64,000 bases of DNA. Origin: Aggregatilinea lenta. GTDB taxonomy: Bacteria; Chloroflexota; Anaerolineae; Aggregatilineales; Aggregatilineaceae. Positions 1-64,000 of this stretch are shown piece after piece. Below the pieces are notes generated by a model, which saw nothing but the letters and a program-made list of their open reading frames with translations, had not been told where the DNA came from and did no database searches. A program made the position numbers and the translations under genes. The DNA is taken from the NCBI RefSeq assembly GCF_003569045.1, contig NZ_BFCB01000003.1, forward strand, positions 1,860,001 through 1,924,000, written 5' to 3'. Positions within the stretch are counted from its first letter, which is position 1. Each line of letters begins with the position of its first letter.

Positions 1-335
1 ACGTCCACCTGGCCGGTCTGAACGGCGGTAAAACGCTCCTGCGCCGTTAGCTGCACGAAATTGACGTTGTCTTCGGTCGCTTCGCCAAAGATCGCGGCGG
101 CGACCGCGCGGCAGAAGTCGGCGTCGAAGCCTTCCATCACGTTGGTGTCAGGGTTGAGCGCTGCAAAGCCGGGGAGCTGGCCGTTCACGCCGCAGTTCAG
201 CACGCCCCGGTCGATCACTTCTTGGAGCTTGCCGGGGGTATCGTCTTGCGCGAAAGAAGCAGCGGGGAAGCTAAAGGCAGCAATGAGGGCAAAGGTGAGA
301 ACGGTAAGTAAGACTACACGGGAGAAACGGTTCAT
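1..335 (-). CDS. Amino-acid ABC transporter substrate-binding protein, N-terminal part (cut by window edge)
   Basis: Reading the minus strand from ATG at 335 gives an open frame that runs off the window. The first ~29 residues are a signal peptide (basic MNRFSR start, hydrophobic core, ASFAQ cleavage region). The mature part contains DRGVLNCGVNG, PGF and GFDADFCRAVAAAIFG, the usual start of the type-3 solute-binding proteins of general polar amino-acid transporters (AapJ/BztA-like). It should capture amino acids outside the membrane and deliver them to an ABC permease. AGGAGA lies about 8 nt before the ATG. The permease and ATPase genes are expected beyond position 1 and cannot be seen. The family is fairly sure; the exact substrate is not. 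Confidence 0.85.
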   Translation of the reverse strand, partial: MNRFSRVVLLTVLTFALIAAFSFPAASFAQDDTPGKLQEVIDRGVLNCGVNGQLPGFAALNPDTNVMEGFDADFCRAVAAAIFGEATEDNVNFVQLTAQERFTAVQTGQVD

Positions 336-448
336 TTTAGAGAGTCTCCTCTACGACTGCGTCTTGCCAGGGCCGGTGTGGATGAAGGAGTTATGGGAAG
401 TTCGACGATGCGTCAACCCTCCTCTCTTATGTTCTGTGATGAAACGTC

Positions 449-469
449 TTACACTATGATATAGTATAA
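449..469. promoter_or_regulatory. AT-rich inverted repeat upstream of the amino-acid binding protein
   Basis: Two 9-nt arms, TTACACTAT and ATAGTATAA, are separated by 3 nt and differ from perfect symmetry at one position. The element is strikingly AT-rich for this genome and lies about 115 nt upstream of the ATG at 335. It contains TATACT on the minus strand, so it may overlap a promoter -10. It is plausible as a regulator-binding site, but the regulator is not known. Confidence 0.4.
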
Positions 470-582
470 CTTATATTAATCAGCATCCTCTGCCGATGTC
501 AAAATGTTTGTGTAAAAGCGATAAACCGAATGCGCGCCGGAGCGGAGACGAGCTGCTGCCCCGGCGCTTGATATACGGGGAT

Positions 583-1305
583 CTAATCTTCGATCTGCAC
601 GTAGAGCCGCTTGTTGATCTTGCCCTTACTCTTGTAATCTGTGACGCGAATATGGCCCACCTCGGACGTGTTGCGCACGTGTGTGCCGCCGTCCGCCTGC
701 AAGTCCAGCCCGACGATCTCCACCACGCGGACCTGCTCGATCCCTTCCGGCAGCAGGTTGATCTTGGTGCGGATCAGGTCCGGGATCTGAAACGCCTCGG
801 CGCGCGGCAGGATTTTGACCTGCACGTCCCGCGCATTTTGCACCTCCGCGTTGATGGCTTGCTCGATGGCGTCCACCAGATCGCGGTGCATCGTCTCGAA
901 CTCGAAGTCCATGCGTCCCTGGAGTGGGTCCATGTCGCCGCCCGTGACCAGCGCGCCGTAGTCGCGAAACACCGTGCCGCACAGGATGTGCATAGCGGTG
1001 TGCGTGCGCATCAATTGGTAGCGGCGCTTCCAGTCGAGCATACCTTCGACCATGTCGCCGGGGAAGGGCAGCGGACTGTTTTCGTCGACGAAATGCAGCA
1101 CGTCCGCGCCCGCTTTTTTGGCCCGCGAGACGGGGTAGGTCGTCGCCCCGGCGCGCAGCGTGCCCCGGTCGTAGGGCTGCCCGCCGCCGCCGGGATAAAA
1201 TGCCGTGCGGTCCAGAATGACGGCGTGGTTGGCCTCGTCAATGCCGCTGACGGCAGCCTGGAACGTTTGCAGGTAGCTGTCCGTCTGGTAGAGCAGGTCG
1301 GTCAT
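583..1305 (-). CDS. AlaX-type alanyl-tRNA editing protein
   Basis: This 240-aa free-standing trans-editing protein is related to the editing domain of alanyl-tRNA synthetase and is expected to hydrolyse mischarged Ser- or Gly-tRNA(Ala). Residues 30-45 carry the N-terminal RTAFYPGGGGQP motif. The zinc-site half HTAMH is at 102-106, and DGGTHVRNT is at 205-213. In AlaRS the matching motif is usually CGGTHV, so Asp205 takes the place of a zinc-binding Cys. I take this as subfamily variation but could not check it. ATG at 1305 is preceded by GAGGTG. A longer open frame reaches 2001, but its extra part overlaps the DoxX-like gene and has no family character. Confidence 0.9.
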   Translation of the reverse strand: MTDLLYQTDSYLQTFQAAVSGIDEANHAVILDRTAFYPGGGGQPYDRGTLRAGATTYPVSRAKKAGADVLHFVDENSPLPFPGDMVEGMLDWKRRYQLMRTHTAMHILCGTVFRDYGALVTGGDMDPLQGRMDFEFETMHRDLVDAIEQAINAEVQNARDVQVKILPRAEAFQIPDLIRTKINLLPEGIEQVRVVEIVGLDLQADGGTHVRNTSEVGHIRVTDYKSKGKINKRLYVQIED

Positions 1306-1412
1306 GAGAGCACCTCGATCATGGGACATCCAGAATCGTAGAGAAGCACGTAGACGGTACGCGGTGACTTGTTGCATTATAACCCGATTTTGCGCCGGGA
1401 CGGGGCGTGCGA

Positions 1413-1907
1413 TCATGGCCTGCCGATCTCGTCGTCCGGCTCGGGATCGGGGTCCAGCCCGCCGCCGCGCGCCGTGCCGCCAAGCACGATCCCCGCGCCG
1501 ACGAGCACCATGTTTTTGATGATGTACTGCCCTTCGAGCGTGAGCGCGTAGGGGAAGTGTGTCCAGACCGCGTCGGGCTTGACGACCAGCGGCAGCGCCG
1601 TGCCGGGCATCTGCAGGAACAACAGCAGCAGCGTGATCCGCATGAACTTGCCGACGATCAACCCCAGGCCGATCGCCATTTCCCACACGGCGAGCACCGG
1701 AATGAACCAATCGGGATCGACAAAGTACGTCGTTTCGCGCACGAGATCCTCGGCGGGACTGAGGTCGGGGAACAGCTTGAGCGCACCAAACCATAGGAAG
1801 ACCACGCCCAGGCTTAAGCGCATGATGCGCAGGCCGTGCCGGGCCATCCAAAACGTGATGCGGCGGTCCAGCCGGTCGAAGCGCGTTTGCAGATCGGCGT
1901 AGTTCAC
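1413..1907 (-). CDS. DoxX-like integral membrane protein
   Basis: About 164 aa with four hydrophobic segments. The first is [20 protein letters not shown], typical of the DoxX/DUF417-like fold. The role is not established; relatives are quinone- or redox-associated membrane proteins. GTG at 1907 is chosen because AGGAGG lies 10 nt upstream; an ATG at 1961 would add 18 residues without a good ribosome site. The C-terminal tail is acidic and Pro/Asp-rich. The gene sits 107 nt upstream of AlaX on the same strand. Confidence 0.7.
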
Positions 1908-1980
1908 CTTTATCAAGCCTCCTGGTTTTCCAGCACTCGTGATCGTTTTCACAGCCGCCAATAAGTATATAAAATATCAT

Positions 1981-2013
1981 AAAAACAACAGGAGCAGCCA
2001 TCTGGCCGCTCCT
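1981..2013 (-). terminator. Rho-independent terminator after the Fe-S oxidoreductase gene
   Basis: AGGAGC (1990-1995) pairs with GCTCCT (2008-2013), extended by GCC/GGC around one mismatch. On the minus strand it is followed by GTTGTTTTT. It lies just past the stop at 2047, so it should end that transcript. Confidence 0.7.
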
Positions 2014-2046
2014 GAGAGGTTGCCTTCGGGGATCGACTGTGACGCG

Positions 2047-4062
2047 TCACACTTCAATGCCCATTTGCTCCGCGAGAATCTCGACCACGTCCTTGACCTG
2101 CGGCCCGCCCGCGCCGCTCGCGTCGTTGGCGGCGTCGGCCAGCATACGCATGCAGAACGGGCAGCCGACCGCGAGCGTCTCCGCGCCGGTATCCTTCGCC
2201 TCGGCATAGCGCGTCAGGTTGACGCGGGCCGTACCGGGTTCCTCTTCCTTCCAGAACTGCGCGCCGCCCGCACCGCAGCAGAACGACTTTCTGCCGCTGC
2301 GCGCCATCTCGATCAGGGGTGCGTCGCTGACCTGTTCGAGCACGTGGCGCGGCGCTTCGATCACGCCGTTCTGGCGGCCCAGATAGCACGGATCGTGGAA
2401 AGTAACGTTGGGCGCTTTGCTGCTGCCGGGAGCCAGCCGCTTGTCGCGAATCAGCTCGTCGAGGTATTCGGTGTGGTGCACAACGTCGTAGTGCCCGCCG
2501 AACTGCTGGTATTCCTTGCCGAGCGTGTGGAAGCAGTGCGGACAGGTGACCAGGATGCGCCGCGGCTTGATCTCGTCCAGCGTTGCGATGTTGGCCATCG
2601 CCATTTCGTAGAACAGGTACTCGTTCCCGGCGCGCCGGGCACTGTCGCCCGTGCAGCTTTCGCGCTCGCCCAGCACGGCGAAGCGTATGCCTGCCTTGTG
2701 CAGCACGCCGACCAGGGCACGAGCGGTTTGCTGCGCGCGCGGTTCCAGGCTGGCCGCGCAGCCGACCCAGTACAGGATCTCGTAGTCGTCGACCTCGTCC
2801 ACCGTGGGCACGTCCAGCCCTTCAGCCCACGCCATGCGACTCTGGCTCATCTGCCATGGGTTGCCGCTGTTCTCCATGCCCTTGAACGCGCCTTGCAATT
2901 CCGCCGGGAAGTCACTTTCGACCAGGACCTGATTGCGGCGGATGTCCATGATGTCGAACATTGGCTCGTTGCCGACCGGGCAAATATCCACGCACGCGCC
3001 GCAGGACGTGCAGGCCCAGACCGCCGAGGGCGTGATCGCAAAGTCGAGCAGGGGGCGGGGCGATTCCGCGCCCGTCGCCAGCCTCGGCATGTGGTCCTTG
3101 ATCTCGTAGCGCTTGTTGATTTCCAGCGCAGAGGGGGACAGCTCCTTGCCGGTCACGTAGGCGGGGCAGACGTCCTGGCAGCGGTTGCACATAATGCACG
3201 CAAAGGCGTCGAACAGGTGCGTCTTTTGCAGGTGTTCCAGCCGCGCCGCGCCGAATTGCTCGCGCTCGTCGTCCTCGAAGTCGAGCGGTGGCAGCGCGCC
3301 GAGCGAGACGCGCTCCGGGCGGGTGAAATAGTTCAGCGGCCCCATGAACAGGTGCATGTGCTTGGTGTAGGGGAAATAGGGGATGAAAACCAGGATCGCG
3401 CCGAGCGCCAGCCACCACGTCAGGTGCTCCATCGTGATCAACGTGTCGGTGTCCAACCCGTCCCACAGCCGCGCAATCAGGCCCGCGAACGGCTGCCACA
3501 CGTCGCCCCATTCCTCCGCGATCCAGAATGAGCGGCCCAGGAATCGCGCGCCGACGTGCACCAGGATGAACACGCCGACGATCATCGAGTCGCGCCGGAT
3601 ACCCGACTGGACGTGCTCGTGCAGCTTCACGTTGTCGTGGAAGGTCAGCGCGGGCGACTTGATCCAGAACCGCCGCAGCAGGAAGTAGACCATGCCCACC
3701 AGCACCAGCACGCTGAGCACGTCCGCGACGAAGCGGTACAGTCCGCCGATCAGGCCGTCGCCCAGGAACTGGATGTCGAAATAACCTTCGAGCACGTCCC
3801 CAACGTTGACCAGCGCGTAGAACAGGAAGCCCCACACGATGAAGGCGTGCATAATGCTGGTGCCGGGCCGCGCGCGCAGCACCGTGCGCTGCGTCACTGC
3901 GACCTCGACGGCGCGCCACAGGCGGCGCGGCAGGTTGTCGGTGGTGAGCTGGCCTTCGCCGCGATCGATGACAGCCGCCGCCTGGCGGAAGGTGCGTTGC
4001 GTGAGATAGAGCGAAGCGACCACTGCGAGGAGAAACAAAACCATTTCGACAGGAGAAAGCAT
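2047..4062 (-). CDS. Membrane-anchored HdrD/GlpC-type Fe-S oxidoreductase
   Basis: About 671 aa. The first ~250 residues hold five or more transmembrane helices like the NarI/HdrE-type cytochrome subunit. A two-cluster ferredoxin region follows (CIMCNRCQDVCP near residue 290 and CTSCGACVDICP near 355), then two CCG domains (GCAAS...CTGD...CPHC, and CYLG...FCCGAGG...CPFC). Such proteins pass electrons between a soluble donor, often electron-transfer flavoprotein or acyl-CoA dehydrogenase, and membrane quinone. The donor is not encoded nearby, so this role is inference. ATG at 4062 has GGAG close upstream; the longer reading starts with TTG at 4071, too close to the ribosome site. Confidence 0.85.
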   Translation of the reverse strand: MLSPVEMVLFLLAVVASLYLTQRTFRQAAAVIDRGEGQLTTDNLPRRLWRAVEVAVTQRTVLRARPGTSIMHAFIVWGFLFYALVNVGDVLEGYFDIQFLGDGLIGGLYRFVADVLSVLVLVGMVYFLLRRFWIKSPALTFHDNVKLHEHVQSGIRRDSMIVGVFILVHVGARFLGRSFWIAEEWGDVWQPFAGLIARLWDGLDTDTLITMEHLTWWLALGAILVFIPYFPYTKHMHLFMGPLNYFTRPERVSLGALPPLDFEDDEREQFGAARLEHLQKTHLFDAFACIMCNRCQDVCPAYVTGKELSPSALEINKRYEIKDHMPRLATGAESPRPLLDFAITPSAVWACTSCGACVDICPVGNEPMFDIMDIRRNQVLVESDFPAELQGAFKGMENSGNPWQMSQSRMAWAEGLDVPTVDEVDDYEILYWVGCAASLEPRAQQTARALVGVLHKAGIRFAVLGERESCTGDSARRAGNEYLFYEMAMANIATLDEIKPRRILVTCPHCFHTLGKEYQQFGGHYDVVHHTEYLDELIRDKRLAPGSSKAPNVTFHDPCYLGRQNGVIEAPRHVLEQVSDAPLIEMARSGRKSFCCGAGGAQFWKEEEPGTARVNLTRYAEAKDTGAETLAVGCPFCMRMLADAANDASGAGGPQVKDVVEILAEQMGIEV

Positions 4063-4120
4063 CGTCTCCAATCCTTTTTAAGCTGCGTTGAGCGTTAAGG
4101 TATGTCCGTCGCGGCGCGGA

Positions 4121-5830
4121 TCACCGGTTGCCCAGGATCTGCTGCCGCATGATCGTCGATAAGTACGTCTGGAACCACACCAGCAGGTGGTTGCTGATGA
4201 TTTTCGGGATGGCGATCGAAACCAGTTGAAGCTGCTCGGTCAGCGTCAGGCAGGCGCAAAGCTGGTCCTCGCGGCTCGGCTCTTGCAAGGCGCTCTCGAT
4301 ATACTGGTGTAGCACCGGTTCCACCAGGGTTCCCACCAGTTCTGGCACGGCGTCGCGTTCCTCGTGCACGAGGCTGTGCGTGATCTGGAGCAGCGTCGAG
4401 ACGATGTGCGGCGCGTTAATCAGCATGGTCATCGGCAAGCGCTGCTCGAGCAGCAGGCTCATATCTGACAGCAGCTCCAGCAGATCCTCGATGTCCATGT
4501 CGCTGTCCAGCAGCAGCCGCAGCGGCAGCAGCGCTTCGTCGGGGGCGAGGTCGCGCGTTTCGTCCAGCGGCGGAATGTAGATCGTCACGACTTCGGCCAG
4601 CTCCGAGGCCCATTCCAATAGCTGGTCCAGTTCTTCGGCTTCGTCGTAATCCAGCTCGTCGTCATAGTCGTCGTCGAACTCGTCGTCGAAATCATAGTCT
4701 AGGTCTTCGTCGAGAATGCCCGTATCGTAGCCCGGACGCTGTTCGACGAGCGCGATCTCCGGCCACGAATCCGGCATGCGTGACTTGGACCGGCGCAGAA
4801 ATTCCAGCAGCATCGACACGGCGAACCCGCCTCCGAACACCGTCAGATCGTAGCGCGAAGCCGGGTTGAGCCATGCCCACCAGCTGAACTCGCGGGCGTT
4901 GATCGGACGCTTGGGCGTCCCGAAGATGGCCGCGCCCAGGCGCTGCACGGTCATGATCTGCCACTGCCAGATGCGGTGATCGAGCACGTAGTCCCAGGGC
5001 TGGTCGGACGGCACGAGATCGTCCAGCGAGACGACGCCGTGCTGGGGCGACAGCACGAGCAGGTGCGTGAATCCAGTATCCTGCGCGTCGATGCACGCTT
5101 GCTGGAACTCGTTGCCGCCGTAAAAATTGCGCGGGAGCTGCGGCTGGGTGGCGTGGTTTTCGCTGGCGACGATGAGCGCGATCGAGTCGTTGACGCGTTT
5201 GGCGTGCCGCTCGAACAGAAAGTCGGCTTCGGACGTGACGGTCAGGCGGTAGATGTGCCAGCGGTGGCGGCCTTTGCCGCGCGCGACGCTGCCGTTCGGG
5301 TGGCGGAAGCTGGCCGTGTAGACCTGATGGCTCGGCTGTCCCCAGGCCAGATCGAGCGCCGCGTCGGGCGCAACGCCGATGCGCCCGGCGATGCCGTCGT
5401 CATAGAGAATGCGCCCGTCCGCGTCGAAGCGCAGATTGTGGCAGCCCAGGCTGTGCAGCACCACCGCCAGCCAGACGCGCTGTGTGATCTGCTGCTTGCT
5501 CTCGTGGGCGCGCGTCTTTTCGATTACCCAGCGGGCCTGCTCGCGTTCGGCGGGCTGATCCATGCGCGAGGACTGCTTCAGCCAGGTCCGCGCGGCGTGC
5601 TGGACCTCCGTCACGATGTTGGCCCGCTCGTCATCGTCCATCGCGATGTCGATGCTTTCGACCTTTAGCCACCCGGCAGCCAGCAGGCCGCGTGCGCGCT
5701 CGTCCGGCTGGTCGCGGACCGGCTCCTGGGTGCCCGCCACGTGGACAAGATCCTCCGGGCCGATGGTGACCGGCTGGATGCGGAGAGTCAGGGAGAACCG
5801 GGCAAAAAACGTGTCGAGCAAAGAGTTCAT
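4121..5830 (-). CDS. Unknown protein with DUF6884-like core and acidic linker
   Basis: 569 aa, no signal peptide or clear membrane segment. Residues ~210-320 contain SIALIVASENHA, NFYGGNEFQQACIDA and FTHLLVLSPQHGVV, which resemble the DUF6884/YaaA-type fold (usual pattern: short strand with Cys/Ser, then ILSAKHGL). The Lys of that last motif is Gln here. A run of almost only Asp, Glu and Tyr lies near residues 375-410, and the last ~150 residues are Leu-rich helices. The N-terminal third matches nothing I recognise. GAGGA lies 12 nt before ATG 5830; an upstream ATG at 5908 would add 26 residues. DUF6884 relatives sit in DNA- or base-modification contexts, but none is seen here. Confidence 0.65.
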   Translation of the reverse strand: MNSLLDTFFARFSLTLRIQPVTIGPEDLVHVAGTQEPVRDQPDERARGLLAAGWLKVESIDIAMDDDERANIVTEVQHAARTWLKQSSRMDQPAEREQARWVIEKTRAHESKQQITQRVWLAVVLHSLGCHNLRFDADGRILYDDGIAGRIGVAPDAALDLAWGQPSHQVYTASFRHPNGSVARGKGRHRWHIYRLTVTSEADFLFERHAKRVNDSIALIVASENHATQPQLPRNFYGGNEFQQACIDAQDTGFTHLLVLSPQHGVVSLDDLVPSDQPWDYVLDHRIWQWQIMTVQRLGAAIFGTPKRPINAREFSWWAWLNPASRYDLTVFGGGFAVSMLLEFLRRSKSRMPDSWPEIALVEQRPGYDTGILDEDLDYDFDDEFDDDYDDELDYDEAEELDQLLEWASELAEVVTIYIPPLDETRDLAPDEALLPLRLLLDSDMDIEDLLELLSDMSLLLEQRLPMTMLINAPHIVSTLLQITHSLVHEERDAVPELVGTLVEPVLHQYIESALQEPSREDQLCACLTLTEQLQLVSIAIPKIISNHLLVWFQTYLSTIMRQQILGNR

Positions 5831-5941
5831 AGGTCTGGTTATTCCTCGGAGGAGCGTGAATAGTCGGCTGGCGTGCACGTGATGATGTTTGTGTAGCGAA
5901 GTGTACACGATCTGCGTGGGGATGCAACGGTCGGCTGGTGC

Positions 5942-5980
5942 GCGCAGCCGGGTCGGCGTGTGAGTCTGCCCCGGCTGCGC
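5942..5980. other. Strong hairpin between GH13 enzyme and DUF6884-like gene
   Basis: GCGCAGCCGGG (5942-5952) pairs perfectly with CCCGGCTGCGC (5970-5980). There is no T tract on either side, so it is not a standard terminator. It lies 19 nt past the stop of the GH13 gene and could stabilise its 3' end. Confidence 0.4.
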
Positions 5981-5998
5981 AGGTAGGTTCGATCAGTG

Positions 5999-7693
5999 TC
6001 AGGACGGCATACCGGTCACGTAGATTTTGACTTCGCTTTCCGCCAGCTTGTCGTGCAGGATGCCGCCCTGCACGTCGATGTCGTAGTTGTCGGTGTACTC
6101 GTGCCACGACCCGTCGCCCGGCCAGTTGCCGATTTCGATGTCGCCCGCGTACTGGTCCTTGAGGTTGGCGACGGTCACCACGATGTTGCCCTCGTCCGTC
6201 CAGCGCTTGAAGGCCAGGATCGCGCGGTCGCGATCGACGTGGAATACCTCGACGGTGTCGCTGCGCAGCGCGGGCGCGTCCTTGCGCAGCGCGATCAGGC
6301 TGCAGTAGAAGCGTTCCAGATCCGCGTTGCGCTGGTTTTGCAGCAGCGACCAGTCGATCGGCTGGCGTTCGAGGGTTTTCTGGTGGCTTTCGCCCAGCTC
6401 CTGGCCCATCCAGATCAGCGGGATGCCGGGCGCGGTCAGCAGAAGGGTGGCCCCCATCTTGACGCGGCGGAACGCCGGGTCGTCGAGGATGCCCACCTGC
6501 CCAAGCTGCCACAGGATACGGTCCTGGTCGTGGTTGTCGATGTAGTTGATCACGTTGTAGGAACTCTGGTAGCCCTCCTGGCGCGGGTTGAGCGTGCGCG
6601 CGATGTTGTCCAGATTGAACGGCTGCTGGCCGTGCGCGTCTTTGCCCAGGATGGTGCACATAATCTGCTTGGAGAAGCTCTCGTGCCACGCGGCGTCCAT
6701 CGGCCCCTGCATCCCGGCGACGGTTGGGTCTTCCGGTACGTGCTCGGCGATGGCGAAGAATGGCTTGATGTCATCCACGTACTGCCGGATCTCGCGACGC
6801 AGCCAGCCCAGCACGTCGTAGTTGTCGATGATCGCCGTCGCGTCGAAGCGGATGCCGTCGATGTGGTAGTGGTCGATCCAGTACAGGATGCCGTCGCGCA
6901 CGTATGCGCGGGCGGGCCAGACGTCGAGCTTGTCGTCGTGGAACTCGTAGTTGAACTTGGGACCCCACTGCACGTCGGGTTTGTCGGGGTTGGTGCGGTA
7001 ATACCAGTATGTGTAGTCGATCTGGGCCAGCGGCGTGCTGTCTTCGCCGTGGTTATAGACGCCGTCGAGGATGACGCGCATCCCGCGCGCGTGGCACTCG
7101 TCGATGAAGTAGCACAGATCGTCCGGCGAGCCGTAGCTGTTCTCTACTGCGAACAGACTGCGGGGCAGATAGCCCCAACCCTGGTCGCCGGGGAACTCGG
7201 TCACGGGCATCAGCTCGACCGCGTTGATGCCCAGATCGGCCAGGTAGTCCAGCTTGCCCGCTGCCGAGCGGAACGTGCCGCGTCCGGCGTCTTCGTCGCC
7301 GGGGCCGCCGCGATAGTCGCCGATGTGCATCTCGTAGATCACCAGATCCACGTTCTGCGGCAGCGGGACGTCGTCGTGCCGCCACGTGTAGGTGGTGACG
7401 GTAGGCTTGCCATCCTTGACCAGGACGCACGCGTTTTCGTAGGTATCTGGCGTCACGCGTGCTGCGCGCGGATCGGCAATCTCCACGATCTTGCCTTCCG
7501 CAAAGTAACTGTTTGACTTGACCAGAAATTTGTACTCGTGCTCGCCGTCTTCCAGCGGTACGCTGGTGCGCCACCAGCCGTCCTCACCCCGCTCCATCTC
7601 GATCGGTTGCCAGTTGTTCCAGTCTCCTGCCAGCGCGACATATTCGTTATAGGGCGCAAACAGCGCAAACGGAACTGCATCATCCTGTCGCAT
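5999..7693 (-). CDS. GH13 alpha-glucan enzyme, branching-enzyme (GlgB)-like
   Basis: 564 aa. An N-terminal CBM48-like beta domain (residues ~1-90, LAGDWNNWQP) precedes the GH13 barrel. Visible catalytic residues are the nucleophile in DGIRFDA, the acid/base Glu in AIAEHVPE and the transition-state Asp in YIDNHDQ. Early barrel motifs are IYEMHIGDY and DGVYNH. It is shorter than classical GlgB (about 630-730 aa) and could instead act as a trehalose-forming TreZ-like or other alpha-glucanase enzyme. The product is glycogen or maltodextrin handling in the cytoplasm (no signal peptide). The gene stands alone; no glgA, glgC or treY is in the window. Confidence 0.85.
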   Translation of the reverse strand: MRQDDAVPFALFAPYNEYVALAGDWNNWQPIEMERGEDGWWRTSVPLEDGEHEYKFLVKSNSYFAEGKIVEIADPRAARVTPDTYENACVLVKDGKPTVTTYTWRHDDVPLPQNVDLVIYEMHIGDYRGGPGDEDAGRGTFRSAAGKLDYLADLGINAVELMPVTEFPGDQGWGYLPRSLFAVENSYGSPDDLCYFIDECHARGMRVILDGVYNHGEDSTPLAQIDYTYWYYRTNPDKPDVQWGPKFNYEFHDDKLDVWPARAYVRDGILYWIDHYHIDGIRFDATAIIDNYDVLGWLRREIRQYVDDIKPFFAIAEHVPEDPTVAGMQGPMDAAWHESFSKQIMCTILGKDAHGQQPFNLDNIARTLNPRQEGYQSSYNVINYIDNHDQDRILWQLGQVGILDDPAFRRVKMGATLLLTAPGIPLIWMGQELGESHQKTLERQPIDWSLLQNQRNADLERFYCSLIALRKDAPALRSDTVEVFHVDRDRAILAFKRWTDEGNIVVTVANLKDQYAGDIEIGNWPGDGSWHEYTDNYDIDVQGGILHDKLAESEVKIYVTGMPS

Positions 7694-7795
7694 GCATGCC
7701 TTCCTTCATCCCAGCAAAGTCTAGAACGTATTGTGTACTCTTGTGCCATTACCGGCCAAAACAGCGCGGTATCAAGCGCACCTCACTCCCCTGGT

Positions 7796-7822
7796 CCGCT
7801 CTCCAATCCGCTTGGAGAGCGG
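7796..7822. repeat. Dispersed palindromic repeat, copy A
   Basis: CCGCTCTCCAA and TTGGAGAGCGG form a perfect 11-bp stem around TCCGC. It is preceded by CCTCACTCCCC. Similar C-rich blocks with a CTCC/GGAG stem recur at 48727-48787 and 50943-51035, so it looks like a REP-type dispersed element. Confidence 0.55.
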
Positions 7823-8009
7823 GAGACGTGCGTTAGCGAGTGGAAGTGAGGGTTCTCCATCCGCGCTCCGGTTCGGTCAAAAAGTGCATAACACGCTCTA
7901 GAAAGTTCCATTATCCTGACAGAATTTTAAGCGGGTTGCAGGGCTTCCGCCCATGCGCGCGCGGTTTTTCGCCGTGACGGCGGCGATAATGGTCACATGG
8001 CCTAGGATT

Positions 8010-8045
8010 AAATGCGCCACTCCGCCCCCCACCAAATGCGCCACT
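8010..8045. repeat. 12-nt direct repeat upstream of DUF1328
   Basis: AAATGCGCCACT occurs at 8010-8021 and again at 8034-8045, identical, 24 nt apart start to start. It lies 110-145 nt before the DUF1328 start and may be a tandem regulator site. Confidence 0.45.
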
Positions 8046-8154
8046 TCGCACGTTCAAGGCGATGCCTTCTGATCTACAGTTCAACTATCGATATGACACT
8101 AATCTCATGGTAGCAGGCGGAGTTCCGCCTGACCGTGATCACTGGAGGTTCATT

Positions 8155-8322
8155 ATGTTGGGTTGGGCGCTTACGTTCCTGATCGTCGCGCTGTTGGCAG
8201 GCGTGCTGGGTTTCGTCGCAGTTGCAGGTATTGCCGCGACCATCGCCAAAGTCCTGTTCGTGGTGTTCCTGGTTTTGTTCGTGGCATCGCTGTTGTTTGG
8301 ACGCCGCGCGCCGATAGCCTAG
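8155..8322 (+). CDS. DUF1328 (YtjA/UPF0391) small membrane protein
   Basis: 55 aa, two transmembrane helices. It starts [20 protein letters not shown] and then [19 protein letters not shown], matching the DUF1328 pattern. ATG at 8155 has GGAGG 6 nt upstream; a longer reading from 8062 adds 31 residues without a ribosome site. Members are stress-associated in several bacteria, function unknown. It heads a run of small proteins with DUF3309 and, further on, CsbD. Confidence 0.85.
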
Positions 8323-8381
8323 GGCGCTCAACGAGCGTTGGGCCTGCATTGACGCACGGGTTTCCGGGGAGGAGCTAACCT

Positions 8382-8531
8382 ATGTTGATTCTACTCTTGC
8401 TGCTGCTGGTCATCGTGTTGGCAGCACTTCCGGCGTGGCCGTACAGCCGGGGATGGGGTTACTATCCGAGCGGCGGCGTCGGATTGGTCTTGCTGATCGT
8501 GCTGGTGCTGCTGCTGTTTGGCGTTCTGTAG
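8382..8531 (+). CDS. DUF3309 small membrane protein
   Basis: 49 aa: MLILLLLLLVIVLAALPAWPY, then a short Gly/Tyr-rich turn (SRGWGYYPSGGVG) and a second Leu/Val helix. This matches the DUF3309 pattern. ATG at 8382 is preceded by GGGGAGGAG 8 nt upstream. It lies 59 nt after the DUF1328 gene, probably cotranscribed. Function unknown. Confidence 0.8.
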   Translation: MLILLLLLLVIVLAALPAWPYSRGWGYYPSGGVGLVLLIVLVLLLFGVL

Positions 8532-8567
8532 CCAGACACGACGTCGGTTGTCTGACACTTGACTGAA

Positions 8568-8610
8568 ACAAGGGGACGGGCGATCACCAATGTCGTCCGT
8601 CCCCTTGTTT
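8568..8610. terminator. Convergent hairpin terminator between DUF3309 and the SDR gene
   Basis: A 16-bp stem (8568-8583 with 8593-8608, one G-U pair) encloses a 9-nt loop. Short T runs follow on both strands (TTGTTT on plus, TTGTTTC on minus). Its place between convergent genes suggests a two-way terminator. Confidence 0.65.
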
Positions 8611-8632
8611 GCATATGCGCGCGGTGTGCCGC

Positions 8633-9415
8633 TTAACCGACGATCAGAGACTCCGCGCCGTCGATCCAGATCTCGCTGCCGCTGATGTGGCTGGAGTCGT
8701 CCGAGGCCAGGAAGTACACCAGATCCCCGACCTGTTCGGCGCGGCCCGGCGTACCGTCGGTGAGCGGGATCTTGCCTTCCGGGTAGTCCACCGGCTCGCG
8801 GATTTCGTCCACGCCGACGCGTTCGGTGTTCTCGTCGATCTCGGTGTCGATTGCGCCGGGGCAGATTACGTTCACGCGAATCTTGTGCTTCGCCAGTTCT
8901 ACCGCGAGCATCTTCGCCAGTGCTACCTGTCCGGCCTTCGAGGACGAATAAGCCGTTGCGCCGGTGTTGCTGAACACGCGCGTGCCGTTGATCGACGAGG
9001 TGACGATCACCGAGCCGCCCTGGCGCTTGAGGTAGGGGACCGCGTACTTGATTGTCAGGAACGTGCCCTTCAGGTTGATGTTCAGGGTCATGTCCCAGTC
9101 TTCCGGCGTGAGATCCTCGATCGAAGTCCACACACCGTTGATGCCCGCGTTGGCAAAGACGGCGTCGATCCGGCCCCAGCGATCCGCGATGGTCTGCATG
9201 GCGCGCTGCATCTCGTCGGCCTTGGAGATGTCTGCCAGGACGACCATCGCCTCGCCGCCTTCGCGCTCGATCGCGCCCTTGACCTGTTCCAGGTCGTCTT
9301 TGGTCCGGCCCAGAACGGCGACCTTCGCGCCGCCCCCAGCCAGTCGCTTGGCTGCGGCTTCGCCCAGGCCGGAGCCTGCTCCCGTCACCACGGCAACCTT
9401 GCCTTCCATCGTCAT
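8633..9415 (-). CDS. Short-chain dehydrogenase/reductase (SDR)
   Basis: 260 aa, classical SDR length. Residues ~12-18 give the cofactor motif TGAGSGLG, followed by NAGIN near 90, the catalytic Ser in TSSINGT near 140 and YSSSK near 156, so the Asn-Ser-Tyr-Lys set is complete. Arg near residue 37 (LGRTKDD) hints at NADP preference. Substrate unknown; the closest families are glucose/ribitol or 3-oxoacyl-type dehydrogenases. AGGAGG lies 6 nt before the ATG at 9415. Confidence 0.9.
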   Translation of the reverse strand: MTMEGKVAVVTGAGSGLGEAAAKRLAGGGAKVAVLGRTKDDLEQVKGAIEREGGEAMVVLADISKADEMQRAMQTIADRWGRIDAVFANAGINGVWTSIEDLTPEDWDMTLNINLKGTFLTIKYAVPYLKRQGGSVIVTSSINGTRVFSNTGATAYSSSKAGQVALAKMLAVELAKHKIRVNVICPGAIDTEIDENTERVGVDEIREPVDYPEGKIPLTDGTPGRAEQVGDLVYFLASDDSSHISGSEIWIDGAESLIVG

Positions 9416-9780
9416 CGTTTCCTCCTAAGCGTACCGGTAAAGTGCATCGTCTCGCGCGGCTCACGGTGTAGATATGAGCCAGCCGCAGATGTATTTGTAC
9501 CGAAAAGCGAGGGACAGCACATGAGAGAGATGACGGGTTCCGCCCTAGGCCATGTGGCGGAAATTCGCCTGGTCTGCGGGCGGCGGCAGGCGATTGATGC
9601 TGAGCTACCTAGTATCGAACTGGCCAATCAGCCTAGTGAAAAACGGTCCACCAGCCTCATGTTAGAAATGGGGTATCGTCTAGAATAGGGGATGTAAGTT
9701 GAACGCTTGGCGCGGCCCCGATGTGGGGCGCGCAGCCACACAAATTGTGACTGACATCGTATCGATATTGGAGGAACAAA
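9416..9780. other. Divergent intergenic region between SDR and csbD genes
   Basis: 365 nt carrying the upstream regions of two divergent genes. No credible small gene was found. No consensus sigma-70 promoter stands out for csbD, which fits, but does not prove, a stress-type promoter. Confidence 0.5.
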
Positions 9781-9993
9781 ATGGCTGGTGCATGGGATCG
9801 TATTAAAGGTAATTGGAAGCAAGCCAAGGGTGAAGTTCAGAAGCAGTGGGGCAAGCTCACTGACGACGACATGGACGTCATCGAAGGCGAGCGCGAGAAG
9901 CTTTCCGGCCAAATCCAGGCGCGCTACGGCATCGCTAAGGACGAAGCCGACCGCCAGATCAACGACTGGCTGGATCGTGCCGAGACTCGGTAG
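9781..9993 (+). CDS. CsbD-family stress protein
   Basis: 70 aa, charged and helical: MAGAWDRIKGNWKQAKGEV, then WGKLTDDDMDVIEGEREKL, then an amphipathic tail. This is the CsbD/YjbJ pattern (GxWkqxkGkvkxxWGkLtdDDl). These are abundant general-stress proteins without known activity, acting in the cytoplasm. GGAGGAACAAA precedes the ATG, and a strong terminator follows, so it is a single-gene unit. Confidence 0.9.
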   Translation: MAGAWDRIKGNWKQAKGEVQKQWGKLTDDDMDVIEGEREKLSGQIQARYGIAKDEADRQINDWLDRAETR

Positions 9994-10030
9994 CGTTAAG
10001 CTTCTGGTGATACAACGCACTAAAAGCTGA

Positions 10031-10069
10031 AAAATACAGGCTCCCAACACGGGAGCCTGTATCGTTTTT
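10031..10069. terminator. Bidirectional terminator between csbD and aldo/keto reductase
   Basis: ACAGGCTCCC (10036-10045) and GGGAGCCTGT (10051-10060) form a perfect 10-bp stem with a 5-nt loop. Plus-strand ATCGTTTTT and minus-strand ATTTTTC follow, so it can stop both convergent genes. Confidence 0.9.
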
Positions 10070-10086
10070 GCGTGCAAAGCGTCGGA

Positions 10087-11058
10087 TTATTGCGACCAGT
10101 CGGTGGGGGTGCGGTCCCAGCGGTGGGTGCGCAGCTTTTCGAACAGGTCGCCGGGCAGGCCCTCACCATCGCTGGCGCTGGTGTTGCTCTTGACGTGGTT
10201 CAGCTTGCGCATGCCAGGGATGATGGTGCTCACGGTCGGATTTTCAAGGATGAACCGCAGCGCCATTTCGGGCATGGTCATGCCTTCTGGGACCAGTGGG
10301 CGCAGCGCTTCGGCGCGGTCGACCGAGGCGTTCAGGTTTTCCGGCACGAAGTAGCTGTTCCGCCAGTCGCCTTGCGGCCAGGTGGAGTCTTTGGTGAGGT
10401 TGCCCGTCAGCGTGCCCTCGTCGAACGGGACGCGCGCGACGATGGCCACGCCTAGCTCGTCGCACAGCGGGAACAGCTCGTCTTCCGGGTTCTGGTCGAA
10501 GATGTTGTAGATGACCTGCACCGCGTCGATCAGGCCGGTGCGCAGGGTGTTGAGCACGTTTTCCGGCTCCCAACGGTTGACGCTGACGCCCATCGCCTTG
10601 ATCAGCCCTTCGCTCTTGAGATCGATGACGGCCTTCTGCCAGCGCTCGTCATCGGCCCAGGCGTCTTCCCAGACGTGAAACTGCATCAGGTCGAGGCTGT
10701 CCGTGCCCATGTTGTCCAGGGTGCGCCTGGTCATCTCGACGATGTAGTCGTAGGGGAACACGTCTTCGAGCTTGAACCCGCGCCGTGACGGCCACTTGCG
10801 GTTCTTCGGCGGAATCTTGCTGGCGGTGTAGAGCGTCGTGTCGGGGTATTCGCGCAGGAGCTGGCCGAGCAGGTGTTCGCTGTGCCCTTCGCCATAGGCG
10901 TAGGCCGTGTCGAAGAACGTGACGCCCTGCTCGACGGAATAACGCAGCGAGGCGAGCGACTCTTCGTCGTCGGAGCCGGTCCAGCCCGCCATGCCCCACA
11001 TGCCGTACCCGATCTCGCTGACGGGCCAGCCCAGCCGTCCAAAGCTTCTATAGCGCAT
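10087..11058 (-). CDS. Aldo/keto reductase
   Basis: 323 aa, TIM-barrel NADPH-dependent carbonyl reductase. Visible are GYGMWGMAGW at the start, the catalytic FFDTAYAYGEGHSE segment (Asp, Tyr), LDLMQFHVWED (His) and GVSVN, followed by a C-terminal cofactor region with TIIPGMRK. The substrate is unknown. ATG at 11058 is used, with GAGGAG upstream; the longer reading to 11157 adds residues that do not look like the family. Confidence 0.9.
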   Translation of the reverse strand: MRYRSFGRLGWPVSEIGYGMWGMAGWTGSDDEESLASLRYSVEQGVTFFDTAYAYGEGHSEHLLGQLLREYPDTTLYTASKIPPKNRKWPSRRGFKLEDVFPYDYIVEMTRRTLDNMGTDSLDLMQFHVWEDAWADDERWQKAVIDLKSEGLIKAMGVSVNRWEPENVLNTLRTGLIDAVQVIYNIFDQNPEDELFPLCDELGVAIVARVPFDEGTLTGNLTKDSTWPQGDWRNSYFVPENLNASVDRAEALRPLVPEGMTMPEMALRFILENPTVSTIIPGMRKLNHVKSNTSASDGEGLPGDLFEKLRTHRWDRTPTDWSQ

Positions 11059-11261
11059 GAGTGTCTCTATCTCCTCAACAAAACTATCATGTCGATGCGG
11101 CGTGCCTGCCGGCCAACGCCGCACTTCAGTTATACCGTAGGCCGCCCAATCGCACATCCCCGGCGCGAGAAGGCCCAGATGGCACGTGAAATGTGTGAGG
11201 CGGGCAAGATTCTGCTATCATGGAGGGGAATTGGCTGTATGGATGAGGAGCGAGCCTCGTC

Positions 11262-11948
11262 GTGAGCGAGCAGGCCGGACTTCGGCCCAATTACAGTGAA
11301 GCGATCGAAGACTTCTTAAAAGCAATCTACCTGCTTCAGCAGGAGCACGAGCGTGTCCAGACCTCGATGCTGGCCGACGCGCTGGGCATTACTGCGCCAT
11401 CCACTACGGAGATGGCAAAAAAACTGGCGAAAGCGAACCTCGTCGTCCACGAACCCTATCGCGGCATCCAGCTCACCATCGCAGGCGAACGCATCGCGCT
11501 CGAAATCATCCGCCACCACCGCCTGATCGAGCTATTCCTGGTCGAAGCCCTGGGCTACACGTGGGACGAGGTTCACAACGAGGCCGAGCGCCTGGAGCAT
11601 GCCGTCTCCGAACGACTGGCGGAGCGCATCGCGGAATACCTCAGCAACCCGCGTTACGATCCGCACGGCGACCCGATCCCCAGCGCGGAAGGCAGTGTGG
11701 CCGAGCGGCGGCTGACGTCGCTGTCCCAGTGGCCGCTGAACCAGCAGGGCCGCGTGGCGCGCCTCGTCGACCAGTCGCCGGACATGCTGCGCTATTTGGC
11801 GGAGAAGGGCCTCGTCGTCGGCGCGCAGGTGGACGTGGTCGCGCGCGATCCGTTTGACGGGCCGTTGTCGCTGGTGGTCAATGACCAGCCGCAGATCATC
11901 GGCCAGAACGTTGCGTCGAACGTGCTAGTAGACCGCATCGACGACTGA
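11262..11948 (+). CDS. DtxR/MntR-family metal-dependent regulator
   Basis: 228 aa. Residues 1-65 form a winged helix (SEAIEDFLKAIYLL, SMLADALGITAPSTTEMAKKL). Residues 66-140 form the metal-binding dimer domain with EIIRHHRLIELFL and the LEHAVSE helix. The last ~75 residues are an SH3/FeoA-like domain (LSQWPLNQQGRVARL). It should repress iron or manganese uptake when metal-loaded. GTG at 11262 is the only start that keeps the usual N-terminus. No transporter gene adjoins it, so the targets are elsewhere or it controls itself. Confidence 0.9.
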   Translation: MSEQAGLRPNYSEAIEDFLKAIYLLQQEHERVQTSMLADALGITAPSTTEMAKKLAKANLVVHEPYRGIQLTIAGERIALEIIRHHRLIELFLVEALGYTWDEVHNEAERLEHAVSERLAERIAEYLSNPRYDPHGDPIPSAEGSVAERRLTSLSQWPLNQQGRVARLVDQSPDMLRYLAEKGLVVGAQVDVVARDPFDGPLSLVVNDQPQIIGQNVASNVLVDRIDD

Positions 11949-11969
11949 TATTTTTGACACTATAAACCT

Positions 11970-11997
11970 ACGGAGCGGCCCGCCGGCGCCGCTCCGT
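11970..11997. terminator. Hairpin between the DtxR-type and GHMP kinase genes
   Basis: ACGGAGCGGC (11970-11979) pairs with GCCGCTCCGT (11988-11997), 10 bp, 8-nt loop. T tracts are weak on both sides, so termination is likely but not certain. The two flanking genes converge here. Confidence 0.5.
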
Positions 11998-12038
11998 GTA
12001 TCATCCTCGCAGGGTGAGCAGCGCCCGCTGCCGGCCAC

Positions 12039-13088
12039 TCATTCCCAGATCCGTACCCCAAAGCGGCTCAGGTAAATCGGCAGGCTCTTGAAGGCGGGAT
12101 TCGCCGTCTCGATAGCCTGGATCAGCTCGCGCTTCTCGCTGGAACTGGGGCCGCTCAGCAGCGTCACCGAACCGCCTTCGCCGCCCGCGCCGTTGACCTT
12201 CCAGCCCACCGCACCATGCTGCTTGGCGATGTCGATGATCTGCTGCGCGTCCGCGCTGATCAGCGCCGGGTGCAGGTCGCCCTGCGCCTCGGTGTTGACG
12301 ATCATCGCGCGTCCCAGCGCCTTGAAGTCGCCCGCGTAGATCGCATCGCGCGAAAGCTGCGCCGTGCGGCGCAGTGAATCGAGCGCGACGTTGTTGGGGC
12401 CGCTGTCTTCGAGCTTGTGGATCACCTGCTCGTGCACCGCCGATGATTCGTGTGCCTTGCCCAGGAAAAACAGCACCAGCCGCCGCTCCAGCTCCCACCA
12501 GACCGAGTTGGGCACCTGGATCTGCGAGAGGGTGGCGTAGGGGTACTGGTACATGTCGATGAAGTTGATGCCGCCGTAGGCCGCGCAGAGCTGGTCCTGA
12601 ATCCCGCTTTGCAGGTTGAGCATCTTTGTCTCGACGTCGTGCGCTGCGTACGCGATCTCGTGTGGGGCCATAGTGCCGGGCGTCAGCCGGTCGAGCGCGC
12701 CTACCAGCGCGACGGTGATCGCCGCCGAGGTGCCGGTCGAGCAGCCCGCAGGCACTTCGGAATAGACCGTGATGTGCAGCGCGAGATCTTCGGGCACGCG
12801 CATATACTCGATGGCGGCTTCCAGCAGCGGGTGTCGATCCCATTCGCTGTGCCCTGGCGCGATGGGATACACGTCGCCATAGTTCTCGGCGTACAGGATG
12901 ATGCGGTGCTCGCGCGCCTCGACCGGGAACACCTTGATCTGCACCTCAACGTAAGGGTAAACGCCGATGTTGAAGATTTCGCCATGCCCGGCGAACCATG
13001 TGTCGGTCCAGCCGCCGTTGTCGCAAATACGGATGGGAGCAACGCTGTTGATCACGCGCAGCGGAGTAGTTTGAGCTTGGTCGTTCAC
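12039..13088 (-). CDS. GHMP-family sugar kinase (HddA-like)
   Basis: 349 aa. Domain order: RVINSVAPIRICDNGGWTDTW (GHMP motif 1 region), the ATP-binding motif 2 EVPAGCSTGTSAA near residue 110, and motif 3 WKVNGAGGEGGSVTLL near residue 305. The close sequence type is D-glycero-D-manno-heptose-7-phosphate kinase and related sugar kinases, which phosphorylate a sugar at C1. GTG at 13088 has GAGAGGA 10 nt upstream; ATG 13127 is possible but less supported. It is divergent from an epimerase gene, which suggests nucleotide-sugar making; the sugar is unknown. Confidence 0.85.
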   Translation of the reverse strand: MNDQAQTTPLRVINSVAPIRICDNGGWTDTWFAGHGEIFNIGVYPYVEVQIKVFPVEAREHRIILYAENYGDVYPIAPGHSEWDRHPLLEAAIEYMRVPEDLALHITVYSEVPAGCSTGTSAAITVALVGALDRLTPGTMAPHEIAYAAHDVETKMLNLQSGIQDQLCAAYGGINFIDMYQYPYATLSQIQVPNSVWWELERRLVLFFLGKAHESSAVHEQVIHKLEDSGPNNVALDSLRRTAQLSRDAIYAGDFKALGRAMIVNTEAQGDLHPALISADAQQIIDIAKQHGAVGWKVNGAGGEGGSVTLLSGPSSSEKRELIQAIETANPAFKSLPIYLSRFGVRIWE

Positions 13089-13228
13089 CGGAAAACGGTC
13101 CTCTCGATGGACAATAAGTATCCTCAAAGTGATGACCTCAAGTATACTGTTCTCTGGGCCGGGGGGCGAAACATCGCTTGCCTAACCAAACTGTTATGAA
13201 CCAGGCCCTAACTGTTAGCTAAGTTTAG

Positions 13229-13257
13229 TTGAATGCGGGCCATAACCCGTCTATGAT
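13229..13257 (+). promoter_or_regulatory. Sigma-70 promoter of the epimerase gene
   Basis: TTGAAT (13229-13234), a 17-nt spacer and TATGAT (13252-13257) lie 47 nt before the ATG at 13304. Just upstream, CTAACTGTTAG (13208-13218) is a small palindrome that could be an operator. Confidence 0.65.
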
Positions 13258-13303
13258 AAAACTGACCCCTGTGGGGGACGGTTTGAATTGGAGGGAGAAG
13301 AGA

Positions 13304-14299
13304 ATGCACGTCTTGATTACGGGCGGAGCGGGTTATATCGGGTCCATGCTGACGGCGAATCTGCTGTTTCAGGGCCATCAGGTGACGGTGGTGGATAAGC
13401 TTATTTTCGGCGGCGACTCGCTGCTGGGCTTTATGACCCACCCGGCGTTCAAATTCCATTATGCGGACCTGACCGAAACGCGGCTGCCGGAGCTGGTTGA
13501 CATGAGCGAAGTCGACGCGGTCGTGCATCTCGCGGCGATCGTCGGCTTCCCGGCCTGTCAGGCGGTCGGGCACGATGTGGCCTGGCGCTACAACGTCGAG
13601 ATGACCCAGGAAGTGTTCGCAGATGCCGAGGCAGCGGGCGTGAAGCGCATCGTGTTCGCCTCGACCTACAGCAACTATGGGCTGGCCGACGAGGGCGAAA
13701 TGGTGACCGAAGAATCGCCACTGCGCCCGCAGTCGCTCTATGCCGAAACGAAGATCGCGTCCGAGCAGTTCCTGCTCGAAAAGGCAGCCACGTCGGGCTG
13801 CGTGCCGGTGCTGTTCCGCTTCGCGACGCTGTTCGGCATCTCGCCGCGCACGCGCTTCGACCTGATTATCAACCAGTTCGTGCTTGAGGCGCTCACGCAG
13901 CGTAAACTGATCATTTACCAACGCGGCTACGCGCGCTCGTTTGTGCACGTCTTCGACGTGGTGCGCGCGGTGATCATGGGCCTGACGGCGGACGAAAAGG
14001 TCGTCGGCGGGCAGGTGTTCAACGTTGGCTCGGAGACGGGTAACTATTCCAAGGACGAGATCGTACAGCTCGTCAAAAAGCACGTGCGCGGGGTCGAGGT
14101 CCAGTACAAAGACCTCAGCTTCGGCGGTGACATGCGCGACATCCGCGTGTCGTTCGAGAAGATCCGCTCGCGCCTGGGCTACGAGCCGATCGTATCGGTG
14201 GAGCAGGGCATTCAGGAAGTCCGCGACGCCGTCGAAACCGAGCTGGTCGGCAACGCCCTGTCGGAGCGGCACCGCAACGCGCACTTCATCGTGCAGTAA
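13304..14299 (+). CDS. NAD-dependent epimerase/dehydratase (extended SDR)
   Basis: 331 aa. Starts MHVLITGGAGYIGS (Rossmann GxxGxxG), then HLAAIVGFPACQ, the catalytic STYSNYG and YAETK, and the C-terminal DIRVSFEKIRSRLGYEP. This is a nucleotide-sugar 4-epimerase/dehydratase type. The exact sugar cannot be told; the active-site GFPACQ stretch is found in heptose/deoxysugar epimerase-type relatives. ATG at 13304 has GGAGGGAG upstream. Pairs with the divergent sugar kinase. Confidence 0.85.
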   Translation: MHVLITGGAGYIGSMLTANLLFQGHQVTVVDKLIFGGDSLLGFMTHPAFKFHYADLTETRLPELVDMSEVDAVVHLAAIVGFPACQAVGHDVAWRYNVEMTQEVFADAEAAGVKRIVFASTYSNYGLADEGEMVTEESPLRPQSLYAETKIASEQFLLEKAATSGCVPVLFRFATLFGISPRTRFDLIINQFVLEALTQRKLIIYQRGYARSFVHVFDVVRAVIMGLTADEKVVGGQVFNVGSETGNYSKDEIVQLVKKHVRGVEVQYKDLSFGGDMRDIRVSFEKIRSRLGYEPIVSVEQGIQEVRDAVETELVGNALSERHRNAHFIVQ

Positions 14300-14642
14300 C
14301 CACGTTCGTTTCTACGACGATCCGCCCGCCGCGAGCCTGACTCCGGCGGGCTTTTTGTTCCGTAGGATCTGTTTCGCTGGGCAGATTGTGGCGAAAATCA
14401 CTTACGCGCGTCCGGCGCTGGTGATAGACTGAAGACACACAGAGTTGGCAGGGCGGCGTCGCGGCGTCGCAGATGTCTGGTCCGGTAGGCCAAAGGAGAG
14501 TTACAACCACAGCGTATTGTCCATAGATCGCCGCACCCTTCTGGCGGTCTATCTCGTGCCGTCCGAACCGACGTGAGTTTCCGGCTAAATCGCCAGACGG
14601 TTGTTGTCTGGCTGGGGGTATTTAAAGACCAGGAGGCACGGC
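14300..14642. other. Intergenic region with terminator and structured leader
   Basis: 343 nt. It starts with the terminator of the epimerase gene and then holds two hairpins before the next start: 14524-14532 with 14543-14551 (9 bp, one G-U) and CAGAC/GTCTG at about 14594-14610. No known riboswitch core was recognised. No gene seen. Confidence 0.5.
14324..14359 (+). terminator. Rho-independent terminator after the epimerase gene
   Basis: GCCCGCCG (14324-14331) and CGGCGGGC (14344-14351) form an 8-bp stem followed by TTTTTGTT. It lies 25 nt after the stop codon. Confidence 0.85.
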
Positions 14643-15842
14643 ATGTCAGGTTCAAGGCAAGTGACGAGTCCTCGTTCTATTCCCACCTCGGCTTCAGAAT
14701 GGGATATCGGAAGCTTTTTGCGCTACGAACACGAGCGCCCCGACGACGCGACGCTGCTATGCGACTGGCGCGGCGACGTGCCGACCGTCTCGATCGATGC
14801 GGCGATCGGCGTGCTGCGCGGGCAATACCCGAACGGCGTGTATCTGGCGGAGCTGCCGCGCGCCGGAGCGTGGACGCGCAAGCTCAAGCTGCTGGTGCCT
14901 GGCCAGGAAGGCCGCGTCGTGACGGTGGTCGGCGGCGGTTCGCCCCGGCTGTGGCTCGGTGGCGAGGTCGCCTACGAGCTGCCGAACCCGAAGGCGCGCT
15001 ACGCGGGCATCGTCTACCGCTACGTGCCGTCCGACGGCGCGCTGTCCGTCGAGAAGCTGGCGTTCAACGAGCCGCAGGGCGGACTGGCGATGGCGCAGTG
15101 TCACACCATCCACGAGCGCATGGCGCAGGCATCGGTCCTGCTCGGTGAGGGACCCGTCGTCCCGGTGCTGGCGGCGCGCGGTCAGTTCTGCGTGCCGGGC
15201 TGGGAGGGCGCGTTCCTTGTTTACAGCGAGGCGGCCAACTACCGTCCGGCGGCGTTTCTGCGATACGGGCGCGGTCACCAGGGATTGGGCCGCGTCGTGC
15301 GGACCAAGGCGTTTTGCCTCGGCGTGCGTAGCCTGTTCCGCACGCTGCGCACGCTGAACGACGGCGGCATGTTTCACGGCGATCTGGTGCACCGCGTGCA
15401 CGGCGGCAGCGCCAACCTGGGTATCACGCCGCAGGGCGAGGTCGTGCTCAAGGGCTGGGGCCACCGCATCGACGTGGACGTGGCCGGATGGCCCGCCGAA
15501 GCGCAGCATCGCCAGCGCATGCGCGAGGTCACCGGCGCGCTGGCCGGGTTGATCCATGACATCCTCGGCAGTACGCTGCCGCAGGAGGATCGCCAGCCGA
15601 TGATGGTCGAGCTGGTGCTGCACGCGCTCAAGGCATATACCGGTCAAGAGGCCCCCGATCACGTCGAGCTGATGATCGGCCTGTCTACCGAGACGGACCG
15701 GCTGCGGCGGGTGATGCCCGTGATGCCGGGCGGCCACCAGTTCCAGGACGAATACGCCGAGCTGGTGCTGCACCAGGAGTGCGGCCAGCTTCCTGACGAG
15801 ATCAGGAACTGGCTGGTGCAGTGCGTCACGCGCTACATCTGA
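14643..15842 (+). CDS. Unknown protein with degenerate kinase/APH-like motif
   Basis: 399 aa, soluble, no membrane segment. Near residue 240 is GGMFHGDLVHRVHGGSANLGI, which resembles the catalytic loop of aminoglycoside-phosphotransferase/protein kinases (HGDL...N), followed by GEVVLKGWG where those enzymes have the metal-binding DFG. The key Asp of DFG is thus missing. This is a weak, motif-level match; the rest is unrecognised. AGGAGG lies 6 nt before ATG 14643; a start at 14601 would be longer but has no such site. It is the first gene of a probable run with the secreted protein and rlmN. Confidence 0.6.
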   Translation: MSGSRQVTSPRSIPTSASEWDIGSFLRYEHERPDDATLLCDWRGDVPTVSIDAAIGVLRGQYPNGVYLAELPRAGAWTRKLKLLVPGQEGRVVTVVGGGSPRLWLGGEVAYELPNPKARYAGIVYRYVPSDGALSVEKLAFNEPQGGLAMAQCHTIHERMAQASVLLGEGPVVPVLAARGQFCVPGWEGAFLVYSEAANYRPAAFLRYGRGHQGLGRVVRTKAFCLGVRSLFRTLRTLNDGGMFHGDLVHRVHGGSANLGITPQGEVVLKGWGHRIDVDVAGWPAEAQHRQRMREVTGALAGLIHDILGSTLPQEDRQPMMVELVLHALKAYTGQEAPDHVELMIGLSTETDRLRRVMPVMPGGHQFQDEYAELVLHQECGQLPDEIRNWLVQCVTRYI

Positions 15843-15979
15843 GGACAATCGCAGCGGGCCGCCGTGCGTTGCGTAGTGGGCGCGCGCTTCTGCTAGCCAT
15901 ACAGTCCCCTCGCGTGAGGCTGCGTCTCATGCTACGATTACGCGTGTACCCGGTCTCATGTGAGCGAGGACAAAGCGCG

Positions 15980-17620
15980 ATGATCGCATACCGTTTGGGA
16001 CAGGCTGCGCGGGTGTGGGTGACGCTCGTCGTGCTGATTGCGGCCCTGCTTGCCTCTGGTGCGACGGTGCGTGCCCAGGGCGGAACCGAGGAGCCGGACC
16101 CGGCGACAGAAACGCCGCCCGATGGCGCCTTGACTCCGGCGCCGACCGTCGCGCCCGAAACCCACATCTTTGGCTACAGCGCGCCGCTGCGTTTCCCGCT
16201 GCTGATCGGGTTTGTGGTGAACATCGATGTGCCGGTCGAGGACATTGTCGCGGCGGCCCTGACCGTGGCTCAACCGAACGGCTACGAGCAGCGCGTCGTG
16301 ATGGACACGCCCGCCGATTACATGAGCGATGGCGATGCAGGTTACACCAATCTGCGCTACGACTGGTTACTGCTGGAAGAACCGGCGCTATTCCCCTTCG
16401 AGACGGTGGAATATACGTGGCAGATCGAAACGGCGGACGGCCTGCTGTCGAGCCTGACCGATTCGCTGGTGCTGGTCGATGCCGCCGCGGGCACGTGGCG
16501 CACGACGGGCACGCCCCCGGTCGTGCTGCACACCTATAAGACCACACTGGCGGCGAACCGCGTGCAGCGCGAGGTGCTCGCCGCATATGATATGCTGCTG
16601 CGCCGCACCGGGGCCGCGCCGATGTTCGAGTTCGTGATCTACGAGCCGACGGCGGACTACTGCCAGCAGGTGCGCGACGAGGCGACCGGCGAGCTGACCA
16701 GCGTGATTATCGCCGACAACATGGTGTCGTACCCGTGCGACCAATCCGATTACGAGCAGATCTACCGGCGCGCGGGCATGACGCCTTTCGAACGCACGAA
16801 CGCCAGCCTGACCGACCTGGAAGATACGATGGTCGCCGCGATGGTCCGGCAGGTGTACGGGGAGCTGTGGGGCGACGCGGCGGTCCCGGCGTGGTTCGCC
16901 AACGGGCTGACGGGCTTCTATGGCTTACGCCCCAATCTGGCGGCGCTGGCCCAGGCGCGCGCTGCCATCGAACAGGGCACGCTGCTGGATTATGCGGCGC
17001 TGGGTGTGGAGCCGGGCGTGGATGCCGATCCACAGGTGCGGCAGACGTGGAAAGCCGAGAGTTACCTGTTAACATTGTATCTGGCCGACCAGTATGGCGC
17101 GGACGCACCGTTTGAGCTTGCGGACGCCGTCGCGGATAGCGAAGGCGGGTTCGGTGCCGCGCTGGAAGATGTGGCTGGAACGGACCTGCAAGGGCTGTGG
17201 GAGCCGTTCGTAGAGTGGCTGAGTACGGCAGCAGCGGATAGCGCCGCAAGCTGGACGCCATACGTGCCGGTGACGCCCACGCCGACCGTCTCACCCACGG
17301 TGACGCCCATCACACCGACACTCACGGCGACGGTGACGCCTTCGCCGACGATTACGTTGACGCCGACGCCGCCCAACGCGCCGCAGCCCACGGCAGTAGT
17401 CGCGGTGCCCACGGCAACACCGGTCGCCAGCGCGACGAATACACCGCTGCCGCCGGGCAGCCTGCCGACGGTGGCCCCGACGACTGCCGCGCCCGTGTCT
17501 GCCGAGGATGGCGACACCAGCCCGGACCCGGTCACAATCGGCATCATCGCCGTGGTTGCAGCGTTCGGCCTGCTGATCGTCTGGCTGGGCGTGGTCAGCT
17601 TGCGGCGGCGCTTACGGTAA
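15980..17620 (+). CDS. Secreted stalked protein, peptidase-MA-like fold, zinc motif lost
   Basis: 546 aa. A signal peptide (VWVTLVVLIAALLASGA) leads to an extracellular region. Residues ~180-410 show the layout of Chloroflexota peptidase-MA-like proteins (a domain with LEDTMVAAMVRQVYGELW...VPAWFANGLTGFYG), but the expected HExxH and downstream Glu are absent, replaced by AAMVRQ and ANG. A ~90-residue Thr/Pro/Val/Ala-rich stalk follows, then one C-terminal transmembrane helix and a short basic tail. It probably sits on the outer face of the cell membrane. ATG at 15980 has GAGGA upstream. The peptidase relation is inference by layout. Confidence 0.7.
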   Translation: MIAYRLGQAARVWVTLVVLIAALLASGATVRAQGGTEEPDPATETPPDGALTPAPTVAPETHIFGYSAPLRFPLLIGFVVNIDVPVEDIVAAALTVAQPNGYEQRVVMDTPADYMSDGDAGYTNLRYDWLLLEEPALFPFETVEYTWQIETADGLLSSLTDSLVLVDAAAGTWRTTGTPPVVLHTYKTTLAANRVQREVLAAYDMLLRRTGAAPMFEFVIYEPTADYCQQVRDEATGELTSVIIADNMVSYPCDQSDYEQIYRRAGMTPFERTNASLTDLEDTMVAAMVRQVYGELWGDAAVPAWFANGLTGFYGLRPNLAALAQARAAIEQGTLLDYAALGVEPGVDADPQVRQTWKAESYLLTLYLADQYGADAPFELADAVADSEGGFGAALEDVAGTDLQGLWEPFVEWLSTAAADSAASWTPYVPVTPTPTVSPTVTPITPTLTATVTPSPTITLTPTPPNAPQPTAVVAVPTATPVASATNTPLPPGSLPTVAPTTAAPVSAEDGDTSPDPVTIGIIAVVAAFGLLIVWLGVVSLRRRLR

Positions 17621-17648
17621 ACCGTTAAAGGATCGAGAAGGACCTGTA

Positions 17649-18754
<1,106 letters not shown>

Positions 18755-18758
<4 letters not shown>

Positions 18759-21700
18759 AGTGGCAGCCGGAAGCCGAACGTGCTGCCGCGACCGGGCTGG
18801 CTGTTGAAGTACACGCTGCCGTGGTGATACTCGACGGCAGCCTTCACGATTGAAAGTCCCAAACCCGTCCCCGAAATGCTCTGCACGCCCTCGTGTTGGG
18901 CGCGGTAGAACGGCTGGAACAACTCGGTCTGTTGGTCGGGCGGCACCCCAACCCCTGAATCCTGCACTTCGATGTTGATGTGCGGGCGTCCCTCTACTTT
19001 GCTGGCGAACGCGCGCACGGTGATCTCGCCGCCGTCCGGCGTGTACTTGATCGCGTTTCCGATCAGGTTGCCGATCGCGCGCGCCAACTGCACGGAATCG
19101 CCCCGCATGATCGGGAGGTCGTGCGCGACTTCCGCGTTCACGCGCTGGCCCTTGGCGTCGATCTCCGGCAGCAGCGACGTGAACGTGTCGTTGATCAGCT
19201 GCGACCAGTTGACCTCCTGGGCCGCGCGGTGACGGTGCTCGATGCGCTCCAGGGAGAGGATGTCGCGCGTGATCTGGGTGATCTCGCTCAGGGCTTCCAG
19301 GGTCAGGGCCACATAGTGGCGCTGCTTGGGGGTGAGCGTGGCCTCGATCTGCCCGTTGAGGATCTCGACGAAGCCCTGCGCGCGCTGGAGCGGGCCGCGC
19401 AGGTCGTGTGACGCAATGCGGATCATCTCTGACTTGATGCGTTCAAGCTCCTGAATTTCGGCAAACAGCGTCGCCTGTTCGAGCACCACGGTGGCTTGCT
19501 GCGTCAGCGTCTGGCACTGGCCCAGCTTGCTTTCCGTGTGTTCGGCCTGTGGGCGGCTGTCGCGGACGAGCACGCAGCCCGTTACGCGCCCCTTGCTGGT
19601 CAGTGGGAACAGCATCGCGGTGTGAATGCCAGCCAGCCAGGGGGAGTCGGGGAACGCCTTCTCGACATCCTCGCCGGCGAAAAGCCGGCTTTGCCCGCTG
19701 GTGATCACGGCTTGTAGCGCCGGGCTGTTCAGACCAATGGGCGTGAGGCGCTCGGCGTCGGTGGCCGGGCGCGCGACGTGGGGCCGGTACGCTGTCACCT
19801 GGACCCGCCCCGTCATCGTGTCGGGATCGTAGTCGCAGATGATCGTGCTGGTGGCGTCGGCCAGCAGGGTGATCTGCTCCGCCAGCCGCAGCAGGATCTC
19901 CTTAGGTTCCAGGCTGGACAGAATCGACTGTCCCGCCCAGTAGAGTGCGTTGATCTCCTTGTAGCGCTCGGCGAGCTGCCGTGCTTGCGTTTTGACCTGG
20001 GCGTACAGATCGGCGTTCTCGTACGCGATGGCGGCCTGCCGCGCGAAGGGCGTCACCAGCCGGACATGCGCTTCGCCGTAAAAATTGGGCGTCAGCGAGT
20101 CGAGTGAGAACACGCCCACCATTTCGTTGCGCACCAGGATCGGCACGCCTATCCAGGAGCGCATGGAACGGTAGTTGGGCGTCTCGATCCAGTTCGGCTC
20201 CTGCCACACATCGCCGCAGACGTAGGGTTCTTTGGTCTCGGCCATCTTTTGCAGGAACGGCGTGTCTTCGATACGGAACGTGATCTGGCCGAGCGCCTCG
20301 TCGCTGAGACCGAGGGTTTCGTAGCCCCTTGACCGCACGATGTGGGTCGCGCCCTCGTCGACCAGCATCACGTTGGCGGCGTCGTAGGGCACGATGCGCC
20401 CCACTTGTTCGAGCAGGCGCGCCAGGACCTCGTTGCGGTCAAGAGTCGAGGAGAGGCTCGTACCCGCTTCGACCAGTGTGTCGGCAACCTCGCGCTCGTG
20501 GCGCAGGCGGTCTTCGGTGCGCTGCCGCTCGATCGCTGCGCCGAGTCCGGCGGCCATCGCCTTGATCAGAGTCAGTTCTTCCGAACGCCAGCGGCGCGGC
20601 TCCTCAAAGTCGTTGAAGCCGATGACGCCCCAGAACACGCCGTGCGTGAAAATCGGCGCGAGGACCATCGACTGCATTTGCAGCGGCGCGAATAGAGTGC
20701 GCAGGCTGTCGTCCAACTCGGACCGGCTGTAGCTCACCACGTCGCCCCGCATCAGAGTGTCATGAATCTCAGGGTACCGGTCGACGTCCCAGGTCGCTGC
20801 ACGCAGCGGGTAGTTCTCAAAGAACGGCTGCGGCAGGTCTGGAGACCACCAACGGCACAGCTTGAGGATCTGATCGTGGCTATCCGGATCGAGCACCAAC
20901 GCCCCGACGTGTACAAACTGCGCGCCGGTCGCCTCACCAATGAGCTGGAGCGCCTCCTGCAGCGCCGTTTCGAAATCCCCGCCGGACAGCAGGCGAGTGG
21001 ATGCGCCCGCAATACCTTCCAGCAGTCGCGCCTGACGGCACAGCGCGGCTTCGCTGCGCTTTTGCTCGGTCACGTCGCGCACGACGAGCAGCACTTCGTC
21101 GGGCATGTTCGGGATCAGGCGTCCTTCATAGCTCCGCGGCTCGCCCTGGTAGGGTAGCTCGTAGACGAGTGATTCCGGCTGGCCGGTCCGGGTAACCTGC
21201 TGGATCAGCGCCATCAGCTCCTCGCGCAGGGCGACCGGTCCGACGTCGGTCACTTTTTTGCCGATAAACTCTTCCGGCGGTACCAGCGTGCCCATCTCGG
21301 ACACTTTGCAGTCCAGATAGGTGCCATCTTTGTGGATCAGCAGCAGCAGGTCCGGCACGGCCTGCATCAGCGCCCGGTAGCGGTGCTCGGTTGCGTTGAA
21401 CTGGTGCGCGAGGTGCTCGTGCTGCGACAGGTCTTCGACCACAAGCAGCCCGCCGCTAGCTGCGCCGGTGGGGTCGCTCATCGGCACGCCAAAGACGCGC
21501 ACGTTGAGAGTGTGTCCCTTCGAGATCTGAAAGTCGGTCAGTACATTCTCAAAGGGCGCGCCGTTCAGAACCCCGTGCAGCAGCGGGATCAGCTGAGGAT
21601 TGCGCATCACCTCATTCGTGCTGAACAGGTCCAGGCCGACCACGGCTTCGGGGGTCAGCTTGGGAAAGCGCGTGTTCAGCGGGCCGGTGAAGCTGAACTG

Positions 21701-22153
21701 TGTAATAAGCCCCTGCCGGTCGAACGTGAACACGGCCAGCGGGACGGTGTTGAAACTGTGGTGTTCCAGGGCGCTCCAGCGCACCAGATCGTCGGTGGGG
21801 TTGGTGGGGGCCTGGACCTCGCGGCAGACGCACACCACGCAGTCCTGGTTTCCGATAAGGGCCGGCGACGTGCGTACCTCGACCAGCACGTTCTCACCTG
21901 CGCAGGTGCGCAGCAGACCGTGACGGCGCGTGGCGGCGCCGTCCTTCCATTGTTCGGGGCTAACCGGCAGATCGCCGTCAGTGGGGAAGTAAACGTCGCC
22001 CAGCAGGCGGCCCTGGAGGTCAGCAGAATGATAGCCGGTTAGCGTCGCGAAGGCGTGGTTGACGTAAAAGATGGAAAGCGTCTGGCGCTCCGCGATGACG
22101 ACCGGGTCGTGGATCGCGTCGAGGGCTTCCCCTAGATCAAGTTGTGTGAACAT
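18755..22153 (-). CDS. Large soluble PAS-GAF sensor histidine kinase
   Basis: 1132 aa without membrane helices. Approximate order: PAS at 10-115 (FYVNHAFATLTGY), PAS at 130-240, PAS at 250-365, three GAF-type domains at 390-540, 570-715 and 735-885, then HisKA with ASHDLRGPL (phospho-His near 913) and HATPase with NLIGNAIKYTPDGG, DSGVGVP and GTGLGLS. It senses a cytoplasmic signal and phosphorylates an unknown response regulator; none is adjacent. Start ATG 22153 is the frame start. Its 3' end overlaps rlmN by 4 nt. Confidence 0.9.
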
Positions 22154-22243
22154 CGATCCCCCGATCTTCCCTTTGCACGGGGTAAACCGCCGGATGTCGC
22201 GTGTTCTTTCGTTTTGCTCGTCTGTAACCCTGACGCGGTTGTG

Positions 22244-23035
22244 TCAGTCATAGGACGGGTGCCGGGTCAGCCGATGAACCAGGACGCCGAGCGCCGCCAG
22301 TCCCAGCGCGCCCGCCATGCCCGATTCGGGGAACCATGCCGGTGTCCCGGTCAGCCAACGCGGCCCGGAAAAGGCCAGGTCGCGCGCCGCTTCCAGGCCG
22401 AAGCAGGCCGTGTTCCAGCCATAGTGCAGCGCGATGGGCAGGGCGAGATGTTGTTGGGTGCGTATATAGGCCCCGCCAAATACCACGCCCATGAGGGTCA
22501 GGACGGCTATGGTGAGCGGGATGTGCAGGCCGCGCACGCCCTGATGAATGATGTTCGGCAGATGGAACAGCCCGAACAGGAGCGAGGCGGCGAACAGGCC
22601 GCGCACCGGACCTGCCGCGCGACCGAGCAGCGTCTGAATGACGCCCCGGAACGTGAATTCTTCGATCCCGGCGACGACGAGCTGCTGGACGCCGACCCCG
22701 ACGACGAGGCCCACGACGCTCCAGTCCAGCGCGGTCCCATGCAACCAGCCCGCCGCGCGCAGGCCGCCGTAGAGCGCGAGCACGATCAGCGCCGCGCCGG
22801 CTGCGCCGAATAGGACGTGCCGGACAATGCCGGGATAGATTCCGGTGCTCGGAAGACGTGTCTCGCCCGATATGCGCCAGAGGATCAGCGCGCCGAGGGG
22901 CATCCCGATGGTGTACACAGCGAACGTGAGCCAGCCCAGCCCGTTTACAAGCATGGTGCTTAGGCCGCCGACTACGAGCCCGAAATAGAGCAGGATCGAC
23001 AACGTAGTTCGATGCGGTGACGCCATTTGTTCCAT
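22244..23035 (-). CDS. CPBP-family intramembrane protease
   Basis: 263 aa with about eight transmembrane helices. The CPBP (Abi) motifs are visible: GIEEFTFRGV (EExxxR) near residue 120, LLFGLFHLPN (FxxxH) and LHYGWN. It should cleave a substrate within the membrane (Rce1-like glutamic/metal protease). AAAGGG lies upstream of the ATG at 23035, and TATACT at 23056-23061 (minus) is a possible -10. No substrate gene is apparent. Confidence 0.85.
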   Translation of the reverse strand: MEQMASPHRTTLSILLYFGLVVGGLSTMLVNGLGWLTFAVYTIGMPLGALILWRISGETRLPSTGIYPGIVRHVLFGAAGAALIVLALYGGLRAAGWLHGTALDWSVVGLVVGVGVQQLVVAGIEEFTFRGVIQTLLGRAAGPVRGLFAASLLFGLFHLPNIIHQGVRGLHIPLTIAVLTLMGVVFGGAYIRTQQHLALPIALHYGWNTACFGLEAARDLAFSGPRWLTGTPAWFPESGMAGALGLAALGVLVHRLTRHPSYD

Positions 23036-23389
23036 AGGCCTATATCCCTTTCATTAGTATACCAATGGCGCGCAGGCTGGCCAGTGCCGCTGGGCGTTGT
23101 CTTGTTGTGGATTCGTGAAGATTGTGAGGGCTGGCCCGGCGTGCGGCGGAGTTCTGGGCAAGGGTGGTCATGCGGGGGGGATGTACGGTATATTTCCGGG
23201 GGCGCTGGGTGGCGGCTCCGGCGTGCATCGTTGCCGCCCCAACGTGCATCTTAACAGATGAGCCGGAACGCGATACCCGCAGCCTTGCCCGCCGCGTTGG
23301 CAACGCCCGTGGCGCGTGCGACTGCCTGCCCGCACTTAAAAAGTGACTTTACACGGCCTGTTGTACACACAAAGGAGTCCCCACCCATC
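23036..23389. other. Divergent intergenic region between CPBP protease and icd
   Basis: 354 nt. It contains a direct repeat (23222-23250), the likely -10 of the protease and the icd ribosome site. No convincing icd promoter was seen. The frame that extends icd upstream to 23258 lacks a ribosome site and is taken as non-coding. Confidence 0.5.
23222..23250. repeat. Direct repeat CGTGCATC upstream of icd
   Basis: CGTGCATC occurs at 23222-23229 and 23243-23250. The starts are 21 nt apart, two helical turns, so both would face the same side of the DNA. Candidate operator for icd or the protease. Confidence 0.4.
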
Positions 23390-24649
23390 ATGGCTTACCA
23401 ACACATTGTCGTACCGTCGGAAGGCGAAAAAATCACCTGTTTGGATGACCGGTCGTGCTTTCCTGACCACCCGATATTAGCGTTCATTGAAGGCGACGGC
23501 ATCGGGGCGGACATCATGCGCGCCTCGAAGCGCATCTGGGATGCCGCAGTCGAGAAGGCGTACGGTGGCCAGCGTAAGATCGCCTGGATGGAGATCTACG
23601 CGGGTGAGAAGGCTGCCGGGCTTTATGGCGGCGACTACATGCCGGAAGAAACGTTCGAAGCCCTGCGCGAGTTCAAGGTGGGCATCAAAGGCCCGCTGAC
23701 CACGCCGGTGGGTGGCGGCTTCCGCAGCCTGAACGTCACGCTGCGCCAGGTGCTCGATCTGTACGCGTGCGTGCGCCCGGTGCAGTGGTATCGCGGCGTG
23801 CCCAGCCCCGTGCGCGAGCCGCAGAACGTGAATGTGGTGATCTATCGCGAGAACACAGAAGACGTCTACGCCGGGATCGAGTATCAGGCGGGCACGCCCG
23901 AAAACGAAAAGCTGGCGGCCTTCCTGCGTGACGAGCTGGGCGCGAAGTTCTTCGAGGGCAGCGGCCTGGGCATCAAGCCGATCAGCGCGTTCGGCACCAA
24001 GCGCCTGATGCGCGCCGCGCTGCGCTATGCGCTGGAGCGGGGCCGCAAGAGCGTGACCATTGTGCACAAGGGCAACATCCAGAAGTTCACCGAGGGCGCA
24101 TTCCGCAACTGGTGCTACGAAGTCGCCCGCGAGGAATTCGGCGATCAGACGATCACCGAGGACCAGTTGTGGGACGACTACAACGGCCAGCTGCCTGAAG
24201 GCAAGATTCTGGTCAAGGACCGCATCGCGGACATCATGTTCCAGCACATGCTGCTGCGGCCCAAAGAATTTGATGTGATCGTCGCGCCCAACCTCAATGG
24301 CGACTACCTCTCCGACGCCATCGCGGCGGAAGTCGGCGGCGTGGGCATCGCGCCGGGCGCGAATATCGGCGACAGCGTGGCACTGTTCGAGGCGACGCAC
24401 GGCACCGCGCCCAAGTACACCGACCTGGACAAGGTCAATCCCGGATCGCTGATGTTCAGCGGCGTGATGATGCTCGAATTCCTGGGCTGGCAGGAGGCCG
24501 CCGACCTGATCGCGCGTGCCTACGAGCGCACGCTCGACCAGAAGACGGTCACCTACGACTTCGCGCGCCAGATGGACGGCGCGACCGAAGTCCGCACCAG
24601 CGAGTTCGCCACGGCGCTGATCGGCAACATGGACGCCGTGCTGGCGTAG
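23390..24649 (+). CDS. icd: Isocitrate dehydrogenase (NADP+)
   Basis: 419 aa TCA-cycle enzyme turning isocitrate to 2-oxoglutarate with CO2 release. Visible are the [11 protein letters not shown] start, the isocitrate motif [33 protein letters not shown], the Lys-containing [14 protein letters not shown] and the cofactor site [17 protein letters not shown]. The KY in the last motif is the NADP-type pair of the E. coli enzyme. ATG at 23390 is preceded by AAAGGAG. The gene stands alone, followed by a weak hairpin (24674-24697). Confidence 0.95.
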
Positions 24650-24724
24650 GTGCTGCCCAGGTCGAATCACCGGCGAGGGAGGCCCGCGCTTCCCTCGTTG
24701 TACGCCTGACGGCGAGACGCACCC

Positions 24725-24752
24725 TTGCAAGTGTCGGGGGGCGTGCTATAAT
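24725..24752 (+). promoter_or_regulatory. Sigma-70 promoter of secG
   Basis: TTGCAA (24725-24730), a 16-nt spacer and a perfect TATAAT (24747-24752) lie 34 nt before the secG start. Confidence 0.8.
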
Positions 24753-24785
24753 CGCCACGCTTGACTGCCGAGGAGAATGGACAAC

Positions 24786-25010
24786 ATGCAAGACGCGCTT
24801 GAGATTATTCAGATTTTGACCTCCATCACCCTCATCGTCGTCATCGTGATGCAAGCTAAAGGCCAGGGGCTGGGCGGCTTGTTCGGTGGCGGAGATAGCA
24901 TGGGGATCAGCAAGACCCGCCGTGGTCTGGAACGTACCCTGTTCCAAGTGACTGTAGGGCTGTCAATCGCCTTTCTGCTCAACGCGATCATACAGTTGCT
25001 CATCCAATAG
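24786..25010 (+). CDS. secG: Preprotein translocase subunit SecG
   Basis: 74 aa. Two transmembrane helices flank the conserved QAKGQGLGGLFGGGDSMG loop, the signature of SecG in the SecYEG channel. ATG at 24786 is preferred since AGGAGA lies 9 nt upstream; the ATG at 24777 would sit on top of that site. A sigma-70 promoter lies just upstream. Confidence 0.95.
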   Translation: MQDALEIIQILTSITLIVVIVMQAKGQGLGGLFGGGDSMGISKTRRGLERTLFQVTVGLSIAFLLNAIIQLLIQ

Positions 25011-25101
25011 CGGTGCTTTTCGCTCATTCAAGTGGATAGACATTCTATAGGGGGGTGTTTTGCAGTGATGCAGAACACCTCGTTCTGTTTGGGGAGGAAG
25101 C

Positions 25102-26991
25102 ATGCTTAAAAGTCTGCGGTGGCCGCTGTTGGTGTTCGTGCTGGCCGCGGTGCTGTTCGTGCTAGCGCTCCTAACCCGTTCCAATGACACCCCCGGCGCA
25201 GCCCAAACTCTTGAAACGTCAACGCCGCTCGCGGAATCGCTGCCGACTTCGGAGCCTACCGCCGCGCCGACACTCGCTCCGGTAGACGGCCCGGAAACCG
25301 CGCCCGCTGCCCAGACGCAGCCGACGCCTGTCCCGTCGCAGCCGGTGCTAGTCGAGGCGTTGGTCGGGCAGATCTCCAAGCTCAACCCGCTGCTGGCGAC
25401 CTATAACCCGGTGGACCGGGACATCACCTCGCTGATCTACGAGGGCCTGACCGCTACCAACGACTACGGCGAGATCGTGCCCGATCTGGCGACCTCGTGG
25501 ACTGTCTCCGACGATGGGCTGGTGTACCTCGTTGAGCTGCGCACGGACGTGCTCTGGCAGGACGGCATCCCGTTCACAGCGGAAGACGTCGTGTTCACGG
25601 TGAGCCTGCTGAGCGACCCGGCGTTCCCCGGCGCGGCGACGCTGTCCGAGTTCTGGCGTACGGTCGAAGTAGACGCGCTGAGTTCGCACCTCGTGCGCTT
25701 CCGCCTGACGCAGCCGCTTGCCTCGTTCCCGGACCAGATGCGCATCGGCCTCGTGCCCAAGCATGCCTTGGACGGCGTGGCTGGCGCGAACCTGGGGCAG
25801 CACCCGTTTAACCTGTCACCCATCGGCACCGGCCCGTACCAGATCGAAACGCTGACGACCTCCAGCGGCCAGATCGACGGCATCCAGTTGCGGGTCGCGC
25901 CGGTGTATCGCCAGCGACCCGAAGGTGCGGACGGCTTCGCGCTGGACCGCCTCGTGTTCCGCACCTATCCGACCGCCGAAGCGGCGCTGGATGCATACCA
26001 GAACGGCGAGGTTAACAGCCTGGGTACCATCCCGGCGGACGCGCTGCATCTGGCCGAGCAGATGCCGGGTTTGAGCGTCTACGCGGGCGTCGCGCCGCGT
26101 GTGGGCGTGGTGATCTACAATTGGCATCGCGAGTCCGTTTCGTTCGTGCGCAATCCACGCGTGCGGTTGGGGCTGGCCCAGGCGGTCGATCGCGCGACGG
26201 TGGTGCAGAGCGCGCTGGACGGCACCGCGATTCTCGCCGACACCCCGCTGCTGCCGAATTCGTGGGCGTACGACGCCAGCGTGGAATGGCCCGCCTATGA
26301 TCCGGCTCACGCCCAGGAACTGATCGCGACGGCCAATCTGGCTGGCGATGAAGAAGACGCCGCCGCGACGGCGGAACCCGCCGACGCCGTGGCCGAGGGT
26401 GGGGAAGGTGCGCCGGTGAGCACCGAAGCGCCCACTGAGCCGGTCGCCGAGGGCACGGCTGCCGCGACGGAACCCGCCACCGAAACCGGCCCGGTCGAGC
26501 TGGCGCTGGTGATCCTCACGCTGGACGATCCGGCGCTGGTCGAGATGGCGACGCAGATCGCGGGCGCCTGGCAGCAGGTTGGCGTGGAAGCGTCGATTGA
26601 TCCGGTGGACAGCGAGACGCTGCGCACGCGTCTGGAAACGGGCGAGTTCGATGCGGCGCTGGTCGAGTTGAGCTTTGAGCCGGACGCCGATCCCGATCCG
26701 TACGTGTTCTGGCACCAGGGGCAGTACGGCTCCGGCCAGAACTACGGCGGCATGGACGACCGCCGCATCAGCGAGGCGCTGGAACAGGCGCGCCGCGTGA
26801 CGCTGGGCCTGGACCGCAAGGCCTATTATCAGCAGTTCCAGCACTTGTTCGCCGAGCGCGCGCCAGCGCTGGTGTTGTATAATCCGTTGTGGTTCTACGG
26901 GGCCGATTCACGGCTTCAGGGCGTGCAGGTCGGTTTCTTGAGCACAGCCAGCGACCGCTTCCGGAACATTCATGACTGGACGTTCGACTAG
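25102..26991 (+). CDS. Family-5 (peptide/nickel type) substrate-binding protein
   Basis: 629 aa. An N-terminal membrane anchor or signal peptide (LLVFVLAAVLFVLALL) is followed by a ~50-residue Thr/Pro/Ala/Glu-rich linker, then the SBP_bac_5 domain (LNPLLATYNPVDRDITSLIYEGL, LRTDVLWQDGIPFTAEDVVFT, GTGPYQI, DPYVFWHQGQYGSGQNYGG). Near residues 415-470 the domain is interrupted by a second Ala/Glu/Thr/Pro-rich stretch, unusual for this family. No lipobox Cys was seen, so it may be held by its N-terminal helix. No permease or ATPase gene adjoins it, which makes the ligand unclear. GGGAGGAAGC precedes the ATG. Confidence 0.85.
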   Translation: MLKSLRWPLLVFVLAAVLFVLALLTRSNDTPGAAQTLETSTPLAESLPTSEPTAAPTLAPVDGPETAPAAQTQPTPVPSQPVLVEALVGQISKLNPLLATYNPVDRDITSLIYEGLTATNDYGEIVPDLATSWTVSDDGLVYLVELRTDVLWQDGIPFTAEDVVFTVSLLSDPAFPGAATLSEFWRTVEVDALSSHLVRFRLTQPLASFPDQMRIGLVPKHALDGVAGANLGQHPFNLSPIGTGPYQIETLTTSSGQIDGIQLRVAPVYRQRPEGADGFALDRLVFRTYPTAEAALDAYQNGEVNSLGTIPADALHLAEQMPGLSVYAGVAPRVGVVIYNWHRESVSFVRNPRVRLGLAQAVDRATVVQSALDGTAILADTPLLPNSWAYDASVEWPAYDPAHAQELIATANLAGDEEDAAATAEPADAVAEGGEGAPVSTEAPTEPVAEGTAAATEPATETGPVELALVILTLDDPALVEMATQIAGAWQQVGVEASIDPVDSETLRTRLETGEFDAALVELSFEPDADPDPYVFWHQGQYGSGQNYGGMDDRRISEALEQARRVTLGLDRKAYYQQFQHLFAERAPALVLYNPLWFYGADSRLQGVQVGFLSTASDRFRNIHDWTFD

Positions 26992-27026
26992 GTCGGAATA
27001 ATCCGCATTTGAGCCAAAATTCGTAC

Positions 27027-27054
27027 TTGACGTGGGCGTCAGACCTGTTAGAAT
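27027..27054 (+). promoter_or_regulatory. Sigma-70 promoter of tRNA-Leu
   Basis: TTGACG (27027-27032), a 16-nt spacer and TAGAAT (27049-27054) lie 13 nt before the tRNA. Confidence 0.85.
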
Positions 27055-27067
27055 GATGCCCATCAAC

Positions 27068-27151
<84 letters not shown>

Positions 27152-27155
27152 CACA

Positions 27156-27190
27156 AGACTCAGGCAAACATGTCTGGGTCTTTTTGTTTT
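27156..27190 (+). terminator. Rho-independent terminator after tRNA-Leu
   Basis: AGACTCAG (27156-27163) pairs with CTGGGTCT (27174-27181), one T-G pair, followed by TTTTTGTTTT. Confidence 0.85.
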
Positions 27191-27298
27191 CCGGGATCCT
27201 CGCGCACCATGATTGCGTGGGGTTGCTGCTTGTTGCCTTGCGCGGGGGCCTGTGGTACGTTTGGGCAGTGTTCGAGCGTGTATGCAACCCGCCAACCC

Positions 27299-27769
27299 AT
27301 GAGCGATCCGTCCTCCTCAGCTTCGCAAAAAGCATCCGCGCGGAACGCGCGCCGCAGCCGTCGCCAATCGCTGTCGAGCGTGCAGATCGTGTTTGCGCTG
27401 CTGCTGTCGATTGGCTTGCTGCTGGTGATCAACTTCAGCGGGCGCATCGCGCGCGGCCAGCAGATGGAAACCGCGCGCCGCCAGCTTCAGTCTACGCTCG
27501 ACGTGCTGCAAATCCAGAGCGAATCCCTCCAGCGCGAGCGCGATTATGCCGCCAGCGATGCCAGCATCGAAGAGTGGGCGCACCAGGAAGGCAAGATGGT
27601 GCGCGAAGGCGAAATCCTGATTATCCCCATCCCCGGCGGCGGGCAGGCCGAGCCGACGCCGACCCCCACGCCGCCCGCGCTGATCATCGCGCCGCCCACG
27701 CCGCAGCAGGATGAGCCGAACTGGTCGCTGTGGTGGAACCTGTTCTTCGACGGTGAGCCGCCGTTCTAG
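27299..27769 (+). CDS. Septum formation initiator family (DivIC/FtsB-like) protein
   Basis: 156 aa bitopic membrane protein. A basic, Ser-rich head (~35 aa) leads to one transmembrane helix (VQIVFALLLSIGLLLVINFSG). A coiled coil follows (RQLQSTLDVLQIQSESLQRE, with DYAASDASIEEWAHQEGKMVREGE, as in DivIC/FtsB), then a Pro/Thr-rich tail. It should support the cell-division complex with FtsL and FtsQ. ATG at 27299 is chosen because the frame upstream overlaps the tRNA-Leu gene. Confidence 0.8.
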   Translation: MSDPSSSASQKASARNARRSRRQSLSSVQIVFALLLSIGLLLVINFSGRIARGQQMETARRQLQSTLDVLQIQSESLQRERDYAASDASIEEWAHQEGKMVREGEILIIPIPGGGQAEPTPTPTPPALIIAPPTPQQDEPNWSLWWNLFFDGEPPF

Positions 27770-27791
27770 TCCTTCCCAGAGGAGCACTGCC

Positions 27792-28673
27792 ATGAAAACC
27801 CCTCCGCTTTGCACGTTTTCCATCGTCGCGTGCGATCTGTCCGTGCCCGCCTGGGGCGTAGCTGTGGCGAGCAAGTTCCTGGCGGCAGGCGCGGTCGTGA
27901 GTTGGGCGCGTGCGGGCGCTGGCGCGGTGGCGACCCAGGCGCACGCGAAAGTTCCGTTTGGCACGCAAGGACTGAACCTGATGGCGAGCGGCCTCAGCGC
28001 GGAGCAGGCCCTGACGCGCCTGATCGCAGGCGACGAGGGCCGCGCGCAGCGGCAGGTCGGGCTGGTCGACGTGCAGGGTCGCGCCGCAGCATATACCGGC
28101 GAGGCGTGTATGGACTGGGCCGGGGACCGCGTGGGGCAGGGGTACGCGTGCCAGGGCAATATTCTGACCGGGCCGGAAACGCTCGACGCGATGGCGGATG
28201 CCTACGAGCGCACGCCCGGCGCGCTGGAGCAGCGCCTGTTAGCGGCGCTTGACGCGGGTGACCGGGCAGGGGGCGACCGGCGCGGCAAGCAGTCGGCGGG
28301 CCTGTTGGTGGTCAAGCCGGGTGGCGGGTACGGCGGCGACAACGACCGCTATCTTGACCTGCGTGTGGACGACGATCCCGACCCGGTGGGGCGGCTGGCG
28401 CATTTGCTGGCGCTGCACGCGCTCTACTTCGGCGCATCGGACGGCGACGCTCTGCTGCCCATCGACGGAACCCTGGCGGCAGAACTACAAACTGTGCTGA
28501 TCCGGCAGGGGTACCTGGACGGCCCGGCCAGCGGCGCATGGGATGCGGCCTCGGTGGATGCCTTCTGGCGCTTCGTCGGCACGGAAAACCTGGAAGAACG
28601 CTGGTCTCCGGACGCGCCGGATGCGCTCGACCCGGTCGTGCTCGACTTCATCCGCGGGCGCTTCCCCGGCTGA
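27792..28673 (+). CDS. DUF1028 protein with peptidoglycan-binding-like tail
   Basis: 293 aa. Residues 1-200 match DUF1028 (TFSIVACD, GVAVASKFLAAGAVV, ATQAHAKVPFG, QGNILTGPETLDAM), an Ntn-hydrolase-like family of unknown activity. The last ~80 residues resemble the small C-terminal peptidoglycan-binding-like domain often joined to it (LQTVLIRQGYLDGPASGAWD). No signal peptide. GAGGAG lies 8 nt before ATG 27792. Its stop overlaps the next start (TGATG), so it is cotranscribed with the receiver-like gene. Confidence 0.85.
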   Translation: MKTPPLCTFSIVACDLSVPAWGVAVASKFLAAGAVVSWARAGAGAVATQAHAKVPFGTQGLNLMASGLSAEQALTRLIAGDEGRAQRQVGLVDVQGRAAAYTGEACMDWAGDRVGQGYACQGNILTGPETLDAMADAYERTPGALEQRLLAALDAGDRAGGDRRGKQSAGLLVVKPGGGYGGDNDRYLDLRVDDDPDPVGRLAHLLALHALYFGASDGDALLPIDGTLAAELQTVLIRQGYLDGPASGAWDAASVDAFWRFVGTENLEERWSPDAPDALDPVVLDFIRGRFPG

Positions 28674-28984
28674 TGGCCGCGCCGCGTCCCGTGATCGCGC
28701 TGGCGGGTGTGCCCGCGCCGTGGATCGACCGTGCGGCGGCGATCCTTGCGGGCGGTGGCTACGGCGTGCTGCGCTGCGACGATCCCGCGACGTACATCCC
28801 CCAACTGATCGATACGTTTGTCGCGCTGATCCTGGCGGGCGCGGACGGTGACGGCTGCACCTGGATCGCGCGCGCCAAAACCGAGCAGGGCACGCGCCGC
28901 ATTCCGGTGCTGGCCGTGGTCACGGACGCGCCAGAGGACGCACAGGCGCTGCAAGCGGGCGCGGACGCGTGTGTTTGCCCCTGA
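28673..28984 (+). CDS. Truncated receiver-like domain, probable first half of a frameshifted gene
   Basis: 103 aa. RPVIALAGVPAPWIDRAAAIL and TRRIPVLAVVTDAPEDAQALQAGADACVCP follow the beta/alpha rhythm of a response-regulator receiver, but the acidic pocket and the phospho-Asp are not evident. The frame ends abruptly where a receiver needs its last helix. The next frame continues exactly there with LNVLETRLLAFVGDLVRQ, so one base appears lost in the C run at 28978-28981. See the next entry and the finding. Confidence 0.6.
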   Translation: MAAPRPVIALAGVPAPWIDRAAAILAGGGYGVLRCDDPATYIPQLIDTFVALILAGADGDGCTWIARAKTEQGTRRIPVLAVVTDAPEDAQALQAGADACVCP

Positions 28985-29445
28985 ATGTGCTCGAAACGCG
29001 CTTGCTGGCCTTTGTAGGGGATCTGGTGCGCCAGCCGGACGCCGCGCGCCGCGACGAGATGGACTGCCAGTGCGGGCAGCCGCTGCCGCCGCGCGGCGTA
29101 GAAGGCGTCGCCAGGTTCAACGCGGGCGAATATTACGCGCAGCACGACCTGTTCGAGGCACAGTGGGTGGCCGAGCCGGGTCCCGTGCGCGACCTCTACC
29201 GCGCGATCTTGCAGGTAGGCGTGGCCTATTATCACGTCACGCGCGGCAACGATCGCGGCGCGCTGAAGATGCTGCGGCGCAGCGTGCAGTGGTTCGCGGA
29301 TCTGCCGGACGTGTGCCAGGGCGTGGACGTGCGCCAACTGCGTGAGGACGCGGCCCGCGTGCGCGCCGCGCTCGAAGGCGGCGATCCAGCAGCTTTGGAC
29401 CGTGCGCGCCTGCCGGGCGTGCGGTTGGTAGACTCCGGCGGCTAG
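28969..29445 (+). CDS. DUF309 protein, probably the second half of a receiver-DUF309 fusion
   Basis: Up to 158 aa. The first ~20 residues look like the missing last helix of the upstream receiver domain. Residues ~40-130 are DUF309, with FNAGEYYAQHDLFEAQW and DLYRAILQVGVAYYHVTRGN (the family's HDxxE-type motif). Function unknown. No convincing ribosome site precedes either GTG at 28969 or GTG at 28987, which supports the frameshift reading; translational coupling is the other option. Confidence 0.7.
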   Translation: MCLPLNVLETRLLAFVGDLVRQPDAARRDEMDCQCGQPLPPRGVEGVARFNAGEYYAQHDLFEAQWVAEPGPVRDLYRAILQVGVAYYHVTRGNDRGALKMLRRSVQWFADLPDVCQGVDVRQLREDAARVRAALEGGDPAALDRARLPGVRLVDSGG

Positions 29446-29585
29446 CGGCGCACCCTACGGCGCGGCGACGCTCTCCCGGCGGCCAGCACGCGACCCATCT
29501 GCGGTCTCTGGATGCGTCTCCAACAGGCCTCTATAATTCAAGCATCATTTCATCCGAGCCTTTTTGAGCATCCCTGAGAGCCACT

Positions 29586-31235
29586 ATGCAGCGCCGAGCG
29601 CCATCGCGCCGCCCTAACTCTGCTCACCCTGCACCGCGCAGGTGGGTGCGCCAGTTCCAGCGCCCGCCAGCGGCGAATACTTCCCGCCGGAACGGCCCCA
29701 CACCGCTCAGCGGACGGCGGCGATCCGCGCACTCGCGCACGGCAACGTTCGCCCTGATCGGCGGTGGGCTGGCGCTGGCGATGGTTGGATTGTGTTTGCT
29801 GGTTGCGGTTGCCGGGTTCGCCGTGCTGCTGAGTTCGGATCGCGTGCTGCCCGGCGTCAGCGCGGCGGGCGTGGATGTGGGCAATCTGTCCGAGGGGGAC
29901 GCGACGGCGGCGTTGGCGTTGGCTTGGGCCAACGACGGCATCGTGATCCGCGACGGCGCGCGCACCTGGACCGCCGCGCCGGGCGAGATCGGCATCGCGC
30001 TGGACGCGAACGCGACAGCAGCCCAGGCGCGGGAGTGGGGCCGGTCTGAGGGCGGCGTATCGGGTCTGTTCCGTGCGCTGTCAGGTGGGGTAGAGATCGC
30101 ACCGGTGCTGGCCGTCGATTTGAACCGCGCGACGGATTATCTCGGCGCGGCCAAGGAGACGATCGACGTTCCGGCGGCCAACGCGGGCGTGCGGCTGGTG
30201 AATGGGCAGGCCCAGACCACGCCCGCCAGCGATGGGCGCGTGCTTGACGTGGCGCAGACCGTGCGGCTGCTCCAGATCGACGCGGCGGTTGAGCTAGCCG
30301 ACGGCGCGCTCGATCTGGTGATGATCCCCACGCAGCCGACTATCACCGATGCGACGCCGCTGGTGGCGCAGGCCAACGTGTTACTGTCCAGTCCGTTCCA
30401 GGTGGACGCTTACGATCCGATCCGCGACGAATGGCAGCACTGGTCCGCGCCGCCGGATGTGTGGGCGGGTTGGCTGGAGGCGAGCAGCGATTCGAGCAGC
30501 ACGACCGGGCTGGCGTTGGTCATGGACGAGGCCGGGCCGACCGGATTTTTGCAGTCCAGCGCGGCCTTTGGCGACGAGCGTTACATCGACGTGGAGGACG
30601 CCGTCGCGGATATGCAGGCGGCTATCGCGCAGGGCCAGACCGCCGCGACGGTGCGCGTGTGGCATCACGAGACGACCTATACCGTGCAGGGCGGGCAGAC
30701 GCTCGCCAGCATCGGGGAGCAGGTGGGCATCCCATACCCTTACATCCAGGCGGCAAACCCCGGCGTCAACGTGGACGCGCTCAGCGCGGGGCAGGAGCTT
30801 GTGCTGCCGTCCAAAGATGTCCTCGTGCCGCTGGACCCGATCCCGTCCAAGCGTATTGTGGTCAGCCGTGGCCAGCAGCATCTATGGGCCTACGAAAACG
30901 GGCAGGTCGTCTTCGACTGGGTGATTTCGACCGGACTGCCGACCAGTCCCACCGCGCTCGGCGTGTTCCAGGTGCAGTCGCACGACGAAAACGCCTACGC
31001 CGCGCAGTGGAACCTCTACATGCCGGACTTCATGGGCTTTTACCATCCGGGGCCGAATATGGACCTGTGGAACGGTTTTCACGGCTTCCCGACGCGCGGC
31101 GGCGGTTACCTGCTGTGGGAGGGCGATCTGGGCACGCCGGTAACGTACGGCTGTGTGCTGCTGAGCCTGGAAAACGCGCGGACGCTGTACACCTGGGCGG
31201 AAGATGGTGTGGTGGTAGAGGTGCGGGGGTCGTAG
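29586..31235 (+). CDS. L,D-transpeptidase (YkuD) with LysM and VanW-type N-terminal domain
   Basis: 549 aa. A basic head of ~50 residues leads to one transmembrane helix (FALIGGGLALAMVGLCLLVAVAG). A PG_binding_4/VanW-like region follows (LPGVSAAGVDVGNLSEGDA), then a LysM repeat near 365-410 (YTVQGGQTLASIGEQVG) and a YkuD domain (RIVVSRGQQHLWAYENGQVV). The active-site part has HGFPTRGG and PVTYGCVLLS: the catalytic Cys is kept, while the usual SHGC reads TYGC. It should cross-link or anchor cell-wall polymer outside the membrane. It carries a TATAAT box at 29532-29537. Confidence 0.85.
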   Translation: MQRRAPSRRPNSAHPAPRRWVRQFQRPPAANTSRRNGPTPLSGRRRSAHSRTATFALIGGGLALAMVGLCLLVAVAGFAVLLSSDRVLPGVSAAGVDVGNLSEGDATAALALAWANDGIVIRDGARTWTAAPGEIGIALDANATAAQAREWGRSEGGVSGLFRALSGGVEIAPVLAVDLNRATDYLGAAKETIDVPAANAGVRLVNGQAQTTPASDGRVLDVAQTVRLLQIDAAVELADGALDLVMIPTQPTITDATPLVAQANVLLSSPFQVDAYDPIRDEWQHWSAPPDVWAGWLEASSDSSSTTGLALVMDEAGPTGFLQSSAAFGDERYIDVEDAVADMQAAIAQGQTAATVRVWHHETTYTVQGGQTLASIGEQVGIPYPYIQAANPGVNVDALSAGQELVLPSKDVLVPLDPIPSKRIVVSRGQQHLWAYENGQVVFDWVISTGLPTSPTALGVFQVQSHDENAYAAQWNLYMPDFMGFYHPGPNMDLWNGFHGFPTRGGGYLLWEGDLGTPVTYGCVLLSLENARTLYTWAEDGVVVEVRGS

Positions 31236-31256
31236 ATCGTATCTACTCGATCGTAG

Positions 31257-31281
31257 GGGCGGGGCTTGCTCCGCCCGTTTT
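31257..31281 (+). terminator. Terminator after the L,D-transpeptidase gene
   Basis: GGGCGGGGC (31257-31265 region) and GCTCCGCCC (31268-31276) form a stem with one G-U pair, followed by GTTTT. The same short palindrome type is common between genes in this phylum (my recollection). Confidence 0.65.
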
Positions 31282-31303
31282 GAGAAATACCGCACGCGAT
31301 AGG

Positions 31304-31335
31304 AAAAAACATCGGGGCGTATCGCAATACGCCCC
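31304..31335 (-). terminator. Terminator after lepB
   Basis: GGGGCGTAT (31314-31322) and ATACGCCCC (31327-31335) form a perfect 9-bp stem with a 4-nt loop. On the minus strand GATGTTTTTT follows. It lies 33 nt past the lepB stop. Confidence 0.8.
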
Positions 31336-31367
31336 TTGCAGTTTCGATATCCGGTACGGTAAGCGGG

Positions 31368-32039
31368 TTATGGCGTGGCCGGTTCCGTCGTAGCGGTGTA
31401 GTCCGGCGCGCTGAGCACGTCGGCTTTGGTGGGCGGCCAATAGCGCACTCGCGCGATGCCGACGATGGTCGAAGCTTTCACCGGGCCGAACGAGTGGCTG
31501 TCGAGGCTGTGGCTGCGGTTGTCGCCCAGCACGAAGTACTCGTCGCTGGCGAGCTGCCAGTCGCCGTCGCACGAGCTGGTGGTGCAGTACTCCTTGACGT
31601 AGCCTTCCTCAAGCTCGATGCCGTCCACATAGACCCGGCCCTCGCGGATCATGATGTGCTCGCCGGGCAGGCCGATCACGCGCTTGATCAGCAACTCGTC
31701 CGGCGTGCGGGGCGAATCGAGCACGATCACGTCCCCGCGCGACGGACCGGAAATGAGCATCGTCAAGCGGTCCACGATCACGCGGTCGCTGGTGTAAAAG
31801 GTCGGCTCCATGCTGGCCCCGTCTACCACGTAGCGTGGCATGAATGCGTCCATGCCGACTCGCATCAGCACGACGATCAGCACGAGCTGAACGGCCTCCT
31901 TTAGCCACTGCTTGACGGGCAGCTGCGTGCGCTGCGGGACAGGCGCAGAGTCCTGTGCGGGCACTGCTTGAATGGGCTGCGTGTCCCACAAAAAGTCGAA
32001 GTCGTCGTCGCGAAACTCAGGGAAGTTGCCTTGTTCCAT
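31368..32039 (-). CDS. lepB: Signal peptidase I
   Basis: 223 aa. A cytoplasmic, acidic N-terminus leads to one membrane helix (AVQLVLIVVLMRVGMDAFM). The catalytic Ser is in DGASMEPTF and the Lys in LIKRVIGLPG; box E is GDNRSHSLDSHSFG. It removes signal peptides from secreted proteins. ATG at 32039 is used. Possible minus promoter TTGCGC/TACAAT (32122-32092) has a long 19-nt spacer, so it is uncertain. Confidence 0.95.
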   Translation of the reverse strand: MEQGNFPEFRDDDFDFLWDTQPIQAVPAQDSAPVPQRTQLPVKQWLKEAVQLVLIVVLMRVGMDAFMPRYVVDGASMEPTFYTSDRVIVDRLTMLISGPSRGDVIVLDSPRTPDELLIKRVIGLPGEHIMIREGRVYVDGIELEEGYVKEYCTTSSCDGDWQLASDEYFVLGDNRSHSLDSHSFGPVKASTIVGIARVRYWPPTKADVLSAPDYTATTEPATP

Positions 32040-32250
32040 ATCCGTCGCCGTTTCCGCTGGATACCATCGCTAAAAAGAGAACAACACTCCTATTGTAGCG
32101 CTGCTTTGAGGCTCTGGCGCAATTTTCAGACAATATTAATCCTTCGGGTGGCTGAAACGGCGTTTAGGCGGCAAAATTGGCGCGTCATTCCTTCCGGCGT
32201 GCGTCGTAGGGCGGCGAGGCCGGAGCACTAACACGAAACTGGAGCGATGA

Positions 32251-33252
32251 ATGCACATTCTCGTAACGGGTGGGGCGGGGTATGTCGGCTCGGCGACCGC
32301 CGCCTATTTTTTGCGCGCGGGCCACAAGGTGACGGTGTTCGACAGCCTGATCAAGGGGCATCGTGAGGCGATCCCGGCGGGCGCCGCCTTCGTGCAGGGC
32401 GACCTGGCCGACCGCGCCGCGCTGGACGTGCTGTTCCAGACGCTGAAGATTGACGCAGTGGCGCACTTCGCTGCCTTCATCGAGGCGGGCGAGTCGATGT
32501 TGGAACCGGCCAAGTATTTCCGCAACAACGTGGCCTATACCAACAACCTGCTCGACGCGATGATCAAAAACGGCGTCAAGAAGCTGCTGTTTTCGTCGTC
32601 GGCGGGCGTCTATGCCAGCAAGGACGGCCCGATCGTTGAAGACGATCCGGTCGGTCCGGCCAACGTCTACGGCGAAACGAAGTTGATGATCGAGCGCATC
32701 CTGGCGTGGTATAACCGCGTGGCGGGCCTGCAGTTCGCGGCGCTGCGCTACTTCAACGCCTGCGGCGCGATGCTCGACACGAACGGAACGCCCGTGCGCG
32801 GCGAGGCGCACCAGCCGGAAACGCACCTCATCCCGCTGACGCTTCAGGTCCCGCTCGGCCAGCGCGAGGCGATTTACATCTACGGCACGGATTACAACAC
32901 GCCCGACGGCTCGTGCATTCGCGACTACGTGCACATTGAGGACCTCGCCACGGCGCACGTGCTGGCGCTCGAAGCGCTCAGCCCGCAGCGCGACCACATG
33001 ATCTATAACCTGGGCAACGGGCGCGGTTACAGCGTGCGTGAGGTGATCGATGTGGCCCGGCAGGTGACCGGGATCGACTTCCCGGCGGTTGAGTCGCCCC
33101 GGCGTCCCGGCGACGCGGACATGCTGGTCGCCTCGTCGGAGCGTATCGCGCAGGATCTCGGCTGGGAGCCGCGCTACCCGGACCTGCGCGATATCGTGAG
33201 CATGGCCTGGACGTGGCACACCACGCATCCGCAAGGCTACGCGGCGGAGTAA
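32251..33252 (+). CDS. galE: UDP-glucose 4-epimerase
   Basis: 333 aa. VTGGAGYVGSATA gives the NAD-binding motif, HFAAFIEAGES and SSSAGVYA the substrate and catalytic Ser region, and YGETKLMIE the Tyr-Lys pair. RYFNACGA and the C-terminal RRPGDADMLVAS are typical of GalE. It interconverts UDP-glucose and UDP-galactose in the cytoplasm. GGAG lies upstream of ATG 32251. A glycosyltransferase follows 13 nt on, so the pair likely serves exopolysaccharide or glycan synthesis. Confidence 0.93.
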   Translation: MHILVTGGAGYVGSATAAYFLRAGHKVTVFDSLIKGHREAIPAGAAFVQGDLADRAALDVLFQTLKIDAVAHFAAFIEAGESMLEPAKYFRNNVAYTNNLLDAMIKNGVKKLLFSSSAGVYASKDGPIVEDDPVGPANVYGETKLMIERILAWYNRVAGLQFAALRYFNACGAMLDTNGTPVRGEAHQPETHLIPLTLQVPLGQREAIYIYGTDYNTPDGSCIRDYVHIEDLATAHVLALEALSPQRDHMIYNLGNGRGYSVREVIDVARQVTGIDFPAVESPRRPGDADMLVASSERIAQDLGWEPRYPDLRDIVSMAWTWHTTHPQGYAAE

Positions 33253-33265
33253 TGGCGATTTGACG

Positions 33266-34420
33266 ATGCACGTGGCGCTGAACGGCTGGTTCTGGGATCA
33301 GCCCTACACCGGCAGCGGGCAGTATCTGCGGCGGCTGTTAGGGGCGCTGCGCGGTCTCGTGCCGGAGGTGCGGCTGTCGCTGGTTGTGCCCGCGCACATC
33401 CGCATGCTGGACGACCTGCCGCCGGACGTGGATGTGCTGCCCATGCCGGTACCGCTGGGTGGGCATTCCGGCAAGGTGTGGTTCGAGCAGCGCAGCTTCC
33501 CGCGTGCGGTCGCGCGGCTTGGCGCGGACGTGGCGCACGTGCCCTACTGGGGGCCGCCACTGCGCATCGACGCGCCGCTGGTGACCAGCGTGCTGGACAT
33601 GATCCCGGTGCTGCTGCCCGAATACCGCGCCGGGGCTATGAATCGGCTGTATACCGCGCTGGTGAGCGCGGCGGCGCGCGGATCGGCGCACGTGCTGACC
33701 ATCTCCGAAGCGAGCAAGAGCGACATTGCGCGCGGGCTGGGCATCCCGCCGGAGCGGATCACAGTCACGCCGCTGGCCGCCGACGAGCGCTACCGGGCCG
33801 AGGGTGATCGCGACGCGGATCGAGCCGTGCGCGAAAAGTACAATCTGCCGGACGAGTTTGTGCTCTATCTCGGATCGTTCGTGGCGCACAAAAACGTGCC
33901 GCTGCTGCTGGCGGCGTACACGTTCGTGGTGCAGGCCGTTGGCGAGAACGTGCCGCTGGTGCTGGCCGGGCATCCGCCCGCTGCCTGGGGTACGGCGCGC
34001 TTCCCGGATCTGCCCGCGACGGTGGACGAGCTGAAGCTCGGCGAGGTCGTGGAATGGACCGGCCCGATCGACGAGGCAGACAAACCCGCGCTGTACCGGC
34101 TGGCGACCGTGTTCGCGTTCCCCAGCCGCCTGGAAGGGTTCGGCCTCGGCCCGCTGGAGGCGATGGCGAGCGGCACGCCGGTCGTGGCAAGCGGGGTTTC
34201 CTCAATTCCCGAAGTGACGGGTGATGCGGCGTACTTGGTCGCGCCGGACGACTCGCGCGCGATGGGCGGCGCGATCCTGTCGCTGCTGACCGATGCGAGC
34301 TTCGCGGCGGATCTGCGGGCGCGTGGCCTGGAACGCGCCGCCGGGTTCACTTGGCGGCGCACGGCGGAAGGTACGCTGGCCGTGTACCGTCAGGTGGTCG
34401 AGGCAGGCCGCGCGGGATAG
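33266..34420 (+). CDS. Glycosyltransferase family 4 (GT-B fold)
   Basis: 384 aa. YTGSGQYLRRLLGAL at the start, then HVLTISEASKSDIARGLGIP, VLYLGSFVAHKN and the donor-site motif SRLEGFGLGPLEAMASGTPVV (shortened: EGFGLGPLEAM). It transfers a sugar from a nucleotide donor; acceptor unknown. The ATG at 33266 or the TTG at 33260 could be the start. Same operon as galE. Confidence 0.9.
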   Translation: MHVALNGWFWDQPYTGSGQYLRRLLGALRGLVPEVRLSLVVPAHIRMLDDLPPDVDVLPMPVPLGGHSGKVWFEQRSFPRAVARLGADVAHVPYWGPPLRIDAPLVTSVLDMIPVLLPEYRAGAMNRLYTALVSAAARGSAHVLTISEASKSDIARGLGIPPERITVTPLAADERYRAEGDRDADRAVREKYNLPDEFVLYLGSFVAHKNVPLLLAAYTFVVQAVGENVPLVLAGHPPAAWGTARFPDLPATVDELKLGEVVEWTGPIDEADKPALYRLATVFAFPSRLEGFGLGPLEAMASGTPVVASGVSSIPEVTGDAAYLVAPDDSRAMGGAILSLLTDASFAADLRARGLERAAGFTWRRTAEGTLAVYRQVVEAGRAG

Positions 34421-34499
34421 AATGAACCGCACGCCGGGGTTCCCGGCAGTACGAGCAAGTGTAACCGTTGTAATAGGACGCAGAGCGAGGGTTGTGACG

Positions 34500-35087
34500 A
34501 TGAAGCGACTGTACTGGAGTGTGGTAGTGATCGCGGTGCTGGCGATGGCACTGGCCGCATGCGGTAGTGACGATGAGCCGCAGGACGAGCCGGTAACGCC
34601 GACCGTTGCGCCCGCAGCGGCGACGGTCGCAGCGACCGAGATTATGACCGAAGCGCCCGCCGTGCCGGAAGTAACCGAGGAATCCGTGTTCAGCATCCCC
34701 GACGACGCCGTCGTGGCGCTGCCGCCGCAGACTGTCGCGCCCGGCGAAGGCACGATTCGCGTCAACGTCACCATGCCGGAAGGGTACAAGTTTAACGGGC
34801 AGGCCCCCTTCACGCTGATCTGGCCCGACGATGCCGTGGCGCAGGTTCCCACCGGTTCGCAGGACATTCGCATCGACCTGCCGGAGATGCCGGTGGACGT
34901 GCCCGTGACGTTCGTCGAGGGACAGACGGAACTGTCCGCCGAGATGACGACCTACTGGTGCGAGGCCATCAACGAGACGTTGTGCTTTGTGGACCGCGCG
35001 ACGCTGATCGTGCCGATCACCGTCAGCGCCGGCAGCGACGTGCACGACCTGACGTTCGAGCGCGCGCTCGTGCCGCCCGTGCAGTAG
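34500..35087 (+). CDS. Lipoprotein, DsbD-N/NHLRC2-tail-like
   Basis: 195 aa. Lipobox LAMALAAC (Cys near residue 21) gives a lipid-anchored protein, followed by a Pro/Thr/Ala/Glu linker to ~60. The core has VTMPEGYKFNGQAPFTLIW and YWCEAINETLCFVDRATLIVPI. This pattern (LPEGYKLN...Y-C...G-C) recalls the C-terminal domain of NHL-repeat/DsbD-like thiol proteins, with the two Cys 8 residues apart. Role uncertain. Its stop is 12 nt from the stop of the convergent FGGY kinase. Confidence 0.65.
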   Translation: MKRLYWSVVVIAVLAMALAACGSDDEPQDEPVTPTVAPAAATVAATEIMTEAPAVPEVTEESVFSIPDDAVVALPPQTVAPGEGTIRVNVTMPEGYKFNGQAPFTLIWPDDAVAQVPTGSQDIRIDLPEMPVDVPVTFVEGQTELSAEMTTYWCEAINETLCFVDRATLIVPITVSAGSDVHDLTFERALVPPVQ

Positions 35088-35099
35088 CAGAACGCACCC

Positions 35100-36653
35100 T
35101 TATCCCTCTTCTGTGATGTCCCGGATCGTCTTGTATAGCGGCTGCAAGCGGCGGTACATCTGCTTGTAGACGCGGTGATAGAGTTGGTCGTAGATCTGCT
35201 GCGTTTTAGGGTCTGGCTCGAAGACCTGGCTCACACGTGTCATCTCCCGAATGGCCGTGTCGAAATCCGGGTGAAGGCGCAGCCCCACCGCCGCGTCGAT
35301 GGCCGCACCCAGGCCGGACGTCTCGTAGGTATGCGGGCGGGCGGTGGGCAGCCCGAAGATGTCCGCCGTGAGTTGTAACGCGCCATCGCTCTGCGATCCG
35401 CCGCCGGACACACGCAGCTCGGTGATCGGCACGTGGCTGCGCTTTTCGGTGCGCTCTTTGCCTTCGCGCAGCGCATAGGCCAGCCCTTCGAGAATCGCGC
35501 GGTAGATATGGGCACGGGTGTGCACGTCGCTGAAGCCGATGATCGCGCCGCGCGCTTCCGGCCCCGGCGTCTTGACGCCCGGCGACCAGTACGGCTGCAA
35601 GAACAACCCCATCGATCCCGGCGGCACGTCGCGCGCCAGCTCGTCGAGTAGCACTTCCGGCTCGACGGACATCTCTTCCGCGATGAGCATCTCCCGGTAG
35701 CCGAACTCCTGCTTGAACCAGCTCACCATCCAGTAACCGCGATAGATCTGGATCTCCAGGCTGTACGCGCCCGGCACGGCGGACGGGAAGGGCGGCACGA
35801 GCGGGATCGCCTCGACGTACTTGCGGTGCGTGGTGTTGATCGTGGCCGTCGTACCATAGCTCAGGCAGCCGATGTGCGGCTCCAGGCAGCCGGAGCCGAG
35901 CACCTCGCAGGCTTTATCGGCGGCAGCAGCGATCAGAGGCAGCCCGGCGGGGATGCCCGTCGCTTCGGCGGCCTCCGGCGTGATCGTGCCGAGCATCTCG
36001 CCGGGGCGGACCAGATCCGGCAGCAGGGCGCGATCCATTGGAACGGCCAACCATTTCCAGTCGCGCGGCGCAGCCCAGCGCAGTTTCTTGTAGTCGAACG
36101 GAAAGTACCCCACCTGACAGCCGGTCGAATCGACGTAGTGCCCGGTCAGGCGGTAGGTCAGGTAACCGGAGAGCAGCAGGAATTTGTGCGTCTTGTCCCA
36201 GATGTCCGGTTGGTGCGCGCGAATCCAATTGGCTTCGGCTTCGGCCTGGAAGTACGCGACCGTGCCGGACATACGCACCAGCTTGAACAGCGCCCCCCAG
36301 TAGCCGCCGACCGGCGGCAGGCTCTCCGTGCGGCGCTGGTCGAGCCAGACCATCGCAGGACGCAGCGGCTTGCCGTCGCGGTCCAGATTGACCATCGTCG
36401 CGCGCTGCGTGGTCAGCGTCACGCCCGCGATCGCGGACTTCGGGATGTCCGTCTGCCGCCAAAGCTGTTGGCAGGCGTGGCACAGCGAGGTCCAGAAATA
36501 TTCGGGGTGCTGCTCGGCCCAGCCGGGGCGCTCGGAGAAATACGGCTCGATGGGCACGCGCGCCTTGGCGAGCAGCGAGCCGTCCAGGCCGAACAGCAGC
36601 GCGCGCACACTTTGAGTCCCGTTGTCGATGGCGAGGATGACTTGGTCGGGCAT
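35100..36653 (-). CDS. FGGY-family carbohydrate kinase
   Basis: 517 aa. The phosphate-1 motif is [16 protein letters not shown], followed by [14 protein letters not shown]-type substrate region, [11 protein letters not shown] and the C-terminal [18 protein letters not shown]. These place it among xylulose/glycerol/ribulokinase-like enzymes that phosphorylate sugars or polyols with ATP. Substrate unknown. It has no sugar transporter beside it. ATG at 36653 gives the usual N-terminus; the longer frame to 36755 adds residues without family match. Confidence 0.9.
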
Positions 36654-36753
36654 AAAGAAGTCTCGTTTCTGCGGCGATGGGTCGAAACAGTTCCTTGCGT
36701 CTTGATTGTACAAAACCCGCCAGATGGCGATAGTTGCACGGGATCGGCCCGGC

Positions 36754-36781
36754 AAAAAAACAGGCCGGATCGCCCGGCCTG
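36754..36781 (-). terminator. Terminator after the methylene-THF reductase gene
   Basis: CAGGCCGG (36761-36768) and CCGGCCTG (36774-36781) form a perfect 8-bp stem. TTTTTTT follows on the minus strand (36760-36754). Confidence 0.9.
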
Positions 36782-36805
36782 CCTATGTCCGTGTGTGCTA
36801 TGCGG

Positions 36806-38263
36806 TTACGAGGTGGTGGCCTGCGGCACGGGTGCCAGCCCGGCTTCGGTAATGATGCGTGGCACGATTTCTTCCCAGCCGACGGCCATCAGGTGAATAC
36901 CGTTAATGCCTTGCAGCTTGCGCACGCCTTCGATCAGCTCCAGCGTGATGGTCACGCCTTCTTCCTGCACGCCATCGCCCGCCGCTTCCAGGCGCTTGAG
37001 CACGTGCGGCGGAATGCTCACGCCCGGCACGCTGTCGTTCATGTAGGTGCCCATCTTGAACGACTTGACCGGCGCGATCCCGGCCAGGATGTACACCTTG
37101 TCGAGCACGTTGCGCTGTGCCAGGGCATTCAGCCAGATTTCCAGCCCGTCGAGGTCGAAGATGCAGTTCGTCTGGAAGAATTGCGCGCCTGCGTTGACCT
37201 TCTTCTGCTCGCGCAGCGCCTGGAAGTCGGGCCGGGAGGCGAACGGCGACGCCGCCGCGCCGAGAAACAACTGCGGCGGGGACTTCAACTCGCGCCCGTC
37301 CAGGTAGCGGCCTTCGTCGCGCATTCGCCGCAGGATCCACAGCATTTGCACCGAGTCGAGGTCCACCACGTCGAGGCGGCCCATCGGCGATGGGCCCATG
37401 CGGCCTGAATCGCCGGAGAGACACAGCACGTTGCGAATGCCAAGCGCGCTTGCCCCAATCGCCTCGGACTGTAAGCCGGTCCGCGTCCGGTCGCGCGCGG
37501 CGATCTGCATGACCGGCTCCGCGCCTTCTTGCAGCGCCAGCACGCTGCATGCTACGCTCGACATACGCGCCGTTGCGGAGGGGTTGTCGGTGAAGTTGAC
37601 TGCGCTGACGTAGGGGCGGATCATCTCGATGTTGCGCGTCAGCTTGCCGGTCGCGGTGCTCAATGGCGGGCCGACTTCCGCCGTAACGACGAACTGCCCG
37701 GCACGCAGATCGCGCTCCAACTGCGACAGCGGCTCGCTGTATGCCGGGGCGTGATAGGCTGAATCACCCTGCCACCAGTCTGGCTGGCGCACGGGGCGGA
37801 ACACGGAATCCCAGGTCGTGGCGCGCTGGGTCGGGTCGCGTGCGATCAGTCCGGTCGCGACGGTCTTCACGCCAATCGTACGTACCTGCTGCACCACGTC
37901 GCCCCATGTTTCCGTACCCACCTTGTTCCAGTCGAGCGGCGGCAGCACTTCGAGCAGCTTTTCCTGCCGCCCCATTGCAAACGAGCGGTCGTAAATCTTG
38001 TACCAGATACATGGGCGCGTGTCATCGACGTAACAGTGCGCTTCGGTCGAGCCGCCGCACGGGCCATTGCGGATGCCCTTGGGACATTCCATCGGGCAGA
38101 TGAACGCGGTTTCTTGCAGCAGGCAGTTGCCGCACATCCGGCAGCCGAACGCGGGGCCTTTGACCAGACGCTCGGCGGCGGCCAGCAGACGGCGTCCTAA
38201 AGGCTCGCGCTTAAACGGGTAGAAAGGGGGCTGCCAGCGGCGGCCCGGCGTAAAAATGGGCAT
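36806..38263 (-). CDS. Methylene-THF reductase fused to a MetV-like N-terminal domain
   Basis: 485 aa. Residues ~1-130 form a Cys-rich module (FGCRMCGNCLLQETAFICPMECPKGIRNGPCGG), which matches the MTHFR_C/MetV zinc-or-Fe-S type domain of acetogens. Residues ~185-485 are the MTHFR barrel (VVTAEVGPPLSTATGKL, NFTDNPSATARMSS, NVLCLSGDSGRMG, FFQTNCIFDL). It interconverts methylene- and methyl-THF in the cytoplasm. In acetogens MetV and MetF are usually separate chains; here one polypeptide holds both. With the corrinoid operon (53865-57931) it could oxidise or supply methyl groups, which is inference. Confidence 0.9.
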   Translation of the reverse strand: MPIFTPGRRWQPPFYPFKREPLGRRLLAAAERLVKGPAFGCRMCGNCLLQETAFICPMECPKGIRNGPCGGSTEAHCYVDDTRPCIWYKIYDRSFAMGRQEKLLEVLPPLDWNKVGTETWGDVVQQVRTIGVKTVATGLIARDPTQRATTWDSVFRPVRQPDWWQGDSAYHAPAYSEPLSQLERDLRAGQFVVTAEVGPPLSTATGKLTRNIEMIRPYVSAVNFTDNPSATARMSSVACSVLALQEGAEPVMQIAARDRTRTGLQSEAIGASALGIRNVLCLSGDSGRMGPSPMGRLDVVDLDSVQMLWILRRMRDEGRYLDGRELKSPPQLFLGAAASPFASRPDFQALREQKKVNAGAQFFQTNCIFDLDGLEIWLNALAQRNVLDKVYILAGIAPVKSFKMGTYMNDSVPGVSIPPHVLKRLEAAGDGVQEEGVTITLELIEGVRKLQGINGIHLMAVGWEEIVPRIITEAGLAPVPQATTS

Positions 38264-38347
38264 AGGGTCCTCTTAACACCAGTACCATAATGATTAGTTG
38301 AACGAGGTAACCGAATCAGACGGTGACGCGCGATCTTCGACGGGAGG

Positions 38348-38581
38348 TCAGCGGTTGTACACCTCCCACAGCGCGCGGGCGATCGCGTCTGCGCCGGGCG
38401 TCGTCGAGGGGGTCAGCGCCCAATCCGCGCTGTCTTCCAGTGCCGCGCCGGTGACGATGTCCGCTGCGCTCGTGCCCTGCGCGCAGCTCCATGCGCAGAC
38501 GCGCTCCGGCGGGCAGGTCCGGCAGCGGCTTTCAGTGCTGCGTGCCAACAGGCGGGTGGGGCCGGTAGATGTGGAAGTCAT
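38348..38581 (-). CDS. Small Cys-rich hypothetical protein
   Basis: 77 aa. Contains CRTCPPERVCAWSC, a tight four-Cys group that could bind metal, and the tail DAIARALWEVYNR. It starts at ATG 38581 with AAGG about 8-11 nt upstream, and ends 84 nt before the reductase gene on the same strand, so cotranscription is likely. An antisense frame exists, so coding is not certain. No family recognised. Confidence 0.45.
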   Translation of the reverse strand: MTSTSTGPTRLLARSTESRCRTCPPERVCAWSCAQGTSAADIVTGAALEDSADWALTPSTTPGADAIARALWEVYNR

Positions 38582-38634
38582 GGAGGATCGCCTTCACTCA
38601 ATTTATGAAACAATCATCGTCAATATTGCCTTCT

Positions 38635-38655
38635 GTCACAAGTGACGAACGTCAC
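38635..38655. promoter_or_regulatory. Triple GTCAC/GTGAC half-site cluster
   Basis: GTCAC (38635-38639), GTGAC (38642-38646) and GTCAC (38651-38655) alternate in orientation, giving two overlapping palindromes. It lies between the divergent Cys-rich/reductase unit and the F420-type gene, and probably is an operator. Confidence 0.5.
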
Positions 38656-38784
38656 GGGTTTAAGGACTATTACGACAGGTGCGTGCGGGATCATTCGTTC
38701 GCATACTGAGGATGGAGAGTTTATCCCGTTTGAACGCAGAGGCAGGTTCGCCCTGCATTTCCAGGATTCGTGAGGAGGTGTTCG

Positions 38785-39342
38785 ATGTCCGCCAACGCCA
38801 TCCTTCGTCGCATCTTCAAAGTTCTCAATCGCTTTTTTATGGTCCCCATGTTCCGGCTGGGGCTGGGGTCGCTCATCGTCAATCCGTTCAGTGGCTACAT
38901 CATGGTGCTCAAGACCGTTGGGCACAAGACCGGCAAGCTGCGCTACGTGCCGGTCAATTATGCGATCAAGGACGGCTGCGTGTACTGTATGGCCGGGTTC
39001 GGGACGGTTGCGCACTGGTACCGCAACCTGCGCGCGCAGCCCCGCCTGGAACTGATCCTACCTGGCGGTGCGCTGGCCGGGGTGGCAGACGAGGTAACGG
39101 ACCCGGACGAATACCTGGGCATGGCCCGCCAGGTGCTTCGGAACGCGGGCTTTGCCGGGTTCTTCACAGGCTGCAACCCGTTTACGGCATCCGATGACGT
39201 GCTGCGCGACCGTCTGCAAGGTGTCCCCCTGCTGCGCATTCAGCCTACGGGCATCGGCAGCGGCCCCGCGGATGCCGGTGGCAGGCTGTGGATCGTGCCG
39301 GTCGTGGCGACGGTGGCCGTGGTCGCGGCGCTGATCGCATGA
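38785..39342 (+). CDS. Deazaflavin (F420)-dependent nitroreductase-family protein
   Basis: 185 aa. MVLKTVGHKTGKLRYVPVNYA and VAHWYRNLRAQPRLEL are the marks of the DDN/FDOR-A split-beta-barrel family, which reduce quinones or other substrates with F420H2. A C-terminal hydrophobic helix (VPVVATVAVVAALIA) suggests membrane attachment, unlike most relatives. GAGGAGG precedes ATG 38785. Family firm; cofactor choice by family. Confidence 0.85.
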   Translation: MSANAILRRIFKVLNRFFMVPMFRLGLGSLIVNPFSGYIMVLKTVGHKTGKLRYVPVNYAIKDGCVYCMAGFGTVAHWYRNLRAQPRLELILPGGALAGVADEVTDPDEYLGMARQVLRNAGFAGFFTGCNPFTASDDVLRDRLQGVPLLRIQPTGIGSGPADAGGRLWIVPVVATVAVVAALIA

Positions 39343-39559
39343 TACGTGCTGGTCGCCTGGTGCACCGCCTTCCTGGGGCGGTTGGTTAACGATTTGCCAG
39401 GACGCGCGGCGTAGTTATTTAACCTTTCACTTGCCAAAAACCGAAATTTAGGGTTAATTCACATCATCATTTAAAAAAGTTTAAATCGTGCGGCCACCCA
39501 GAATGTGACGAATGGAGTTAATATAGCTGCGGACTAAAAGCGCTTTGAATGAGGGGACC

Positions 39560-40240
39560 ATGAAGAAGATCCTGCTCGTCGAAGATGACGACACGCTTCG
39601 CCAAACGCTCGCCTATAATCTCGCCAAAGAAGACTACGATGTGATCCAGACCGGGGACGGGGGCGACGCGCTGAACCTCGCGCGCGAAAAAACGCCGGAC
39701 CTGATCGTGCTCGACGTCATGCTGCCGACGCTTGACGGCCTGTCCGTGTGCCGCATTCTGCGGAACGAATCGGACGTGCCGATTATCATGCTTACCGCGC
39801 GCGGCAGCGAGGTGGACCGCATCGTCGGCCTGGAGATCGGCGCGGACGACTACATCGTCAAGCCGTTCAGCCTGGGCGAGTTTCTGGCCCGCGTGAGGGC
39901 GATTCTGCGCCGCACGCCATCTTCATCACACACTGTGATCGACCGCCTGGAATCCGGCGATTTGCTGGTCGATCTGATCGCGCGGCGCGTCACGCGCAAC
40001 GCGGAAGAACTGCGCATGACGCACAAGGAGTTCGACTTGCTGGCGACACTGATGCGCAACCGTGGGGCCGTGCTCTCGCGCGACCTGCTGCTGGAACGCG
40101 TTTGGGGGTATGATTACAGTGGCCAGACCAAGACGGTGGATGTGCACGTCCGCTGGCTGCGCGAAAAGATCGAGCAAGATCCCTCCAACCCGCAGCGCAT
40201 CGTGACCGTGCGGGGCGTGGGGTATCGCTTTGAAGGATAG
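39560..40240 (+). CDS. OmpR/PhoB-family response regulator
   Basis: 226 aa. Receiver domain (1-120) with [11 protein letters not shown], phospho-Asp in IVLDVMLP and Lys in VKPFSLGE. The DNA-binding winged helix (130-226) ends [12 protein letters not shown] and [10 protein letters not shown]. It works with the kinase that starts 10 nt downstream. ATG 39560 has GAGGGG upstream. PhoB-like by sequence, so phosphate control is possible, but no pst genes are nearby. Confidence 0.92.
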
Positions 40241-40249
40241 GAATATTGT

Positions 40250-41401
40250 ATGTCGGAAGTAATCGCCTGGCTGCTTGCTGTGGCAGGCTTTGCGGCGGCA
40301 GGCTTCGCAGGCTGGCAGTGGTATCGCGCGCGCGAGCGCGCGGCGGCGCGTGCCGCGGAATGCTCCGAACTAAAAGCAACGCTGGGCCGCGCGGAGCAGC
40401 TTCGCGACGGCCTGATGAAAGTGATGAACGACGCCGTCCTGGTGTTGGACGAGCGCCAGGAAGTCGTGCTGGCGAACGAGGCCAGTGAGCACCTCGCCGA
40501 ATCCAACCCGGTCGGCAAGCTGCTGCCCGAAACGCTGCGCCATCCTGAGCTGGAAATGCTCATTCAGGACGCGCGCATCGTCGGCAGCGAGGAAGGCGTT
40601 GAGCGGCGCATTGAGTACGGGCACACGATTCTCAACGCGCGGGCGGTGGTCGTTCAGGACGACAGTCGAGCGCTTGAAATCCTCACCCTGCGTGACGTCA
40701 CTGAGATCCAGCGCCTGGAACGCGCGCGCCGCGAGATGGTGTCGAACATCTCCCACGAACTGAGCACCCCGATCACCACCATCGGCCTGCTGGCCGACAC
40801 GCTGCTTGAAAGTGCCGTGAAAGAGAAGCCGAAGAAGATCCGCAAGATGACGGCGGACATCCGGCGCGAGGTGGACACGCTCACGCAGCTCGTGCAGGAA
40901 ATGCGCGATCTGGCGCTGATCGAGTCCGGCCAGATGCCGGTCCGGCTCACACCCTCCAACCTGAAGGACATCATTCAGGGCACGGTCGACCCGCTTTTGC
41001 CGCTTATCGAGAACAAGCAGCAGACCATCACGGTCGAAGTGCCGGAAGGCATCTGCGTGCTGGCCGACGACATGCAGATCAGGCGCGCCCTGAAGAACAT
41101 CATCCACAACGCGGTCAAGTTCACGCCCGAAATGGGCCACATCGAGGTCACCACGACCATCAACGCCGACGAGGCGATCATCGCTGTCAAGGACACGGGA
41201 CCGGGCATTCCGCCGGAGGATCTGCCACGCCTGTTCGAGCGCTTCTTCCAGGTGGACCGCGCTCGGCGCAACGGGACCGGCCTGGGGCTGGCAATCGTGC
41301 GCCATATCGTGCTGGCGCATGGGGGTCGGACCTGGGCGGAAAACGCCCCAGGCGAGGGCGCGACGTTCTTCGTGACTCTGGCGCTCTCTGATCGACAGTA
41401 A
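40250..41401 (+). CDS. PhoR-like sensor histidine kinase
   Basis: 383 aa. One N-terminal membrane helix (VIAWLLAVAGFAAAGFAGW), PAS-like region (~50-150, NDAVLVLDERQEVVLANEA), HisKA with SNISHELSTPITTIGLL, and HATPase with NIIHNAVKFTPEMG, DTGPGIPPEDL and GTGLGLAIV. The H box reads HELSTP, not HELRTP. Partner of the regulator just upstream. Confidence 0.92.
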   Translation: MSEVIAWLLAVAGFAAAGFAGWQWYRARERAAARAAECSELKATLGRAEQLRDGLMKVMNDAVLVLDERQEVVLANEASEHLAESNPVGKLLPETLRHPELEMLIQDARIVGSEEGVERRIEYGHTILNARAVVVQDDSRALEILTLRDVTEIQRLERARREMVSNISHELSTPITTIGLLADTLLESAVKEKPKKIRKMTADIRREVDTLTQLVQEMRDLALIESGQMPVRLTPSNLKDIIQGTVDPLLPLIENKQQTITVEVPEGICVLADDMQIRRALKNIIHNAVKFTPEMGHIEVTTTINADEAIIAVKDTGPGIPPEDLPRLFERFFQVDRARRNGTGLGLAIVRHIVLAHGGRTWAENAPGEGATFFVTLALSDRQ

Positions 41402-41597
41402 AGACGCGACACCGGTTTAAATCTTTTTCACCTGGGCTTAACCTGACATCGCCGCCTCACATGCGCTTCATTCCCATCTGCACACAGTCCATATGGCGGG
41501 TTGAGCGGCAGCTCGAAGCGGTGATATAATTCGCTTCGGGCAGCCGCTGCGCTGCCCGCATGCCTGGGTTGTGTGCGATCTGAAAGGCAGCCACTGC

Positions 41598-42083
41598 ATG
41601 ACAAAAACGGATGTGATCGCGGATTTGCGCGGCGCGCGGGAAAGCCTGCTCCAGGCGATCGATGGCCTGTCGGACGAGCAGATGTATCAGGTCGGCGCGG
41701 TCGGGATCTGGTCGGTGAAAGACGTGCTGGGGCATCTGGTCGCGTGGGAGGCGGAACTGGTAACGACGCTCGCGCGGCTGGACCAATACAAGCGCAAGGT
41801 GCCCCAGATCGTCGAGATCGAAGATATCGACGAATGGAACGAGGAGCAGTACCGTGTGAACGTCGCACGCGGATTGGACGTGATCGTGGAGGACTTCCAC
41901 GGCGTCCACAAGCATCTCGTGGCCGCCATCGAAGCACTGGACGAGCGCATGCTGGAAGATAACCGCGCGTGGCCGTGGATGGAAGGCGAGCCGTTGAGCT
42001 ATCTCATCGCCGAAAACGCGACGTGGCACGAGCAGGAACACGCCGACGACATCCGCCAGTGGCGCGAAGAGGTCGGCATCTAG
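41598..42083 (+). CDS. DinB/DfsB-like four-helix protein
   Basis: 161 aa. AIDGLSDEQMYQVGAVGIWSVKDVLGHLVAWE is the DinB-family start, and ENATWHEQEHADDIRQWR supplies the two metal-binding His. These small helical proteins act as thiol- or toxin-related enzymes or have unknown roles. ATG 41598 has AAAGG upstream. Confidence 0.82.
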   Translation: MTKTDVIADLRGARESLLQAIDGLSDEQMYQVGAVGIWSVKDVLGHLVAWEAELVTTLARLDQYKRKVPQIVEIEDIDEWNEEQYRVNVARGLDVIVEDFHGVHKHLVAAIEALDERMLEDNRAWPWMEGEPLSYLIAENATWHEQEHADDIRQWREEVGI

Positions 42084-42133
42084 CCTTGGGCGGCGCGCGG
42101 CGCGCGCCCGAATGGAGCGGGGAACAAGGTCCG

Positions 42134-42673
42134 ATGGCACAACAGCCGGGTAGGTCGGCTCAAACAGAGCGTGTGGTCCGGCCCCTGGGCCTGTCGATCG
42201 CCCTGATCGGCACGGCACTGCTGTATGGCGTCGCGCCACTGCTCGAAGTCTACTTCGTGCGGCGCCTGTCGATGACTGCCGAGGAGTCGTTCGTGCTGGG
42301 CGGTGCGGATGTCGGCCAGTGGGCGTGGATCGAGGCGGGCGTGGGAGGTGTACTCCTGGTGCTGTGCATCCTGGCGTGGTGGGGCCGTCCCAGGCGCATC
42401 CAGCACGTGCTGATCGGCGTGATTCTTGCCGTCACGGCGGTGAACTTCTATCGCATCATCGATGCGGCGGTGTCGCCCGCGAATCCCGTCTACGATGGCC
42501 TTGCGCAGTCCGCGCTGCGCAGCTGGCTGGTGTGCCAGGCCCCCGCGCTGATCCTGATCCCGCTCTACACCACGTGGTATCTCAACCGCGCGCCCGCGCG
42601 AGCCTTCTATGCCCGCGTGCCGCTGTCGCGGGTGCGCCGCCGCTGGTCCGCCTCCGAAGGTGCGGAGCAGTAG
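42134..42673 (+). CDS. Hypothetical four-helix membrane protein
   Basis: 179 aa with about four transmembrane helices (LGLSIALIGTALLYGVAPLLE, AGVGGVLLVLCILAWW, VLIGVILAVTAVNFYRI, CQAPALILIPLYTTWYL). No family recognised. ATG at 42134 is 50 nt after the DinB-like stop, so probably cotranscribed. Confidence 0.7.
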   Translation: MAQQPGRSAQTERVVRPLGLSIALIGTALLYGVAPLLEVYFVRRLSMTAEESFVLGGADVGQWAWIEAGVGGVLLVLCILAWWGRPRRIQHVLIGVILAVTAVNFYRIIDAAVSPANPVYDGLAQSALRSWLVCQAPALILIPLYTTWYLNRAPARAFYARVPLSRVRRRWSASEGAEQ

Positions 42674-42800
42674 CGGACTGCGCCGCCAATGCAGCGTTTT
42701 TCTCTATGTGCGGATTTCTCCTGAATATGAATGTCGAGTAGAATGAGCCGGGCGTACACGCTCGGTTTGCAGCACGCGGCCCGCATCGAGGAAGGGTGCT

Positions 42801-43388
42801 ATGGAAGAAATCAAGCAGATGGTGGATGCCCTGTGGCTCACCGATAAAATTTACTGGGATATTGCGCTGTACTGGATCTTCTTCGTCAATCTGATCATCC
42901 TCTTTATACTGCCGTCGGGATCCAGCCTACAAACCACGATCACGATCGTCGTCCTGCTGTGCGTTGTGATCGACAAGGTGTATGCCTTTGGCTACATGTT
43001 CGATTCCGGGCGGTATACCCCCGTGCGCTGCCACGAGACGATCTTCTTCGGCACGTATATCATACGCATCTTGATGCTGGTCGCGCCGCTGACTGTGGCG
43101 GGGTCCACCGACAGCGACAAGGTGCGGGGCATTGCGATTCTCGCGGGGATTTCGGGCGGCGTGTACGCGTTTGCGCGCTGGTACGCCGAGCAGCGCGACG
43201 TCAGCTCAACCGCGCTGACGTGCGCTTTTCTCGACGTGAGCATGGTCGCTCAAAATGCAGGGCTGGCCTTGATCCTGGCGAAGATGTTCCTGCGCGACCG
43301 GTTATCCCTTGGTGCAATACACCGGCACGGTCCAGTCACGGTGCTGGTCGAGCTTGCCCCGGACGAGGTTGAAGTACAGGTCGCGTAG
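42801..43388 (+). CDS. Hypothetical membrane protein overlapping ilvE
   Basis: 195 aa. Transmembrane segments include ALYWIFFVNLIILFILP, ITIVVLLCVVIDKVYAFG and a later pair. No family recognised. Its last 29 codons run antisense through the end of ilvE (43302-43388). The tail LVELAPDEVEVQVA has no membrane character, so the original stop may have been near 43300. ATG 42801 has GAAGGG upstream. Confidence 0.65.
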   Translation: MEEIKQMVDALWLTDKIYWDIALYWIFFVNLIILFILPSGSSLQTTITIVVLLCVVIDKVYAFGYMFDSGRYTPVRCHETIFFGTYIIRILMLVAPLTVAGSTDSDKVRGIAILAGISGGVYAFARWYAEQRDVSSTALTCAFLDVSMVAQNAGLALILAKMFLRDRLSLGAIHRHGPVTVLVELAPDEVEVQVA

Positions 43389-44237
43389 CTGGCGCACAAC
43401 CGGCCCCATTTTGCCCGACCCGATCGGGCGGTGATCGACGGACGCGATCGCCACGACCTGCACGCCCGTGCCGCAGAAGAACGCCTCGTCGGCCAGGTAA
43501 ACCTCGGTGCGGTCGATCTCGCGCTCGACGACCGGCATGTTTAGCTCTTCGGTGAGCAGCTGCATCACCGTGCGGCGCGTGATGCCTTCCAGAATGTTGG
43601 CGTTGATGGGCGGGGTGAGCGCCACGCCGTCGCGCACGATGAAGAAGTTCTCCGCGCTGCCCTCGGAGATGTGACCGTTTTCGTTGAGCACCAGCGCTTC
43701 GTCGAAGCCATTCAGCATGGCGTCGGTCTTGATGAAGGCCGAGTTGGCGTAGGCCCCGGAGATCTTGCCGCGCGCGGGGATGGCGTTGTCGTCCACGCGC
43801 CGCCACGCCGAAAACGTCACGCTGGAGCCTTCTTCGTCCTCGATGTAGCTGCCGAACGGCTGCGCGAACATGGTGAATTCGGCGTCCAGGTCGTGCAGGC
43901 GCACGCCGATCACGTGCGAGGACTTGTAGATCAGGGGCCGGATGTAGACATCCTGGCGGTAGCCTTCTTTGCGCAGCAGCTGGAGCAGAATATCCAGCAT
44001 AGATTCGGGCGTGTAGGGCAGATCCATCAGCAGCAGCTTGGCCGAGTTCAGCACGCGGCGGAAGTGATCGAGCGGGCGGAAGAGGTACAGATCTTCGTCC
44101 TCAGGGTTCCAGTAGGCACGCACGCCGCCAAACGCGCCGGTCCCGTAGTTCAGCGCGTGCGTCATCACACTGACCTTCGCCTCGTCGATCGGAACAATCT
44201 TGCCTTTGAAGAATGCGTAGTTTGGTCCTGCAGCCAT
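43302..44237 (-). CDS. ilvE: Branched-chain amino-acid aminotransferase
   Basis: 311 aa, PLP fold type IV. MTHALNYGTGAFGGVRAY, the PLP-Lys region GKISGAYANSA, NENGHISEGSAENFF and GTGVQVV match IlvE. It makes valine, leucine and isoleucine from their keto acids. ATG 44237 has GAGGAG upstream and a consensus promoter behind it. The 3' end overlaps the convergent membrane protein gene by 87 nt. Confidence 0.95.
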   Translation of the reverse strand: MAAGPNYAFFKGKIVPIDEAKVSVMTHALNYGTGAFGGVRAYWNPEDEDLYLFRPLDHFRRVLNSAKLLLMDLPYTPESMLDILLQLLRKEGYRQDVYIRPLIYKSSHVIGVRLHDLDAEFTMFAQPFGSYIEDEEGSSVTFSAWRRVDDNAIPARGKISGAYANSAFIKTDAMLNGFDEALVLNENGHISEGSAENFFIVRDGVALTPPINANILEGITRRTVMQLLTEELNMPVVEREIDRTEVYLADEAFFCGTGVQVVAIASVDHRPIGSGKMGPVVRQLRDLYFNLVRGKLDQHRDWTVPVYCTKG

Positions 44238-44299
44238 TCCGCTTGACTCCTCTACTGTTTCCTTGAGCGTGTTTGTACGCCGAAACAAAACGTGGTCGG

Positions 44300-44327
44300 A
44301 TTATAGATCCGGCTTTCGGCGCGGCAA
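44300..44327 (-). promoter_or_regulatory. Sigma-70 promoter of ilvE
   Basis: TTGCCG (44327-44322), a 16-nt spacer and TATAAT (44305-44300) on the minus strand, 63 nt before the start codon. Confidence 0.75.
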
Positions 44328-44339
44328 TAGGCAAACCAT

Positions 44340-45095
44340 CTAAAGCGGCTGCGGGAGTTCGTCGATGAATTCCAGGTGGCCTGCGGGTGTTTGGGCCGTA
44401 TCACGGTACGCGCCGCGCAGGTGCTCCGGGAGCAAGGCGGCGATCTGGCTCATGGCTTCGTGCGTCATGGCGGCCATCTCATCGCGCGGGACGCGCGCGC
44501 GCCCCTCCGTGCGGAAGCGAAACGCACGCCCGAACCGCACGGTGACCGGCGTGCGCCGCAGCCGCTTGAGCGTGGCCGGGAAGTGGTTGGTCCCCACGAT
44601 GCCGGCGGGCAGAATGGTGGCGTTGGCTTTGAGCGCGATGTACGTCACGCCGTCTTTGGCGTCGGACAGCGCGAGCTGGCGCGTGCCTTCGGGCGCGATG
44701 AGCACCATGCGCCCGCGCCGCAGCAGCTCGATGGTGCTGTCCAGGGCGCGCCGGTCCACTTCGCCGCGCTTGACGGGGTACGCGCCCCACGCTCGCGCCA
44801 TGAATCCGGCGACCGGGCTGTCGTAGTTCTCCGCTTTGGACATGGGCACCACGAAGCGCGACGTAATCGCCCCGGTGACCACGAACGGGTCGATGGCGGC
44901 GATGTGGTTCATGATTACGATGGTGGGGCCGCTGGTCGGAATATGTTCCGTGCCCTCGATGGTCATTTTGACCAGCAGCCCGAACGCGATTTTGCGCAGT
45001 ACGACATCGCGCAAGAAGCCGCGGCGGCGATCGAGCTGGTCCTGGCGGTAGACGATGTCATAGGCGTGCGAGTGCGGCGAAGCCTCGGTTGTCAT
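44340..45095 (-). CDS. 1-acyl-glycerol-3-phosphate acyltransferase (PlsC-like)
   Basis: 251 aa. MNHIAAIDPF (HX4D), GEVDRRALDST, LIAPEGTRQ (EGTR) and LPAGIVGTNHFPATL are the four PlsC blocks. It adds an acyl chain in phospholipid synthesis. A hydrophobic stretch before block 1 suggests membrane association. ATG 45095 is used; the longer frame above it runs into the pseudouridine synthase gene. Confidence 0.9.
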   Translation of the reverse strand: MTTEASPHSHAYDIVYRQDQLDRRRGFLRDVVLRKIAFGLLVKMTIEGTEHIPTSGPTIVIMNHIAAIDPFVVTGAITSRFVVPMSKAENYDSPVAGFMARAWGAYPVKRGEVDRRALDSTIELLRRGRMVLIAPEGTRQLALSDAKDGVTYIALKANATILPAGIVGTNHFPATLKRLRRTPVTVRFGRAFRFRTEGRARVPRDEMAAMTHEAMSQIAALLPEHLRGAYRDTAQTPAGHLEFIDELPQPL

Positions 45096-45124
45096 GGGTG
45101 CGTGTGCTCCACTGGCGAAAAAGT

Positions 45125-45880
45125 CTATTTGCGCGATTTCGCGTTTTGCTTCAGCAGGCGAACTTCGGTCGAGGAGAGCTTGCGCCACTGGCCGGGCTGC
45201 AGGTGACCGATCTCCAGCATGTCGATCTTCACGCGGATCAGGCGCTTGACGCCGTGGCCGAGCATCAGGGCTGTGCGGCGGATCTGGCGCTTGCGGCCTT
45301 CGCGCATGACCAACTCCAGCCAGGTTTCGTTCGGATCGCTGGACAGCACCTTGATCTTCACCGGCAAGGCCTTCTTTTCGTCGAGCGTGACGCCCTTGCG
45401 CCACACATTGAGCGTCTCCGCCGTGGGCGTGCCTTCGACCAGCACGTTGTACGTCTTGGTGTGCTCGTAGCGCGGGTGCATCAGGCGGTTCGCCAGCTCG
45501 CCGTCGTTGGTCAGCAGGATCAGCCCCTCGCTGTCGGCGTCGAGCCGCCCCACGGTAAACAGGTGACCCTCGTGTGGGATCAGCTCGCCGACCAACTTGC
45601 GCTTCTCGTTGCCAAAGCGCTTGTTGGACGACAGCACGTTGTAGGGCTTGTTGAGCAGGTAGTACACGTATTCGACGTCCGACTTCAGTTTCTGGCCGTC
45701 CACGGTGACCGTGTCGCGCGCGAGGTCGGCCTTGTCGCCAACCTTCGCCGTTGTGCCGTTGACCAGCACGCGGCCCTGCTTGATCAGTTCCTCGGAGGCG
45801 CGCCGCGATGTGATGCCCGCCTGGGAAATCAATTTCTGTAACCGTTCTTCTGGCAAACCGTTCTCTCCATTGAACCGCAC
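45125..45880 (-). CDS. RluB/RsuA-type rRNA pseudouridine synthase
   Basis: 251 aa from GTG 45880. S4 domain (LQKLISQAGITSRRASEELI) and synthase domain with the catalytic Asp in GRLDADSEGLILLTNDG, then MREGRKRQIRR. It isomerises uridine in rRNA. GTG 45880 has no ribosome site; TTG at 45856, with GGAGAG upstream and giving LPEERLQKLI, may be the true start. PlsC follows 29 nt downstream. Confidence 0.9.
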   Translation of the reverse strand: MRFNGENGLPEERLQKLISQAGITSRRASEELIKQGRVLVNGTTAKVGDKADLARDTVTVDGQKLKSDVEYVYYLLNKPYNVLSSNKRFGNEKRKLVGELIPHEGHLFTVGRLDADSEGLILLTNDGELANRLMHPRYEHTKTYNVLVEGTPTAETLNVWRKGVTLDEKKALPVKIKVLSSDPNETWLELVMREGRKRQIRRTALMLGHGVKRLIRVKIDMLEIGHLQPGQWRKLSSTEVRLLKQNAKSRK

Positions 45881-45935
45881 CGCCGGACGGCGTGCGGCCT
45901 GTCTGCGAAGTGAGTATGAAAGCTGCGGTCGCGCG

Positions 45936-47210
45936 TCAGGCGGGGTCGCCCAGGTAGCGCACGACCATCAGGGTGGTATCGTCAAAGGCGGGGGCCGTGC
46001 CCATGAACGCGACGAGCGCCTGCGTGATATTCCGCAGGATCTCCCCCGCCGGGCGATCCGCCACGCTGCGCGTCGCCTCGACCAGTCGATCTTCGCCGAA
46101 CGGCTCCCCGGCGGGATTCTCGGACTCGGTCAGGCCATCGGTGTAGTATACGATCACGTCACCCGGCTCCAACTGGATCGGGAGGGCGCGCACGGGCAGA
46201 TCCGCGAACCAGCCCAGCGGACGGCCTCCGCGCGGCAGAAATTCGTGTGTGCCGCGCCCCGTATGGACTAGCAGCGGGCGATTGTGGCCCGCGTTTACGC
46301 CGATCATCTCGCCGCCGCAGTGCAGAATGCTGTAGTAGACCGTGACGAACATGCCCGATTCCGAGTCGTTGAGCAGCACGCGATTGACCTGCCGCAGCGT
46401 TTCTTCCGGCTCGCGGGCGGACAGCGCGGTGCCCCGGATCAGGCTGTGCGTCATCGCCATGAACAGCGCGGCGGGCGCGCCTTTGTCGGACACGTCCGCG
46501 ATCACCGCCGCCAGCGTGCAGTCGTCGAAGCGGAAGCAGTCGTAAAAGTCGCCCGCCACTTCGCGTGCCGAGCGCCAATCCGCGGCGATCTCGTAGCCCT
46601 CGATGGTAGGCAGGTCGCGCGGCATCAGCCCGCGTTGAAGCTCGTAGGCCAGTTGCAGCTCGCGCTCCATGCGGCCTTTTTCGACGGCAACCTGATACAG
46701 CCTTGCGTTTTCGATGGCTGCCGCCGCTTGATCCGCAAAGGCAGCCAGCAGCGCGAGGTGATCTTCGTTAAACAGGCCCGTCTGGAGCCGGTTGTCCACG
46801 TAGACCAGCCCGATCAGGCGTCCCTTGACCGCCATCGGCACGCACAGGATCGAGCGCAGCCCCAGCACGATGATGCTCTGGCCGCCCAGTCGCGTATCGT
46901 ACTGCGCGTTATCGGTCAGCAGCGGCACGTGGTCGCGCGCGACCTGCCGCACGATCGTGTAGCTGACCTGGAACTCCGGCGACTCGATCTCGCTGCGATC
47001 CATGCCGCGTGCCACCTTGAACTCCAACTGGTCGCGGTCCGCGTCGCACAGCATCAAAAAGCCGCGCTCTGCGCCGGTGACGTCGATCACGCGCTCCATG
47101 ACGTTTTCGAGCACCTCGTCCAGGTCCAGGCTGGAGTTGAGCGTGCGGGTGATTTCATACAGCGTGGAGAGGTGTTGGCGACCGGGCATGGGCGCGGATG
47201 GTTGTGACAT
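45936..47210 (-). CDS. GAF-domain SpoIIE/PP2C-type phosphatase
   Basis: 424 aa. GAF domain (~20-175, LDEVLENVMERVIDVTGAERGFL), then a coiled linker (RMERELQLAYELQRGLMP) and an RsbU/SpoIIE phosphatase domain (EVAGDFYDCFRFDD, IADVSDKGAPAALFMA, NAGHNRPLL, YYTDGLTE, DDTTLMVV). It likely dephosphorylates an anti-sigma antagonist in a stress switch; none is nearby. GGAGAG precedes ATG 47210. Confidence 0.9.
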   Translation of the reverse strand: MSQPSAPMPGRQHLSTLYEITRTLNSSLDLDEVLENVMERVIDVTGAERGFLMLCDADRDQLEFKVARGMDRSEIESPEFQVSYTIVRQVARDHVPLLTDNAQYDTRLGGQSIIVLGLRSILCVPMAVKGRLIGLVYVDNRLQTGLFNEDHLALLAAFADQAAAAIENARLYQVAVEKGRMERELQLAYELQRGLMPRDLPTIEGYEIAADWRSAREVAGDFYDCFRFDDCTLAAVIADVSDKGAPAALFMAMTHSLIRGTALSAREPEETLRQVNRVLLNDSESGMFVTVYYSILHCGGEMIGVNAGHNRPLLVHTGRGTHEFLPRGGRPLGWFADLPVRALPIQLEPGDVIVYYTDGLTESENPAGEPFGEDRLVEATRSVADRPAGEILRNITQALVAFMGTAPAFDDTTLMVVRYLGDPA

Positions 47211-47240
47211 GATGGTCTCTCCTGCGACGAGATGCCCCGC

Positions 47241-47249
47241 ATTATAGCA
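47241..47249 (-). promoter_or_regulatory. Extended -10 promoter of the SpoIIE-type phosphatase
   Basis: TGCTATAAT on the minus strand, 31 nt before the ATG. No good -35, which fits an extended -10 type. Confidence 0.55.
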
Positions 47250-47276
47250 TTCCGGCGCACCCTTTGCCTAACCTGC

Positions 47277-47285
47277 TGTTATAAT
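47277..47285 (+). promoter_or_regulatory. Extended -10 promoter of the M20 peptidase
   Basis: TGTTATAAT lies 54 nt before ATG 47340. It is divergent from the element at 47241-47249. Confidence 0.55.
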
Positions 47286-47339
47286 TCGTGCATTGAGCAG
47301 ACGTTTTCTGCCTTTTCAGTTGTTTTCGAGGAGTACTCC

Positions 47340-48707
47340 ATGAATCCCTATGATTACGCCGACGCGCACCGCGAGGCATTTCTCGCCGAGCTGGAAACGC
47401 TGCTGCGTATTCCCAGCGTGAGCACGCTGTCCGAGCACAAAGGCGACGTGCACCGCGCGGCGGAGTGGTTCCGGCAGCACCTGCTGGACATCGGCATGAC
47501 GCGCGCCGAGCTGTTCGAGACGCCCGGCCACCCTCTGGTGTACGCGGAATGGCTGGGCGCGCCCGGCGCGCCGACCGTGCTAGTCTACGGTCACTACGAC
47601 GTGCAGCCGGTGGACGACCCGGAAGGCCAGTGGAAGTCCGACCCGTTCGAGCCGGTGATCCGGGGCGGGGCGCTGTATGCGCGCGGCGCGACGGACGACA
47701 AGGGCCAGACCCTGACGCAGGTCAAGGCCGTGCAGAGCCTGCTGGAAAACGGTGGCATGCCGGTCAACATCAAGTTCCTGATCGAGGGTGAAGAAGAGAG
47801 CGGCTCGGTCAATCTGTACGACTTTATCGACAACCACCACGACCTGCTGCGCTGCGATGTGGCAGTGATCTCGGACACGCACATCCTGGGCAAGGACAGG
47901 CCGTCGATCGTAATCGGGCTGCGCGGCATGACGTACCTGGAGATTGAGGTGCGCGGCCCATCGCACGATTTGCATTCCGGCAGCTACGGCGGCGTGGTAC
48001 ACAATCCGGCGCAGGCGCTGGTCGAGATCCTGGCCGCGATGCACGACGCGCAGGGCCACATCACCATCCCCGGCTTCTACGACCGCGTGCAGGTGCTGAC
48101 GCCGGAGCAGCGCGCCGATCTGGCGAAAAACCCCATGTCGCTCGAGCGCCTTCAGGCGGAAACCGACATCAGCGAAGCGTGGGGCGAGCCGGAATTTGAT
48201 CTGCACGAGCGCATCGGCATCCGGCCTACGCTGGAGATCAACGGTATCGTCGGCGGCTGGACGGGGGAGGGCGCGAAGACCGTGCTGCCCGCGCGCGCGA
48301 TGGCGAAGGTGAGCTGCCGCCTCGTGCCGAACCAGAACGCGATCGAGATCGAGAAGCTGATCGCGGACTTCGTGGCCGCGCACACGCCGCCGACCGTCAC
48401 CAGCGAAACGCGCGTACTGCATCGCGGCGACTGGGCCGTGGTCGATACAGATTCGCCGTATTTCCGCGCGGCGGCGGACGCATATACGTTTGGCTTCGGT
48501 AAGGCACCGGTCTACATGCGCGAAGGCGGCTCGATCCCAGTTGTGGCATCGCTGCAGCGCGCGTTCGACATTCCCGTGATCTTGATGGGCTTCGGCCTGC
48601 CGGACGATAACCTGCACGGCCCGAACGAGAAGTTCGACCTGGAGTGCTTCTACTCCGGCATCCGCACCGCGATCAAGTTCTACGAGACCATCGGCGCGAT
48701 GCACTAA
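47340..48707 (+). CDS. M20-family dipeptidase
   Basis: 455 aa zinc peptidase. First zinc His and Asp in YGHYDVQPVDD, bridging Asp in ARGATDDKGQ, general-base Glu-Glu in EGEEESGS, Asp in VISDTHIL, and His near the end in GFGLPDDNLHGPNE. A dimerization domain lies between ~205 and 320. It cleaves dipeptides or related amides in the cytoplasm. GAGGAG precedes ATG 47340. Confidence 0.92.
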   Translation: MNPYDYADAHREAFLAELETLLRIPSVSTLSEHKGDVHRAAEWFRQHLLDIGMTRAELFETPGHPLVYAEWLGAPGAPTVLVYGHYDVQPVDDPEGQWKSDPFEPVIRGGALYARGATDDKGQTLTQVKAVQSLLENGGMPVNIKFLIEGEEESGSVNLYDFIDNHHDLLRCDVAVISDTHILGKDRPSIVIGLRGMTYLEIEVRGPSHDLHSGSYGGVVHNPAQALVEILAAMHDAQGHITIPGFYDRVQVLTPEQRADLAKNPMSLERLQAETDISEAWGEPEFDLHERIGIRPTLEINGIVGGWTGEGAKTVLPARAMAKVSCRLVPNQNAIEIEKLIADFVAAHTPPTVTSETRVLHRGDWAVVDTDSPYFRAAADAYTFGFGKAPVYMREGGSIPVVASLQRAFDIPVILMGFGLPDDNLHGPNEKFDLECFYSGIRTAIKFYETIGAMH

Positions 48708-48726
48708 GATGCACTAGAGTGTGTGT

Positions 48727-48787
48727 AACCCCTCATCCCCCAACCCCAGCTCCCCACGGGAGAAGGGGAGCCATCCTTTTGATGGCT
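48727..48787. repeat. Dispersed palindromic repeat, copy B
   Basis: A C-rich block (ACCCCTCATCCCCCAACCCC) is followed by GCTCCCC/GGGGAGC (48749-48755, 48765-48771) and then AGCCATC/GATGGCT (48769-48775, 48781-48787). Related to copies at 7796 and 50943. Confidence 0.55.
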
Positions 48788-48868
48788 GAGCGCTGAGGGA
48801 CAACGGCTTTACCAGGAAGCCACTTTGCATACATGTCCTGGTCCGCCCAAATTCGGGTTCGTTCACCG

Positions 48869-48908
48869 GCCCGTCTGTCGCGTTGCTGCGGCGGACGGGC
48901 TTTTTGTT
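48869..48908 (+). terminator. Strong rho-independent terminator upstream of acs
   Basis: A 13-bp stem (48869-48881 with 48888-48900, two T-G pairs) and a 6-nt loop, followed by TTTTTGTTG. It lies 162 nt after the M20 stop and before the acs promoter. Confidence 0.85.
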
Positions 48909-48962
48909 GTGCCGTGCAACGCGTTTCGGGTGCGTAAAGACGAAAAAGAAGATACTAATAAC

Positions 48963-48991
48963 TTGTATAGGGGATCGAAACATCATACAAT
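48963..48991 (+). promoter_or_regulatory. Sigma-70 promoter of acs
   Basis: TTGTAT (48963-48968), a 17-nt spacer and TACAAT (48986-48991). The leader to ATG 49038 would be about 40 nt. Confidence 0.7.
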
Positions 48992-49037
48992 GACGTTAAA
49001 GAGAGTTCCCTATGGTGCACCAAAGGAGTTTCTTACA

Positions 49038-50936
49038 ATGGCCCGGAATGGAAATGGCTCCGGCGATGTTTATTACCCTTCCGATGAGGTTCTAGCCCAG
49101 GCACATATTAAAGACCGCGATGCAGTGAGCGCCGAGATGAGTGCCGATCTCGCGGGGGCGTGGGGACGCATCGCGCGTGAGGAGTTCGAGTGGTCCAGGC
49201 CGTGGGACGTGACGCTCGACGAATCGGACGCGCCGTTCTATAAGTGGTTCGTGGGCGGCAGGACAAACATCGTCACAAATGCGCTGGACCGCCACCAGAA
49301 GACGTGGCGGCGTAACAAGGCCGCGTTGTTGTGGGAAGGTGAAAACTACGAGCAGCGCACGTATACGTACCAGCAGCTTCACCGCGAAGTCAGCCGCTTC
49401 GCCAGTGTGCTGCGGGCGATGGGCGTCAAGCAGGGCGACCGAGTCACGATCTACATGGGCCGCATCCCGGAGATCGTGATTGCCATGCTGGCCTGCGCCA
49501 AGATCGGCGCGGTGCATTCCGTGGTCTACGGCGGCTTCTCGGTCGAGGCGCTGCATGGTCGCATTGAGGACAGTGAGAGCAACGTCGCCATTACCGCCGA
49601 TGGCTCGTGGCTGCGCGGTAATGTCGTGCCGTTGAAGGACATCATGGACGAGGCGCTTCAGCGCGCACCCACGGTACAGACGGTGATCGTGGTCAAGCGC
49701 ACCGGCCAGGACGTACACATGGAGCCGGGGCGCGACCTGTGGTATCACGACCTGATGAACCTGCCCATCGCGGACCCGCACATCGAGACGGTGCAGGTGG
49801 ATGCCGAAGATCCGCTCTATCTGCTTTACACCAGCGGCACGACTGGCAAGCCCAAAGCGATCCTGCACACGCACGGCGGCTACATGGTCGGCGTCGCCAC
49901 GACGCTCAAGTGGGTGTTTGACCTGAAGGACGATGATACGTGGTGGTGCGCCGCCGACCCCGGCTGGGTGACCGGGCACAGTTACATCGTCTACGGGCCG
50001 CTGCTGTTGGGCATGACCAGCGTGATGTACGAGGGCGGACCGAACTACCCGTTCCCCAACCGCTGGTGGGACATCGTGGAGCGGCACGGCATCACGGTGA
50101 TGTACACTGCTCCAACGGCCATCCGAGGCCTGATGCGCTTTGGCGACGCGTGGCCGAACCGCCACGATCTGAGCACACTGCGGCTTCTCGGCAGCGTCGG
50201 CGAGCCGATCAACCCGGAGGCGTGGCGCTGGTACCACCGCGTGATCGGCAAGGAACGCTGCCCAATTATGGACACATGGTGGCAGACGGAAACCGGCCAC
50301 TTCATGATCACACCGCTGCCCTGCACGCCGCTCAAGCCCGGCAGCGCGTCGCTGCCGTTCCCCGGCGTCGAAGTAGACGTGCTCGACGAGGAAGGTAATC
50401 CGGCGGCCCCCAACGAAGAAGGCTATCTGGTCATCAAGCGTCCGTGGCCGGGCATGATGCGTACCATTTACGGCGATCCCGAGCGCTACGTGCAGAGTTA
50501 CTGGACGCGCTTCCCCGGTCTGTACATGACCGGCGACAGCGCCCGGCGCGACGAGGATGGTTATATCTGGGTCATTGGGCGTGTGGACGACGTGATCAAG
50601 GTCAGCGGCTACCGCCTGGGCACAGCAGAGATCGAGAGCGCGCTGGTCAGCCACCCGTCCGTGGCAGAGGCGGCGTGCATCGGCGTGCCGGACGAGGTGC
50701 GCGGCAGTATTATCCAGGCGTACTGCATTCTGCGCGCCGGGATCGAGCCGACACAGCGGCTGGTCGAGATCCTGCGCGATCATGTCGCGCACGAGGTCGG
50801 CCCGATTGCCAAGCCGTCGATGATCGAGTTCGTAGAATCGCTGCCCAAGACGCGCAGCGGCAAGATTATGCGGCGCGTGCTCAAGGCGCGCGCGCTCGGC
50901 CAGCCGGAAGGCGACCTGAGCACGCTGGAGACGTAG
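49038..50936 (+). CDS. acs: Acetyl-CoA synthetase (AMP-forming)
   Basis: 632 aa. ATP motif YTSGTTGKPKAILHTHGGY, TWWQTETGHF, the hinge GRVDDVIKVSGYRLGTAEIES and the catalytic Lys in KTRSGKIMRR. W in PGWVTGHSY marks an acetate-type pocket. It activates acetate to acetyl-CoA. ATG 49038 has AAAGGAG 10 nt upstream. It stands alone between two terminators, so it is its own transcription unit. Confidence 0.93.
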   Translation: MARNGNGSGDVYYPSDEVLAQAHIKDRDAVSAEMSADLAGAWGRIAREEFEWSRPWDVTLDESDAPFYKWFVGGRTNIVTNALDRHQKTWRRNKAALLWEGENYEQRTYTYQQLHREVSRFASVLRAMGVKQGDRVTIYMGRIPEIVIAMLACAKIGAVHSVVYGGFSVEALHGRIEDSESNVAITADGSWLRGNVVPLKDIMDEALQRAPTVQTVIVVKRTGQDVHMEPGRDLWYHDLMNLPIADPHIETVQVDAEDPLYLLYTSGTTGKPKAILHTHGGYMVGVATTLKWVFDLKDDDTWWCAADPGWVTGHSYIVYGPLLLGMTSVMYEGGPNYPFPNRWWDIVERHGITVMYTAPTAIRGLMRFGDAWPNRHDLSTLRLLGSVGEPINPEAWRWYHRVIGKERCPIMDTWWQTETGHFMITPLPCTPLKPGSASLPFPGVEVDVLDEEGNPAAPNEEGYLVIKRPWPGMMRTIYGDPERYVQSYWTRFPGLYMTGDSARRDEDGYIWVIGRVDDVIKVSGYRLGTAEIESALVSHPSVAEAACIGVPDEVRGSIIQAYCILRAGIEPTQRLVEILRDHVAHEVGPIAKPSMIEFVESLPKTRSGKIMRRVLKARALGQPEGDLSTLET

Positions 50937-50942
50937 AGCGGG

Positions 50943-51035
50943 GCGCTCCCCCATCCCCGACCCTTCCCCCGCGAGGAGGGAAGGGAGAAAAACGCTCTTT
51001 CAAGTCCCTTCCTCTTTACGGGGGAGGGATTTAGA
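50943..51035. repeat. Dispersed palindromic repeat, copy C
   Basis: CCCTTCCC (50961-50968) pairs with GGGAAGGG (50978-50985) inside a C-rich then G-rich block ending at about 51035. Same character as copies A and B. Confidence 0.5.
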
Positions 51036-51053
51036 GTGGGGGCACTTGCAAAC

Positions 51054-51083
51054 AAAAACGGCAGCGTTTAGGCTGCCGTTTTT
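51054..51083. terminator. Bidirectional terminator between acs and tRNA-Cys
   Basis: AAAAACGGCAGC (51054-51065) and GCTGCCGTTTTT (51072-51083) form a perfect 12-bp stem with T runs on both strands. Confidence 0.9.
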
Positions 51084-51089
51084 TTCGTG

Positions 51090-51160
51090 AGGCGACGGTG
51101 GGAATCGAACCCACGGTGAGGGTTTTGCAGACCCTTGCCTTGCCACTTGGCGACGTCGCC
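51090..51160 (-). tRNA. tRNA-Cys (GCA)
   Basis: Acceptor arms GGCGACG (51160-51154) and CGTCGCC (51097-51091), discriminator T at 51090. Anticodon GCA at 51128-51126 inside loop CTGCAAA. GGTTCGATTCC forms the T arm. CCA is not encoded. Confidence 0.95.
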
Positions 51161-51181
51161 ATTGGGGGAAGAACACGGCAC

Positions 51182-51210
51182 AGTATACACGACCGGGGAC
51201 GGGTTGACAA
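51182..51210 (-). promoter_or_regulatory. Sigma-70 promoter of tRNA-Cys
   Basis: TTGTCA (51210-51205), a 17-nt spacer and TATACT (51187-51182) on the minus strand, 21 nt before the tRNA. Confidence 0.85.
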
Positions 51211-51426
51211 GGCTAAACGCGCGCGTTGGCTCGGCGGAGCGCTGCCCCGTTCCCCGCACCCTATTTCGCAGAAAAAGGGCGGCAAAAAGCGAGCGGGTCG
51301 CACGGGGATCTAGGGGGCTGCGTTCCCTGGCCGTAGTGTGGGAGCATCGCGTGCCCAAACACAAAACGACCGGGACGTTGGTGGTCCCGGTCGGAATGTG
51401 CGTATCGGACGTGCGCAGCCGCTGGT

Positions 51427-52587
<1,161 letters not shown>

Positions 52588-52698
52588 CTTAGGTTCCGTT
52601 GCCTCCTGAGGTATCGCTGATTGGGGTCCAAGTTGTTCACCGGCCCGACAAACAAGACAAGCACCGCCTCAGCCTAACAATAGGAGAACGCGATACAG

Positions 52699-52707
52699 AT
52701 TATAGCA
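52699..52707 (-). promoter_or_regulatory. Extended -10 promoter of rpoD
   Basis: TGCTATAAT on the minus strand, with a leader of about 110 nt. No clear -35. Confidence 0.6.
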
Positions 52708-52792
52708 CACGTTGGGGTAGTACGGAAGTACGGAATTGATCCGCAAATTGTATCCGTTTTGTTCGCGAACTGCCAAAAATTGAGGATCGCCA

Positions 52793-53461
52793 TCAGATAG
52801 GCGGCTGCCATTCGACTTTCTCAACGTTGAGCCGCCGTAATTGGTCGTCCAGCGCGTAGGCGGGCCGCACGAAAAGGCTGTCCACCGGTGTGTCGCGGTC
52901 CAGGCCGGATAGGTCACGGTTGAAGAGCGCGATCAGCCCTGCGTCTGCGTAGAGCAGCACGGCGCTGTCCGCCAGCGGCAGCGTGAGGTTGCCCTGCGCG
53001 ATGCCTGCCGTGTCGGGCGGGCCGTAGTGGTCCAGCACCCAGCCGAGCGTGCCATAGCCTTGCAGCTCGACCTCCTGGGCTTCGTCGATGCCCAGGCTGA
53101 CCATCAGCACGCAGGGTCCGGCTTCGAAGCGCATGCTGGGCGGTCGTCCGGTGACGGAAACCGGCTCCCCGAAGGCGGCACGCAGCTGCGTCGCGGTCGT
53201 TACCCCAAATTCGATGGCTTCGATGCTGTCGATCGGGAAAATGGCAGTGCAGTCCTCCGGCGCAGCGTTCTCCGGTGCGTCGCCGGTCGACGGTGTAGGT
53301 GTGCTGCGTCCGGGCAAGGGGCCGCCGGGCGCGGCACTTGCGGTCGCGCGGACGATGGCCAGCGCGTCGGGTACGAGCGACACCGGGATCAGGCTAGTCA
53401 GCAGGAAGCAGGCCAGCAGCATCCCGATAACGACACTCGTAAGCAGGGCGAGACTTTTCAT
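52793..53461 (-). CDS. Exported hypothetical protein
   Basis: 222 aa. A signal anchor (LALLTSVVIGMLLACFLLTSLIPVSL, positions ~3-28) is followed by a Pro/Thr/Ala linker and a folded region with two Cys (EDCTAIFP, GPCVLMVS), possibly a disulfide. No family recognised. It probably lies on the outer face of the membrane. Confidence 0.7.
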   Translation of the reverse strand: MKSLALLTSVVIGMLLACFLLTSLIPVSLVPDALAIVRATASAAPGGPLPGRSTPTPSTGDAPENAAPEDCTAIFPIDSIEAIEFGVTTATQLRAAFGEPVSVTGRPPSMRFEAGPCVLMVSLGIDEAQEVELQGYGTLGWVLDHYGPPDTAGIAQGNLTLPLADSAVLLYADAGLIALFNRDLSGLDRDTPVDSLFVRPAYALDDQLRRLNVEKVEWQPPI

Positions 53462-53523
53462 AGGCGAGGGGGCATCATTCGTCCGTCAGCGACGATTATC
53501 GCAAGCTGCCCCCCGGAACACAA

Positions 53524-53545
53524 ACACTCACCTGCAGGTGAGTGT
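53524..53545 (-). terminator. Palindromic terminator after tRNA-Lys
   Basis: A perfect 22-nt palindrome (ACACTCACCTG and its complement) lies 14 nt past the tRNA. TTGTGTTCC follows on the minus strand, a modest T tract. Confidence 0.6.
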
Positions 53546-53558
53546 GGATGTGTGTCTC

Positions 53559-53634
53559 TGGTGACCCCGGGAGGACTCGAACCTCCAACCAATTGATTAA
53601 GAGTCAACTGCTCTGCCAATTGAGCTACGGGGCC
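53559..53634 (-). tRNA. tRNA-Lys (CTT), CCA encoded
   Basis: Acceptor arms GGCCCCG (53634-53628) and CGGGGTC (53569-53563), discriminator A (53562) and encoded CCA (53561-53559). Anticodon CTT at 53601-53599 in loop CTCTTAA. GGTTCGAGTCC gives the T arm. The tRNA-Leu and tRNA-Cys here do not encode CCA. Confidence 0.95.
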
Positions 53635-53654
53635 GTTTTTTCGCGTGCCCAAAG

Positions 53655-53683
53655 AATCTACCATAACTTCGGAACGCGGTCAA
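53655..53683 (-). promoter_or_regulatory. Sigma-70 promoter of tRNA-Lys
   Basis: TTGACC (53683-53678), a 17-nt spacer and TAGATT (53660-53655) on the minus strand. Confidence 0.85.
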
Positions 53684-53864
53684 CGGTGACTTGCGAACCG
53701 AAGGAAAAACGCCGCTCTGCGCCGCGTAGGGCTGGATTTGGTCGCAATGTCCAAAAAAGGCAGGCAGTGGGGCGCGTTTTGAGGTGATAAGTATCACATT
53801 CCATTTAGTCGAAAATGGGTTAACATTCAAAAGGTCTAAAACCTTATTAAGGAGCAAAATTCGT

Positions 53865-54497
53865 ATGGCACTCATTGAAGAGATTCGAGAAGCAGTTATT
53901 AACGGTCAGGCAAAGGTTGCTGTGCCCAAAGTTCAACAGGCGCTGGATGACGGCGTGCCCGCCGACCAGATTCTGCACGATGGCTTGATCGATGCCATGC
54001 GCGAAGTCGGGCGTATGTTCGAAGAGGGCGAGTATTTCGTGCCCGAAATGCTCATCGCCGCGCGTGCAATGAAAGGTGCGTTGGAGATCCTCAAGCCGTA
54101 CCTCGTTGACCAGGGCATTGAACCGCTGGGCCGCATTGCGATTGGCACGGTCAAGGGCGACCTGCACGACATCGGCAAGTCGCTGGTGGCGATGATGCTC
54201 GAAGGCGCGGGCTTCGAGGTGATCGACCTCGGCGTGGACGTGCCGCCGGAAAAGTTCATCGACCAGATCAACAGCGGTGCGCAGATCGTGGCGATGTCGG
54301 CCCTGCTGACGACGACCATGCCCAACATGAAGACGACCATCGAAGCAATTGAGGGCGCGGGGCTGCGCGATCGGGTCAAGGTGATGGTCGGCGGCGCACC
54401 CGTGACCAACGCCTACGCCTCGCAGATCGGCGCGGACGGCTTCTCTGAAGACGCATCCTCGGCGGTGCGCACGGCGGTGGGGCTGATCGGAAAATGA
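53865..54497 (+). CDS. Corrinoid (B12-binding) protein, MtbC/MtmC-like
   Basis: 210 aa. A helical cap (1-85) with FVPEMLIAARAMKGAL leads to the B12-binding Rossmann domain. The cobalt ligand His is in TVKGDLHDIGKSLV (DxHxxG), followed by SALLTTTM and GGAPV. It carries a methyl group on cobalamin between methyltransferases. AAGGAG precedes ATG 53865. Its stop overlaps the next start by 4 nt (ATGA), so it leads the operon. Confidence 0.93.
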   Translation: MALIEEIREAVINGQAKVAVPKVQQALDDGVPADQILHDGLIDAMREVGRMFEEGEYFVPEMLIAARAMKGALEILKPYLVDQGIEPLGRIAIGTVKGDLHDIGKSLVAMMLEGAGFEVIDLGVDVPPEKFIDQINSGAQIVAMSALLTTTMPNMKTTIEAIEGAGLRDRVKVMVGGAPVTNAYASQIGADGFSEDASSAVRTAVGLIGK

Positions 54498-55249
54498 ACC
54501 GTTACCTCGCCCTGACGTGCGAGGCTCTGGCGCGGAGCACCTACGCGATTGCAGCCACAACGCCGCATACGGTTTCGGTTCAGTTGTTCGAGCAGGGCCT
54601 TCACAATACGCCGAAGGTCCTGCGCGCCTCTCTCCAGGCGCAGATCGACGCGGTGCCGCCCGGTGAATATGATGCGATCCTGCTGCTCTACGGCATGTGC
54701 GGCACGTCGACCATCGGGCTGGCGGCGCGGCAGCTCCCGCTGGTGATTCCGCGCGCCCACGACTGCATTACGCTTTACCTTGGCTCGCGCGAGCGCTACG
54801 ACGCGGAGTTCAATGCGCATCCCGGCACGTACTGGTACAGCCTCGACTACATGGAGCGCAACCGCGACGCAAACGCGTCGGGGCTGGGCGCGATGAACCT
54901 GGGCGAGATGGACGAGGTTTACGCGGAATATGTCGAGAAGTACGGCCAGGACAACGCCGATTATCTGATGGAAGTTATGGGCGAGTGGGGCAAGCACTAC
55001 GACCGGGCCGTGTTCATTGACATGGATACCGGCGACGGGATGCGCTTCGAGCAGATGGCGCAGCAGCAGGCCGAGCGGCGCAATTGGCTCTTCGAGCGCA
55101 AGCAGGGCAACCGCCGCCTGCTGGAAATGGTGCTCAACGGCGAGTGGCCCGACGATGAAGTGCTTGTCGTGCCGCCGGGTCACGCGATCCGGCAGCGCGC
55201 GGGCGACGGTTTGATCGCGGCGGAACCCCTGGACGAGCCTCGTGACTGA
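54494..55249 (+). CDS. DUF1638 protein
   Basis: 251 aa. YLALTCEALARSTYAIA, LLYGMCGTSTIGL and PRAHDCITLYLGS fit DUF1638. A conserved His-Asp-Cys and several Cys could form a metal or substrate site. The family occurs next to corrinoid proteins, but its activity is not known to me. It overlaps the corrinoid gene by 4 nt and the reactivase gene by 8 nt, so it is tightly coupled. Confidence 0.85.
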   Translation: MNRYLALTCEALARSTYAIAATTPHTVSVQLFEQGLHNTPKVLRASLQAQIDAVPPGEYDAILLLYGMCGTSTIGLAARQLPLVIPRAHDCITLYLGSRERYDAEFNAHPGTYWYSLDYMERNRDANASGLGAMNLGEMDEVYAEYVEKYGQDNADYLMEVMGEWGKHYDRAVFIDMDTGDGMRFEQMAQQQAERRNWLFERKQGNRRLLEMVLNGEWPDDEVLVVPPGHAIRQRAGDGLIAAEPLDEPRD

Positions 55250-57053
55250 AGTTGCCTTCCAACCTATCGGGCGGCGTGTGCAGGCGAAGCCGGGCCAGAC
55301 GCTGCTCGAAGCGGCACAGCAGGCGGGAGTGGCGCTGTCGGCGGTGTGCGGCGGCGCGGGCATCTGCGGCGACTGCCGCGTGCGCGTGCAGCGCGGCGCG
55401 GTGAGCGCGCTCAACGACACCGAAGTTGACCTGATCACTGATGCCGATCTGGACAGCGGGCTGCGGCTGGCCTGCCAGACGCTGATCGAAGACGCAGGCG
55501 AGATCGTGGTGGACGTGCCTGCGGAGTCGCTCAGCGCGCCGCAGCGCAGTCAGGTCGAGGGCGAGGAGATCCCGCTGGCTGTCGCGCCGGTCGTCGCTGT
55601 GCACGACGTGCGCGTCGAGCCGCCGTCGATCCACAACCTTGCGGGCGACTGGGAACGGCTGCAAGGCATCGTCCCCGCCGACTGGCACGCGACGGCTCCG
55701 GTGCTGGCGCAGCTTTCTGGCACGGTCCGCGCGCATGACTGGCAGACGCGACTGATTGGGCGAGGGCGCGAAGTAGCTGCGTTCTTGCCACCAGATACCG
55801 CGCCGTTTGGGTTTGCTGTGGATGTGGGCACGACCGGGCTGGCCGCCTATCTGGTCGATCTGGTCACGGGCGAGACGCGCGGCATGAAGGGCGCTACCAA
55901 CCCGCAGATCGCGTATGGTGAGGACGTCATGGCGCGCCTGACACTGGCGATGCGCGAGCCGGAAGGCCGCGCGCGCTTGCAGGCGTCGATCATCGCGGGG
56001 CTGAACGACCTGCTGCGCGACGTTTGCGCGCAGGCGGGCGTGAGCCGCGAGCAGGTTGTGGACGTGGTGCTGGTCGGCAATACGGCGATGCATCACCTGC
56101 TGCTAGGGCTACCAGTCGAGCAGCTTGGCAGCGCGCCCTACGTCCCGGCAGTGTCGGCGGCGGTGAGCACGCCCGCCCACGCGCTTGGGCTGGACGTGAC
56201 CGAAGGCGCGGCGCTTTACATGCCGCCCAATGTGGCGGGCTTCGTTGGGGCGGATCACGTCTCGATGCTGCTGGCAACGGCGACCGCCGAACAGCCCGGC
56301 GTCACGCTGAGCCTGGACATCGGCACGAACACGGAAATTTCGCTCAACGCGAACGGCACGCTGTGGTGCTGCTCGACCGCATCCGGTCCGGCGTTCGAGG
56401 GGGCACACATCCGCGACGGGATGCGCGCGGCGGACGGGGCCATCGAGCGGCTGATCTGGCAGGACGGGGCGCTGCGCTGGATGACGATCAACCACGCGCC
56501 GCCGGTCGGCCTGTGCGGATCGGGCATCCTCGATGCGGTGGCGGTCCTGCGCGCGGCGGACATCCTGCGGCCCACGGGCGCGATGCGCCGCGATCGACCC
56601 GGCGTGCACGCGGAGCAGGTCAACCCGTGGTACGAGATCGTGCCTGCGACGCAATCCGGGCACGGGCGCGAGGTGGCGATGAGCCGTGCCGACGTGAACG
56701 AGGTGCAGCTCGCCAAAGCCGCCATTCGCGCCGGGATCAAGCTGCTGGTCGAGCGTGCCGGGTTGGACGAGGCGGATATCGACCGCGTGATTGTGGCGGG
56801 CGCGTTCGGCAATTACATCGACCTGGAAAACGCTATCGCGATCGGCATGTTCCCGCCGCTGCCGCTGGAACGCTTCCACCAGGTGGGCAACGCGGCGGGC
56901 ATTGGCGCGAAGCGGCTGCTGATCAACGCGCAGGAAAGGCAGCGTGCGGCGGGTATCGCGGCGCGGCTGAACTATATCGAGTTAACGAATCACCCGGATT
57001 TCACGGATCGCTTCAGCCAGGCCGTGCTGCTGACGCCCGATCCCTGGGAATAG
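55242..57053 (+). CDS. RACo-type corrinoid reductive activator ([2Fe-2S]-ASKHA)
   Basis: 603 aa. An N-terminal [2Fe-2S] ferredoxin domain (1-90) shows VCGGAGICGDCRV and a later Cys in RLACQ. The ASKHA/DUF4445 domain has FAVDVGTTGLAAYLVD, LVGNTAMHHLLLG, LDIGTNTEISL, LCGSGILDAV and VAGAFGNYIDL. It uses ATP to reduce inactive Co(II)-corrinoid back to Co(I). GTG 55242 is the start, overlapping DUF1638 by 8 nt. Confidence 0.93.
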   Translation: MTEVAFQPIGRRVQAKPGQTLLEAAQQAGVALSAVCGGAGICGDCRVRVQRGAVSALNDTEVDLITDADLDSGLRLACQTLIEDAGEIVVDVPAESLSAPQRSQVEGEEIPLAVAPVVAVHDVRVEPPSIHNLAGDWERLQGIVPADWHATAPVLAQLSGTVRAHDWQTRLIGRGREVAAFLPPDTAPFGFAVDVGTTGLAAYLVDLVTGETRGMKGATNPQIAYGEDVMARLTLAMREPEGRARLQASIIAGLNDLLRDVCAQAGVSREQVVDVVLVGNTAMHHLLLGLPVEQLGSAPYVPAVSAAVSTPAHALGLDVTEGAALYMPPNVAGFVGADHVSMLLATATAEQPGVTLSLDIGTNTEISLNANGTLWCCSTASGPAFEGAHIRDGMRAADGAIERLIWQDGALRWMTINHAPPVGLCGSGILDAVAVLRAADILRPTGAMRRDRPGVHAEQVNPWYEIVPATQSGHGREVAMSRADVNEVQLAKAAIRAGIKLLVERAGLDEADIDRVIVAGAFGNYIDLENAIAIGMFPPLPLERFHQVGNAAGIGAKRLLINAQERQRAAGIAARLNYIELTNHPDFTDRFSQAVLLTPDPWE

Positions 57054-57076
57054 ACGCACTTTGAGGAGAAACCATT

Positions 57077-57931
57077 ATGCAGACTGTTCTTAAAGGTCCG
57101 TCCGCTGTCGTCACCATCGGCCCGGACGAGCCGATCGTCGTGATCGGCGAGCGCATCAATCCTACGGGGCGCAAGGTCTTCAGCGCGGAGCTTCAGGCGG
57201 GCGATCTCAGCCGCCTCCCGCGGGACGCGCAGGCCCAGGCCGACGCGGGCGCGCTGGTGCTGGACGTGAACGTCGGCGCGGCGAGTGTGGACGAAGTCGC
57301 GCTGCTGCCGCAGGCGGTGCAGATCGTGCAGGACGCGGTCGATCTGCCGGTGTGCATCGACTCGGCCAATCCCGCGGCGCTGGCCGCGGCGCTCAAGGTC
57401 TGCAAGGGCCGCGCGCTGGTGAATTCGGTCAACGGCGAGGCGGAAAAGATGGCGGCGGTGTTCCCGCTGGTGGCGGAATATGGCGCGACGGTGATCGCGC
57501 TGTGCATGGACGACAGCGGCATCCCCGCGACGCCGCAGGGCAGGCTGGCCGTGGCGGAAAAGCTGCTCGAAACGGCGCACGGCTACGGCATCGCGCCCGA
57601 CGCGATCCTGCTCGATCCGCTGGTGATGAACGTCGGCGCGGATCACACGGCGGGGCGCATCACGCTCGAAACGGCGCACCAGATCCGCGAGCGGCTGGGC
57701 TGCAACATGACGGCGGGAGCCAGCAACGCCTCGCACGGCATGCCGGACCGCGACCTGATCAACACCGTCTATCTGGCGCTGCTGCGGCAGGCGGGCGTCA
57801 ACGCGCCGATCTGCAACCCGTTGAAGAACGGGCTGGCCGTGCGCGCGATTGACCTCATGCTCGGTCTTGACGAATGGGGCATGAACTACATCGGGCTGTA
57901 CCGGGTGCTTCAGAAGGCCGCAGAGGCCTGA
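57077..57931 (+). CDS. Methyl-THF:corrinoid methyltransferase (MtgA/AcsE-like)
   Basis: 284 aa TIM-barrel of the pterin-binding family. VVIGERINPTGRK, ALVLDVNVGAAS, VCIDSANPAALAAAL, LVNSVNGE, DPLVMNVGAD and AGASNASHGMP match methyltetrahydrofolate-dependent methyltransferases. It moves a methyl group between the corrinoid protein and THF. GAGGAG precedes ATG 57077. Its end overlaps the convergent WYL gene by 22 nt. Confidence 0.93.
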   Translation: MQTVLKGPSAVVTIGPDEPIVVIGERINPTGRKVFSAELQAGDLSRLPRDAQAQADAGALVLDVNVGAASVDEVALLPQAVQIVQDAVDLPVCIDSANPAALAAALKVCKGRALVNSVNGEAEKMAAVFPLVAEYGATVIALCMDDSGIPATPQGRLAVAEKLLETAHGYGIAPDAILLDPLVMNVGADHTAGRITLETAHQIRERLGCNMTAGASNASHGMPDRDLINTVYLALLRQAGVNAPICNPLKNGLAVRAIDLMLGLDEWGMNYIGLYRVLQKAAEA

Positions 57932-58914
57932 TCTTTGCGCTCGCGGTCGCGCGCTTCGTAAAACGCGAGGATGCGCGCGGCAACGTCGATGACTCCGGCG
58001 CGCAGCTCGTCCGGCTCGATGACTTCCACCAGGGAGCCGAAGCCGAGGACCATGCTGCGCGCCGATTCGTAGGTGTCGAACGTGATCGGCAGCGTGATCC
58101 AGCCGTCTTCGTCGGGAATCGCGTTTTCGATCTGGCGAAAGATCCCCTCTCCAAATGTTTGCGGCAGCACCGGCACGAGGTGCGGCGCGAAACGCAGCAC
58201 CGACTGGTAATGCCACAGGCTCGCTTCGAATGCTGAACACCACGCGCGCCAGTACGCGCCCAGGTCGAAGTCGTCGGGGCGGGTAAAGCGCTCGTCCGTC
58301 AGTCTCACTTCGCGGATGCGCGACACGCGGTAGGTGCGCATGCCTTCCTCCGTGGCGGCCACGAGATACCAGATGCTCGCTTTGGCAACCAGGCCATAGG
58401 GCGCGGCCCGGCGCGTGCCCATGCTGCCGTCACGGCGCAGATACACGAGGTCGATCTGGCGGTCCTGCCACACGGCGATTTGCAGCGTGGGCAGGTGCGG
58501 GACTGGCTCCTCGGCGCGGAACCAGCCCGCCGGGTCGAGCATAAAGCGCTGGCGCACGCGCTCGGCGTCGGAGCGGTGCGCGGAGGGCAGGGCGGCCAGC
58601 AGTTTGAGCACGGCAGCTTGCAGTACCTCGTCCAGCCCCAGGTCGCCCAGCGGCCCTTCGGACGCGGAAATGAACAGGCTGTGGATCTCCTGCTCGCTCA
58701 GCCCGGTCAGCGACGTGCGATAGCCTTCGGCCAGGGCGCAGCCGCCGTTCGGCCCGCGCTCGGCATAGACCGGCACGCCCGCCGTGCTCAACGCGTCCAG
58801 GTCGCGGTAGATGGTGCGCTCCGATACTTCCAGGCGCTCGGCCAACTGCCCGGCGGTCAAACGTCCGTGTGATTGCAGCATCAGCAAAATGGAGAGCAAA
58901 CGATCCGCGCGCAT
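57910..58914 (-). CDS. HTH-WYL transcriptional regulator
   Basis: 334 aa. The N-terminal winged helix is RLLSILLMLQSHGRLTAGQLAERLEVSERTIYRDLDAL. A linker and the WYL domain follow (QIDLVYLRRDGS, PYGLVAKASIWYLVAA, RVSRI), then a C-terminal WCX domain. Such regulators sense small ligands or nucleic acids. It diverges from the transglutaminase gene across 142 nt, its likeliest target. Confidence 0.9.
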   Translation of the reverse strand: MRADRLLSILLMLQSHGRLTAGQLAERLEVSERTIYRDLDALSTAGVPVYAERGPNGGCALAEGYRTSLTGLSEQEIHSLFISASEGPLGDLGLDEVLQAAVLKLLAALPSAHRSDAERVRQRFMLDPAGWFRAEEPVPHLPTLQIAVWQDRQIDLVYLRRDGSMGTRRAAPYGLVAKASIWYLVAATEEGMRTYRVSRIREVRLTDERFTRPDDFDLGAYWRAWCSAFEASLWHYQSVLRFAPHLVPVLPQTFGEGIFRQIENAIPDEDGWITLPITFDTYESARSMVLGFGSLVEVIEPDELRAGVIDVAARILAFYEARDRERKDQASAAF

Positions 58915-59056
58915 GGGCGCTCCTTGTAGAACATCCAGGATAGAACATCCGGGCAGATTTTCCTCTAGAATACCACAATTTATGACAGAGGGTGTCAGGT
59001 ATAGTGCGGTACGATTAATCTGTTACCTGATCTTCCAAATGTGAGGAGTTTCGGAT

Positions 59057-59968
59057 ATGGCGGAATACCGCGATCCGCTGGTGTATTACACGCTGCCCGG
59101 CGTGATGACGAGCGCAGGCGAGCACGCCGGCATGCTCAAGGGACTGCCCGACGACATCGCCGGCCTGTGCCGCGTGGTCCAGCAAAATCTGCTGCACGTA
59201 CATTGGGCGAAGCGCTACGGCGTGACACTGACGCCGGAAGATGAGCAGGAAGTCCAGCTTCGGCGCGCGTCGTCGATGTTGGCGCGCATTGCCGCCCAGG
59301 ACGACCGTATGCTGACCGTGCCGCGCCCGGTCGAGAAGCGGCTGGTGGGCAACTGCCGCGATTTTTCGGTGATGCTGTGCACGCTGCTGCGCCACCAGGG
59401 CATCCCGGCCCGCCCGCGCTGCGGCTTCGGCACGTATTTCACACCGGATTGGTACGAGGATCACTGGATCTGCGAGGTGTGGAACGACGACGAAGCGCGT
59501 TGGATGATGGTCGATGCGCAGTTGGACGCGCTGCAAGTTGAGGCGCTGGGTATCACGTTCGATCCGTGCGACCTGCCGGAAGGCAACTTTATCCCGGCGG
59601 GCAAGGGCTGGCAGATGTGCCGCGCAGGTGAAGCCGACCCGGCCCGATTTGGCATCTTCGACATTCACGGGCTGTGGTTCGTACGCGGCAACATGGTCCG
59701 CGACTTCGCCTCGCTGAACCGGATGGAGCTGCTGCCCTGGGATAGCTGGGGCCTGTGCGACCGCGAGCCGGACGCGGATGATCTGCTGCTGCTGGACCGT
59801 GTCGCGGCGCTGACACTGGCGGATAACGAGGCGTTCGAGAACGTGCGCGCGCTGTACGAGACCGAACCCGACCGCCTGCAGGTGCCAGACGAGATTCGCT
59901 CGTATACCAATGACAGCCCGACGCTGACCGATCTGCGTGCGGACGAATTGGAGCTGTTCCCCGCCTGA
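59057..59968 (+). CDS. Transglutaminase-like cysteine protein
   Basis: 303 aa. The Cys-His-Asp set is visible: GNCRDFSVMLCTLLRHQGIPAR (Cys), DHWICEVWN (His) and RWMMVDAQLD (Asp). It is cytoplasmic (no signal peptide). The substrate is unknown; relatives are proteases or amidases. GAGGAG precedes ATG 59057. Divergent from the WYL regulator. Confidence 0.85.
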   Translation: MAEYRDPLVYYTLPGVMTSAGEHAGMLKGLPDDIAGLCRVVQQNLLHVHWAKRYGVTLTPEDEQEVQLRRASSMLARIAAQDDRMLTVPRPVEKRLVGNCRDFSVMLCTLLRHQGIPARPRCGFGTYFTPDWYEDHWICEVWNDDEARWMMVDAQLDALQVEALGITFDPCDLPEGNFIPAGKGWQMCRAGEADPARFGIFDIHGLWFVRGNMVRDFASLNRMELLPWDSWGLCDREPDADDLLLLDRVAALTLADNEAFENVRALYETEPDRLQVPDEIRSYTNDSPTLTDLRADELELFPA

Positions 59969-60000
59969 CGCAGGTACACACATAACCGGGTAAACGGCGA

Positions 60001-60026
60001 ACGGGGCGCAGCGTTGCGCTCCGTTT
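60001..60026 (+). terminator. Terminator after the transglutaminase-like gene
   Basis: ACGGGGCGCA (60001-60010) and TGCGCTCCGT (60015-60024) form a 10-bp stem with one G-U, followed by TTT. Confidence 0.6.
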
Positions 60027-60133
60027 TGCGTCCCGACGGTGGTCGATCGCCGGGCAGGGAACAGGCTGAAGGGCCGCAAATCCGCTATAGTCAGGGGAGA
60101 GGACGCCTTTACCGCATAACGGAGGATGCCGCC

Positions 60134-60856
60134 GTGCGCCGACGCGCGACCGTGCTGAGTGTTCTGTTCGCCCCGCTGCTGGCTTTCGCCATGACGGCCA
60201 GCGTTTTGACCTTTGCGCAAGGCGTCACGCCGACCGCGACCCCATTTGTCGAGCCGGACGGCTGCCAGCGCCCGCCCGACGACTATACGCGGCTGTGGGT
60301 CAACGGCGGGCAGTTCAACGCGCGCACGGTGGCGATGCTCGATCACGCGCAGGAACTCTACGACGCGCTGGGCGGCACGGAAGACCTGCGGCTGGCGATT
60401 ACGCAGGGCGGTTATAACGCGGGCGGCGTGGCGGCCAGCTTCGGCACGCATGACGGCGGCGGCGCGGTCGATCTCTCGGTGCGCAGCCACGTCGATTGGT
60501 CCGTGCTGGAAGACCAGATCGAGCCGATGATCGCGGCGCTGCGCGTAGCGGGCTTTGCCGCGTGGCTGCGCGACACGGGCGACCTGTACCCCGATTCCCC
60601 GATTCACATCCACGCGATCGCCCTCGGCGACGCGGAGCTTTCCGGCATGGGGCGCTCGCAGATCGATGGCACGTTCGGCTATCTGCGCGGGTACGATGGT
60701 CTGCCGCGTTACGACGGCGTGCCTGTCGCGGATCGCCACGGCGGACCGGCGATCTGCCAGTGGATGATCGACATGGGCTTCACCGACATGCGCAACCAGC
60801 CAATTCCGCTCCCCACGCCGGGCGGCACGGCGCTGCCGGTGACCGCACTGCCATAA
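60134..60856 (+). CDS. Exported protein with M15-like metal motif
   Basis: 240 aa from GTG 60134, chosen for GGAGGATGCCGCC upstream. A signal peptide (LFAPLLAFAMTASVLTFAQ) is followed by a domain with FGTHDGGGAVDLSV (HxxGxAxD) and IHIHAIALG. These are the two metal-binding motifs of D-alanyl-D-alanine carboxypeptidase/VanX-type (M15) enzymes, so it may trim cell-wall peptides outside the cell. Motif-level assignment. Confidence 0.7.
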   Translation: MRRRATVLSVLFAPLLAFAMTASVLTFAQGVTPTATPFVEPDGCQRPPDDYTRLWVNGGQFNARTVAMLDHAQELYDALGGTEDLRLAITQGGYNAGGVAASFGTHDGGGAVDLSVRSHVDWSVLEDQIEPMIAALRVAGFAAWLRDTGDLYPDSPIHIHAIALGDAELSGMGRSQIDGTFGYLRGYDGLPRYDGVPVADRHGGPAICQWMIDMGFTDMRNQPIPLPTPGGTALPVTALP

Positions 60857-60954
60857 TTGTGCGTCCCGCGCTTGTGAAAGTTCCCCAAGCGCACCCCGGC
60901 GGCAGGCGGTAAGATCGCATATATCGCCGTGCATCCAGGGAGGCCGCAGCCCAG

Positions 60955-62157
60955 GTGAATCCCAGAACCGAGACTACCTCTGTGCCCGCGCCCAACCGTC
61001 CCGCTGGGGCCGGACTGCGCGTAGAGCTTGTCGCGCTGACGCTGGCGCGCACGGTGCTGAATACCAGCCACCGTATGATTTATCCCTTCCTGCCGACTAT
61101 CGCACGCGGGCTGAACGTGACCGAATCGGCGGTCGCACTGACTGTCACCGCGCGGTCGAGCCTGGGATTGATCGGGCCGCTAATCGGGTCGCTGGCGGAT
61201 CGTCGCGGGCGCAAGGTGGCGATGATCACGGGCATGCTGATCTTCACGTTCGGGCTGGGGCTGGTGGCGCTTTGGCCGAGCTATCCGGCACTGTTTGCGG
61301 CGGTGCTGCTAGCGGGCGTTTCCAAGCTGCTGTTCGACCCGGCGCTGCACGCCTACCTGGGCGACCGCGTCGATTACGCGCGGCGCGGGCTTGCGGTCGC
61401 GCTGGCGGAAACGAGCTGGTCGGCGGCGTTCCTGGTGGGCATGCCGGTCGTTGCGTGGCTGATCGCGCGCAGCGATCACTGGTACGCGCCGTTCCCGTGG
61501 CTGGCGGCGCTGGGGGCGATCTTTGCGGTCGTGCTGTGGCGTGTGCTGCCCGCCGACGAGCCGTTTCCCATTGACCGCCCGTCGCTGCTGGACGGCGCGC
61601 GCACCGTGCTGGCGCACCGATCCGCGCGGGCAGGACTGGGCGTGAGCCTGCTGATTACGGCGGCCAACGAAACCGTGTCGATCATGTTCGGCGTGTGGCT
61701 GGAAGACGCGTTTGCGATGAAAGTCGCGGCGCTGGGGCTGGCTTCGGCGGTGATCGGCGTGGCCGAGTTGGGCGGCGAAGGCGCGGTCGCGGGGCTGGCG
61801 GACCGGCTCGGCAAGCGGCGCGCACTGGCGCTGGGCATCGGCACGAACGCAGCGGCAAGCCTGCTGCTGCCGGTGCTGGGTACGACCCGTGAGGGCGCGC
61901 TGGTGGGGTTGTTCCTGTTTTTCATCACCTTCGAGTTTGCGATCGTGAGCAGCATTCCGCTGATGACCGAGCTGGTTCCCTCGGCACGCGCTACGCTGAT
62001 GGCGGGCAACACGGCGATTACGTCGCTGGGGCGTATGGCCGGGACGCTGATCGGCCCGCCGCTGTTGGGTATTGGAATTCTGGCGAGCGGCGCGACGGCG
62101 GCGCTCATCGATCTGGCCGCACTGGCGCTGCTGCTGGTCTATGTGAAACAAGAGTAA
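60955..62157 (+). CDS. MFS transporter
   Basis: 400 aa with about 12 transmembrane helices. The A-like loop GSLADRRGRKVAMI lies between helices 2 and 3, and AGLADRLGKRRALA between 8 and 9. Substrate unknown; drug efflux-type by general look. GTG 60955 has GGGAGG upstream. Confidence 0.88.
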   Translation: MNPRTETTSVPAPNRPAGAGLRVELVALTLARTVLNTSHRMIYPFLPTIARGLNVTESAVALTVTARSSLGLIGPLIGSLADRRGRKVAMITGMLIFTFGLGLVALWPSYPALFAAVLLAGVSKLLFDPALHAYLGDRVDYARRGLAVALAETSWSAAFLVGMPVVAWLIARSDHWYAPFPWLAALGAIFAVVLWRVLPADEPFPIDRPSLLDGARTVLAHRSARAGLGVSLLITAANETVSIMFGVWLEDAFAMKVAALGLASAVIGVAELGGEGAVAGLADRLGKRRALALGIGTNAAASLLLPVLGTTREGALVGLFLFFITFEFAIVSSIPLMTELVPSARATLMAGNTAITSLGRMAGTLIGPPLLGIGILASGATAALIDLAALALLLVYVKQE

Positions 62158-62311
62158 AGTGAAACACGAATAAATCGGCGCCGATACTCGCATCTACACC
62201 TGCTTTGTGGCACAATCGCACGCGGCGCATTTGCGCTAGAATAGGTCCAAACGCAGCACCACTAGAGTTTTTTTCCTCTTTTGTCCGGGATAAGCCAAAA
62301 ACAGGCGGCTG

Positions 62312-63043
62312 ATGATGGCCGGATCCAAACGTATTGCATTCATGGTGACCTGCATCGTCGATCAGGTGATGCCGGAGGTAGGTATGGCTGCCGTCCGGTT
62401 GCTGCGGCGGGCCGGGTACACGGTCGAGTTTCCCCAGGAACAAACCTGTTGTGGTCAGCCGTTTTTTAACAGCGGCTTCCGCGAGCGGGCGCTGCCGCTG
62501 GTCAAGCGCGCAGTCGAGATCTTCGAGCCGTACGACGCGGTGGTTGCGCCGAGCGGCTCGTGCACGACGATGATGCGCGCGGAATACCCGCACCTGCTGG
62601 AACCGTGGCCCGATTGGTATGCACGTGCCCAGCAGCTTGCCGCCAAAACCTACGAACTCAGCGAATTCCTGGTGCACCAGGCGCAGTGGCAGCCTGCGGC
62701 GAACGCCCAAGCGCCGCGCGTGACCTATCACGACTCGTGCCACATGAACCGCATGCTGCACCTGTACAGCGAACCGCGTTCGTTACTGGCGGCGGCGGGC
62801 TGCACGCTGGTTGAGATGGTCGAGCCGGAGCGCTGCTGCGGGTTCGGCGGCGTCTTCTCGATCCGCATGCCGGAAGTGTCCAATGCCATGACGGGCGAAA
62901 AGCTGCGCCGTGCCGTGGCGACCGAAACCAACCTGCTGGTGACTGCCGATCCCGGCTGCCTGATGCAGATGCGTGGGCTGGCGGAGGGATCGGGGCTGCG
63001 CGTCGAGCACGTGGCGACGGTGCTGGAGGAGCTGACCCGATGA
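62312..63043 (+). CDS. lutA: Lactate-utilization Fe-S subunit LutA
   Basis: 243 aa with two CCG domains: the first with TCIVDQVMPEVG, QTCCGQPFFNSG and PSGSCTTMM, the second with YHDSCHMNR, ERCCGFGG and ADPGCLMQM. These match LutA/LldE of L-lactate oxidation. Start is ATG 62312 or the ATG just after. The stop overlaps the lutB start (ATGA). Confidence 0.92.
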   Translation: MMAGSKRIAFMVTCIVDQVMPEVGMAAVRLLRRAGYTVEFPQEQTCCGQPFFNSGFRERALPLVKRAVEIFEPYDAVVAPSGSCTTMMRAEYPHLLEPWPDWYARAQQLAAKTYELSEFLVHQAQWQPAANAQAPRVTYHDSCHMNRMLHLYSEPRSLLAAAGCTLVEMVEPERCCGFGGVFSIRMPEVSNAMTGEKLRRAVATETNLLVTADPGCLMQMRGLAEGSGLRVEHVATVLEELTR

Positions 63044-64000
63044 GCGAACCCAATGTAGGCGCAACGTTCCCGCAGTTCCGCGCTCAGGCGATCAAGGCGA
63101 TCGGCGATCCGCTGCTGCAGCGCGCGATTGACGGCGCGACGCTGCACTTCCGCACCGGGCGGGCCGAAGCGCTGGCCGAGCTGCCCGACGCCGATGCCCT
63201 GCGCGACCATTTCAAGACGATTCGCTCATCGACGCTGGCGCGGCTGGCCGACCATTTGGAAACGTTCGAGCGTAATGCGACAGCGGCGGGTGCGCAGGTC
63301 CATTGGGCGCGCGACGCCGCCGAGGCGCGCGAGATCGTGCTCGGCATCGCACGGGCGCACGGGGCGGATCTGGCCGTGAAGTCCAAGTCGATGGCGAGCG
63401 AAGAGATTCACCTGAATCAGGCGCTCGACGCGGCAGGCATCGATCCGGTCGAGACGGACCTCGGCGAATGGATCATCCAGCTCGCGGGCGAAACGCCGTC
63501 GCACATCGTCGGCCCGGCGCTGCACAAGACGCGCGAGCAGGTCGCGGAGCTGTTCAGCGCGGAGGTGGGTCGCACGCTGCCGCCGGACGACATCCCCGGA
63601 CTGACCGAGATCGCGCGGGGCATCCTGCGTGAGAAATTCCTGGCGGCGGGTATTGGTATCAGCGGCGGCAACATCGCCGTCGCGGAGACGGGCACGATCG
63701 TGCTGGTCACCAACGAGGGCAACGGGCGCATGGTGACGAGCGCGCCGCCGGTTCACGTGGCCGTGGTGGGCATCGAGAAGATCGCGCCCACCTGGGACGA
63801 CGCGGCGGTGTGGCTGCAACTGCTGGCGCGCAGTGCGACGGGGCAGCCGCTCTCGATTTACACCACCGCGATTACCGGTCCCGCCCGCGCGGACGACCCC
63901 GACGGGCCGCAGGAAGTGCACGTCGTGTTCCTGGACAATGGCCGCAGCCGCCAGTTGGGCACACCCTACGAGGAAGTGCTGCAGTGCATCCGCTGCGGTG
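63040..64000 (+). CDS. lutB: Lactate-utilization subunit LutB, N-terminal part
   Basis: Open frame from ATG 63040 to the window end, 320 codons seen. KSKSMASEEIHLNQAL, GETPSHIVGPALHKTREQV, GISGGNIAVAETGTIVLVTNEGNGRM and the start of the ferredoxin motif CIRCG match LutB (LUD plus 4Fe-4S domains). With LutA it oxidises L-lactate to pyruvate. lutC is expected beyond the window. Confidence 0.92.
   Translation, partial: MSEPNVGATFPQFRAQAIKAIGDPLLQRAIDGATLHFRTGRAEALAELPDADALRDHFKTIRSSTLARLADHLETFERNATAAGAQVHWARDAAEAREIVLGIARAHGADLAVKSKSMASEEIHLNQALDAAGIDPVETDLGEWIIQLAGETPSHIVGPALHKTREQVAELFSAEVGRTLPPDDIPGLTEIARGILREKFLAAGIGISGGNIAVAETGTIVLVTNEGNGRMVTSAPPVHVAVVGIEKIAPTWDDAAVWLQLLARSATGQPLSIYTTAITGPARADDPDGPQEVHVVFLDNGRSRQLGTPYEEVLQCIRCG

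Follow-up and report, generated by a model that had tools for sequence, protein, structure and literature searches.

A four-gene operon at positions 53865-57931 of the window, the 64,000-nucleotide stretch of the Aggregatilinea lenta genome analysed here, appears to encode the common core of a vitamin B12-dependent methyl-transfer system whose partner enzymes act in trans, serving homocysteine methylation and probably also demethylation by enzymes of the uroporphyrinogen decarboxylase (UroD) type. We assign this reading a probability of roughly 60%. For the most part, the operon belongs to a known kind of B12 methyl-transfer system; the enzymes that could partner it are unusually numerous.

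Organization of the operon

The four open reading frames form one tight unit on the forward strand, in the order corrinoid protein, DUF1638 protein, RACo-type activase and methyltetrahydrofolate methyltransferase (MeTr), which confirms the families and the single unit given in the first-pass annotation. The first gene (53865..54497) encodes a 210-amino acid MtbC/MtgC-like corrinoid (B12) carrier protein (PF02607, 81 bits; PF02310, 97 bits) with the D-x-H-x-x-G motif in the form DLHDIG. Its best NCBIfam models, MtgC_2 and MtbC, both score under their cut-offs, and its closest solved chain is 1y80, a 'predicted cobalamin binding protein'. It is followed by a 251-amino acid DUF1638 protein (54494..55249; PF07796, 124 bits), a proposed accessory keeping the corrinoid protein active, and by a 603-amino acid RACo-type ATP-dependent corrinoid activase (55242..57053) with an N-terminal [2Fe-2S] domain, which comprises RACo_C_ter (PF14574, 256 bits), Raco_middle (PF17651), RACo_linker (PF17650) and Fer2 (PF00111) domains and matches the solved structure 3zyy with E 1.1e-94. 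The last gene (57077..57931) encodes a 284-amino acid methyl-tetrahydrofolate:corrinoid protein methyltransferase (PF00809; NF005719, 285.6 bits against a cut-off of 259) with structure matches to 4o0q, 2yck and 2e7f. The overlapping ends described earlier hold for the first three genes, with 4 bases shared by the corrinoid and DUF1638 genes and 8 by the DUF1638 and RACo genes, but not for the MeTr gene, which begins 23 bases after the end of the RACo gene with its own GAGGAG ahead. A tRNA lies upstream of the operon on the opposite strand (53562-53634), and a gene for a WYL-type regulator converges on the MeTr gene, overlapping its end by 22 bases. The order DUF1638-RACo-MeTr was found again in four loci of relatives (L067, L069, L071, L072), and the arrangement is therefore not chance. 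No SAM or B12 riboswitch was detected upstream of the operon, the same search applied to L009 and to eight loci from relatives returned tRNAs only, and a promoter and terminator scan gave nothing usable above chance. As noted in the first-pass annotation, the operon is not adjoined by an MttB/MtbB-type enzyme, nor by any other substrate methyltransferase gene.

Candidate partner enzymes in the genome

An MttB-like gene elsewhere in the genome, the alternative that the first-pass annotation had set against its own proposal, was not found: the 6.2-Mb genome (98.4% complete) contains no match to MttB (PF06253) or MtaB (PF12176), and both were rejected as substrate enzymes for the operon. MttB was also absent from all 15 genomes of the window's order in the class draw. 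DUF1638 (PF07796) and RACo (PF14574) each have a single match in the genome, that of the operon itself. Only two PF00809 genes were identified, those of MetH and of the operon MeTr, the latter being the only stand-alone one found, and PF02607 has four matches, namely those in the operon corrinoid protein and MetH, one at C3:1294419 and one in an open frame at C1:809782. MetH is encoded at full length and carries an activation domain of its own (PF02965, 110.7 bits). The suggestion that a partner lies elsewhere is supported by two sets of genes, one for a lone homocysteine methyltransferase (PF02574) and the other for 20 UroD-superfamily paralogues.

Three PF02574 matches are present in the genome: the full MetH, an adjoining frame of 628 codons resembling an MTHFR fusion, and a lone 311-amino acid protein (C3:1707608-1708543) encoded 205 kb from the operon. 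Judged by eye, the gene adjoining the latter resembles glucose-6-phosphate dehydrogenase. Relatives encode PF02574 proteins with 62-73% identity to the lone protein at ten loci (L066, L068, L070, L074, L075, L081, L083, L087, L124 and L157; over a 159-residue fragment in L087). At nine of these, a DUF1638 gene lies no more than about 1 kb away; in L157, the neighbours of PF02574 are RACo and UroD, with DUF1638 about 15 kb off on the same contig. The identity of the lone protein is 49-56% to the PF02574 proteins by the divergent DUF1638 genes of L166, L167, L169, L170 and L176, and 37-39% to the MetH and MTHFR-fused domains of the same genome. In six more DUF1638-bearing loci (L094, L112, L126, L133, L136, L142), PF02574 is only 38-42% identical to the lone protein, and the RACo proteins of eight PF02574 clusters are more distant, with 320-370 bits compared to about 950-1000 in window-type operons. 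One genome (G228, L166) carries corrinoid protein, RACo, PF02574 and DUF1638 genes on one strand, with a small open reading frame between RACo and PF02574 and a MeTr piece (44 bits) truncated where the stretch ends. Judging from these loci of relatives, the lone PF02574 protein may work with the operon.

Mutant fitness data for Phaeobacter inhibens, as given in the accessible part of Price et al. (2018, PMC5764234), show that a DUF1638 protein, a RamA-like protein and a three-part split methionine synthase, made up of corrinoid, PF00809 and PF02574 proteins, are needed for methionine in an organism without the MetH activation domain (PF02965). All five parts of this Phaeobacter-type set are present in the genome studied here, the fifth being the lone PF02574 protein in trans. 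'Undescribed system', as the first-pass annotation put it, is therefore too strong a term. The missing PF02965 does not define the set, because Sinorhizobium meliloti, in the same available text, has DUF1638 and RamA-like proteins alongside a MetH that carries the usual reactivation domain (PMC5764234).

The second set of candidates consists of UroD-superfamily proteins. PF01208 has 21 matches in the genome, 20 of them over the cut-off and none within the window. The match at C3:859221 (450 bits) was taken as HemE by score, leaving 20 paralogues, one of which scores below the Pfam cut-off. An alignment shows the zinc-type His conserved in 19 of these 20; the ligand position two residues further on holds Cys in 12, Asp in seven and His in one, and the third ligand position holds Cys in six, His in seven and other residues in seven. 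His-Cys-Cys ligands have been associated with S/Se-type chemistry and carboxylates with O-type chemistry in the accessible part of Kountz and Balskus (PMC10418091). Zinc is not universal among UroD-superfamily corrinoid demethylases, as CdmB lacks it. The closest solved relative of the UroD protein in L051 is MtaA (4ay7, E 4e-25), with HIC and PGC motifs in register, and those in L061 and L064 show weak UroD or MtaA matches only (E 0.002 and 0.015).

Thirteen of the 20 genes (in L008, L051, L058, L060, L061, L062 and L063, and twice each in L053, L056 and L057) lie in 13-20 kb regions whose genes include sugar uptake, sugar regulator, glycan or sugar-catabolic ones confirmed by Pfam. For six of the other seven, those in L052, L054, L055 (two genes), L059 and L064, one or two neighbours were scanned and included no such genes; the seventh lies in L065. 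Of 16 UroD regions (13-20 kb, two overlapping), 10, with L064 among them, contain sugar-type binding proteins or permeases, compared to eight of 40 evenly placed 16-kb controls (p 0.004), and the contrast is the same when each region's own proteins are dropped as queries. In the L008 region, UroD, binding protein, permease, ATPase and a second corrinoid protein are encoded on one strand, with a LacI regulator upstream. A search of the open-access literature found nothing that connects UroD-type enzymes with sugar loci and this core.

DUF1638 neighbourhoods across the class

Gene clusters that join UroD to DUF1638 exist in relatives. Two loci (L163 in G006, L165 in G118) contain DUF1638, MeTr, corrinoid protein, UroD (confirmed by PF01208) and RACo genes in this order on one strand, with a further open reading frame ahead of RACo in G006; G118 encodes no MttB. 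L075 reads, by profiles, UroD-corrinoid protein-UroD-RACo-PF02574-DUF1638-UroD. UroD was found near DUF1638 in 10 of 40 class loci compared to 2.6 expected from each genome's UroD candidate number and size (P about 7.5e-5). The set was picked by DUF1638 score and genome and is not independent: some of its genomes are close relatives, and 11 of its loci, two of them with UroD, lie on contigs that also carry loci of L066-L145 (L072 and L152, and L120 and L154, each lie on the same contig), whose neighbours were already known. Within 5 kb of the 80 nearest DUF1638 loci, RACo occurs in 30, a corrinoid protein in 23, UroD in 18, PF02574 in 13, MeTr in 12 and MttB in one; none of the six families was found within this distance in 36 of the 80, or in 20 of the 38 with a full 5 kb on both sides. 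The expectation of MttB as the usual partner is too narrow.

Among 249 genomes of the class, RACo is present in 110 of 116 with DUF1638 compared to 71 of 133 without, MttB in 85 compared to 48, and at least 10 UroD candidates in 69 compared to 22, contrasts whose p values are inflated by shared ancestry. The co-occurrence count proposed in the first-pass annotation shows DUF1638 tracking MttB, but also 31 DUF1638 genomes without MttB, 11 of which have fewer than seven UroD candidates. DUF1638 is encoded in 11 of the 86 genomes with neither MttB nor seven UroD candidates and in 105 of the 163 others, and RACo in 88 of the 91 genomes that reach 10 UroD candidates. When genomes are compared within families, those carrying DUF1638 also have the higher UroD number in only 14 of the 21 informative families (p 0.19); for RACo the figure is 12 of 13 (p 0.003). 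In the window's order, UroD candidates number 24, 11, 19 and 8 in the four genomes with DUF1638 and 2-5 in the 11 others. All these per-genome numbers are first-look candidates rather than scored genes (24 candidates and 21 matches in the genome studied here), and G233, G239 and G248, which have no UroD number, were counted as low in the 249-genome tally and omitted from the within-family comparison.

Conservation of the core as one unit extends beyond the class. As a plasmid query, the window DUF1638 gave no match, and the DUF1638 subtypes of L013 and L166 matched one and 10 records, respectively. A plasmid of Azoarcus KH32C encodes, in this order, a corrinoid protein, DUF1638, a virulence factor, MetF parts, MeTr and ASKHA, with glycine betaine transporter genes on either side, and the halophilic archaeon Halomicrococcus encodes a corrinoid protein, ASKHA, DUF1638 and MtrH, likewise in this order. 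Six-frame profile searches found no UroD, MttB or PF02574 in either 14-kb stretch; the same profiles do detect MttB in S. meliloti and Paracoccus, adjoining the corrinoid gene. In Terrarubrum, a corrinoid protein and DUF1638 precede a gene called virulence factor, and UroD, MttB and PF02574 were likewise not found. Cores without a substrate enzyme nearby are therefore not exceptional, a further reason why the claim of an undescribed system went too far.

Conserved residues and proposed role of DUF1638

Four residues of the DUF1638 protein stand out as candidate metal ligands: Cys9 (54518..54520), His37 (54602..54604), Cys69 (54698..54700) and Cys91 (54764..54766), all encoded on the forward strand. 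They are identical in 38 of 38 proteins, comprising the window protein and 37 class members found in 40 loci; the other three loci (L171-L173; Pfam about 45-69 bits) gave no DUF1638 with the profile used for this count and were excluded from it. This set includes seven proteins that score only 22-50 bits with the DUF1638 profile and still carry all four residues. In a second set of 11 proteins, including Alpha- and Betaproteobacteria and an archaeon, Cys9, His37 and Cys91 are found in all 11 and Cys69 in 10, with Asp in the archaeon. Furthermore, in a 77-row alignment (A2; without L102, which has an internal stop, and without L097, L125 and L131), His37, Cys69 and Cys91 are invariant and Cys9 is present in 90% or more of the rows; one of the rows without it (L111) is a fragment starting after Cys9. 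The accessible parts of the literature naming DUF1638 contain no mention that we could find of this residue set; besides the Phaeobacter and Ruegeria studies, one further paper gives the protein only as an entry in a table.

An AlphaFold model of the protein (pLDDT 88.7, pTM 0.83) places the four residues at or just past strands in the first part of the chain, positions that might allow them to meet as a candidate site for a metal. The structure prediction suggested in the first-pass annotation revealed no clear structural relative: Foldseek returned no match at E <= 0.001, the best VIA-align match, allantoin racemase 5lfd (Z 8.0 over 110 residues at 3.8 A), is too weak to name a fold, asparaginases and ribose-binding protein follow with Z near 7, and the best match by sequence to the PDB has E 0.12. 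DUF1638 looks like an accessory because it occurs near three unrelated methyltransferase families, MttB (L113, L177, L198), UroD (L163, L165) and PF02574 (L068, L166); the accessible literature (PMC5764234, PMC12478193) also associates it with reactivation. The first-pass proposal that DUF1638 itself takes the methyl group from the substrate, or delivers the substrate, is very improbable: it draws on the membership of DUF1638 in this and many similar operons and on invariant Cys and His residues that could bind Zn as in some corrinoid methyltransferases, but conflicts with the coexistence of DUF1638 with three different substrate enzyme families and with the fitness data, which, in the portion of PMC5764234 available, group it with the three-part synthase and the activase; the lack of a clear methyltransferase match for the model alone excludes nothing. 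DUF1638 has a known genetic phenotype and no proposed function; its role can be tested directly through a residue set that is shared by the bacteria under comparison and almost fully present in one archaeon.

Proposed function and alternatives

We infer the following division of labour, in its activities and protein contacts as well as in its metal and its direction of flow. The corrinoid protein would hold a methyl group on cobalt, which MeTr would load from or unload to tetrahydrofolate. RACo would use ATP and an electron from its [2Fe-2S] cluster to return oxidised cob(II)alamin to cob(I)alamin, and DUF1638 may aid this reactivation, perhaps via a metal bound to its conserved Cys and His residues. 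Together with the lone PF02574 protein, the core would form a split methionine synthase, and it is probably used as well by some of the 20 scattered UroD-superfamily methyltransferases, with methyl groups taken from their substrates. Methyl flow both into methionine and out of UroD substrates is favoured. Counted against this reading were the full-length MetH, beside which a second methionine synthase looks redundant, the missing riboswitch, the absence of UroD from the window, the distant RACo proteins of eight PF02574 clusters, the within-family UroD result, the tracking of MttB by DUF1638, the 11 genomes with DUF1638 but neither MttB nor seven UroD candidates, the 36 partnerless loci, the six loci with less similar PF02574 and the lack of independence among the class loci.

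A role in methionine synthesis only, with the UroD paralogues unconnected, appears rather unlikely. The presence of all five Phaeobacter parts and the closeness of the lone PF02574 protein to DUF1638-linked ones speak for it, as does the coexistence of such proteins with a standard MetH in S. meliloti according to the available text of PMC5764234. However, the genome already encodes a complete MetH, and relatives carry clusters that combine UroD with DUF1638. In addition, the second corrinoid protein is encoded next to genes for UroD and sugar transporters, and the sole activase and stand-alone MeTr found are those of the operon. Still less probable is a core that serves only UroD-type demethylases feeding tetrahydrofolate, with the lone PF02574 protein partnered otherwise, for example with S-methylmethionine. 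Such a function would fit the 20 UroD paralogues sharing a single stand-alone MeTr, RACo and DUF1638, and the high UroD numbers (8-24) of DUF1638 genomes in the order, but close relatives of the lone PF02574 protein adjoin DUF1638 and RACo in other genomes.

A tentative and rather improbable extension of the core-with-partners reading is that one core serves about 20 UroD enzymes, many of them in sugar loci, and moves O-methyl groups from methylated sugars or glycans to folate and homocysteine, with DUF1638 acting as a Cys3-His metalloprotein in cob(II)alamin reactivation. If true, corrinoid demethylation of methyl sugars would, according to our literature search, be a new activity for the UroD superfamily, and many of the 'uroporphyrinogen decarboxylase' candidates in genomes that have 20 to 100 of them may in reality be B12-dependent demethylases. 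The reading of Anaerolineae metabolism and methyl-group cycling would change accordingly, and the sugar loci would indicate substrates.

Comparison with known systems

UroD-fold methyltransferases are combined with a corrinoid protein and an activase, and in part with MeTr, in the O-demethylase and haloalkane systems OdmB, VdmB, MtvB and CdmBCA (PMC13222342) and in type 1 mlp clusters (PMC10418091), as far as the accessible text of both sources goes. In contrast, the core described here lies far from its candidate methyltransferases and includes DUF1638, a word not found in either source. Type 1 mlp clusters are characterized by Mlp2 and Mlp3 (MtaA-like) alongside a corrinoid protein and an activase, and the window lacks PF01208. 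A corrinoid protein and MeTr common to a demethylase and a homocysteine methyltransferase, together with RamA and DUF1638, are the feature of Ruegeria MtgBCDE, where they serve glycine betaine demethylation and methionine synthesis (2025 PNAS, PMC12478193, from the part available); A. lenta has no match to MtgB (PF06253), and the candidate donors are instead UroD-superfamily proteins. With the Phaeobacter split methionine synthase, as described in the available part of PMC5764234, it shares separate corrinoid, pterin-binding and PF02574 proteins, a RamA-like activase and DUF1638. With 251 amino acids, the window DUF1638 exceeds the length of the alphaproteobacterial proteins used for comparison (about 200), and, unlike in Phaeobacter, the genome also encodes a full MetH with the activation domain PF02965 and four of the parts are combined in one operon.

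Operon 3' end and DUF1638 neighborhoods

The methyl-THF:corrinoid methyltransferase (MeTr) gene of the window operon converges with a gene for a WYL-type regulator, and the 3' ends of the two genes share 22 bases (57910-57931). Among the 80 nearest loci of the window-type DUF1638, 36, including L080, L090, L095 and L098, lacked all six partner families (RACo, corrinoid protein, UroD, PF02574, MeTr and MttB) within 5 kb, some of the flanks being short.

Corrinoid-, folate- and methionine-related genes

A. lenta encodes another stand-alone corrinoid protein, the second in its genome (G000). At its locus (L008:10015-14938; G000:C3:1294014-1298937), a UroD-family gene, a sugar ABC transporter and the corrinoid protein are encoded on the same strand, with a LacI regulator farther upstream, and neither an activase nor a MeTr was present among the scanned genes beside the corrinoid protein.

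Only two PF00809 genes were found in the whole A. lenta genome and, as these are MetH and the MeTr of the window, no dihydropteroate synthase (FolP) was seen among them; folate may be imported or synthesized by other means. Immediately after MetH, a 625-aa ORF (L010:9357-11234) contains a PF02574 domain, and its size and homology suggest a fusion of this domain with methylene-THF reductase. Furthermore, a core-MetE-like protein of 345 aa (L064:4459-5496; G000:C3:1117458-1118495) is the sole PF01717 match in the genome, and has both a UroD paralogue and a gene for a FecCD-type permease encoded nearby.

UroD family

An ORF adjoining a UroD paralogue (L058:3515-4615) is matched by the UroD profile, is without a Pfam family and perhaps represents a diverged additional copy. 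The family is strikingly expanded in five other genomes of the class (G060, G245, G131, G043 and G007), with 70-107 candidates per genome in a first-look count, and generic annotation might label its members uroporphyrinogen decarboxylase.
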